Assembly (NCBI RefSeq): GCF_964355755.1
Contig: NC_092679.1
Location: forward strand, 23,746,432 to 23,810,431
Origin: Antedon mediterranea
Taxonomy: Eukaryota; Echinodermata; Crinoidea; Comatulida; Antedonidae
DNA: 64,000 nt
Direction of reading: 5' to 3'
Below are positions 1 through 64,000 of the stretch, piece after piece (the stretch's first letter is position 1; every line of letters starts with the position of its first letter). Made by a program: the position numbers and the translations under genes. The notes beneath the pieces were generated by a model, which did not search any database, was not told where the DNA came from, and was given only the letters and a program-made list of their open reading frames with translations.

Positions 1-925
1 TTCAAAAATATTCTGTAAAACTACGTCATAGTTGGGCAAATGTCTTATCTTGCTTAACAATCTACAATTAGGTTTATCCAATTCGACATTTTAATATAAT
101 GCCGCTTTTGAATAATTCTATATGCATAACTTGTATTTATACATTTTGTAAACTTGAACTCCAGCCTAGTGAAACACGCAAAAATGTATAATTATCTTTC
201 TAAGGGAGATAATGAGGTAGATATACTCTAATAGTATATTGTGTGTCGTGTATGTTTGAAGATGTAGGCATATAGTGTAGGACTTGTAACAACGAGGCAA
301 TGTAACTGTCAAAGAAGGATGAGTCTATTGGCGGTATCTACAAAAGAAGAAACAAGATGTTTGATACCCGCGATATCTAATCTTATTATGATCTCTCCTT
401 ATTATTTTGGACAAGACTAATTCCAGATTTAAGTAGTCGTCCTACCATTGTTTTAAATGATGTCTTCGTGTTTTGTTTGATCAACTGAAATAAGAATTCT
501 GTTCCGTCATAACCGTATGTGATGCATGAAGATAAATGTAATTTTTCGGTTGACTTATGGAATTATATATACGAATGGTTTGATCGAAATTGCTATTGAA
601 TAAATTGAAAGAACGCTCATCATTTTTACCACCTTAGTTACCACAAAGGACTGCCTGAATAATATCATAGGAAAATATATAATATCTCTATGGTAATATC
701 GATTTAAATATTAACAAAATATTGAACTAATTCTAGTAAGTAGTAGTAATCTAGTAAGTGAAATATTTTTAAATATTATAAAATCTTGGTTTGTTTATTT
801 ACCTATTGTTATTATTTTTTCGTCTTGTTATTGTTAAATATATAATGCAGGTTATTGTGTTCCAAATCATAAACAGACGGAGCATGCGCTCTCTCGAGGG
901 TTTGCTGAAAAAAAGGTCAAAGTTC
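1..925. repeat. Direct duplication, copy A (matches 13112-14253)
   Basis: This segment aligns in the same orientation with 13112-14253. Shared stretches include 'ctacgtcatag' against 'ttacgtcatag', 'ccgcttttgaataattcta', the stretch around 'gatgcatgaagataaatg', 'taccacaaaggactgcc' and 'acggagcatgcgctct'. Copy B lies upstream of the calpain start codon. Copy A therefore probably marks the upstream region of a second calpain-like gene left of the window (inference). The match is cut by the left window edge and fades near 925. No coding potential is seen. Confidence 0.85.
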
Positions 926-2313
926 AATTCAATTCAATTCAAGAAACATTTATTGACCAACAATATTATATCATAACAATGGTTGGCATATAATATATAT
1001 AGTCGAGAGACTACAAAAGACAAACATTTTTTAAATGAGAGTCACCTGAACAGCTAGAAAGCGGCAAAACGGCCAATATCACAAGGATTTGAAAGATGAA
1101 CATCTTTTTACACAATTCTGTATAAACGCTAAACTTTACCTCCGACAGTTCGTACTGTGTCTGGTTAACGTTAATATAGCATGTTTTGTTGGCTTTATAA
1201 CATACCTGATTGTATTCTTGCAGTGTGATTGGTCAATTACGCATCATGTGTTATTTAGCTTTTTGTAAGTATTTTGAGCATTTTGCCCGTCGACGTTTTT
1301 GACTCTGATCGAATTCGAACATCAACTTGTTGTGCACGCCGTCTATAACGGCTCAACTCAGCGTCCAAAGTTGAATGGCCTAGCTTCCCGAACTAGCATT
1401 CGTCAATGATTTACATTGAATATAGGCCTAAGTAGGTGTGTTATAAAATAAATAGTGCATTTTTTTATTTGGTCAACGGCGGATCTGGTCAATTTCGCCT
1501 AGATAAAATTTGAGTCGTCAGTTTTTCAACTCATGAATTATTTTCACCATCAAACTCATAAACAAGCTCTCCTATGATTGCCACATCTGCTTTATTCTGC
1601 TTTATCTGCATCACTTTTACAAAACATTCCCAATTATTGAGTTATAACTCAACGTGTTCAACCTTTTTTTTTGTACAAGAGTACTTTATGAATATGATTG
1701 AATGTCAGAATAACAATTATTTTCAAGACATCATCTGAGAAAGAAGTTATGCGATTGGAAAAACTTCATGCCGTAATGCTAAATGAATTGTCAAATTCAG
1801 CTTATCCTCAGAGACCTAGATCAATTTATGAACGCATTTTACTTACAGATATTTTTACCATTGCGTGAATTTTAGTTATTTAGATAAATCACATATAAAT
1901 GATATTTGTTTTATATTTCAAGCATTGTGATATAGAACTTAGAAAGTTGATGGATGTCATATACCTCTATGATAAAATTAATTGAAAAACCATCCTAAAT
2001 TAAATTGTCGCTTGTGATTGGTTAACTTGAGTCACGCAAAGCTTTTTTACCGATTTCCAATACAAAACTATTATACCATTGTTATTATTAGTGACGATTG
2101 ACGTGTCCTGAAGTGTACCAAGAAGGCAAAAAAAAAAAACAACAGGCATACCACTCCATTGCAAATGGTATGGCCAAGTGGTGATCTGACAGTGAGTTAT
2201 AAATTGTGTTACTTTAACGAGTTATTACATTAGACTATAAAGTTGTTGCTCTTAGTTAAGTCAATCCACACCCTGAATGCATAAAACAATAGAAATTAGA
2301 CAAGTTTTTGTTC
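926..2313. other. Intergenic, no gene seen
   Basis: AT-rich sequence between copy A of the duplication and a palindromic element. Only short scattered reading frames are present and none resembles a known protein. The stretch near 1330-1380 weakly resembles part of the ABCC10 intron near 19715-19765, so it may be an old dispersed repeat. Confidence 0.4.
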
Positions 2314-2507
2314 CATAGAATAATCATTTATGCTGTCTTTGATAAAAATGATTTTTTTTTTAATCCAATCCAATGACTTCATGATAAATAAAAACAATAA
2401 AATCGTTGTAGTCAAGATATTATTACTCTTACTAATCATGACGTCATTTGATTGGACGTGTGAAAATATCATTTTCATCAAAGACAACATAGATGCTTAT
2501 CCTATAG
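2314..2507. mobile_element. Palindromic MITE-like element of about 194 bp
   Basis: The left half (from 'ccatagaataatcattta') is an imperfect reverse complement of the right half (ending 'gatgcttatcctatag'). The arms share 'gtctttgat' and 'aatgat' motifs and are about 90 bp each. This explains why both strands carry similar short reading frames here. The structure fits a non-autonomous fold-back element. No transposase is present. Confidence 0.7.
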
Positions 2508-3163
2508 TTATAGGATGAAAATTTATAAAATTCTCATTTGTTTCAGGTATGAAAAATGCATATTTATCAATTTATCGTCGATCGTTGTCGTTCTAGTGTG
2601 TGAATGAGCATTAGGTCTACCCTTACCGGTTATTAAGTGTTTATTTGTAGACGTGCACTATACCGTATATCGATCAGATTAGTAGTGTTATAGTTTTAAT
2701 AGTAGTTGTTGTAATACTCGCTGCACTTGGTTACGCCAGTAGTTCAGTACATAAGATGTAGAATTAAAATAAAAACTATGCTATATTTATTTATATATTC
2801 TGGTGTCTTAAACTTGCTGTTACTTCTTTCCGAGATTAAAGCTTGGCACATATTTCGAGCAACTGAAAAAAAGAATAAACATTTTACTGTACTTCCAGAT
2901 CTTCCGAAAGCTACAAGTTAGTTTGATTCGACAAATATTCGAATAAGATTGTTTTCATTCATTTCATTAAATTTTGAATTTTTAATCGTTTGTATAGGCC
3001 ATACGAACTGTATTACTGTAAAATTTACGGTTATTAATTTGGAAAATGTAAGAAGTACATTAACAAAAAAAACTTTAAAATTTAACAGTTTTTTACAGGG
3101 TAAACCTACTGTACAGTTCATTTCAAGTTTTATATAATTAATTTAGATTGCAATGCATATACT

Positions 3164-3226
3164 TTAACACCAGTTATTGACTACCTTTGAAACGACTATC
3201 TATAAGAATACATGTGTATATTTATT
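3164..3226 (-). terminator. Possible calpain 3' end and poly(A) region
   Basis: On the minus strand an AATAAA hexamer lies at 3226-3221. A possible terminal coding exon (acceptor at about 3187, encoding VVNNWC then TAA at 3166-3164) lies just beyond it, and another candidate acceptor near 3282 gives Ala then stop. The exact 3' end cannot be fixed from sequence alone. Confidence 0.3.
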
Positions 3227-3373
3227 TCTAATATTTTATTAAAAGTGTACACGTTATTGCTTAAAAAAACCCCAAAACAACTATGCCTGTTTGAGAGCAA
3301 TGCGTAAAGTATTAGTTATTATAAAGAACTTTAGAACCATTATATTATTCATTATTAGTCTAATATTACTTAC

Positions 3374-6025
3374 GTCTTCAAGTGTAAATTCCAGAGATTT
3401 CTCATTTGTTCCACCGAGCTTTTCAAATTTTCCTGCATAGTAAAAAGATGGTAGAATTTTGATGGATGAATGAGGATGGATGGATGATGATGACGATGAG
3501 GAGGATGATGGATGGAATGATGATGAGGATGATGATGATAATTAATGGGTGATGGATGAATGATGATGGGTGGATGATTTATGGATGGTTAATGATGATG
3601 AAAGATGATGACGACGAAGAGGAAGATGATTAGAGAATTTGGTGCTTAGGATGATGAATGATGAGGATGATAGGTGACAATTGATGAGGATGATGGATCA
3701 GGATGATGGATGTTGGTGGACGATGATTGATGATGATGATGATGATGACGAGATATAATGTAGGCCACTGGCAGAGTTCGTGCTTGATGGCTATGGCTTA
3801 GAGTCGAACCCAGGTAAGCAAGATATCTGATTCACACGGGCACTCTGGATCTTACAGTGTTACAACGCTTTTACACGGAATGTAAACACATTTGTAAGAT
3901 GTGTATAAAATGTGAATTTGTGTAAAAAGAGTAAGAGTTTGAATAGGCTACTTACTGATAACGTAGCGAATCTTTGAAACCATTAGGAAAAATTCGTCGT
4001 ATGTAATCTTATTATCACTGCCAACGTACCGGCTCACTAGGTGCTGCAGTACAGCGTCACTGGTTTTAAGACCTGAAACAGAATCCGTTGAATAGTTTAA
4101 AAAATGGTTCTTCGTTTGCATTTAATAAACTGTAAATATTGCATAGTATTTAAATATATATGTACGTTCAAGACTGCCGCTTTTAAAAAAAGGCGTGTGT
4201 TCAAATAAATGTATATACAATTATTAGTCATGTCGTACGAAAGGCATATCAAAGTCTTAATGAATGGTTGTATCCAATTAGAGGTTGAGGACTCGGTGAT
4301 GAAGTGACGGGACGGGAGTTTAAAAAAACCCGCGCTCCTACCCACTGGTCACTACCGTAGATACCTGCTCGTGACAATGCATCTCGTAACTCGCTCACAT
4401 CAAGAGTTTTGCTTTCGTCCTTATCAGCTCGAAGAAACATCATCTGAAATCAGAAACAAAGTCTAAACATTTAGACGATGCGCTAGCCATAATCACGTAG
4501 GCCTAAGGTCTAAAGCGAAGCTAAGTTCGAATGGATGTATCCATTTAAACTTGCCAACTTTGTATTGGTAATGTTTTACAACAAAATGGAGTTGACTCAG
4601 TCAAATCCGTCTCATATGCCACTGAGTAATATTAAATGAATATGATTTTTTACTTGGCGAAATAAAATGTTGTCAATTATAGTAGGCATCTACTTGCTTT
4701 GTTTGCCTGTTTAGTTGTACGATATTGTTTAAGTTATTGTCCTGTATAATTGTTGACGTTAATAGATATCATACCTATCAGGAAAATTGATATATTGGTA
4801 AATTATTATATTGATATCTCCAGTTACCCGTATCTTAGCCGAAATATTTAATAGCCTGCCCTCTGTCGCTCTACATTTTGCCAAGTGTTGTATTTCGCTG
4901 TATCTATTATTATATTAATTATTGGTACTTACATCACAGTAAAATGACCATGCTCCAATAGCAATGCCTTCATTGACAGAAAGTTTCCGAGAATCGTCTT
5001 CCTATAGTTTTAAGCTTAAGGAATTTAGACAAAAAACTTGCACTTCTTTACCGTATACCATCAATAGATCTTATAGATGTAGGCCTAAGTCTCCATCCAT
5101 GTTCAGTTCAAGATAAAATAATTCATTATTGACATGACCAGAAACATACAGGAAGGGTAGCATACACTTTTTGGCGCTCTCAATGTTATTTATTTCTAGA
5201 GACAATATGTTAAATCGTGAAATATGTTAACCATTTTGATCAGAGCATGAATTTCTTTCCATTTGATGATGGTAGACGATGATGGTGCCCACATTGGTTA
5301 CAGGGAAGCCTGATCCGAATCATCCCAGTTTCCTATTTTACATTTCAAATATTTTTGCAAAACTTTGTTAACAAAAGGATACGTCAAACAGTGAGGCAAT
5401 AGCTGCCGACGTCTCATGTGATATGTCAGAAGGAATGATATCTATAAGAAATAATATTTTTTATTACATTACAATTTATTATTATTATCTAGACATAGAC
5501 AGATGATCATTAGAAACTGTCGAATATAATTATGCCAAATATGACTTCACTTTAAATGTTACATAATACATAATAAAGAATTTATTGTGGTGGCGTACTG
5601 AGACATATAACATACTTTCTTGTTTCCAACGTACAAAGAAGTTATCCAGTTCTGAGTTGTCCATCAACCCGTCCTGTAAGATGTAATTGGGTTTAACTGT
5701 TTACGGCTGGAATGCATTATACTGCATGAACACAGCATCTTCATACCATTTATCAAATTTGCTAACATTTACGTATCATTTTTTTATAATGTCTATCTTA
5801 CAACTTTATTAAATCATACTTGATTTGTGGAACCCTTTCTCTGCTTTCAAGATGTAATGCTTTGTAAATGTTTATATTTTATATAACAATAAATCAATTT
5901 AAAGCCAGAGTTAATGGATCTAAGGCAAATTAATATTCCTTATGCCACTACTGACTTACCTCTCCAGCATATTCTTCAAAGACTGATTGAATGATTTCAA
6001 CCATCATTGGGTCAAGCGTTTTATT
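3374..6025 (-). other. Penta-EF-hand domain exons of the calpain
   Basis: Seven exons encode a PEF domain. The exon 4443-4356 has a textbook EF-hand loop, [12 protein letters not shown], with ligands at positions 1, 3, 5, 7, 9 and 12, followed by [12 protein letters not shown] (family L-x-x-AL-x-x-AG). Later exons give a degenerate loop [11 protein letters not shown] and the C-terminal helix KIRYVIRKFEKLGG. Ca2+ binding is therefore probably retained although proteolysis is lost. Confidence 0.88.
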
Positions 6026-9000
6026 CTAAAATAAAGTAAAACATTGTATATATTATAATTACGATCTAGTATAGCAACAATGCTGCTGCTGTGATTGGTG
6101 GGTTGCTCTTCTTGTGTTTTATTTTTGTTTCTGTTTATTTGTCTGAATACAGGGTTCTCTGGGAGAACAGTCTTTAACTAAAGAGGTCCCCAGTAAAAAT
6201 AAGAAATACATAAAAGAAAAATAAAGACAGATAATCAGGGATGTTACTGTTTTGAATAGTATTATGACCAATGCATTTGGCCGTTTTGTAAACCTGACCT
6301 GTATTCTTCAATTGTATATAGGCAATAGGCAAATACCGTAATTTGTATAATAGATTATAGACACATGATATTGTTTTTACTCTGATCTTTAGTGAATTAA
6401 AAAATAATAAATGTAACGAACATGATTGTGATACGGTATCACGAAACTTTCCTAATGCTCAGTCTACACTATCAAACTAGTTTGACAACAAAGTGTGATG
6501 TGACCAAATATGGTAGTGATATGACATTTTTACATCCGGTGCACTTCACATTTGTTTTTGCCACATAAAGTTTGATAGTGCAGAAAAAGATTGACACAAA
6601 AGACACAAATACTTTTTTTAGAATACACCTACCTCTGATAACGTTGAAGTGTAAAACGATGTGCTGTTTGCCGATCTAAAATTATATTAATACTCAAAGG
6701 TATAAATGCTCAAATCAAGCTAGATTTTTTCGAGGTTTCCGTTATAAATGCATTTACGGATATAGAAACTACCAAAAACTGTACATAATTGTGAAATATT
6801 TCTAGTAGATATGCAAAAAAATAAAAATCTGCGAAAGATAATGCATTTAATCTGCAGACCATTTGTAGAGTATTACAAATTACATTGATGTTTTAGTTAA
6901 CAATGAGTACAATACCGTATACTTACTTGGTCTTTGAAAAAGCTCTGCAAAAGAAACGCAAAAGGAACGGAAATGCTTTGTCTTTTTCAAACGTTGAAGG
7001 AATGATGACGTAATTACCCGGACCAAGATCCATGAACAGAGCAGCTTCTCGTATTCCTAGTTTGTGTTCAAATGAATGTAGTGGTTTGCTTGTTTGAATG
7101 AACTCCATATCCACTGGACATCCATCTTCTGTCTGTGAGTTAAAAACTATTATTGTAACTAAGAGGGTACAACAACAGAATATTTCGAAGGAAAGATATT
7201 ACAAGAGGTATAAAAAATTGAATTGAAAGAATGAATAAAGGTGTTAACCACGAAAGATTAAAAAAAAATGTAATTGTAAATATTTGTATTTTTGGCTGGG
7301 CTAGCCATAAATGCTTCTCATTTACAATTTCACTGCGCATTTCTGTAGCGCTTTGACCACATTTGGTGGAAAAGTGACCACAAGTATTTAATGTTCATCT
7401 GAAATATGCTCCAGCTGAAACAGTACAATTCCGGCGCTAGTAAAGGCAAACCAATTCCATTGATCTACTGAGTTTCTCAAATTTTCGATTTCCAATAACT
7501 AAACCTAAAGGTATTTATGTACGTAGTTAAAGGATCTCAATGGAAATAAGATAATACGCTTTTTGGGATATCCTGGAAATGTATGATGATGATTTCCTAA
7601 TAAATACAAATCAAATCATGTCGGTAATATCAAAACAATGAATGAATCTTAATCAAAATAGTGTGTCATGGTCAAATTAATTCGGGAATCATTAAAACTA
7701 AATTTTAGAAAAAATTACTTTATACACATCAAACCCGAGATTAGAGTCTTCCCACCAGGATTCTTCTCTGTCTTTGCCAACTGCCATCAGAGAGACAACC
7801 ACCAAATCACCATTATTGTCAACTTTTATGTTGTACTGGGGGTTCTTGTGGAAATCTAAGGAAAGAGAGTGCAGTGGTATCATTTAACGGTTGCTTGTTA
7901 CACACTTGGTGTACACGAAACACATGCAGGGCACTTCAGTGGCAGTTTGAAGAACTCGCCTGTTTCTAGAAGATAAGGAAAGAGAGTGCAGTGGTATCAT
8001 TTAACGGTTGCTTGTTACACACTTGGTGCACACAAAACACATGCAGGGCACTTCAGTGGCAGTTTGAAGAACTCGCCTGTTTCTAGAATAACAATCGTAG
8101 AATTTTTTTTTAGTTTCTATTTTTAATGGTTTATTTAGATTGTAAATTGAGACGAATTTGAGATGTGATTTCCGGCTAGAGAGTGAGTCACTGCTAATTG
8201 TAGGCCTAGTGATTTCAGAGAGGTGAATCCCTGGGTAGTTTTAGTCTACTGCTGGAGGAAGATGTGATTGCAAAGAGGTGAATCCATGGGTAATTTTAGT
8301 CTACTGCTGGAGGAAGATGTGATTGCAAAAAGGTGAATCCATGGGTAATTTTAGTCTACTGCTGGAGGGAGATGTGATTGCAAAAAGATGAATCCATGGG
8401 TAATTTTAGTCTACTGCTGGAGGAAGATGTCATTGCAGAAAGGTGAATCCATGGGTAATTTTAGTCTACTGCTGGAGGGAGATGTCATTGCAGAAAGGTG
8501 AATCCATGGGTAATTTTAGTCTACTGCTGGAGGAAGATGTCATTGCAGAAAGGTGAATCCATGGGTAATTTTAATCTACTGCTGGAGGGAGATGTCATTG
8601 CAGAGAGGTGAGTCTCTCCAATTTTTTGATATTGTATCTCTTTATTTGTTGCATACTTTCTTTATTATTTTCATAACGTCCCATAGCAGTTGAACCTTTT
8701 TGCCATTTATTCAAATGTTCAGTCACGTGCCATTTCACATCTCTGTCAGACAGCTCTGGCGGGATGTGAAGAATTCTCAGCTCGTTGAATCTGTGCATGA
8801 TGTCTTTGAGATCCATCCTTAAATGAATGAAGCAAATGAATTTTGTTAATGCGCTGTTAAAATATTGGGGATGAGGTCAACGGCGTGCAAGTTCAATAGA
8901 CATGGCCGCATGCGTCTAAATAATTCTCAATTGGCATGGTTGGCTGTGCCATACCCATAGATAATAATTGAATTCAATGCTATTGCGTGTGCTTGGTTCG

Positions 9001-12000
9001 TGCGACAAATTTACTATCTTGTTTTCTAGTCGTTTTTCAATACAAAGCATTGCATAGACGCACGGTCAACCGTGCCGATGGATAATGATATAGCACGGCC
9101 GATAGTCTATTCCTAGTTTAGCTTCGGTTGAGTACAGTGGCTCACTTACCAGAAATCACCATCAACCTCACTTTTTATACCAAACTTTTTCTTGGTATCT
9201 TCATCCAAAGATTTCATTTCTTCTGACCTAAGATGTTAATGTAAATTGTTACGTTGTAATATGATTTTTTTCGTTCTTAAACAAAAAAAAATAATAAAAT
9301 TAATTGTACCTGACGTAACTGTATGACGATAACTCGTAACGAAAACTAGTTTTCAAATATGCAGTATATATCTTAGCGGAACAAGGTACAGTACGGTACA
9401 GTAGTAGGCCTAACACTATTCCAAAAGGAACTAAAAAAGAGATTTTCAAATTATGCAAACATTCAGAGGTTAGTATAAGTAGGCCTCTCTTGTGAGCAAT
9501 ATATTTCTTACTTGTCACCCCATGGTCCAGTCCATTCAGAGCGTTCTGTGCTTAGAATTCTGATGATACTTGCAGAGTTCATTTTACCATTGTTGTCATA
9601 CGTTACCTAAAGGTTCACAATAAGATAAGAAATGAAAGGATTTTTGGCTTATCAGTGTTGTAATATATTAATAACTAACTAACTAACTAATAAATACATT
9701 GTGACTACAAAAAACAATTTCATGAGGTGAAAGATGAAAGCATATATTTTCAGAAGGCGAATGAAATTATTTTGATACATTGAACGAACATTATTTGTTT
9801 ATAACAGACCATTCAAAATAAGACAACGTTCACATTTTTAACATTGAAATAGAACAATTAGGCGGCGCACACAGCCATATAATAATAATTGATCGAACGT
9901 GATCAGTCAACAACAGCCTGTGGGTGCACTGTGGAACAAAAATGAACGCGCAAAACGAAATGCAGTATCCGCATAATAATATAACGAAATGACGAAATTA
10001 GGAGTTAAACAGAATATTATTATTTATCTTTCAATCAAATGAAAATGTTCTATACGTTCTTATTGCATCATTATGATATTTATTGCTGCGTTGTATGATT
10101 GAAAACACACAACAGGGACACATCAAACAAACATCTAGGTAGGTTTAAATAAAACGTTATTTGAAATCATTAAGTTACCAATCTGGTAATAGAAAGTTGA
10201 GTTAAATGAAGAATTAGGATATATCGTATTAAAACGATGTCTACTGGTTAATAAAAAGTTAATCTTATGTAGATTATAAACCCACGTGTTTTACACTTCC
10301 AGATAGAATGTACAGGCTCTGTAGTTGAAGACCACACAAATCAAGATTTTCATAATTTAAAAAGCCGGTCACAAGTGATCCAGTTTTTCTCCACATCATC
10401 AACTTGGAACGAAGTATAGCCTCTGTGAAGTCAGAAATATCTACTCTCTCAACAGTACCACCAGATAGATCAATCAATGCTTCAGGGATTTCAAATGTAC
10501 AATCCATCGCTTCGTAACGTAATAAAAGCCTTCATTATACAAAAAAAAAAATATTTTTTTAATAGGATGGATAGTCAGAGAGTGTTTTCACTCGAGCTAC
10601 TGTTTCAGTTTCAGATTTTTCTTTCACACATAAATATAATACAATACACACATTTTTCTTTTTTTAGATATAAATGATAAAAAATGTGTGTGGAGATTGC
10701 ATTAAGCCAATTTGGCTTTAGGTCTGAACCTCCTGATGGTGACTTGCAGTAAAAGTGTAAAAGAACACTTACTTTGCCAATGCCTTTTCCATGAGAGGAG
10801 CCCAGAATTCATCTTTTGATTGGCAGCGACTGAACATCAATTTACCGTTCAGTGTTGGCAGTCGATCGTCAATGACAACTTCATACCACTTTCCAAATCT
10901 CCAGAATCTGAATCTAAAGATGCCTTTGTAGTTGTGTTTGAACGACTGTTCTGGACAGACGTAGTTGAGTACGGACGGAATAAGCGTCATCCCTGCCAAT
11001 GCGTTCATAAATGCTGAATTTACTGTAGGAAACAATTTAACAGAGAATGGTTTAAATGATGGAAGATGATACAGTACTTAAAGATGTCTTTATGATAACC
11101 GAGTGTTCTTGACAGACAAAGTTTAGTATGAACAAAATATGCGTCAACCATGCTAAATGCGTTCATAAATGACGCGTTTACTGTAGGAAATAATTTAACA
11201 TAATGACATAATTACATTACATTAGACATTTAATAATGGCGCTCTTAGAATGAACCAGGGCATAATGACAGCGATTTTTGTGGGAAAGAAGATAGCAGAA
11301 GAAGATGCGAATAATGTTTGGTAAATATATTTTCTTTAACTTTGAATAATCTTTTTTATAAACTCACCAAGACTTCCAACTTCTTTTACAATGACTTCAT
11401 TAAACGATGCCCCATCTTTGAAAAAGAAAGGTTGCTTGCCTCTTAAGATTTCCTATTAAACAATAATTTATCAATGTGTATTTGGTTCTAAATGTATGCC
11501 CCATCTCAGAAGAGAGACTTTATCTACAAAATCAAATAAAAGGAATGGAAATGTTTTTGTCAAAATACGAACGGATTATTCAAAGTAACTTTTTGTGCTA
11601 CAAGAAGTTACTTTGAATAATCCGTTAGTATTATGACGTGCTTTTATTTCTTGTGCTTCAAGAAGTTACTTTGAATAATCCGTTCGTATTTTGACGTGCT
11701 TTTATTTTTTGTGCTACAAGAAGTTACTTTGAATAATCCGTTCGTATTTTGACGTGCTTTTATTTTTTGTGCTACAAAAAGTTACTTTGAATAATCCGTT
11801 CGTATTTTGACGTGCTTTTATTTTTTGTGCTACAAGAAGTTACTTTGAATAATCCGTTCGTATTTTGACGTGCTTTTATTTTTTGTGCTACAAGAAGTTA
11901 CTTTGAATAATCCGTTCGTATTTTGACGTGCTTTTATTTTTTGTGCTGCAAGAAGTTACCTTATGTACGAATTTATTATACCGATATTTAAATTAGATAA

Positions 12001-12561
12001 TTCAGTTGACTTTACTTACTTGGAAGTGGAGCGAATAATTGCTGTAACAAGAAGATGAGCCCCTTTTTGTATTTATATATAAATTGTATATAATTAGTTA
12101 GGTTATTTTCATACATTTATTTATGGTAACCATACAAATATTTTGCCGATTATTTTTTAATTTGAAGGTCTCGAGAGAAATTGTCAAAATAGTAACAGTA
12201 AGGCCCTGTCTACACTATCAAACTCTATGTGACAAAAACATATATGGACATGATGATGTCATATCACTACCATATTTAAGCATATTACTACCATAATTGG
12301 GCACATCACACTTTTATTGTTAAAGTTTGATAGTGTAGACAGAGCTTTAAACAATTAACTTACATGTGGGCGTAACCACCTGATGTCATTTCGCCTCTCG
12401 TAGAATTTCAACAAAGTTGAATCTTCTTTAATGAATATAGACTCGTTACATGCCTTAAAACATGGATCTTTGAATAGGTTGTCCCTATTGTACTGACTAT
12501 CTTCTATCAGATCGGCGTAGTTTTGGCCACAAATTGTGTTTAATTTGATGGACTTAGCCAT
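3374..12561 (-). CDS. Calpain-family protein, predicted catalytically inactive
   Basis: Seventeen minus-strand coding exons were traced: 12561-12364, 11452-11368, 11022-10773, 10529-10295, 9606-9512, 9227-9150, 8817-8657, 7855-7719, 7132-6927, 6675-6633, 6025-5960, 5673-5616, 5441-5383, 5001-4933, 4443-4356, 4072-3956 and 3432-3374. All junctions are GT-AG and keep one frame over 2004 bp (668 codons). Domain order is that of a classical calpain: protease core, calpain-type beta-sandwich, then penta-EF-hand. The core matches the family over [27 protein letters not shown] and [12 protein letters not shown]. However, the catalytic Cys motif reads VNSAFM where GDCWFL is expected, the His motif reads LQSLYILSG for KGHAYSVTG, and Asn is replaced in [12 protein letters not shown]. 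Calpains normally cleave proteins in a Ca2+-dependent way; this one should not. Inactive calpains such as CAPN6 have structural or regulatory roles. The last few codons are unresolved: candidate terminal exons begin near 3186 or 3281. Confidence 0.93.
3455..3755. repeat. GAT/GGAT-rich microsatellite
   Basis: An impure low-complexity run of GATGAT, GGATGGAT and GACGAT units. It lies in the intron between the last two traced calpain exons. Confidence 0.9.
6457..6583. mobile_element. MITE, CTCTGTCTACACTATCAAAC family, copy 1
   Basis: The left end reads 'gctcagtctacactatcaaa' and the right end is its degenerate reverse complement 'tttgatagtgcag'. The interior shares 'ccaaatatggtagtgatatg' with other copies in this window. 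It lies in a calpain intron. Confidence 0.8.
7858..8089. repeat. Direct duplication of about 117 bp
   Basis: Two near-identical copies, 7858-7974 and 7975-8089, starting 'aaggaaagagagtgcagtgg'. The copy next to exon 7855-7719 supplies its 3' splice site and pyrimidine tract on the minus strand. The outer copy is an intronic duplicate. Confidence 0.9.
8216..8610. repeat. 55-bp tandem repeat, about 7 copies
   Basis: The unit contains 'gaatccatgggtaatttta' and 'ctgctggaggaagatgt', and recurs at 55-bp spacing (8281, 8336, 8391, 8446, 8501, 8556). Small substitutions alternate between 'gtgattgcaaa' and 'gtcattgcaga'. It lies in the intron just 3' of calpain exon 8817-8657. Confidence 0.93.
11553..11960. 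repeat. Hairpin followed by 58-bp tandem repeat
   Basis: A left arm at about 11560-11594 is the reverse complement of the first unit at about 11599-11637, giving a stem of more than 30 bp. About six more 58-bp units containing 'aagaagttactttgaataat' follow. It lies in the calpain intron between 12363 and 11453. Confidence 0.9.
12199..12349. mobile_element. MITE, CTCTGTCTACACTATCAAAC family, copy 2
   Basis: A complete copy with inverted ends ('cctgtctacactatcaaact' and 'gtttgatagtgtagacagag'), bounded by TA. It sits 14 bp inside the intron from the 5' splice site of the first calpain coding exon, which ends at 12364. Confidence 0.88.
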
Positions 12562-13111
12562 GTCTCAATAGACTTATAATCCAAAATGAATCGTAATATC
12601 AGATGAGAGCAGCTTTAATACTGAACAAACCACCACATCATTACAACAAAAGCTATTGTATTTTCATTGGGTTATTATGATTGTGTGACGTCAAACAATA
12701 AGTTCAATTTTAATGGTACATATATTTATCGATCCATATCATAAGCAGTAACTTATATATGTAACCAATATACCGTAAGAAAAGACATATCGGAATATAA
12801 TTATGGTATAACAATAGTACTGAAAAATGATCATTAGGGGCAGTTTAAGGAGATTATTCTAAGGATAGTAATTTTCTATAGGCCTAACGCTTGTGTGTAC
12901 TGTAAATTTATATTTATTTTTATTACAAAATAGAAAGGTTTTCAATTTACCACATGCCTTTAATTTTTATGTATTTATGCTCCCTGAATACGCTTTTATG
13001 GCAATAATATTTATTTTTTTATTACCTTCGTTCGGTAAAAAAATGTACTGATAATAACTGGAATAATAGGAAACCAACTTGCGAAATTTCTTTACATACA
13101 TTATTGAAAAA
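12562..13111. other. Calpain 5' flank, no gene seen
   Basis: AT-rich sequence directly upstream of the calpain ATG. It must include the 5' UTR and promoter, but no clear TATA box position can be assigned. No protein-like reading frame is seen. Confidence 0.4.
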
Positions 13112-14253
13112 AAATGTTCTAAAATATTGTGTAACATTACGTCATAGTACAATCTAAAATATATTTATCCCAATTGGACAATTTAATATAAAACCGCTTT
13201 TGAATAATTCTATGCTTAATTTGTATTTATAAACGTGAACTCCATGCTTAGTGAAACATGCAAAGATGTTTTATCTTTATAAAGTGAGATAATAAGATAG
13301 AGTTATTACTCTAAAAGTATATGTTAGTCATGTATGTTTGAAAATGTATGTTGTACATCGAGGCGCGCAAGGTAACGAATCCATCCCAAGATAGGATGTT
13401 TATAGCCGTGTTTCCGCAGCCAAAAATTATCCGATAATTAACCGGTAAAAATTAACCGATAATTAACCGATAAATTGCCTGTCTCGAGAACAATTTACCG
13501 ATGATTAATATCTCATTCAAATCGGATAATTATCTGATAAATGCGATAATTTTTAACCTTTGACCTGGAGGACAAATTGTTGCGTTGTGATTGGGCATCA
13601 GGTTGTTTTGGTAATAACTGTAATAACTTATCATGTGCACTTTATTGGTTAAAAAAATTAAATGATAATTTTGGTTTTGTTGCGCGCGGAAACACGGCCA
13701 AAGAAGGATGAGTATACTGACGGGGTACGAAAGGTGAATTTGGACAAGACTAATTCCAGATTGCCATATCATACATTAAAATGGTCGTGATACCATTTTT
13801 TAAATGCTTTCTTATGTTTTGTTTTATCAACTGAAATAAAAATTCTGTTCCGTACCCGTATGTGATGCATGAAGATAAATGTAATTTTTCGCTTGAATTA
13901 TCGAATTATCTATACGAATGGTTTGGTCGAAATTGCTATTGATTTAATTGAAGAACGCTCATCCCTTTTACCACCTTAGTTACCACAAAGGACTGCCGTA
14001 GTAATATCATAGAAATATATAATATCTCTATGGTAACATCGATTTAAATATTAACAAAATATTGAACTAATTCTAGTAAGAAAAATGAATATTTAAGTGA
14101 GGCGTTTTTAAATATTATAAAATCTTGGTTTGTTTATTTACCTATTGTTATTATCTTGTTATTGTTAAATATATAATGCAGGTTATTGTGTTCCAAATCA
14201 TGAACAGACGGAGCATGCGCTCTCGAGAGGGTAAGCTGATACGAAAAGGTCAA
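13112..14253. repeat. Direct duplication, copy B (matches 1-925)
   Basis: It is collinear with 1-925 except for a roughly 0.3-kb insertion at 13405-13698 that copy A lacks. The block starts about 550 bp upstream of the calpain start codon. Similarity ends near 'aaaaggtcaaagtt'. Confidence 0.85.
13405..13698. mobile_element. MITE with 13-bp inverted ends
   Basis: The ends are 'gccgtgtttccgc' and 'gcggaaacacggc', perfect inverted repeats enclosing 294 bp. The interior has repeated 'aattaaccgataa' motifs. The element is absent from copy A, so it inserted after the duplication. No reading frame of note. Confidence 0.85.
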
Positions 14254-15457
14254 AGTTCTCTTTGAGCACTCCTCTGCAATTGACTTTTACAACAAAACTA
14301 CGTACCGTCATCATTTCTTTTATTTGACTACGGAGACAGCAGGATGTATCCGAGAATTAAAAATTATATTAATCTATAGAATATTAATATCTATTTGGTA
14401 TGCCTACCATTTTGAACAATTAACTCTCTATTTTAAAACAGGAAGCCTAATGCGATTATTTCATAAATTCTTTTTTTTTTATGTTTTTCTTTAAATGTGT
14501 ATATACACTGTATTATTTGTATATATTATATATTGCATTACCTTACCTATCACGAACTTGTGGAAGAACATCTTTATTTTATGGTGAACGAGCTTTATAT
14601 TTTGTACTATTGTATTTATATTTTCGTGAATAAATAAAAATTTTGATTGATATGGACAAAATTATAAAACATTACACTTTATTTGTAACAGAAACAGAGT
14701 ATTATTATAATATTGCATATTTCAGGTGGGCATTATAAGCTTCCGTAAACGTAACTCGGCTTATTTACACCGTGACGTACACAACAACAACTGCGCATGT
14801 AAGTTTCGAGAGGGATATGTTTTGAAAGCATTGTTAATTGTTGTTGTTTGATTATTAGGGAAAGAGGAAGTAGAAAAATGCCTTAAGTAGCTAGGTACTT
14901 AAGGTAAATCTTTATTACTTTGTCATTTTTCCGTACTTGCATACTTTAAAATTAAGAACCAAAACCAGGCCTAGGTTTAGGCATTTAGGTAGGCCTAGGC
15001 ACCCGTTACGTAACACTGTTTAGCCGGCCAAGCAGCACCGAACTGAACAAGAGTGGTCTGGTGGGGGTTTTCCCCATTTCATGATTTACAGCTAGGCCCT
15101 AGTAGGCCTAGTTAGAATGGCTACTAGCTTAGCTAGGCATACAGTACAGTAGGTCCAGTTGAGTCACTTTACGTACACCGTACGGCTAGAGGCCTAGCCC
15201 TACTAGGACTAGGTGGTCTATGGTCTATACTATGAATGTATTAAATTGTCTCAGGGCATGCCTATGATGTACATATGTTAACTGCAAGTAGAAAGAAGTT
15301 TCAACAAAGGCTAAGCATATTTAAATTTGTAAAGAATATTAATTGTCCTACAGTAGGCCTATTATTTATATACAGACATGCCAGTCTAAACATTTTTTTA
15401 GTCAATATCAATCATTTTTAACAACACATATAAATTGCCAGTTTTGTTTCATTTCAG
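14254..15457. promoter_or_regulatory. ABCC10: Calpain-ABCC10 divergent intergenic region
   Basis: This must hold the ABCC10 promoter and 5' UTR. The 3' splice site 'gtttcatttcag' at 15446-15457 implies an upstream non-coding exon. A candidate donor 'gcatgtaagttt' lies at 14795-14806, downstream of a CRE-like TGACGT at about 14773. The exon pairing is inference only. Confidence 0.35.
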
Positions 15458-15483
15458 TTGCTAAATTTGATGCATTTGTTGCT

Positions 15484-25856
<10,373 letters not shown>

Positions 25857-25972
25857 ACCCTTCGGTTATAAAATGTATTAAGAAATGTAGAAAACCAGTG
25901 AAAGTTTATGCAGCTGAAGGTAAATTAGAATTATGTAATCGGTTTGTTTATGGTTAAAGTTTTTATATGTAA

Positions 25973-25978
25973 AATAAA
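25973..25978 (+). terminator. ABCC10: ABCC10 poly(A) signal
   Basis: A canonical AATAAA lies 117 bp after the ABCC10 stop codon, just before the satellite-like sequence starts. Confidence 0.7.
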
Positions 25979-26029
25979 ATAATGCTATATTAGAAAAAAA
26001 ACATTTTTGGAAACATTGTAGTAAATTTA

Positions 26030-29000
26030 TATTATAGTACCATAGAAAGCAGTTAAGTCGAACAATAAAATGGTCGAAAATGGTATTCAAAACAACCTCC
26101 TAGATTCTTGGGCCCCATTGGCCAATTGTACAGTTTCCTCATTATCTAATGACCCAGTCCAATTCAGTTTTAATGACCCCACATGGCTCTGTCCATTTCT
26201 TGTCCATTTCTTTTTGCGTTCTTTACCTTTCCGAGTGAGAAGATTGAGCTGTACCCTTACTATACTATAAAAAAAAATAGTCAAATTATCAAGTTTTTAA
26301 AATTCAATTTTTATGCGATAATATTGCTGTATATGATCATACAACATCTTATAGTGCCATAGAAACCATTTATGTCGAAAAATAAAAAGGTCGAAAAGTA
26401 CCCATTTTTGAAAAAAAATTCCTGTGCTATAGTAAGGGATTTTTTCGAAAAATGGCCAAAATGTCAAGTTTTTAAAATTCAATTTGTATGCGATAATATT
26501 GCTGTATATGATCATACAGCATCTTATAGTGCCATAGAAACCATTTATGTCGAAAAATAAAAGGGTCGAAAATTGGCCATTTTTGGAAAAAATCCCTGTA
26601 CTATTATATAGTAAGGGATTTTTTCGAAAAATGGCCAAAATATCAAGTTTTTAAAATTAAATTGTTATGCGATAATATGGCTGTATATGATCATACAACA
26701 TCTTATAGTGCCATAGAAACCATTTATGTCGAAAAATAAAAAGGTCGAAAATTGGTCATTTTTGAAAAAAATCCCTGTACTATAGTAAGGGATTTTTTTA
26801 AAAAATGACTCAAAATATCAAGTTTTTAAAATTCAATTTTTATGCGATAATATTGCTGTATATGATCATACAGCATCTTATAGAGCCATAGAAACCATTT
26901 ATGTCGAAAAATAAAAGGGTCGAAAATTGGGCAATTTTGTAAAAAATCCCTGTACTATAGTAAGGGATTTTTTTGAAAAATGGCCAAATTATCAAGTTTT
27001 TAAAATTCAATTTTTATGCGATAATATTGCTGTATATGATCATACAACATCTTATAGTGCCATAGAAACTATTTATGTTGAAAAATAAAAGGGTCGAAAA
27101 TTGGCCATTTTTGGAAAAAATCCCTGTACTATAGTAAGGGATTTTTTCGAAAAATGGCCAAAATATCAAGTTTTTAAAATTCAATTTTTATGCGATAATA
27201 TTGCTGTATATGATCATACAACATCTTATAGTGCCATAGAAACCATTTATGTTGAAAAATAAAAGGGTCGAAAATTGGCCATTTTTGGCAAAAATCCCTG
27301 TACTATAGTAAGGGATTTTTTCAAAAAATAGGCAAATTATCAAGTTTTTAAAATTCAATTTTTATGCGATAATATTGCTGTATATGAGCATACAACATCT
27401 TATAGTGCCATAGAAACCATTTATGTCGAAAAATAAAAGGGTCGAAAATTGGCCATTTTTGGAAAAAATCCCTGTATTATAGTAAGGGATTTTTTCGAAA
27501 AATGGCCAAAATATCAAGTTTTTAAAATTCAATTTTTATGCGATAATATTGCTGTATATGATCATACAACATCTTATAGTGCCATAGAAACCATTTATGT
27601 TGAAAAATAAAAGGGTCGAAAATTGGCCATTTTTGGCAAAAATCCCTGTACTATAGTAAGGGATTTTTTCAAAAAATAGGCAAATTATCAAGTTTTTAAA
27701 ATTCAATTTTTATGCGATAATATTGCTGTATATAATCATACAACATCTTATAGTGCCATAGAAACCATTTATGTCGAAAAATAAAAAGGTTGAAAAGTAC
27801 CCATTTTTGAAAAAAATCCCTGTACTATAGTAAGGGATTTTTTCGAAAAATGGCCAAAATATCAAGTTTTTAAAATTCAATTTTTATGCGATAATATTGC
27901 TGTATATGATCATACAACATCTTATAGTGCCATAGAAACCATTTATGTCGAAAAATAAAAAGGTTGAAAAGTACCCATTTTTGAAAAAAATCCCTGTACT
28001 ATAGTAAGGGATTTTTTCGAAAAATGGCCAAAATATCAAGTTTTTAAAATTCAATTTTTATGCGATAATATTGCTGTATATGATCATACAACATCTTATA
28101 GTGCCATAGAAACCATTTATGTCGAAAAATAAAAGGGTCGAAAATTGGCCATTTTTGGAAAAAATCCCTGTACTATAGTAAGGGATTTTTTCGAAAAATG
28201 GCCAAAATATCAAATTTTTAAAATTCAATTTTTATGCGATAATATTGCTGTATATGATCATACAACATCTTGTAGTGCCATAGAAACCATTTATGTTGAA
28301 AAATAAAAGGGTCGAAAATTGGCCATTTTTGGAAAAAATCCCTGTACTATAGTAAGGGATTTTTTCGAAAAATAGGCAAATTATCAAGTTTTTAAAATTC
28401 AATTTTTATGCGATAATATTGCTGTATATAGATCATACAACATCTTATAGTGCCATAGAAACCATTTATGTCAAAAAATAAAAAGGTCGAAAATTGGTCA
28501 TTTTTGAAAAAAATCCCTGTACTATAGTAAGGGATTTTTTTTTAAAATGACTCAAAATATCAAGTTTTTAAAATTCAATTTTTATGCGATAATATTGCTG
28601 TATATGATCATACAACATCTTGTAGTTCCATAGAAACCATTTATGTCGAAAAATAAAAGGGTCGAAAATTGGGCAATTTTGTAAAAAATCCCTGTACTAT
28701 AGTAAGGGATTTTTTCGAAAAATAGGCAAATTATCAAGTTTTTAAAATTCAATTTTTATGTGATAATATTGCTGTATATGATCATACAACATCTTAAAGT
28801 GCCATAGAAACCATTTATGTCAAAAAATAAAAGGGTCGAAAATTGGGCAATTTAAAAAAAAATCCCTGTACTATAGTAAGGGATTTTTTTTAAAAATGAC
28901 ACAAAATATCAAGTTTTTAAAATTCAATTTTTATGCGATAATATTGCTGTATATGATCATACAACATCTTGTAGTTCCATAGAAACCATTTATGTCGAAA

Positions 29001-30740
29001 AATAAAAGGGTCGAAAATTGGGCAATTTTGAAAAAAATCCCTGTACTATAGTAAGGGATTTTTTTTTAAAATGACTCAAAATATCAAGTTTTTAAAATTC
29101 AATTTGTATGCGATAATATTGCTGTATATGATCATACAACATCTTGTAGTTCCATAGAAACCATTTATGTCGAAAAATAAAAGGGTCGAAAATTGGGCAA
29201 TTTTGTAAAAAATCCCTGTACTATAGTAAGGGATTTTTTCGAAAAATAGGCAAATTATCAAGTTTTTAAAATTCAATTTTTATGTGATAATATTGCTGTA
29301 TATGATCATACAACATCTTAAAGTGCCATAGAAACCATTTATGTCAAAAAATAAAAGGGTTGAAAATTGGGCAGTTTTAAAAAAAATCCCTGTACTATAG
29401 TAAGGGATTTTTTTTAAAAATGACTCAAAATATCAAGTTTTTAAAATTCAATTTTTATGCGATAATATTGCTGTATATGATCATACAACATCTTGTAGCT
29501 CCATAGAAACCATTTATGTCGAAAAATAAAAGGGTCGAAAATTGGGCAATTTTGTAAAAAATCCCTGTACTATAGTAAGGGATTTTTTCGAAAAATAGGC
29601 AAATTATCAAGTTTTTAAAATTCAATTTTTATGCGATAATATTGCTGTATATGATCATACAACATCTTATAGTGCCATAGAAACCATTTATGTCGAAAAA
29701 TAAAAAGGTTGAAAAGTACCCATTTTTGAAAAAAATCCCTTTTTCGAAAAATGGCCAAAATATCAAGTTTTTAAAATTCAATTTTTATGCGATAATATTG
29801 CTGTATATGATCATACAACATCTTATAGTGCCATAGAAACCATTTATGTCGAAAAATAAAAGGGTCGAAAATTGGGCAATTTTGTAAAAAATCCCTGTAC
29901 TATAGTAAGGGATTTTTTTTTAAAATGACTCAAAATATCAAGTTTTTAAAATTCAATTTGTATGCGATAATATTGCTGTATATGATCATACAACATCTTG
30001 TAGTTCCATAGAAACCATTTATGTCGAAAAATAAAAGGGTCGAAAATTGGGCAATTTTGTAAAAAATCCCTGTACTATATAGTAAGGGATTTTTTCGAAA
30101 AATAGGCAAATTATCAAGTTTTTAAAATTCAATTTTTATGTGATAATATTGCTGTATATGATCATACAACATCTTAAAGTGCCATAGAAACCATTTATGT
30201 CAAAAAATAAAAGGGTCGAAAATTGGGCAGTTTTAAAAAAAATCCCTGTACTATAGTAAGGGATTTTTTTTTAAAATGACTCAAAATATCAAGTTTTTAA
30301 AATTCAATTTTTATGCGATAATATTGCTGTATATGATCATACAACATCTTGTAGTTCCATAGAAACCATTTATGTCGAAAAATAAAAGGGTCGAAAATTG
30401 GGCAATTTTGTAAAAAATCCCTGTACTATAGTAAGGGATTTTTTCGAAAAATTGGCAAATTATCAAGTTTTTAAAATTCAATTTTTATGCGATAATATTG
30501 CTGTATATGATCATACAACATCTTATAGTGCCATAGAAACCATTTATGTCGAAAAATAAAAAGGTTGAAAAGTACCCATTTTTGAAAAAAATCCCTGTAC
30601 TATAGTAAGGGATTTTTTCAAAAAATGACCAAATTATCAAGTTTTTAAAATTCAATTTTTATGCGATAATATTGCTGTATATGATCATACAACATCTTAT
30701 AGTGCCATAGAAACCATTTATGTCGAAAAATAAAAGGGTC
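26030..30740. repeat. AT-rich satellite, about 26 monomers of about 174 bp
   Basis: The sequence 'gccatagaaaccatttatg' recurs about 26 times between 26354 and 30703 at a mean spacing near 174 bp. A diverged partial unit sits at 26030-26085. Most monomers hold two dyads: 'aaaaaatccct' and 'agggatttttt' around palindromic 'tactatagta', and 'atgatcat' within 'tatatgatcataca'. Several monomer variants alternate in blocks. The short reading frames here are shadows of the repeat. The array fills the space between the convergent 3' ends of ABCC10 and MED6. Confidence 0.95.
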
Positions 30741-31270
30741 TAAAATATTGAATATTCTTTGAAAAATTGCCAAATTTCGACCATTTTGTATTTTGAAATA
30801 AAGACTTGCGCACACATAGTGTGTTCTTGTACGTTAACTCAATACATTATTTTAAACAGTTGATATTTGGCAGTTTTGTGAAAAACATTACTGTACTATA
30901 TATAATAATAGTACAGTACAATTTTCGAAAAATTACCTAATATTGACTGTTCTGTTCTGCATTCTGTACTCTTGCAACCGAGCCAAACCACACAGTTTTC
31001 CCCCCAAAAAATATGGACTTTTATATTGCTATGTACATATTATATATTCGTTATATAATATTCATTGTTGAGCAGATTTCAGAGGTAGATATTTAATTTG
31101 TATGATTGTAATAAATACCTATGTACTTCTCGGTGTCATTGAAACAATTATGGTTTCAGTTTCCTTACATTATTTTCTATTTTGTCATTTATTCATTCAT
31201 TATAACACCATTTTATAAAGGTGGTCCGAAACTGATCAATAAATATCGTTCAACAGACTGTATAAAATTC
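30741..31270. other. Array edge and MED6 3' flank
   Basis: The satellite decays after 30740 (a 'gaccattttg' remnant). A minus-strand AATAAA at 31193-31188 is a plausible MED6 poly(A) signal. If used, the MED6 3' UTR would include the whole amplified tail at 31271-32089. No gene is seen. Confidence 0.4.
31188..31193 (-). terminator. MED6: Candidate MED6 poly(A) signal
   Basis: AATAAA on the minus strand about 0.9 kb after the MED6 stop codon, beyond the amplified repeat units. Confidence 0.4.
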
Positions 31271-32185
31271 CCAATAGGCTTCATGTTTGAGTCTGGCCCG
31301 GAGACAAAGCCATCTCACTGCCAGAGTGATTCTCTTGGTTCACATTACTTAGCTTGCGTTTCTTAGCTAGTGGAGGCTTCATGTTTGAGCCTGGGGAGAC
31401 AAAGCCATCTCACTGCCAGAGTGATTCTCTTGGTTCACTTTACTTAGCTTGCGTTTCTTAGCTAGTGGAGGCTTCATGTTTGAGCCTGGGGAGACAAAGC
31501 CATCTCACTGCCAGAGTGATTCTCTTGGTTCACATTACTTAGCTTGCATTTCTTAGCTAGTGGAGGCTTCATGTTTGAGCCTGGGGAGACAAAGCCATCT
31601 CACTGCCAGAGTGATTCTCTTGGTTCACTTTACTTAGCTTGCGTTTCTTAGCTAGTGGAGGCTTCATGTTTGAGCCTGGGGAGACAAAGCCATCTCACTG
31701 CCAGAGTGATTTGGTTCACGTTACTTAGCTTGCATTTCTTAGCTAGTGGAGGCTTCATGTTTGAGCCTGGAGAGACAAAGCCATATCACTGACAGAGTGA
31801 TTCTCTTGGTTCACTTTACTTAGCTTGCGTTTCTTAGCTAGTGGAGGCTTCATGTTTGAGCCTGGGGAGACAAAGCCATCTCCCTGCCAGAGTGATTCTC
31901 TTGGTTCATTTACTTAGCTTGCGTTTCTTAGCTAGTGGAGGCTTCATGTTTGAGGTTGGAGAGAAAAAGCCATCGCCCTGCCAGAGTGATTGTTTCTTCA
32001 CTTAGCTTAAGTTTCTTAGCAAGTGGAGGCTTTATGTTTGAGTCCGGCCCGGAGAAAAAAGCCATCTCCCTGCCAGAGTGATTGTTTCTTCATTTACTTA
32101 GCTTGCGTTTCTTAGCTAGTGGAGGCTTCATGTTTGAGCCTGGGGAGACAAAGCCATCCCCACTGCCTGAGTGATTGTCTACCTT
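31271..32185. repeat. About 95-bp tandem repeat derived from the MED6 last exon, 10 copies
   Basis: The motif 'ggaggcttcatgtttgag' recurs near 31275, 31374, 31468, 31564, 31658, 31750, 31845, 31939, 32026 and 32121. The last unit (32121-32185) lies inside the MED6 coding exon and encodes its C-terminal basic tail; the other nine follow the stop codon. Most copies differ from the coding unit by a one-base frame change (AGTGAGATGG against AGTGGGGATGG on the sense strand), so they are not in-frame extensions. Confidence 0.93.
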
Positions 32186-35100
32186 CTCTTCTTTGATGTT
32201 GCTAGGGTCTATAAAGTCAGGGTTGTTCTTATGGTCCATTACTATAGGTTTATCACCTGGTTTATGCTAGAATACAAAATAAAAAACAAATAAACAATAT
32301 TTATATTTTATTTAAAAATTTAAATAGTGACTGTTTATTTAAATATTCACATTCAATATTCAAATTCACTAAGAAATTTTAATTCCGAAAACTAGAACTT
32401 TATGGAAACTGACATTTAGGGCTTGGTAAAAGAAGAGCTGACTGTAGAAGGATACAGTAGTTCAAACTCTGTATTCACACACACCAGGGTGTCAACACCA
32501 TCATTTTGTGTAGTGTGTGCCTCGGTGTCTGTAAACTTCAAAGTCTTGCTAGGCAATGTGAAGGGGTATTAAATTGGTGTTGTAGTATTATACAGTAGAA
32601 CCTTCATTTGAACACCCCTATTGACACTTTCCTGTGAAACCAACAAGGAGAAGTATATGTTTTATACTGCATCCACCCGTATTTAGGGGACACTTTGTTG
32701 GGTGCATCCACCCGTATTTAGGGGACACTTTGTTGGGTGCATCCACCCGTATTTAGGGGACACTTTGTTGGGTGCATCTAGCCGTATTTAGGGCACACTT
32801 TGTTGGGTGCATCCACCCGTATTTAGGGCACACTTTGTTGGGTGCATCCACCCGTATTTAGGGCACACTTTATTGGGTGCATCCAGCCCGTATTTAGGGG
32901 ACACTTTGTTGGGTGCATCTAGCCCGTATTTAGGGGACACTTTGTTGGGTGCATCCAGCCCGTATTTAGGGGACACTTTGTTGGGTGCATCCGGCCCGTA
33001 TTTAGGGACACTTTGTTGGGTGCATCCACCCGTATTTAGGGCACACTTTGTTGGGTGCATCCAGCCCGTATTTAGGGCACACTTTGTTGGGTGCATCCAC
33101 CTGTATTTAGGGACACTTTGTTGGGTGCATCCACCCGTATTTAGGGACACTTTGTTGGGTGCATCCAGCCCGTATTTAGGGGACACTTTGTTGGGTGCAT
33201 CCAGCCCGTATTTAGGGGACACTTTGTTGGGTGCATCCGGCCCGTATTTAGGGCCACTTTGTTGGGTGCATCCAGCCCGTATTTAGGGGACACTTTGTTG
33301 GGTGCATCCAGCCCGTATTTAGGGGACACTTTGTTGGGTGCATCCAGCCTATATTTAGGGACACTTTGTTGGGTGCATCCAGCCCGTATTTAGGGACACT
33401 TTGTTGGGTGCATCCAGCCCGTATTTAGGGGACACTTTGTTGGGTGCATCCAGCCCGTATTTAGGGGACACTTTGTTGGGTGCATCCAGCCCGTATTTAG
33501 GGACACTTTGTTGGGTGCATCCAGCCCGTATTTAGGGACACTTTGTTGGGTGCATCCAGCCTGTATTTAGGGACACTTTGTTGGGTGCATCCAGCCCGTA
33601 TTTAGGGACACTTTGTTGGGTGCATCCAGCCCGTATTTAGGGGACACTTTGTTGGGTGCATCCAGCCCGTATTTAGGGCCACTTTGTTGGGTGCATCCAG
33701 CCCGTATTTAGGGGACACTTTGTTGGGTGCATCCAGCCCGTATTTAGGGCCACTTTGTTGGATGCATCCAGCCCGTATTTAGGGCCACTTTGTTGGGTGC
33801 ATCCAGCCCGTATTTAGGGACACTTTGTTGGGTGCATCCAGCCCGTATTTAGGGACACTTTGTTGGGTGCATCCAGCCCGTATTTAGGGACACTTTGTTG
33901 GGTGCATCCAGCCCGTATTTAGGGGACACTTTGTTGGGTGCATCCAGCCCGTATTTAGGGGCACTTTGTTGGGTGCATCCAGCCCGTATTTAGGGACACT
34001 TTGTTGGGTGCATCCAGCCCGTATTTAGGGACACTTTGTTGGGTGCATCCAGCCCGTATTTAGGGACACTTTGTTGGGTGCATCCAGCCCGTATTTAGGG
34101 ACACTTTGTTGGGTGCATCCAGCCCGTATTTAGGGGACACTTTGTTGGGTCCTGAAGGGGTTCAACTGTAATGGTAGTAAATTGGACAAACCTGTACAAC
34201 TTTAGGTGGGAATTTGTCAGCTAGCTTGCTTAGTAACACATCTACTTTCTGACGTTGAAACAACGATGCTGGCTCTTCTTTCTTTGGTTTCTTTTTATCT
34301 AAAACAAATAATTAAATATTATGTAACTGTGTCAGTCAATTTAATTCACAGTGGTGTATACTGCTTTGTTTAGTATCTTATCAGCAAAGTTCTGTGATAT
34401 AGGTAAGTAATTAAAAAATGTAATTTCTGTGTCAGCACCGACTAGCGATTTGACCTCTGATTTGACCTCTGCTTCAGTAGCATTTAATTTTTATTTTTTT
34501 ATTATTCCTTCAATGTCAGAATCACAGGATAAAATTGAAAAAAACATTTTCATTCTGTATCTTGTTTGCTAAATGACAGAGTGGCGTTGACTCAAAACAC
34601 AAGAGGTCGCTTCTGATTCAACAAAATAAGTTAAAATGATATATATATATAGGTATTGTTTATAGTATGTGTATTACAGTCAGATACAGTACTCTATGTA
34701 TCTACTTACTGTATGTGTGAACTCAACCTTATTACAGTCAGATACAGTACTCTATGTATATACTTACTGTATGTGTGAACTCAACCTTATTACAGTCTGA
34801 TACAGTACTCTATGTATATACTTACTGTATGTGTGAACTCAACCTTATTACAGTCTGATACAGTACTCTATGTATATACTTACTGTATGTGTGAACTCAA
34901 CCTTATTACAGTCAGATACAGTACTCTATGTATATACTTACTGTATGTGTGAACTCAACCTTATTACAGTCTGATACAGTACTCTATGTATATACTTACT
35001 GTATGTGTGAACTCAACCTTATTACAGTCAGATACAGTACTCTATGTATCTACTTACTGTATGTGTGAACTCAACCTTATTACAGTCAGATACAGTACTC

Positions 35101-38100
35101 TATGTATATACTTACTGTATGTGTGAACTCAACCTTATTACAGTCTGATACAGTACTCTATGTATATACTTACTGTATGTGTGAACTCAACCTTATTACA
35201 GTCAGATACAGTACTCTATGTATATACTTACTGTATGTGTGAACTCAACCTTATTACAGTCTGATACAGTACTCTATGTATATACTTACTGTATGTGTGA
35301 ACTCAACCTTATTACAGTCTGATACAGTACTCTATGTATATACTTACTGTATGTGTGAACTCAACCTTATTACAGTCAGATACAGTACTCTATGTATATA
35401 CTTACTGTATGTGTGAACTCAACCTTATTACAGTCTGATACAGTACTCTATGTATATACTTACTGTATGTGTGAACTCAACCTTAAATTTATATTTGTAT
35501 AAATAATAATATGCAAAAGTCAATATAACATCTATCCCTATCCCAATACAGTAGATTTTGTTTCTATGAGATTGTTACCTTTTTCTTTTTTCTCTTTATC
35601 TTTAAATTCCCACCAGTATCCACAGGATGATTGGTACCTAGAGTATGACAATGTCTCCTCAAAAGCTGACTGGATGTTGTAAGTTGCTGTCAACTAGAAA
35701 CAAACAAAAAGTTACATACATTTGAGTTTAATATTTCCACTAAAGCTCTGTTTTAATACCCCTTTCACATTTACTTTCAATACAGACACCGGGACACACA
35801 CTATACAAAATGATGGTGTTGCTCTGTCTACACTATCAAACTAGTTTGACGACAAAAAAAAGTGATATGCCCAAATATGGTAGTAATATGATGCGATTGT
35901 GTCCATATATGGGCACATCACATTGTTTTTATCACATGATAATTGATAGTGTAGACAGAAATTAAAGTAAATCAAATTGGGATTAGGTGTGAAAAATTCA
36001 TTTTATTGACATGACATTAAAACTAAAGGTAAAGGACCAGATCAAAATTATTCTACTGCAGTTAGTGCAGTAAATATATATTTTTACTGCAGTTACTGCA
36101 GTAAATATATATATTTACTGCAATAGCATATAACATCATTTTATTTTGTTTCAATATAGAAGTTTGAGACATATCACTGCAATAAACAATGTGTATGTGT
36201 ATTATTCACCCCATCCACTCCCCCTCCAAAAAAAAATATAAAAAAACATAAGCAAAAACAGGTTGAACAAAAACTCTACAGTAGAATCATTTTTACATGG
36301 CCCCTAAATAAAATGGGGTTTTGTTTTTTTGATACACTACATCATGATGAACATACATAAAGTGCACAAGATAGAACATGGCGTGAACTTTAGCACTTCA
36401 TAGCCAGTGCACAAGATAGAACATGGCGTGAACTTTAGCACTTCATAGCCAGTGCACAAGATAGAACATGGCGTGAACTTTAGCACTTCATAGCCAGTGC
36501 ACAAGATAGAACATGGCGTGAACTTTAGCACTTCATAGCCAGTGCACAAGATAGAACATGGCGTGAACTTTAGCACTTCATAGCCAGTGCACAAGATAGA
36601 ACATGGCGTGAACTTTAGCACTTCATAGCCAGTGCACAAGATAGAACATGGCGTGAACTTTAGCACTTCATAGCCAGTGCACAAGATAGAACATGGGGTG
36701 AACTTTAGCACTTCATAGCCAGTGCACAAGATAGAACATGGCGTGAACTTTAGCACTTCATAGCCAGTGCACAAGATAGAACATGGGGTGAACTTTAGCA
36801 CTTCATAGCCAGTGCACAAGATAGAACATGGGGTGAACTTTAGCACTTCATAGCCAGTGCACAAGATAGAACATGGCGTGAACTTTAGCACTTCATAGCC
36901 AGTGCACAAGATAGAACATGGCGTGAACTTTAGCACTTCATAGCCAGTGCACAAGATAGAACATGGCGTGAACTTTAGCACTTCATAGCCAGTGCACAAG
37001 ATAGAACATGGCGTGAACTTTAGCACTTCATAGCCAGTGCACAAGATAGAACATGGCGTGAACTTTAGCACTTCATAGCCAGTGCACAAGATAGAACATG
37101 GGGTGAACTTTAGCACTTCATAGCCAGTGCACAAGATAGAACATGGCGTGAACTTTAGCACTTCATAGCCAGTGCACAAGATAGAACATGGCGTGAACTT
37201 TAGCACTTCATAGCCATTTGGAAAAGAAAAACAATAGAAAAAAGAACGAAAAAAGTTTGGAATTGATTGTATTGGGATTTTGGAATTCAACGTAAGTGTT
37301 GCGATTGGCGTTGCCTAATAAATATAAACTTTCTTCTTCCAAGAATGAAGAAGAGCAAAACAATAGTTGTAAAGATTAGATAAAGATTGGGAATTCCATG
37401 TTTAAAGGGGGGTTCCGGGTTTAAAATGAATAGTAAAAAATGTAAAATATATTTGTTTGTCTCTTGAACGGTAAAAGTTTCAATTTATATAAGCGCCCAG
37501 TGAAGCAGAACGAAGGCTGTGAAATGACGCCAGATTACAAGTGCAGCTACGGCAAAATCACACTGTGGTTACAGAATACGAAATTCGTGAAATGGTCAAT
37601 CTTCCGACGACTCGTTATCATTAACCATATCAATTACTTTTGTAAAATTATACTTATCTGATGTAATTTTAGTCGGTCTTCCCATTTATAAAATCAATTT
37701 TCTATGAAAATCCATCAAAACAGTGAAAAATTAGATAAGTTTGCACTTTACGTTTGCCGATTTTCGCACTGACTTAGGGAAAGCCTTCAAAATCAATGAA
37801 GCGTAACGTATACATTCCTGCTGAGCGAGGAGAGCGAGACGACGATACACGTGCTCTCTCTGCCCATGCCTGGCATCGTCACGTGATAAGCAGATACAGT
37901 ATACAATACCAAACTGGTCGGGTCGAGTATACCCCGTCTATATCACAACATGAACGATGTACAGTATTTGATTGAAGGTCGACTCAACCTACCGGAATGG
38001 TATAGATAATATAGCTCGAATGAGAGAGTTGGAATATTTGTAAACATAAGTACAGTATTGCTAATTTTAACAAGTGTAGCCTATAGTAAAAGGCCTGGTA

Positions 38101-41100
38101 GTATCAATTCGCATAGGGTCTACTACACTAGCTAGCTCAATTTTTAACTGGGCCGGATCGGCTAGGCTAGGCTAGGCTAGGTCTCCTTCCTACTACCGGT
38201 CTACTTGCTTGATGCAGTATCCGCTTTTTTGGAGAGTAAACTAGGCCTACTTATTAGACGATCGGGACACCATACGTGCGGACGGCGATCGGACCTTGTT
38301 TTGCCTCAATATTTACAGCCGATTTTTGTAGAACGTTTTAGGTTTAGATTGTTTAGGAGTTTGGTTGATAGGATGGGTTTGGAATCCACTGAGTTTTGTT
38401 ATTTATGGGCCAATCGTTTAGTAATGGGCTAGCTAGGCCCATGAATGATGGCCATCGTGGCATGGAATCCCTAGTCAGAAATGGCTCTCACCCCGGCATG
38501 AATAAAATGATTTAGGCTAGGCCTAGCCTAGTACGTGAAGCCGATATACGATCTGTACTATTAATTCGAGGTATAAAAATAGTATAATTTATGACTCCGT
38601 AATCTGTACTAAATTTTGTATTTCATTAAATGTCAAATAAATATATGCTACTACTGTTATTATTACACTTTAGGCCTAGCTTAGCAAATCTACAAAAAAT
38701 GTATTTCACAATGATCGGGTGGTCGTCGTTTGACAGAGGAGAGAGAACACAACGCACAAGCTTGACGTCGCCAGTTTGGAATCCACTGATGACGTGATTT
38801 TGTGAATATCTCATGAATATTAATGAGCTTCCCTAAGCTGCTGAAAAACAGACTTTCCATGAATTTACCCTAAAATGTATATGAAATTTAATTTTTTTAA
38901 TTTCTCGTTATTACTTCTTCATTCTGACATGTCTATATTGTTATAATATTTTTTATTTAATAAATAAACGATATTTAAAAGCAATTTTAAACCCAGAATC
39001 CCCCTTTAAGTAAATATAAACATTTGTATTACAAATTATAACAACAGTACAATACTCAAAAGTGAAACAGGTTCTTTAAAAACAAAAATTTAACCTTTAA
39101 TTGTTAATAAAAGATAGATAGATTTACTTATTTTCAATAACTGTATGTCAAAATATGTAATAAAAATAATGAATTTAAACACTTCATATAATTAAAAAAA
39201 ATTAAAATCACATAAGATACTGAATGTAATGTTGTATTGTATTGTATCCCATAGCTTTGACAGCAAATGTCTGCATACAACACATAAACATCAATTATTA
39301 TTAGTGCTGTACAGTATGTTGAGTATGAAATTGAATAGTAATAGCACCCTCAATGTTTGGGAGTGTTTGCCAAGACTACCCTACAGTGATATTGTATAAA
39401 CATACAAATTACTGTATCTCTCTTACTTATTATAGATTTTTCCATAGAGGAAAAAATAATATTATTTTTCCTCCATGATTTTTCTAAAACAAAAAAAAAA
39501 TGTTTGGCTACCATTATGTTAGATACAGGTAAGATAGTAGGCTAAAGCTCTGTCTACACTATCAAACTTTATGTGATTTGTCCATATATGGACATGATGA
39601 TGTCATATCACTACCATGTGGGCATCACTACCATATTTGGGCACATCACACTTTTTATGTCAAACTAGTTTGATAGTGTAGACAGAGCTTCAATCAAAAC
39701 GTCATCTAAACTGTCAGTTTGAACAAGGTGTTGCAATTGCTGTTAGTTATTTCAAGATACCATTCCTATAACTTCCTTAATAATAATATGCTTCTATGAA
39801 ATAAAGTCAGACAGAAATTGAAACAAATAATTACTAAGAATAAGATCATAGTAAGAATCTATTTCTGAATACTTTGATGAGTTTTAAAACATTATTGAGA
39901 AACTCGCCCTTGTCCAGATTTTCCGAAAGGTTTTTTTTTAGAATGTTTTAATTTTGATTTCTTGGAGGTTTAAAGGAATAATATAACCACAAGATGACAA
40001 GGTTTAATTATACTTTGAATAATTGTTAAATTTTTAATATTTTACAATAATTTTATTATTACATTTTAAAATAATATAATAATTTTTATATAAAATATAG
40101 TAATTTAAGTAATTTTTCTAAAAACTATAGTAGTGTAATTATTATTCTATATTCAATTCTTAAATTTTTTTGCTAGGTTTTGCACTTGTGATATTTAATT
40201 TAGGCCAAGCACGCAAGAAAAAAATGTAGTTAATTAAAACATGTTTCAAAGAAACCAAACTTTTCTTGAGAAATAAAAAAAATCTGTTTATTTGAAATTA
40301 TTAAGATGTTTATATTGCTATGATCAAGACCCTCTTGTGGTCTAGTGGGACTTCCCCTAATAGTTGTTACAGGTTGAAATCCGGCCAGACGAGATTTTAT
40401 CAAGCAGTACAAAACTTATTTATTGTTTGTTTCTATTCTAATAATAGTGATAATATTCTATATAGTCAAATCTTAGAATACTTAATTAAGATTATTTATA
40501 ACACACCCAAATGTATCCTTGCCTTTTGATTGGTTAACTCATATCATGTGCCATTCATATACGTTTTATTGCATTGTAAAAGTTCTATTGAATGGTTCTA
40601 TTATAATGTGCAGTGTATTGTTTTGTTTTACCCTGTATATGCTTGGTGACCTACGATGTTTGTTACATTTATTTGAAATACAGGGTGATTTTATATTATA
40701 TACAGTAAATATGTGATGCATTTTAAAAACCACCATTGTATTTTGTGTCCACATTTGTTTGTCATATAAAGTTTGATAGTGTAGACTGAGCTTTACATTG
40801 GGAAATAATCAAAAAAATGCTGTTCATATTTTATAGTCATCTTGTATCAACACTGAGAATTAAGGAATTACAAAAAAAGACCCCCAAATGCCAAATCATC
40901 TACATTAGTCATAATGTTTATATATACTCACCATTCTAGCATTGAGGACTGAACAAAGATCCGGAGCTTGGTAGATAACACCATTTATTATGTAATAGTT
41001 TGCTAGTGCTTTCACGTTAATCGGTGAGTTTCTGTATTGTTTTCGTATCACATAAAGAATTGGGTCATGAACGTGAAGTAGATGATATTCAATACCCGTC

Positions 41101-44100
41101 ATATTACTGAAGAAAAATGAAAAGCAATTAATGTAATCATTTTTTCTTTTTTTAAATAGAATTTTTCCAAGTACTTGCCGTCGTTAGCAGGATAGCACCT
41201 ACAATTTTTAAGTTATCATTCTGAATTTGTGTCATGGTATGGTAATCCCAACCCACTTGAACAAAATCACATCCAGTTGGATTATACTGACTGGATTCCC
41301 CTTATAAAATTGTCTATTTAAAATTTTGTTATTTTAAACATCTTTACTAACCACATAAGATGATAAATATCAACAATAATTTACATCACATATTAAAAAA
41401 TAACCTAGGCCTACAAGCAAAAAATTTAGTTTTGAAATGGAATTTCTGATATTAAAATGAATGGAGGGCATACATTATCAAGCAAGAAATCAAAAGGGTG
41501 GGCTTATTCAGTACCTGAAGATGGGCCTATACCTGGATCAGTATGGTATTTTTTACTTACACAAGTTGTTCAGGATTCAAACGCTGCATCTTTACAATTT
41601 CGTTGTTGCATGTACGATCGTAAAATGGATTGCTGCGTTCGCTGAAATAGTTCATGACGTTTGATGGATCCAGCATGGGTATCCAAGCACTATCGTGCCA
41701 TGTCATATGCAGTGAATGATCTATGATAAAAAAAAGAAAGTTTGATTAATACAGTATTATCTATGGATTATTTTTATAGATACTGTATTGTCTCTGCGGG
41801 CCTGAAAACATAATCTTTTACAACCATCTTTGTTGAATATGCCATCATAATAATCACTTTATTTGATCAAAAAAGGATCTAAACAATCAACATATTTACC
41901 TATTAAAGAAAACTGTAATTTAAAACAAAAAATATAGTCTTCAACCGGAAGGCCATAATGTCTGTCAGACACTACAGTAGGGTTTGGTAAAATTTCACAA
42001 TTTATTTTGTCCTTTTATTTAGTGAAATCCTTATTTTTGTTGGCCCCAATCAAGAATTATGGTGGAGGAATGTTGGTAGGAAATCTTAACGTTTCTTCTT
42101 GTTAAAATGGGTGTTGGCATGTTATCAATGCTTTTCCACACTAGTTTGGTACCAGTGGCATAATGCAGCGGCTCCTAACATGTTTATTTTTTTTTAGTTT
42201 GAATCAGGTAAATATTTTGTCAAACTAAATTGTTGATTCAATACTGTAGCATTGTATTAAATTATTTAATGTAATAAAATAAATGAAAACAAATGAAATA
42301 ACAAAAAAAATATGGTTATTCCCGCCTGTACAGAACACAAACAGGTTTCATGGCATAGCGGATGTACTGCATCACATGAGAAAGAAGAGTCTAAATAGAG
42401 CACTAGACTTGGGACAGACACTATCCAAAATTAGACACTTAAGTACTTCCTATGTTAGTGTTATAATATTGGAAGTACAGACGATTTTAATTGTTTGGTA
42501 CTAAGTAATACTATACAGTTCTACGCAAATTTAAGTTTCCTTATAATCATGGAAGATTCCCAATTGTTCGATTGATCTTGCATCTCTCGCTACTACTGTA
42601 TTAAAGGTGAAATATTTGTTTAACTACAAAAAAAAAAATAAAAATCTGATACTGCTAAAAATGACCATGTACCATCAAAGAACTTATAGAGTATTATATG
42701 TCCTAGAGCATTAGCAGATCCCCTCTATGATTTTGACTTTCTAATTTGATGCGGGCGCCCTACTCCTCAGTCAATTACTCTATCCCCCCTAGAGTATTAG
42801 AGCAGATCCCCTCTATGATTTTGACTTTCTAATTTGATGCGGGCGCCCTACTCCATGGCTCACAATGGCGCCACCCATTAGCTCTATTCTATCCCACAAT
42901 GCCTTTCGAAATTGTTAAGCGCTTCGGACGAACAGGAGATTCTTGTGTTATAAGTTCTTTGGTACCATTTACTTACTTTTCAATTCATGCACCTTTGGAA
43001 AAAAAACACAATAATACTAATAAGTTTAATCGAGGGAAGTGATTATTCAAGGACCTTTAATAGGTGCATGGTTTTTTCAATTCAGGTGTTTTTGGGTGTA
43101 CAATGACAATGTAAAATGTACGTAGGGTGGAATGTTGTGTTTATTCAAAGCAGAATGTACTATGGTAACAAATTTCACTATTTATTTATGATAATTAAAT
43201 ATTTTATTCGTACTTACTTATAATTATTTTCTCATCTACCTTTTAAACTTTAATATCATTAATCAAGAGTTCTCATACACAATTTAATAAATAATTGTCT
43301 TTGTTTAAATCGATTAATTTTAATTAAGAAATGTTTCAATAAGTAAGATTGAGTGCTTTGAAAAATAAAACTTTGGTTGTTTAATTTCTTGTAAACATGT
43401 TTTTAATTCACTTATTATAATTTTATAATCAATATTAATTTATTTAGCCTTAATAAAATCAATATAATCTGTGTTACTCAACAACTTTAGTTTAATAGTT
43501 GATGAATAATAAAGTGGACTTTCCAGTTGATTGAATAATTTCGACAGACAATTCATAATTGAGCAAATAGTTAAACTTAGTACCAGCCACCCAATACTAA
43601 ACAACATGTTGTTCCAAGCAAGGTACTTTGAGATGACTCATCTACCAAATTCCGAATCATTTCAATCAATGAATACAATACAAAATGTGGGTGATCAATA
43701 ATTGTTTAATAATGAAAAGGTATTCAAGTATTCTAAAAAACCTGGTGTATTGTTCAAATGGCCAAACAACAAAGATTATAATAACCAATTAGCTCATGAA
43801 CTGTATAGTTTAAATTCCAATTCCCTTTATTCGTTATAGTATTAAATCATTGCTAGAAACATGAGAAATGTATGGCTTAGATTTCTGTAGGTCTATTTCT
43901 GCTGTGAAAATAATGCCTCACTAACCACTTTAAAAAAAAAAAAGTTCAAATGTCTTGTCTGATTACTGTATAAAATTAGCATTCTAAAAAAAAAGAGTAA
44001 ACAATTGAATTGAATGTAAATTGTAATATTTCATACAAGTTATCACTGTGCAACTTTTAAGCACAAAAAAATCCAACTATTGACCATTTTGACCTTGAGT

Positions 44101-47100
44101 CATGTTTTTCCCGTAGACAATTATCCACTGATTTTAACGATTAATATTTAACCTGTTTGATAATTAGTTTGCAAGCTTCTTTCGGGAAATTGTATTAGAG
44201 TGTGAATGATGTCTCTTTTATAACAAACTAAAATCATACATCATTGCAGTAAAAATGTAGTTGCTGCAGTAACTGCAGTAGAATAATTTTGACATTAAAT
44301 CCCTTTATAAACAAACTACCAAAACTGGTTGGGTGGTACTGTTCTTTGGATTTAGAAACTTTGTTTCTAAATCAAAGGACAGTATAAATTTAGTTTTCCT
44401 GTCACTATTTGCAATACTGTGTAACCATATTTTCTATTTAAATTTAAAAATAAAAGAGAAACACTTTACGCCTACTTACTTCTAATAGTACTACTAAGTA
44501 TCACAACCACTAAGAAAACTACTTCTATAGTTTAGTGACAATTAAGGAAGCTATAATTATTAAACTATCAAAATAAGGAAAAATATTATTGCTAAAATAA
44601 ATGTAATAGACTCATTTTGTTTCAGTTCCAAACAATAAAAAAAAAATAAAACGCAAGTCATTGAAGTTATTAATAACATCGCAATTGGTCTATCCTGGTT
44701 GTAGTTTAAATATATAAAGACATTTAAAAATCTATCAAAGTCAATAATAAGGGAAACACTTATTTAAACTACAATTAAACATGTTTATGATGTACAGTAG
44801 TATGGAGTTAACATTGTAACAGAGAAACATGGACACATCTTCGATTCAAGCCCTACTGTACATTTATTCAGACTTACTACAAAACCAATACTTTATTAAA
44901 CTGTCTCCTCCTAAAATATTGCAACAATACTAATAGTCATTCCAAAGTGTAAATAGTCAAAAAGTGTAAATATTCACTCCAAAGTGTAACTATAGTCAAC
45001 TCCAAAATGTTTTTGTAAGCGAAAAGTAAGCTAGAGAATGATGAATTTCTATAAAATTTGTGTTTTTAATACCAATTACTTTGAGAAAGCTTTCACAATT
45101 TTTTCACCACACCAAATGTTATGACATAAGTTTATAAAAAATTAAAATATTACAAAATATTATTTATTATATAAAAAAAAAATTGTGTAAACAAAGCTTG
45201 ATGAGTAATAACTTTTTAAATAATGTTAAAAAGTACCTGGTTATTTTGATCTTTTTAAGTATTACTAGGTAAATGTCAAGTTTAAATAAATAAAAGACCT
45301 GCTTTCCTTACTTCAATGCTAATAAAGCAATTAAATTATTAACATGGTTGCTATGAAGGGTAAACCAGAATGGCTTTGTTTGTTTTCAAAACTAAATGTT
45401 TTTCCTCGTCCACCCACTTCCTTTCCCATAGCCCTTCTGCCATTTTAAATCTTAATTTGCACAATACAATGCGGTTTGCCGTACAATACCTTGTTTTCAA
45501 ACAGGATACTGTATTCAATCTTTAAGTTTATTTCCACAACAGGATATACACTTTGAATTTGAATTTCATTTTAAAAATCAATAACATGGTAGTACCATCA
45601 TCGACTTTAAAAACATTTTATTTTCAATAGTTGAAACTTCCCAATTGACACTCACAACTTGTTTGCTCTTCCTATTGGCCAAATAAAAAAATGTTGCAGC
45701 TGCATGACTTTATGTACTGTACTTCAAAGAAATTTCCCTACAACGTTTGATGTTTTGTAAAATAATGCATATTACACTTACAGGTACTTAAAAAAAGACA
45801 TTAAACCAGGTCATTCCTTGTCTTAAATGTAAATGTTATGGTTTATATGATAAAAGCAGGCCTTGTCTTTTGAAAATAATAAAAATAATAATTATAAAAT
45901 GATAGGTGTGCTACAAATTGTTTGTATTTTGGTGAGTAGAAGTTTACCAAATGTAATCGTGTTGTAAATCGCACTCCTCAAGTGCATTTTAGGAGTGTGT
46001 TAGGTGAGTGATCGCACTCGCTCGCCTTAAAAGACAAGGCCTGAAAAAGAGGAAATCAATGTACTGTACTACCTTTCTTAGTAGCTCATGTCAAATGTAC
46101 GCAAGGACCTAGTCTATCTACCTACAGTAGGCTTAGTTTTTTGGGTTTAAACAGTGGTAACTAACATACGAACATCATACACTACTGTACAGTAGCTATG
46201 GGCCTACTGTAGCTACATGGGCCTACTGTAGCTACATGGGCCTACTGTAGCTATGGGCCTACTGTAGCTATGGGCCTACTGTAGCTATGGGCCTACTGTA
46301 GCTACATGGGCCTACTGTAGCTACATGGGCCTACTGTACAGTAGCTACATGGGCCTACTGTAGCTATGGGCCTACTGTAGCTATGGGCCTACTGTAGACT
46401 GGTGTTGTCTTCTTGTTGAATTAATTATCTGCCCTTTTTTGGGCATAATCTGTTTATACATATTGGGGAATACTTGGTATTTTCGCTAAAAAGTTAAGGT
46501 TCTTCCATTGCTTTCCGATCACAATATCACAGCAAGTGCATCGCAAACAAAACGATATCAATCAATGGTCTTCTTTTTTAACACTTCCGAGTTGGCTTCT
46601 TTTCGAGATGGCTTCTTATTAAGATTACATGCATGGCAAACTAAAGATATTAGGGGAGCTTTGAAATTAATGATGTAAATTGTGTGAATTCTACGATCTA
46701 CAGTAGGCTACCCTATTTATTTAGAGCCTCTAGGCCTACATAATAAAAAAAAATTAAACCTTTTTTTAAGACAAACCATAAAATAAGCAGCCATCGCCAT
46801 ATATTATATTGAAAATGATATTCATAATTAATAATTTAATAAACAATAAACATTATTGACAGAAGCTAGTATTTAATAATCTAGAAAACTAAGCTTAGTA
46901 GTAACGCAGGAAACCTAGTTTGAATAGGAAAATATAAAATAGATTGTCGAGGGGTAGGGCTTAATTCTCCGCATCACTACACGCTGGACAAAGTAGGCAT
47001 CGCCTGCCAGGAGGTAGGGAGAGGGTGTCAGATGAAATCGGTCGCGTCTGAAATCGGTCGCGTTTGAAATCGGTCGCGATAAAATCAACTTCCGGTATTT

Positions 47101-48679
47101 TGTATGGCGCGCCGCTAGAGCTATACGTTTAATGATATCGGTTGCGTTTGAAATCGGTCGCGCTATTTTGCATGGGATTCACTAGATTCATTTTTAATGA
47201 AAACGCTAATTATGTTTTTAGTTAATTTTGAATATAGAATTTCTAATACTATTAACAATTTTTTTACCTCGATCGTTATTATTTTTTTAGTAAATATAAA
47301 TATTTATCTCATTATTTATAAATTTGTGTTTTCATTTTATCTTACAGGTGTCAATGAATAATTGTAATGTGTTCGTTTAGAAAATCGTTTTCAAAGTGTT
47401 ATTGAATATTGTTTAAGTTTTTGAAAAGATTAGCATGCCACTGTTTAAAGTTTTAATAATGTTGAAATAATTTAATATTAAACAAGTAGACGCGCCTATT
47501 GCGTATTTTTTAATCGCAGTTAATTACGAAACTTGTTCTATACATGCAAGTGGATACCAGCTCAATGAGGTTTATGCAATAAAGGAAGATGATGTATGTT
47601 GATGATTTTTACGTTCGATATCCGCCACTCTTACGTGAGCATGGTTTTAGGATAATACTAATAAAATAATAGGCCGTTATAAATCAATCTACCGGGCCTA
47701 TACAGTAGGACTATGCAGTATGCTGTACAATGATAGGCCTAGATGTGAGAATAATAATGGATGGATATTAAAAGGTGGGCACGATTCTCAAAGAGGTAAT
47801 CTTGCACTGATATTTAAACATTTAGATGTACGAACGGCGTACGAATGTGAGACACTGAGTGGTACTTAATTATTTACATTTAGTGCTTATAAATGAAGAA
47901 ATATTCAAATTAAAAACTATAGTATCGCCGACGTATATATACGTAAATTATATACATCGTTTCACCATGGAACTATGTTTCACAAAAACACGTGCAGGCC
48001 TATAGATGTTTCAAACGTATGGTTATTAGTAAAAGGCCTACGTCATCTTTACATGGCCATGGACAATGATCGTAAGTGTTTTGTCCATGATTTGACACAC
48101 TAAGTGCGTGTTTCTTTTAAAGGGAATCCCCGTCAGCAAAATAACGTGCAGTAGTAACGTCGTCTGCACGATCATAGAAGGCACATCCACGATATGGCCT
48201 ATTTCGGGGTTTATTAACCAAAATAAAAAATATCCACATAAATAATCTGGTTCCTAAAAAATATCAATTAAATCTAGACTATATATAAACGAAGAAAATG
48301 TAAATCCCGCTAGCATGCATCTCGCTCCATACAAAATAGCGCGACCGATTTCAAACGTATAGCTCTAGCGGCGCGCCATACAACATACCGGAAGTTGATT
48401 TTATCGCGACCGATTTCAAACGCGACCGATTTCAGACGCGACCGATTTCATCGTAAACCAGGGAGAGAGGAGGAAACATAACGAGCTCTTGCCCACTCTC
48501 TAGATAGTAGAGGCCTAGCTAAAAGACCCGACCATTATTTTAATAATTGTATCTAAAAATAATTATTAAGTCATTCACAATCAATAATTGTATATCTACA
48601 TAATCTAATAATAAATATGATTCAAATCACCTTCATTAAGGTCATTCCCCTGATTTTGATTTCGGTTATTACCACTCAT
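32090..48679 (-). CDS. MED6: Mediator complex subunit MED6
   Basis: Six minus-strand coding exons: 48679-48631, 41720-41561, 41106-40932, 35693-35579, 34298-34192 and 32266-32090. The total is 783 bp, 260 codons plus stop, and phases agree at every junction (human MED6 is 246 aa). MED6 is a head-module subunit of Mediator, which links transcription factors to RNA polymerase II in the nucleus. Diagnostic stretches are [58 protein letters not shown] and [10 protein letters not shown]. The tail [11 protein letters not shown] is a basic, NLS-like end corresponding to the human basic C-terminus. The first exon ([16 protein letters not shown]) was picked because its phase-1 GT donor completes the Asp codon of exon 2. 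It is the least certain part, since intron 1 is 6.9 kb. The last exon has been amplified downstream. Confidence 0.95.
32591..34171. mobile_element. TACAGTAGAAC element with internal 35/36-bp array, copy 3
   Basis: It opens with 'tacagtagaacc' and closes with 'ggttcaactgta', an inverted match. From about 32671 to 34150 a unit containing 'cccgtatttaggggacactt' and 'tgttgggtgcatcca' is repeated about 41 times. The G run varies (GGG or GGGG), which shifts the frame, so the long reading frames here are not proteins. It lies within MED6 intron 5, ending about 20 bp from exon 34298-34192. Confidence 0.88.
34672..35485. repeat. 58-bp tandem repeat, about 14 copies
   Basis: The unit contains 'attacagtcagatacagtac' and 'tatacttactgtatgtgtg'. 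Copies are almost identical, differing at 'cagtca' or 'cagtct' and 'gtatata' or 'gtatcta'. It lies in MED6 intron 4. On the MED6 sense strand each unit reads ACAGTAAGTA, a strong GTAAGT donor-like sequence. Confidence 0.95.
35820..35961. mobile_element. MITE, CTCTGTCTACACTATCAAAC family, copy 4
   Basis: A complete copy. The left end is 'gctctgtctacactatcaaa' and the right end is 'attgatagtgtagacagaa'. It lies in MED6 intron 3. Confidence 0.88.
36037..36130. repeat. 'ctgcagttactgcag' inverted-repeat element
   Basis: A self-complementary stretch with 'actgcagttactgcagtaaa' repeats. A related sequence lies in opposite orientation at 44240-44300 ('gcagtaactgcagtagaata'), so this looks like a small dispersed element. 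MED6 intron 3. Confidence 0.55.
36361..37215. repeat. 45-bp tandem repeat, exactly 19 copies
   Basis: The unit 'agtgcacaagatagaacatg' plus 25 bp repeats 19 times without indels. The only variation seen is G for C in units 8, 10, 11 and 17 ('catggggtg' for 'catggcgtg'). Because 45 is a multiple of three, one minus-strand frame stays open (36337-37290, a 15-residue repeat [15 protein letters not shown]). The other five frames are closed in every unit. It lies in MED6 intron 3 on the MED6 sense strand. Coding is doubtful. Confidence 0.97.
37406..39005. mobile_element. TTAA-flanked non-autonomous DNA element, 1.6 kb
   Basis: Both ends abut TTAA (37402-37405 and 39006-39009). The inverted ends are 'aggggggttccgggttta' and the complement of 'taaacccagaatccccct'. 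TTAA target duplication is the hallmark of the piggyBac superfamily. The 1600-bp interior has no transposase-sized frame. It lies in MED6 intron 3. Confidence 0.75.
39543..39690. mobile_element. MITE, CTCTGTCTACACTATCAAAC family, copy 5
   Basis: The best-preserved copy: 'aaagctctgtctacactatc' at the left and 'gatagtgtagacagagctt' at the right. It lies in MED6 intron 3. Confidence 0.9.
40327..40396 (+). pseudogene. tRNA-like remnant or SINE head
   Basis: An A-box-like 'tggtctagtggg' and a B-box-like 'ggttgaaatcc' are spaced as in a tRNA gene, and the flanks ('ctcttgt' and 'acgagat') could pair loosely as an acceptor stem. The middle lacks a convincing anticodon arm, so this is probably a decayed tRNA or the head of a SINE. 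MED6 intron 3. Confidence 0.45.
40749..40795. mobile_element. MITE, CTCTGTCTACACTATCAAAC family, copy 6 (end only)
   Basis: Only the right end survives: 'gtttgatagtgtagactgag' preceded by 'catttgtttgtcatataaa'. MED6 intron 3. Confidence 0.75.
41721..42700. other. MED6 intron 1, proximal part
   Basis: Unremarkable AT-rich intron sequence. No conserved reading frame or repeat is seen. Confidence 0.4.
42701..42856. repeat. Direct duplication of about 80 bp in MED6 intron 1
   Basis: Two copies of a block with 'agcagatcccctctatgatt' and 'gatgcgggcgccctactcc', at 42711-42773 and 42794-42854. They are more GC-rich than their surroundings. Confidence 0.85.
42857..45856. other. MED6 intron 1, middle part
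   Basis: AT-rich sequence without gene-like frames. It holds a small perfect-looking hairpin (44338-44383) and a dispersed 'ctgcagtaactgcag' fragment (44240-44300). Confidence 0.4.
44338..44383. repeat. Short near-perfect hairpin
   Basis: The left arm 'actgttctttggatttagaa' pairs with 'tttctaaatcaaaggacagt' around a loop of about 4-5 nt, a stem of about 20 bp. It could be a micro-MITE or an RNA hairpin. It is shorter than a usual pre-miRNA stem. Confidence 0.6.
45857..46043. mobile_element. MITE with 15-bp inverted ends
   Basis: The ends are 'caggccttgtctttt' and 'aaaagacaaggcctg', perfect inverted repeats 187 bp apart. The interior contains 'cgcactcctcaagtgcattt'. It lies in MED6 intron 1. 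Confidence 0.75.
46190..46396. repeat. Short tandem repeat of 'gggcctactgtagctat/acat'
   Basis: About eleven units of 17-20 bp differing by 'gctat' or 'gctacat', with two 'ctgtacagtag' insertions. It lies in MED6 intron 1. Confidence 0.92.
47031..48450. mobile_element. Fold-back element, 1.4 kb, with long inverted ends
   Basis: The terminal inverted repeats are about 120 bp. Each contains three or more direct copies of 'gaaatcggtcgcgt' followed by 'aaaatcaacttccggtat' and 'tggcgcgccgctagagctat'. The two ends are nearly identical over that length. The central 1.15 kb is AT-rich and non-coding. It sits in MED6 intron 1, about 180 bp from coding exon 1. Confidence 0.9.
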
Positions 48680-49556
48680 CCTTTCTATTTTTGTAGAAAA
48701 TTCCCCTCCTGATACCGCCCTCTATATCCTCAGAAAAGGAGCGAGCTTGATATTTGGGATTTCCCCGATGTCGTAATGCAAATTTTGTGAGTTTCGTCAT
48801 CGTGCAATCACGATTCACAGAATTTCAAGTACAGTAACGGAGAGTAAATAGGAGATACACCCACTCACAAATTTTACATGAAAAAAATTAAAATGAAAAG
48901 ACATAGGTCTACACAAACTGTCCATACAATCTTTATTTCGGAGTCTTCTTATGGGAAATCCCGATATTTAACACGAAACGTAGCCAACTTCTCAAGATAT
49001 TGAATTTAATGTTAAAATGATCCCATGGGTAACTTCATATTTAAATATGTGTTTCTTGGAATGTTTTTTTTTTTCGGAGAAGTGTGTGAATACAGTGGAA
49101 ACATTACATATTAGTATCAGTATCAGTAATTGGACCACTCTGTCAAACCAAATCAATTTTTTTTCCAAACGTGGATTTGGGGATCTTGGAAAAACCAGGC
49201 CTTCAACGATTGAGAGATGTATCTGCAGAGTGATCAAAGCTCAGAACTTATGTAGAACTTAGGCATATGTTACTGTATATACGTTCATGGTGGACCCAGT
49301 ATTGGAGGGACAAGGGGAAGGGAGGGGTGGATTGCAACAAACGTGCATTGGGTAAATTTAAGAGGTATTATTCGATAAAGCATTTCATTTTAAACAATAA
49401 ATGGTCAAGGACTATTTGAGTTTCGGTTCGGAGTTCTTACGTCATGTTTGTAGCATATAACACAGGCCTACAAATGACAGCGATTTGAACTTTTGTAATC
49501 TGGCCTATTAATACAATACTACTGCAAATGTATAATTTTCACAGGTTAAATGATAA
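48680..49556. promoter_or_regulatory. MED6: MED6 upstream region
   Basis: This must contain the MED6 5' UTR and promoter, followed by AT-rich intergenic DNA. No TATA box is evident near 48700-48760. Short frames at 48992-49262 look non-coding. Confidence 0.35.
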
Positions 49557-49905
49557 TAAACAGCGGTGTTCGTATGTAAGGGGTATAGAGATAATAGACG
49601 ATACTATATAACCTAGTAACTGTGACAAGTTACACTATATAATTATAAAGCAGTAACTGTGCTCAAAACTAGGTCTATGTGATTGCACTATAAAGCACTG
49701 TAACTGTGCTCAAAGGGCTTCAAAATTGCACAAAATGACACACTAACAACAATACACTATAAAACAGCGGTGTTGGCATGTAAGGGGCTAGAGACACATA
49801 ATTGATGAGTGATGATTGCACTATAAAGCACTGTATTTGTGCTCAAAAGGCTTCAAACATATTGCATTGAAATCACACACTAATATAATAACAATTTTAA
49901 TTTTG
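49557..49905. repeat. Imperfect direct duplication, about 200-bp period
   Basis: Two related blocks each run from 'acagcggtgtt' with 'atgtaagggg' through 'gattgcactataaagcactg' to 'gcttcaaa' and 'cacactaa'. Copies start near 49560 and 49763. Confidence 0.8.
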
Positions 49906-49925
49906 AAATGACACGTGACTACTAA

Positions 49926-50082
49926 TAAAAAGCCACTAGCTCTGCAACCCCATGGATCTCATCATAAAAGCCACTAGCTCTGCAACCCCATGGATCTCAT
50001 CATAAAAGCCACTAGCTCTGCAACCCCATGGATCTCATCATAAAAGCCACTAGCTCTGCAACCCCATGGATCTCATCATAAT
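49926..50082. repeat. 38-bp tandem repeat, 4 copies
   Basis: The unit contains 'aaaagccactagctctgcaa' and 'ccccatggatctcatcat', with essentially identical copies. Confidence 0.95.
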
Positions 50083-50426
50083 CTGCTGTATTCACAAATA
50101 GCAATATACACCTTTTAAAATACTTTGACATTTCACTTGACCTGAATTTAGGTAGGATTTTTTTATTTATTTTTTTTTTACATTTTGTCTTTTTTAGGAT
50201 TACTAGGGCACGGGATTGTTGCGATGCATGACATTTCTGATAATTATAATGATGATGATGTTGTTGATGATTATATGACTATAATATTGATGTTGATTTT
50301 GTTGTGTTTCCATTCATTATTTTGCTCAATTGTTATAATAATTGTTTTATTTTGGTTGCACCACTAACGACAGTGTGTGTGCCACTGATAAAAAAAATGA
50401 TGACCAATAAATAATAAATAAAACAA

Positions 50427-50792
50427 TAGTGGTCCGATAAAGGATTGATAACAATAGTGGTCCGATAAAGGATTGATAACAATGTGGTCCGATAAAGGAT
50501 TGATAACAATAGTGGTCCGATTAAGGATTGATAACAATGTGGTCCGATAAAGGATTGATAACAATAGTGGTCCGATAAAGGATTGATAACAATAGTGGTC
50601 CGATTAAGGATTGATGACAATAGTGGTCCGATACAGGATTGATAACAATAGTGGTCCGATAAAGGATTGATAACAATGTGGTCCGATAAAGGATTTATAA
50701 CAATAGTGGTCCGATAAAGGATTTATAACAATAGTGGTCCGATAAAGGATTTATAACAATAGTGGTCCGATAAAGGATTGGTGACCAAAGCT
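50427..50792. repeat. 26/28-bp tandem repeat, about 13 copies
   Basis: The unit 'acaatagtggtccgataaag' plus 'gattgata'. Some units lack two bases ('acaatgtgg'), and some have 'gattaagg' or 'tttataac'. Reading frames over it are artefacts. Confidence 0.95.
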
Positions 50793-50799
50793 AACTTGA

Positions 50800-51460
50800 G
50801 ACCTATTGCAGCACTGAACTAATGGGTCAGAACAATTCTGTTTCAAAATGACACACATCATTGAATAAAACCACAATTTCTAAAAAACAAAATTCCTGAT
50901 ATTAGAGGATTATCAATAAATAAAACAACTAGGCCTACTGAAGGATGGGTTTCCGTATACGCTAAATAAAAACTAATAATAATAATGATAATGGCGATTC
51001 GCCACCCACACGATCAGGAAAATATAGCCTAACACGTACACGGAAGTCAGACACTACAACAGCATTATCTTTACATTTCTGTTTTCTTGTATTTTTTTTT
51101 ATCACGATTTTGTGACTTTTCATGTGCATCATGTTTATTATTATAAAATTATTTAAATTAAATGTATTATTAATTGCAAAATAAATATTATTGTATTTTT
51201 ATTTTTAAAATCTATAAGAGTACGATAAACAGTTCATCTGTCGTCTGCCGTTCAGCGATTTACACATAATCATAAGATATTCAATCAACGTGTTGTTGTT
51301 TCATCAACTTTGACTTGCTGTCATAATAATACTAATTAGTCAAAATCAATCAAACAATCACAAAACAAAAGAAAAAACCGACTAATATTAAATTATCAAA
51401 TCTGAACATGTATGTGCCTCGTTTTTATATCTTGAAACATTCAATACGTTTAATGGGTCA
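50800..51460. other. Intergenic, nothing recognised
   Basis: AT-rich DNA with no repeat or gene evident. Confidence 0.4.
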
Positions 51461-51469
51461 CATGACTGT

Positions 51470-51805
51470 GGCAACTAACAGATGTCTTCCCTTGTCATGG
51501 CATCATCACCCACCCCGAAGGAAAGACGAAACAGCTCAGGTTCAAATATCTAGTAGATGTCATGGAAGGCACTCTGAAAGCTGCGGGGTGTTCCCGAAGG
51601 AACATGGCTCTATTTGAGTGCACCACCACTACTACACCCTGATCCTTTCCTCTCCAAGCGGGCCGAGCCATCGAACGGGATAGGGAGCGGCCCGGATGTA
51701 TAATCCCCTTAAAACATAGGGTAGACATGGCTCCCACATCACCGAGCATGTGAGGTTCTAGATGCGCAATCCCGATATAAAAAGAATACCGCAACCCCAA
51801 CACCC
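51470..51805. repeat. GC-richer block, possible dispersed repeat
   Basis: This block is clearly more GC-rich than its flanks and contains a B-box-like 'aggttcaaatatct'. Both strands have short open frames that match no protein I recognise. A SINE-like or other dispersed element is the simplest guess. Confidence 0.3.
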
Positions 51806-53094
51806 AAACATGATTTTGCAGTAAGCTGATCCAGAATGTTAAATAGAGGCAAGGGGTCTAAACATTGTAAAAGTGAAATCAATTGCTAACCTATGATCTA
51901 TTTTTATATTATGTGGATCTTGGAACTCCCTCCCTCCGTCGTCAATAACGCCAAACCTCTGCCTTAATTTAGATGTAATTACAACATCCCTTTCACCCAT
52001 TGCTCAATGTTTAGCACGGGATATTATAATGCTATGTGATTGCAATGATTGAATGGTATTTAATTGCTACATGCAATAAGAAATCAATTTAATTATTTTA
52101 TTATTCGTATTTTCTTAACCGGAAATTCCACAAATGCAAGAAGTCGTAAAGAGAATATTTATTCATCATTCAAGCAGGTTATCCAATCAATTAAGACTCT
52201 ATCAAGCAACAATCGATGTTTGTTCATAAGACTGCGTAATTCATGGAAATGTCGAACCTCGTAATTCCGTGAAAATATAGATTTAGTGAATATCGATGAG
52301 ATTAAATGGTTGTTTACAATGTATTTAATATTACGAATTGTTTACAATACACTATTAATTGCACATTTAATCATAAATCGTTACGCATTCAGTCAGTCAA
52401 CGAACGAGACCCTAATGAATGTACTACTGTCAATCTTGTTATTATTTTCATCTTTTCCTTCTTCTTAAATAACCGCCATTGTCTTGCTATTTGCTTTTAA
52501 ATTGTAATTAACATATATAATGTTTGTTTTTAATTCGGGGCCTATTGGAGATGAATGAGCGTGAAACAAACGAAGCGGGGGGGGGGGGGGGGGGACTTGT
52601 TGGAACCGGCCCACCTAAATTGTGATAAATAAAATGCAAGATCATAGCTATGTTCAATTCATTTTACAATTGTTTCCTATTTCAAAATCATGGATCCGCT
52701 ATTGAGTGTCGAGTACATAATACATGCACACATCACTACACACGAGATAAAATAATAATAATTATAATTTATATATAATCAGCAATAGTAAATTACAGAA
52801 TTTCATATACTCTCACATTTAAATCAATGCACTGCGCCTACATCCTACAACGAGTTGTTAATTAACAATTAACCACTCCCTGCATTCTATCAGTAGGCCT
52901 ACAATAGAATAGCGATTCTTAATGCAGCAGTAATGGACTTATTATAGGCCAAGCCACAAAAAAATTGTTTGACGTCAAACAATACAATAAAACCTCGTTT
53001 CTATTTATAATTAATAATAATCAATTGAATCATGGAGGAATAAAAATAGTTACCTACTTGATTTAATCATACAATAATTAATGTTGTATTTTAG
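51806..53094. other. Intergenic with poly-G tract
   Basis: AT-rich DNA without recognisable genes. It contains an uninterrupted run of about 20 G near 52577-52596, able to form a G-quadruplex. Confidence 0.5.
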
Positions 53095-53205
53095 GACGCA
53101 AAAGGTGAAACCCCTGAATTTCGAAGAAATCATGAAATACTTTTAGGAATTGAGGAATTCACTGATTCCAAGCCTACTTGTACCTTAGAGACTAAACGCC
53201 AGTGA
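53095..53205 (+). other. Orphan exon-like reading frame, doubtful
   Basis: A 36-codon open stretch starting DAKGETPEFRRNHEILLG follows an acceptor-like 'gttgtattttag' and ends in TGA. It resembles a terminal exon, but I found no upstream partner and do not recognise the peptide. Confidence 0.15.
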
Positions 53206-53394
53206 ACGTATCAGTACAAACGAGTCGCATGTCTCCAGCAGGAGTTCTAAGAAGAATATTTCGACAAAATAGGGAAATTCTTCCTCATGTTTTATGCAGT
53301 ACATTCTAAAAACATACAACATTCAATTTCAAAGAAGAAGTGGACGGGGTAGAAAGGCCCCGACCTTTTTACTTCTTAAAAGAAAAAAAAGAAA

Positions 53395-54045
53395 AAATTG
53401 GTTCCCACAGGACGCAACGCAAGGACGTAAACGCAACGCAAGTCTAATGCTTGGTTTTCACTTAAGCGTGGTTCCCACTAGCGACGCAACGCAAGGACGT
53501 AACGCAACGCAAGCGTTTTAACCAATGACAAGCGAAGTTATAGACAGTATATAGCAATCACAAGCGAATAAGCCATCGCTTGTGATTGGTCAATTAACTT
53601 GCGTTGCGTTACGTCATTGCGTTGCGTGGCTAGTAGGAACCACGCTTAAAGCTGCGACACAAGACGTAATGCAACGTATGTAAATTGACCAATCACAAAA
53701 GATGAATTATTCGAACTGTCGCTTGCAGTGGTGGTTCCCACTAGCGACGCAACACAAGGACGTAACGCAACGCAAGTGAATTGACCAATCACAAGCGATG
53801 GCTTATTCGCTTGTGATTGCTAACTGTCTATAACTTCGCTTGTTATTGGTTAAAAAGCTTGCGTTACGTTCTAGTGGGAACCAAGCTTCAACACGCTTGC
53901 GTTGCGTTTACGGCCTTGCGTTGTCTCCATTGAGAACAAAGCTTTATGACCTATCACAGGCGATGGATGATCCCAACTTATTTGCGTTGCGTCTACGCAA
54001 ACTTCCTTGCGCTGCATCTCTATTGGGAACCATGTATGGTGGTTA
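53395..54045. mobile_element. Cluster of nested 'gacgcaacgcaagg' fold-back elements
   Basis: At least two palindromic elements (about 53459-53650 and 53725-53890) have ends 'gtggttcccactagcgacgc' against the complement-type 'gtggctagtaggaaccacgc'. Each contains 'acgtaacgcaacgcaag' and 'caatcacaagcgatggctta' in direct and inverted form. Fragments flank them on both sides. Confidence 0.85.
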
Positions 54046-55231
54046 GCTATACTGTTAGCTATACTGTTCTATACTGTTCTATACTGTTAGTAGCATACTG
54101 TTTTTATACGTTATCTTTAATGTATTTTGAGTGTTTTATAATCGTATTATTCTCCGGAAAATAAATTTCATGTGAAGTAAATGTGACAATTAATTGAATA
54201 TTTAAATATTTTACATGTTTTACCATAGGTCTGTTAACTTACATCCAAAATAATAGTAATGTTAATAATGATGATAAATAATTATTATAAAGTATAATGC
54301 TAGGTTATTAGTGTGATTTATTTTTAACCACAATATATTATCAACAACTTTAAAGTTTGTAATAAGGTTTGGACATGGAAGGTGCAAATCCTGGAAGGGG
54401 AAGAAACTTGGAACCACATCACAAGAAAGCGGTCCCTTTATTTCTCCGAGTTTTGTGGTTTCTCATTTGAAAAGTGTGCACCACCTCCCTCTCCTTTAGA
54501 CTTACGCCATATTTCTGATTGTTTTGTGATAATTAATCAATCGCGTGTTACTAACTAAAAACAATTCAAATATACAACAGGAATGCTCTCATATGATAAC
54601 AATATTGTTTTTGTTATTAATAAAAGTATGCGTCTAATGTGAAATTATTTGACTCTTTTTTGTTGTTTTGTTGTTGTTAAACGTGACTTAGGCCTACTAA
54701 TAAACAACAACAACAAAATGACAATAGCTGCACGTCCGACGCGAAAGAATGTAAACAAAATATGAATACATCTAACAATATAACTTCCGCAGATGCATAT
54801 TATACTGTACTGTAACCCACATTATCATCTTATATTTACCGATGTATGGATAACTACATACAATTGTCTATAGAATATCCAAACACAAAAATAAACCAAT
54901 AAATGGAATGATCTCATCCAACTAAAATGTTGATTTTGTGAAATGTTTTCACAGGTCCGCCGAACGCACAGTCCTGACTTATGCTGTCACTAAAATGGCT
55001 ATGTTATTACAGCATTCACAAACTTAACTTAATTTCCTGACATAATTTACTATTACAGTCTATCAATAGAACTAGATAAATGGAATGATATCATATAATC
55101 GCAATATTGACTTTATGAAATGTATTCATAGGCCCCATGAACAGATAATGTATCAATAAACAACCATAAACACTACCATAGTAAAACAAAAACCCAATTA
55201 GAATGATGGCATTGACTTACTCCCTCCCCCA
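54046..55231. other. Intergenic with diverged repeat pair
   Basis: AT-rich. Segments near 54896-54975 and 55078-55145 are related ('aaatggaatgat', 'gattttgtgaaatg' or 'gactttatgaaatg', then 'cacagg' or 'cataggcc'). Sequence at 55200-55260 resembles that beyond the array at 57180-57250. Confidence 0.5.
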
Positions 55232-57090
55232 TCATAGGATAGGATAATTGTGTTGTGGGGTGGTAATGGACAGATAATGTCATACAGGATAGGATAATTG
55301 TGTTGTGGGGTGGTAATGGACAGATAATGTCATACAGGATAGGATAATTGTGTTGTGGGGTGGTAATGGACAGATAATGTCATACAGGATAGGATAATTG
55401 TGTTGTGGGGTGGTAATGGACAGATAATGGCATACAGGATAGGATAATTGTGTTGTGGGGTGGTAATGGACAGATAATGTCATACAGGATAGGATAATTG
55501 TGTTGTGGGGTGGTAATGGACAGATAATGTCATACAGGATAGGATAATTGTGTTGTGGGGTGGTAATGGACAGATAATGTCATACAGGATAGGATAATTG
55601 TGTTGTGGGGTGGTAATGGACAGATAATGTCATACAGGATAGGATAATTGTGTTGTGGGGTGGCAATGGACAGATAATGTCATACAGGATAGGATAATTG
55701 TGTTGTGGGGTGGCAATGGACAGATAATGTCATACAGGATAGGATAATTGTGTTGTGGGGTGGTAATGGACAGATAATGTCATACAGGATAGGATAATTG
55801 TGTTGTGGGGTGGTAATGGACAGATAATGTCATACAGGATAGGATAATTGTGTTGTGGGGTGGTAATGGACAGATAATGTCCTACACAGGATAGGATAAT
55901 TGTGTTGTGGGGTGGTAATGGACAGATAATGTCATACACAGGATAGGATAATTGTGTTGTGGGGTGGTAATGGACAGATAATGTCATACAGGATAGGATA
56001 ATTGTGTTGTAGGGTGGTAATGGACAGATAATGTCATACAGGATAGGATAATTGTGTTGTGGGGTGGTAATGGACAGATAATGTCATACAGGATAGGATA
56101 ATTGTGTTGTGGGGTGGTAATGGACAGATAATGTCATACAGGATAGGATAATTGTGTTGTGGGGTGGTAATGGACAGATAATGTCATACAGGATAGGATA
56201 ATTGTGTTGTGGGGTGGTAATGGACAGATAATGTCATACAGGATAGGATAATTGTGTTGTGGGGTGGTAATGGACAGATAATGGCATACAGGATAGGATC
56301 ATTGTGTTGTGGGGTGGTAATGGACAGATAATGTCATACAGGATAGGATAATTGTGTTGTGGGGTGGTAATGGACAGATAATGTCCTACACAGGATAGGA
56401 TAATTGTGTTGTGGGGTGGTAATGGACAGATAATGTCATACAGGATAGGATAATTGTGTTGTGGGGTGGTAATGGACAGATAATGGCATACAGGATAGGA
56501 TCATTGTGTTGTGGGGTGGTAATGGACAGATAATGTCATACAGGATAGGATAATTGTGTTGTGGGGTGGTAATGGACAGATAATGTCCTACACAGGATAG
56601 GATAATTGTGTTGTGGGGTGGTAATGAACAGATAATGTCATACAGGATAGGATAATTGTGTTGTGGGGTGGTAATGGACAGATAATGGCATACAGGATAG
56701 GATCATTGTGTTGTGGGGTGGTAATGGACAGATAATGTCATACAGGATAGGATAATTGTGTTGTAGGGTGGTAATGGACAGATAATGTCCTACACAGGAT
56801 AGGATAATTGTGTTGTGGGGTGGTAATGGACAGATAATGTCATACAGGATAGGATAATTGTGTTGTGGGGTGGTAATGGACAGATAATGTCATACAGGAT
56901 AGGATAATTGTGTTGTGGGGTGGTAATGGACAGATAATGTCATACAGGATAGGATAATTGTGTTGTGGGGTGGTAATGGACAGATAATGTCATACAGGAT
57001 AGGATAATTGTGTTGTGGGGTGGTAATGGACAGATAATGTCATACAGGATAGGATAATTGTGTTGTGGGGTGGTAATGGACAGATAATGT
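55232..57090. repeat. 50-bp tandem repeat, about 37 copies
   Basis: The unit contains 'aggataggataattgtgttg' and 'tggggtggtaatggacagat'. Variants carry 'cctacac' or 'catacac' insertions, 'ggcatac', or 'gatcattg'. The combination 'ggcatac' then 'gatcattg' recurs at 56284, 56484 and 56685, so multi-unit blocks were copied. Because the unit is 50 bp, the frames rotate and the short frames here are artefacts. Confidence 0.97.
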
Positions 57091-57720
57091 TGTCAAAACA
57101 ATGTTTATTTGCCATTCTTAATTAATCTATAATACTCCCGTGACATCCATCTGAAAAACCAATCTAGTAAAAGAACAATTTGAATGATGACATTGACTTT
57201 GCCTTCACCCCCCTTCCCTATCATACAGGATAACTGTGGGGTGGGGTGATAGGGGTGTGGGGTTCAGAGCAAAATATACTAACAGTGGACCTATATAAGT
57301 TCATGATATTAAGGCCAATTTACACAGACGAGCTGTAACTTTAGAACTTGCTTCATTTTACACATTTCAAGCCCTACCCCCGCAAGCTCCCTACATGACA
57401 CCCCATTCCCCATCGCCTATTTCTAAATCCTGAAGAATGTTAATTAAAAACACTGTTATTGTAGGCTGTAGCTTTCCAGGTAGGGTGGGTTAATCAATCG
57501 CCAATACAATTGATATATTGTATGGTTCATTGAGTAACAATATAATAATTCTAGATTCCCAGCTCCTTTATAACGCTGCCTATTACAATGTCTAGTTCAA
57601 TCAGCCGTTCATTACTTAACCGGATCCTATGGATATACTGACATACTGTAACCGAAACCAGGTAACGTAACGTATTACGTAAGTCTGTACAGCGCGCGAA
57701 ACATGGATTTCCCCACAACG
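57091..57720. other. Upstream flank of the galaxin-like gene
   Basis: Non-coding. Sequence at 57180-57255 is a diverged relative of the material before the 50-bp array. A minus-strand frame at 57551-57832 overlaps the promoter and is probably spurious. Confidence 0.4.
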
Positions 57721-57727
57721 AGGAAAT

Positions 57728-57733
57728 TATAAA
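57728..57733 (+). promoter_or_regulatory. TATA box of the galaxin-like gene
   Basis: TATAAA (in 'aattataaatagcc') lies about 100 bp upstream of the start codon. It would place transcription initiation near 57757-57765, with a short 5' UTR of about 70 nt. Confidence 0.55.
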
Positions 57734-57831
57734 TAGCCGATGAGAGGGTAGCCCTTCTTCACTTACGATATTTAACTCGAACACAAAGGTTGGCATTAAA
57801 TATATCTGATTGAGACTCAACTCAACAACCA

Positions 57832-60800
57832 ATGATGCTGCTTCGTTCTACATCTATAGTGCTGTCTCTGTTCATGCTCGTGTATTACTCTCGGTCGTCG
57901 GAAGCAGCGGGTAAGTTGTATTTATTACATTTGCCTTTTGTTTTTGTGTACGCTAGGTCTTTAGTAGACGTATACAAATTGTTTTTCAACGCGATATCGA
58001 GAACCATAAACCGTGGTTTTTTATTCATGATAAATAAAAAAAATTCTTTATCTTGATTTGTTGTTACTATTGTTTAATGATAAAAGAAACTAGTTGAGCC
58101 ATGGATGTCTTCCGTGGTTTAGCCTCCGGACCCATAACAGTATAAAATACTGACTGGTCGGCCGGTGCATCCATTATTCACGGCCGCCACCTATTTTTTT
58201 TTAATTGAGAGATGATCATCATGTACATAGATTAGATAAAAAAATAAACAGTGATATGTTAGTATAAAAATAATAATTAGGCCTAAAATTATAAAAAATG
58301 TATAGAAATAAAGAAGAAAAAGCAAAGAGACTATGGAGCGGCTATTCCGGAATAAAGTTAGTGTCGTCAGCGAGTAGGCCTACTTTAAGTTACATTTTAA
58401 GACTCAATGGAAATAAGCAAATTAATAAATAATTTTTAGGCTAAGAGATGTTTAATGTTAAGAAAATGTTTTAAGTTTTAAAAGTTTATGATTATGATCA
58501 GGGATTGTTGTGTTATAAAAGAACACATAAACAATAGCTAATTATACAAATCAATTCTAGACATACAAATTAAATTGCAACGCAAAAATAATTAATAATA
58601 AATAAAAATATAATCTCATAATCTTGCATCTCATGTTTGTCTGCTTTTAATGAATTTTTAAATCATTTTCAACACCTTTTTTAAGTGTTTGCTTGTAATC
58701 TTGTTCTGTACTTTTTTGTATATTGTTATTGAAATTGATTTTGACAAAATACATGAATGAATAATTAATAATTAAATGCATGTCGTTTAGCAATGTTTTT
58801 ATTTAAAAAAACATCAGTAAAAATTGACCTTTTAAGAACAATTATATATATAACAATAGGCTGACGTTTACAATGGTAAGGTACATTGTGTACAGAAATC
58901 CGTACAGGCCCTGTGGGCAAAAGCTACTGAGACTTATTGAGTTAGAGGCCTATGTTGTCATGACAATTATAATAGAGCCAATGTATTGTATGGATGTCAC
59001 GGCTGTTCGAACCATGCGGAGTGATATTATTATCGTTGAACGTACGTACTAGGCCTCCGTCAAAAGGACACAATTCTAGGTGTTAAGTTCAAATAATAAA
59101 ATATATTTACTTTGTCAGTACTGCACATAAAAAACAACACATTATGATTAATATTATGTGTAAACTACATGACTATTATGTGCAAACAACACAACTTTAG
59201 TTTACACAGCGGTAAACCAATCCCATCCGCCTGTTGTCGGCGCTAAACAGCGGGATCATGTGGGGAGGGGAGGGGGTCTTTGGCGATTTTCGGGGGGGGG
59301 GGGAGGGGGTCTTCAAATGTTTAAGCCTATGTTTAACACGGCGATGATACTTTGGTGAAGTCGGACAACAAACGTGGATATTGCTTTTTAATTCAATCGA
59401 TATACAATTTGGCGCTTCGCAATACCGGACGCTATTTTGTTTTTCCGGGATAGAAAAATGTCTAGACAAGATTTTGATATTGAAAAAATGAAGACGGGTG
59501 TTTTTTCATTACAAATGCTGCAGTCATATTATATTTGTAGGCCTAGACATTTTCTGGACGAGTATAGGCCTTACGGACTGTAAACTTGATCATGTATAAA
59601 CTTGACACTATAACTTCAAATAAAGACAACATCATTTTCGATCTACTAATAATTAAGCTTCTGATGCATCTACAAAAATAAGTTTAGAAATGACGTAATG
59701 CAGTTATGACGTAATGTGGTTACTGTTTGTGCACTTCCGCCAGCACTATTGGTGATAATTAAATTATTAACGAGAATTGTAATAATATAATCAGGGAAGA
59801 GTGAAATTCACTCTTTCTAGATTATTTAGAAATATTGGTAAATTTAAGCGAACAATTATGTATACTCTTATATAACTGTTTTTATTATTTATGAATGTAA
59901 TTATTACTCCCACACTATGCTAATGTTTTAAAATATTTATGTGAACTCGAGTTTGAAAAGATTAGCCTACGTAATTGGTAGGCTAACACCATAGTAAATA
60001 TGACAGTATTGTTTATGCCTCTCGCCTCATAAAATTCACGGAAATATAATAATTTGAAACTGACATTAGACCACAAAAGTGCAATATCTCCTCATTATAT
60101 TACATTGATGTACTTCAAAACTTGAAAGAGAATGTCGGTTGTATGGGATATCAAATTAAATATGAAAACGTGATAAAGACTTAATTATATGGCTGGGGCT
60201 GGGGGAGGGGTGAGACACCGCCGTCACTACTTCCTTCCGCAGACCGCAGACCTGTAACTTTAAATGCTCAAGTTAAAACGTCACTGCATCGGAAGCAATT
60301 AATTAGTGTTGTTTTTCGACAGATGCATATCTATTTTCAGATATGATAACTGGTTACACAATGTTTCTGTTTTTAGGTCGAAAGAACAAGGGCCGAGTAG
60401 TAGTAAAACTTCATTTTAAACAATAACAACATAAATAATACGATTTTTATTTTGTTTTATAACTATGTATTTTGATAACTTCTTTTCCAATTCTGAAAAT
60501 TCATTCAGTTAAAATAGTAGGCCAGCGGAACAACAGTATAGCCTACGCTGTAAGGCCTATAATTACTAAATTAATGAAATCCTGTAGATAGACCACCGGT
60601 AAAAGAAATTATTTATTATTTCGCGCGTTATTTTCAATTCAAAGTTCGGATGACGTCATACGCTTGGTTGTTCTTTGCGTTGAGTCTTCGATGACGTCAA
60701 ACTTCCTGCTTATTGGCGTGTATAGAGTAGTATAGAGCGGTATCTGTTTGGAATTTCCAATAAGATAATTAACTAACACACTGGGAATGTCCAATATAAT

Positions 60801-63523
60801 AATTATACAATAAATATAAAATGATGTCAATAGGTTTACGTCGTCATAAAGACGGCTAAAATATCCCATTCAAATGCACCTTTAGTAACAGTGTTACAAA
60901 TCTATTACTTTCGATACAAACCTCGATGGTTTTTCCATAAATGATTAATTTACAAATTTCCAACTGGTGTAAAAATAATTAGTAAATCTACATAAATAAA
61001 AAGCTCAATATTCATTATTTCAAACAGAAAGGAGATACACAAACGAACTTTAAACAATGTTTCAATTGTTAGTTTATAGGATATTATTTGTGGGGAAGTT
61101 AATTTTATCAGTACAATCAAGAAGTAAGTTATACAGTAGTAATTTATTACGCGAATAATTTTCTAATCGGGCTTATGGGTTCGACGAGTGGGTGCTTAGC
61201 CTAATTTAACTTTGTTTAAATGTAGGGGAATATGCATATTATTAACGCCTGCGATTAGAATAATATTACGGGCAGGGATAACGTTACGGGTAAGCTTAAG
61301 CTTATTTCATTTTTGTCTTTTCTTATAATTTTGGATATGAAATCAGAAAAGTTTATAAACAATTTGTATTTTCGGACCGGGAATGTTGTGTACGTGTCCG
61401 TTATGACCAGTATGCATCTGCTATTCAACGTTAAACCTACTTTATCCAAATTCTATGTCTAAACGTAAACTTTTCTCTTTTCGGAGAAGGGTATGCTTAC
61501 TGGATGCTCTCCATCCAAGGATTACATGGCTGTGTAGTCGTGTGAGCTTTAGATAGACAGACGCGATTTTATTTCGTTAACACCGCTAAATTAAAAAAGT
61601 GAATCAAGGCCTACGCCGCGTGTAACGTACGCGGATTGGAACAGGATACGATCACAATTTGTGGGTTTTTATTTCGTTATCAGAGAACAATATACCGCAG
61701 GTAATAATTTAATAGGCTTACAGCACAGGAAAGTGCTCATAGTAAAGATAATTGCTGTAATGTCCACAGACTTTAAACATGTTTATTTAGAAAAACAAAA
61801 ATTAATATTTAAATTGTTTGCAGATGATGACGTAAATATTATTTATTTATTTCATAAATAATAAACGTAATCCTAAATTATTTATTTCGTAATCATTTCA
61901 GTGCGATTTTGATGGTAGAAATTTACTCCAGCAGAAATTATTCGCGAAAATATTTAAATAGAAATAGTAATTTTGTATTAAGTGTTTATAAATGTAGGCT
62001 ATCCACCTGCTTCCCGCAAACGCAGTAATCGCATCATAACCCGGGGTTTTTCATTACAAAAAAATATTTATTTATCTGCCGATCATCTGATTTTGAAATC
62101 ATATTAATAATATGATTTCACTTGCGGTACTTGGCTTTACCCCATGTAAATAGATAATGTACTTATATTTTCTTTCTACAAAAAAAGGTGTTTTTTTATT
62201 GTTATATCAAAATTTACGCAACGACAAAAGTAGACTTGCTTCAAGTCTGTAGTTATTTTTTTTTATGTTAGTCCACTAGTCGGCGTTTTGAGTTTTGTCT
62301 GAAAACTAGAGTTTACGAGCCCAAGTAGTATACGTATGAAACGCCACATGTGTCAAAATATTTATCGTTTTAATAATATTAAGTTAAACGACAAACGGCA
62401 AAGTAGTATTTAATCTGTATTTCACAGATTTTATTCTTATTGCATGAATAGAAATTAATTAAAATACAGTAAGTCTACTAACAAGTAAATTTTTAGATTT
62501 AGGAACCTCGTCAATCCATTTTATTCTCAAATGCCATTGCTAAAATCAGGTTAGAGTTTATACACTGTGTTGTGTGTCTAGGTATCAATTTGGATGCATA
62601 TGGGATAGAACAAAAACAATTAAATATATCAATCTAGGTGTCCCTAGGTGTCAAGGAAAGTATAACCGATATTTATAAATACGTGTACAGGTACTAACTT
62701 GTAATTTTATTTTTTAAATGTATTGTAGCTGAATTACCATGTGGTGGCACAAGTTACGATGACCAGCTACAAAGATGCTGTGGCGGTAACTTATACGAAA
62801 TCGACTTTACGATATCAAGCAAATGCTGTAAGTACAGTATACAGTACTTTTGTATTAACAAATTTAAATCCATACTAAAATAATAAACTTAATACTATTA
62901 TATACATGTCTGGTTTTGGTTCACAAAAAAACCTCATTAGTACCATTGAATATTACTTTGAATATTAATATTTGAATAGAAGAAATAACAAACAGCATGT
63001 GACACAAAATCAACCAATCAAATAACAAGAATATACTTTATAGTTGTGTTGGTTTAAAATGGATTAACCAACAGCATGCGACACAAAATCAACCAATCAA
63101 ATAACAAGAATATACTTAGGTGTGTTGGTTTAAAATGGAATAACCAACACCATGTGATACAAAATCAACCAATCAAATGACAAGAATATACTTATGTGTT
63201 ATATCATGGAGGACCATAAACTATAATTAATTATATATTATTAAAGAGTATAGTTTTGATAAAAGTGTTTCATTCATGATTAAAAACAAAAATGTAAAGA
63301 ACATTGAGGGGTCTATTGAGTACTGTGGTTCTTAAACAAAATTTGTGACAGATTTCAAATTTTTTTTAATTAGGCGGTAATGACCTAATTAACACACAAA
63401 CACACAAGTGTTGTGGTGGCAATGCCATACTGAAATCATCACACAAAGAATGCTGCATGGGCGAATGGATTGACACTCATACACGTGAATGCTGTTTTAA
63501 CAGAACGTATGATAAAGCAACAG
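57832..63523 (+). CDS. Galaxin-like secreted di-cysteine repeat protein (5' part)
   Basis: Three coding exons were traced: 57832-57910, 62729-62827 and 63374-63523. All introns are phase 1 with GT-AG borders, and the gene continues past the right edge. Exon 1 encodes a signal peptide (MMLLRSTSIVLSLFMLVYY, then SRSSEAA). Exons 2 and 3 encode CC-containing repeats: PCGGTSYDDQLQRCCGG, SSKCCGN, THKCCGGNAI, KECCMGEW and RECCFNRTYD. This spacing is that of galaxins, secreted matrix proteins first described from coral skeletons and with relatives in other invertebrates. Cysteine pairs probably form repeat-local disulfides. Symmetric phase-1 exons suit repeat gain by exon duplication. A role in mineralised matrix is not shown; another CC-repeat matrix or adhesion protein is possible. 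Confidence 0.82.
57911..62728 (+). other. Intron 1 of the galaxin-like gene
   Basis: A 4.8-kb AT-rich intron. It contains a G-rich tract near 59261-59310 (runs of more than 10 G). No conserved coding sequence is seen. The minus-strand frame at 59197-59469 is low-complexity and probably not a gene. Confidence 0.6.
62985..63200. repeat. About 75-bp tandem repeat, 3 copies
   Basis: Each unit has 'aacagcatg(t/c)gacacaaaat', 'caaccaatcaaat' and 'caagaatatactt' followed by 'gttggtttaaaatgga'. It lies in intron 2 of the galaxin-like gene. Confidence 0.9.
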
Positions 63524-64000
63524 GTGGGTCAGAATTAATCTTTATTTTTTCTCGTAAAGTGTATCTTTAGACAAAAATAAAAGTAACGTAATTATTATCG
63601 TCCTCAAGCTTAACAGGAAACTGAAAAAATCATCAGATTAGGCCCTTTAGAACCCTCCCACAGCGACTACCAAGATACCTACCAATGCCTCGACGTTCTC
63701 CAAGTTATCTACTTGGCCCAAGTTGCTTAAATATGGTGATCTGATAAGAACCAGTGTTTAACCTTGGTATTGCTGTATATGAGACAGGTGTTATGATCTC
63801 AACTAGGCAGACTGTTTGCAAGCAGGTGGTGCCATCATTATGGTTAATAAAGTTTCTATCACATTGCCTAAGCAATCTACCCACACTGGGGTGCAAACCA
63901 TTCAATACGGCAGTACCAGTGCACCAACGTTGAGACCCCGGTGTGAAAGGAGTTTTACTGTCTGAACGACCGAAGTGGATTAGCTTAAACCACTTGCTAC
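63524..64000. other. Intron 3 start with a possible dispersed repeat
   Basis: After the donor 'gtgggt' at 63524 the sequence from about 63640 is less AT-rich than other introns and has a 66-codon minus-strand frame. It resembles an unclassified dispersed repeat rather than an exon. No galaxin-type CC motif is visible. Confidence 0.35.

Follow-up and report, generated by a model that had tools for sequence, protein, structure and literature searches.

A six-copy branch of classical calpains without a catalytic triad, probably retained as non-proteolytic proteins

Can a calpain gene in which all three catalytic residues have been replaced still be a maintained gene and, if so, what might its product do? 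The question is raised by a locus in the window, that is, the whole stretch of 64,000 nucleotides analysed here (C10:23746432-23810431, from a genome of 354 Mb in 18 contigs, probably that of an animal to judge from its spliced genes and the families that it contains), for which an earlier note had described an intact calpain devoid of its triad. The explanation that we consider likely is that the window copy, referred to as W, belongs to an old and selected branch of classical calpains, non-proteolytic in nature, which has been amplified and has lost its whole catalytic apparatus.

Gene structure and domain architecture

The spliced model of W lies on the minus strand and runs from its ATG at position 12561 of the window down to 2836 in 18 coding exons (Table 1), giving a coding length of 2031 nt, 676 residues and a single, terminal stop codon. 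All of the introns are of the GT-AG type and their phases are consistent. The open frame and the correct phases had been recognised previously, but the exon count had been put at 17, and the gene had been placed at 9150-12561, an interval that holds only coding exons 1-6.

Table 1. Coding exons of the window copy, with positions in the window and residues in CAPN2 numbering.
Feature	Position	Strand	Remarks
Coding exon 1	12364..12561	-	ATG at 12561, N-terminal part of protease core; GT donor, phase 0
Coding exon 2	11368..11452	-	Core Ca2+ site I: Gly91 kept, Asp96 to Glu, Ile89 to Lys; oxyanion Gln99 to Val
Coding exon 3 (PC1)	10773..11022	-	Catalytic Cys to Ser (VNSAFM); Ca2+ ligand Glu175 kept
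Coding exon 4 (PC2)	10286..10529	-	Catalytic His to Ser (QSLYILSG)
Coding exon 5 (PC2)	9512..9606	-	Catalytic Asn to Ser, Trp288 to Glu (ILSTERSEW); Ca2+ site II Glu292 and Asp299 kept
Coding exon 6 (PC2)	9150..9227	-	Ca2+ site II: Asp321 kept, Glu323 to Asp
Coding exon 7	8657..8817	-	PC2 end / C2L start; spliced model
Coding exon 8	7719..7855	-	C2L beta-sandwich, without the acidic loop of triad-bearing classical calpains
Coding exon 9	6927..7132	-	C2L; Calpain_III E=3.7e-21, residues 353-477
Coding exon 10	6633..6675	-	Linker; spliced model
Coding exon 11	5960..6025	-	PEF-like domain start; spliced model
Coding exon 12	5616..5673	-	EF1 region; spliced model
Coding exon 13	5383..5441	-	PEF-like domain; spliced model
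Coding exon 14	4933..5001	-	EF2 loop (12 protein letters not shown), first residue from exon 13; aligned to calpain chains
Coding exon 15	4365..4443	-	EF3 loop (12 protein letters not shown)
Coding exon 16	3956..4072	-	EF4 region
Coding exon 17	3374..3432	-	EF5 region
Coding exon 18	2836..2862	-	Stop codon; LLEICAKL*

The Pfam family Peptidase_C2 matches residues 30-332 of W with 207.8 bits against a cut-off of 23.8, which identifies the protein as a calpain (C2) homologue. Calpain_III likewise scores above its cut-off, at 76.2 bits, in keeping with the earlier statement that the beta-sandwich had been kept, and the EF-hand region is kept as well. Amongst PDB chains W finds its best structure matches, down to E 4.3e-79, in full-length mu- and m-calpains, whilst the tail of the protein aligns to sorcin, grancalcin and the calpain small subunits and chains. 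It is from these alignments that the penta-EF-hand (PEF) reading of the tail is drawn, since three EF-hand families of Pfam fall below their cut-offs (28.9 versus 30, 21.7 versus 25 and 19.4 versus 25.4 bits). In two of the loops, EF2 and EF3, the predicted Ca2+ ligands provide oxygen at the usual positions, matching the ligand rule of EF-hands; the description of an ideal EF-hand loop is thus fair for these two, with the Pfam matches remaining sub-threshold. Judged by its predicted architecture, W is a classical calpain with the order PC1-PC2-C2L-PEF. No C2 family appears amongst its five Pfam matches (E up to 0.001), which places it apart from the CAPN6/Tra calpains, a group defined in PMC5650170 by a C-terminal C2 domain in place of PEF. 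In the MAFFT alignment W also lacks the acidic C2L loop of the triad-bearing classical calpains.

Loss of the catalytic site and retention of other residues

Genome searches with exons 1, 4 and 16 each returned at least six matches, all on C10, and the search with exon 3 returned the same six together with four matches in other calpains, these counts being lower bounds. The six copies are W, the tandem copies T1-T3 just below the window, L005 at a distance of 186 kb and L006 at 19.7 Mb. All six have intact frames of 676-680 residues with one terminal stop each, and full-length models of 18 exons were obtained for W, T2, T3 and L005, those of T1 and L006 being completed as well.

To examine the triad, the copies were aligned by MAFFT to CAPN2 and to L007 and L008, two triad-bearing loci of the same genome, with positions set from CAPN2 Cys105. 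In W all three triad residues, Cys105, His262 and Asn286, are replaced by Ser, whilst Gln99 has become Val and Trp288 Glu. VNSAFM stands for GDCWFL and QSLYILSG for GHAYSVTG, just as the earlier note had read them, but its third replacement, Asn by Leu, was one position off: the Asn aligns to Ser, and the Leu replaces the Arg that precedes it. In the order W, T1, T2, T3, L005 and L006, the residues at the Cys position are S, A, A, A, A and G and those at the His position S, S, S, S, T and G, with S at the Asn position throughout. None of the 18 triad cells is kept and the oxyanion Gln is replaced in every copy, such that the combination of Cys-His-Asn triad and oxyanion Gln by which an active calpain is recognised occurs in none of the six. 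The idea that the Ser of W has become a new nucleophile and that W is still an enzyme has a negligible chance of being right, because four paralogues have Ala and one has Gly where W alone has Ser, hence no conserved serine nucleophile, and the His, Asn and oxyanion Gln are gone from all six copies.

Alternative exons that restore the catalytic motifs, which the earlier note had named as grounds for rejecting its reading if they supplied motifs of the GDCW or GHAY type, are likewise disfavoured. A six-frame scan of C10:23698500-23761431, covering W and T1-T3, found no unsplit match to [GSA][DN]CW, GH[ASG][YF] or [RK]NP[WYF]G, whereas the control loci L007 and L008 showed all three motifs; hence no unsplit alternative exon in that interval supplies them, although such a scan would miss any motif that an intron splits. 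Elsewhere on the contig, one SDCW string occurs in the last-exon region of L006, in a frame other than that of the gene, and GHAF occurs three times on the plus strand, once in L005 and twice in L006.

Outside the active site retention is uneven. Of the columns that are identical in the three triad-bearing sequences, PC1 retains 32 of 57 in all six dead copies, PC2 18 of 54 and C2L 19 of 63. For the two core Ca2+ sites, numbered according to an extract of PMC4631099, the six acidic ligand columns are acidic in 36/36 cells (two via Asp/Glu exchange); Gly91 is unchanged, Ile89 is replaced by Lys throughout the six and position 319 varies. Acidic residues are also retained in every copy at 11 of the 18 conserved acidic columns outside these sites, which served as a control, and the retention of the core ligands, being modestly above this background, is therefore suggestive only. 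The earlier proposal that the protein responds to Ca2+ is consequently softened: the core acidic ligands and the two EF loops fit it, the control makes that fit no stronger than suggestive, and W is possibly Ca2+-responsive.

Possible functions and known non-proteolytic calpains

From its sequence, the W protein is probably no enzyme but a binding protein that senses calcium. In the mechanism that we propose, the catalytic apparatus would have been lost, most simply once, before the six surviving copies arose, and purifying selection would have kept the non-proteolytic protein since then. Upon a rise in Ca2+ the dead calpain may still shift its shape or its partners, and its core, C2L domain and EF5 dimer face may make non-cleaving contacts with calpain substrates, with membranes or with other calpain subunits.

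Whether such a protein would act independently or as a partner of triad-bearing calpains is a choice between two options that we rank nearly equal. An independent scaffold that binds calpain substrates or the cytoskeleton, as reported for CAPN6, is possible although not the outcome we would expect. CAPN6 offers the precedent of a non-proteolytic calpain with a function (extracts of PMC3731218 and PMC3563603), but according to the latter its C-terminus consists of tandem C2L/C2 domains and not of a PEF domain. The other option, a regulatory partner that would restrain or position triad-bearing classical calpains through an EF5 heterodimer, in the manner of a dominant-negative or pseudo-small-subunit, is tentative and on the unlikely side. 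It is favoured by the retention of the PEF-like domain, EF5 included, which shows the lowest dN/dS of any domain against L005 (0.14 by NG86 and 0.20 by YN00, the latter next to 0.21 for C2L), and by the presence in the genome of at least one triad-bearing PEF calpain locus, L007, with PEF pieces at E 8e-10; L008 has one weak PEF piece only (E 0.017). Against it, PEF domains are capable of homodimerising too. If the family does regulate active calpains, it would represent a natural protein inhibitor system distinct from calpastatin. A more far-reaching conjecture, which we regard as improbable, is that the classical calpain system of this genome is mostly non-enzymatic, with dead, Ca2+-responsive calpains serving as Ca2+-gated subunits or decoys whose dose is tuned by tandem amplification and exchange; six dead copies were found as against one clear (L007) and one probable (L008) triad-bearing PEF calpain.

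Dead calpains are not new in themselves. In an extract of PMC5650170, the classical family C, a grouping with a bootstrap of 36, includes ecdysozoan and deuterostome members, from Drosophila (calpain C), Daphnia and Branchiostoma (BRACCAL2), that have lost critical catalytic residues, and W resembles them in being a classical PEF calpain without such residues. Calpain C has no His and has its Asn replaced by Asp (extract of PMC4631099), whereas here all three members of the triad are other residues. The same extract of PMC4631099 counts 337 non-peptidases amongst 3795 calpain homologues, plus 637 fragments, and lists calpamodulin (CAPN6), androglobin and C. elegans clp-3 as having both Cys and His replaced. 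W is like CAPN6 in being non-proteolytic by sequence with more than one triad residue lost (extracts of PMC3731218 and PMC4631099), but unlike it in having a PEF-like tail. The precedents of family C, CAPN6, androglobin and clp-3 mean that dead calpains, even with complete loss of the site, were already known. A recent expansion is reported for Aplysia members (extract of PMC5650170), in which the triad is said to be kept, unlike the present branch, where all six copies are without it. W has the domain order of CAPN1, CAPN2, L007 and L008 and intron phases in common with the last two, yet differs from all four, the activity of L007 and L008 being assumed, in having neither triad, oxyanion Gln nor acidic C2L loop. 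In the open-access literature (PMC) no report of a six-copy dead calpain family was found, and what is added here is a classical dead-calpain branch of six copies in one genome that is constrained and still amplifying. Because the six are of graded age and keep the architecture and apparent Ca2+-ligand positions but not the chemistry, they form a natural experiment, which allows one to ask which calpain functions never required proteolysis.

Origin, amplification and selection

Identity to W is 92.5-93.3% for T1-T3, 73.6% for L005 and 60.0% for L006, as compared with 32-33% for L007 and L008 and 29.2% for CAPN2. The tandem units are spaced at exactly 14,581 bp, twice, and identity between T2 and T3 reaches 99.96% over 14,491 bp, features that would also be expected if T1-T3 were in part an assembly artefact and the amplification fell short of six. 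We think this rather unlikely, given that a few differences between the units do exist, that T1, although 99.72% identical to T2 over 5,713 bp, is clearly more diverged in its 3' half, and that W, L005 and L006 each represent a separate gene; fewer T copies would in any case leave the main reading of a dead calpain family unchanged. W and T3 agree at 98.6% of positions over 5.9 kb in the 3' half of the W region but at about 88-95% in the aligned 5' pieces, a contrast that points to recent exchange or conversion. A further conversion tract would fit the low NG86 dS between T2 and L005 in PC1, 0.36 as opposed to 0.79-0.94 elsewhere in the protein.

An unrooted tree built from 225 columns of 12 core sequences separates the six copies from the rest with a UFBoot value of 100 and a branch of 1.09 substitutions/site, L006 being the outermost of the six (support 77). 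This is most simply explained by a single loss of catalysis that preceded the duplications giving rise to the six copies. Nine donor junctions of L008 and seven of L007 share their phases with the dead genes at corresponding places, the dead-gene phases at the compared junctions being 0,1,2,0,2,2,1,0,2, and these common phases indicate that the branch arose by duplication of an intron-bearing calpain rather than by retrocopying. In these comparisons the L007 and L008 proteins were joined by hand from homologous exon stretches, with exons 1-2 of L007 not located and PEF left out; L009 and L010 were compared over parts of the core only, L011 and L012 entered the all-against-all comparison but stood outside the alignments, and calpains from outside the genome were represented by PDB chains only.

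Selection was gauged mainly between W and L005, for which dN is 0.161 and dS 0.794, giving a dN/dS of 0.20 by NG86 (bootstrap 95% 0.16-0.25) and 0.28 by YN00; no ratio is given for L006, since most comparisons with that copy show saturated dS. By domain, the NG86/YN00 values are 0.22/0.41 for PC1, 0.25/0.29 for PC2 and 0.20/0.21 for C2L, alongside those for PEF given above. Between W and T2 the ratio is 0.37 (0.24-0.58) by NG86 and 0.58 by YN00, the latter reaching 0.71 in PC1 and 0.90 in PC2, both on few differences. When changes are polarised with L005 as the outgroup, 30 nonsynonymous and 23 synonymous ones fall on the W branch, against about 1612:416 sites, and 19 and 8, respectively, on the T branch, with 10 not assignable. 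The W branch lies about four standard errors from the neutral share of some 79% nonsynonymous changes and the T branch about one, such that the T branch alone does not clearly depart from neutral. Exchange between the copies can blur both dN/dS and the branch counts.

That W is instead the decaying pseudogene of an active calpain is very unlikely. Such a view could appeal to the loss of every catalytic residue and to the weaker constraint on the core in the youngest comparison, where the PC2 ratio between W and T2 comes closest to 1, the value at which the earlier note would have called a pseudogene. Overall, however, the paralogues W and L005 stand at about 0.2-0.3, a level that makes a pseudogene unlikely in its own right, with every domain at 0.14-0.25 (NG86) or 0.20-0.41 (YN00), and all six copies are intact over 676-680 codons. 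The retention of the architecture under selection after the loss of catalysis, as first suggested for W alone, is thereby upheld for the family. Moreover, neutral frames would not be expected to survive the divergence between W and L005: in simulations with substitutions only and no indels, 0.35 substitutions/site produced a mean of 19.3 stops and left 0 of 500 frames intact, and even 0.05 substitutions/site produced a mean of 4.0 stops, with 1% of frames intact.

Tandem calpain units

Three calpain units (T1–T3) lie in tandem at C10:23706500-23746431 with a spacing of exactly 14,581 bp, and a tract of 98.6% identity extends from them over window 1-5900 into the 3' half of W, the catalytically dead calpain gene of the window. 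Together, the spacing and the tract may reflect either a recent unequal exchange or an effect of the assembly. T2 and T3 have in common a long intron ahead of exon 12, which is judged from exon spacing for T2, and by the same measure W and T1 do without it. Within this intron, the T3 unit (L003-L004) contains a reverse-transcriptase-like reading frame.

Repeats and neighbouring gene

Introns 1 and 7 of W carry tandem repeats. Four long open frames of the window, with a repeated stretch of 15 protein letters as one example, look like tandem minisatellites rather than genes. Besides W, the window holds a second multi-exon gene, with two ATP-binding cassettes in successive exons, which by its motifs resembles an ABCC/MRP-type ABC transporter.

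Features of the window and the T3 unit
Feature	Position	Remarks
Reverse-transcriptase-like frame	cluster 32220-32768 (C10:23738719-23739267)	T3
Minisatellite-like frame	window 36337-37314	
Minisatellite-like frame	window 32788-33286	
Minisatellite-like frame	window 50333-50722	
Minisatellite-like frame	window 55280-56083	
Tandem repeat	window 11580-11960	unit ~58 bases; intron 1 of W
Tandem repeat	window 8230-8610	unit ~55 bases; intron 7 of W
ABC transporter-like gene	window 15343-25856	+ strand
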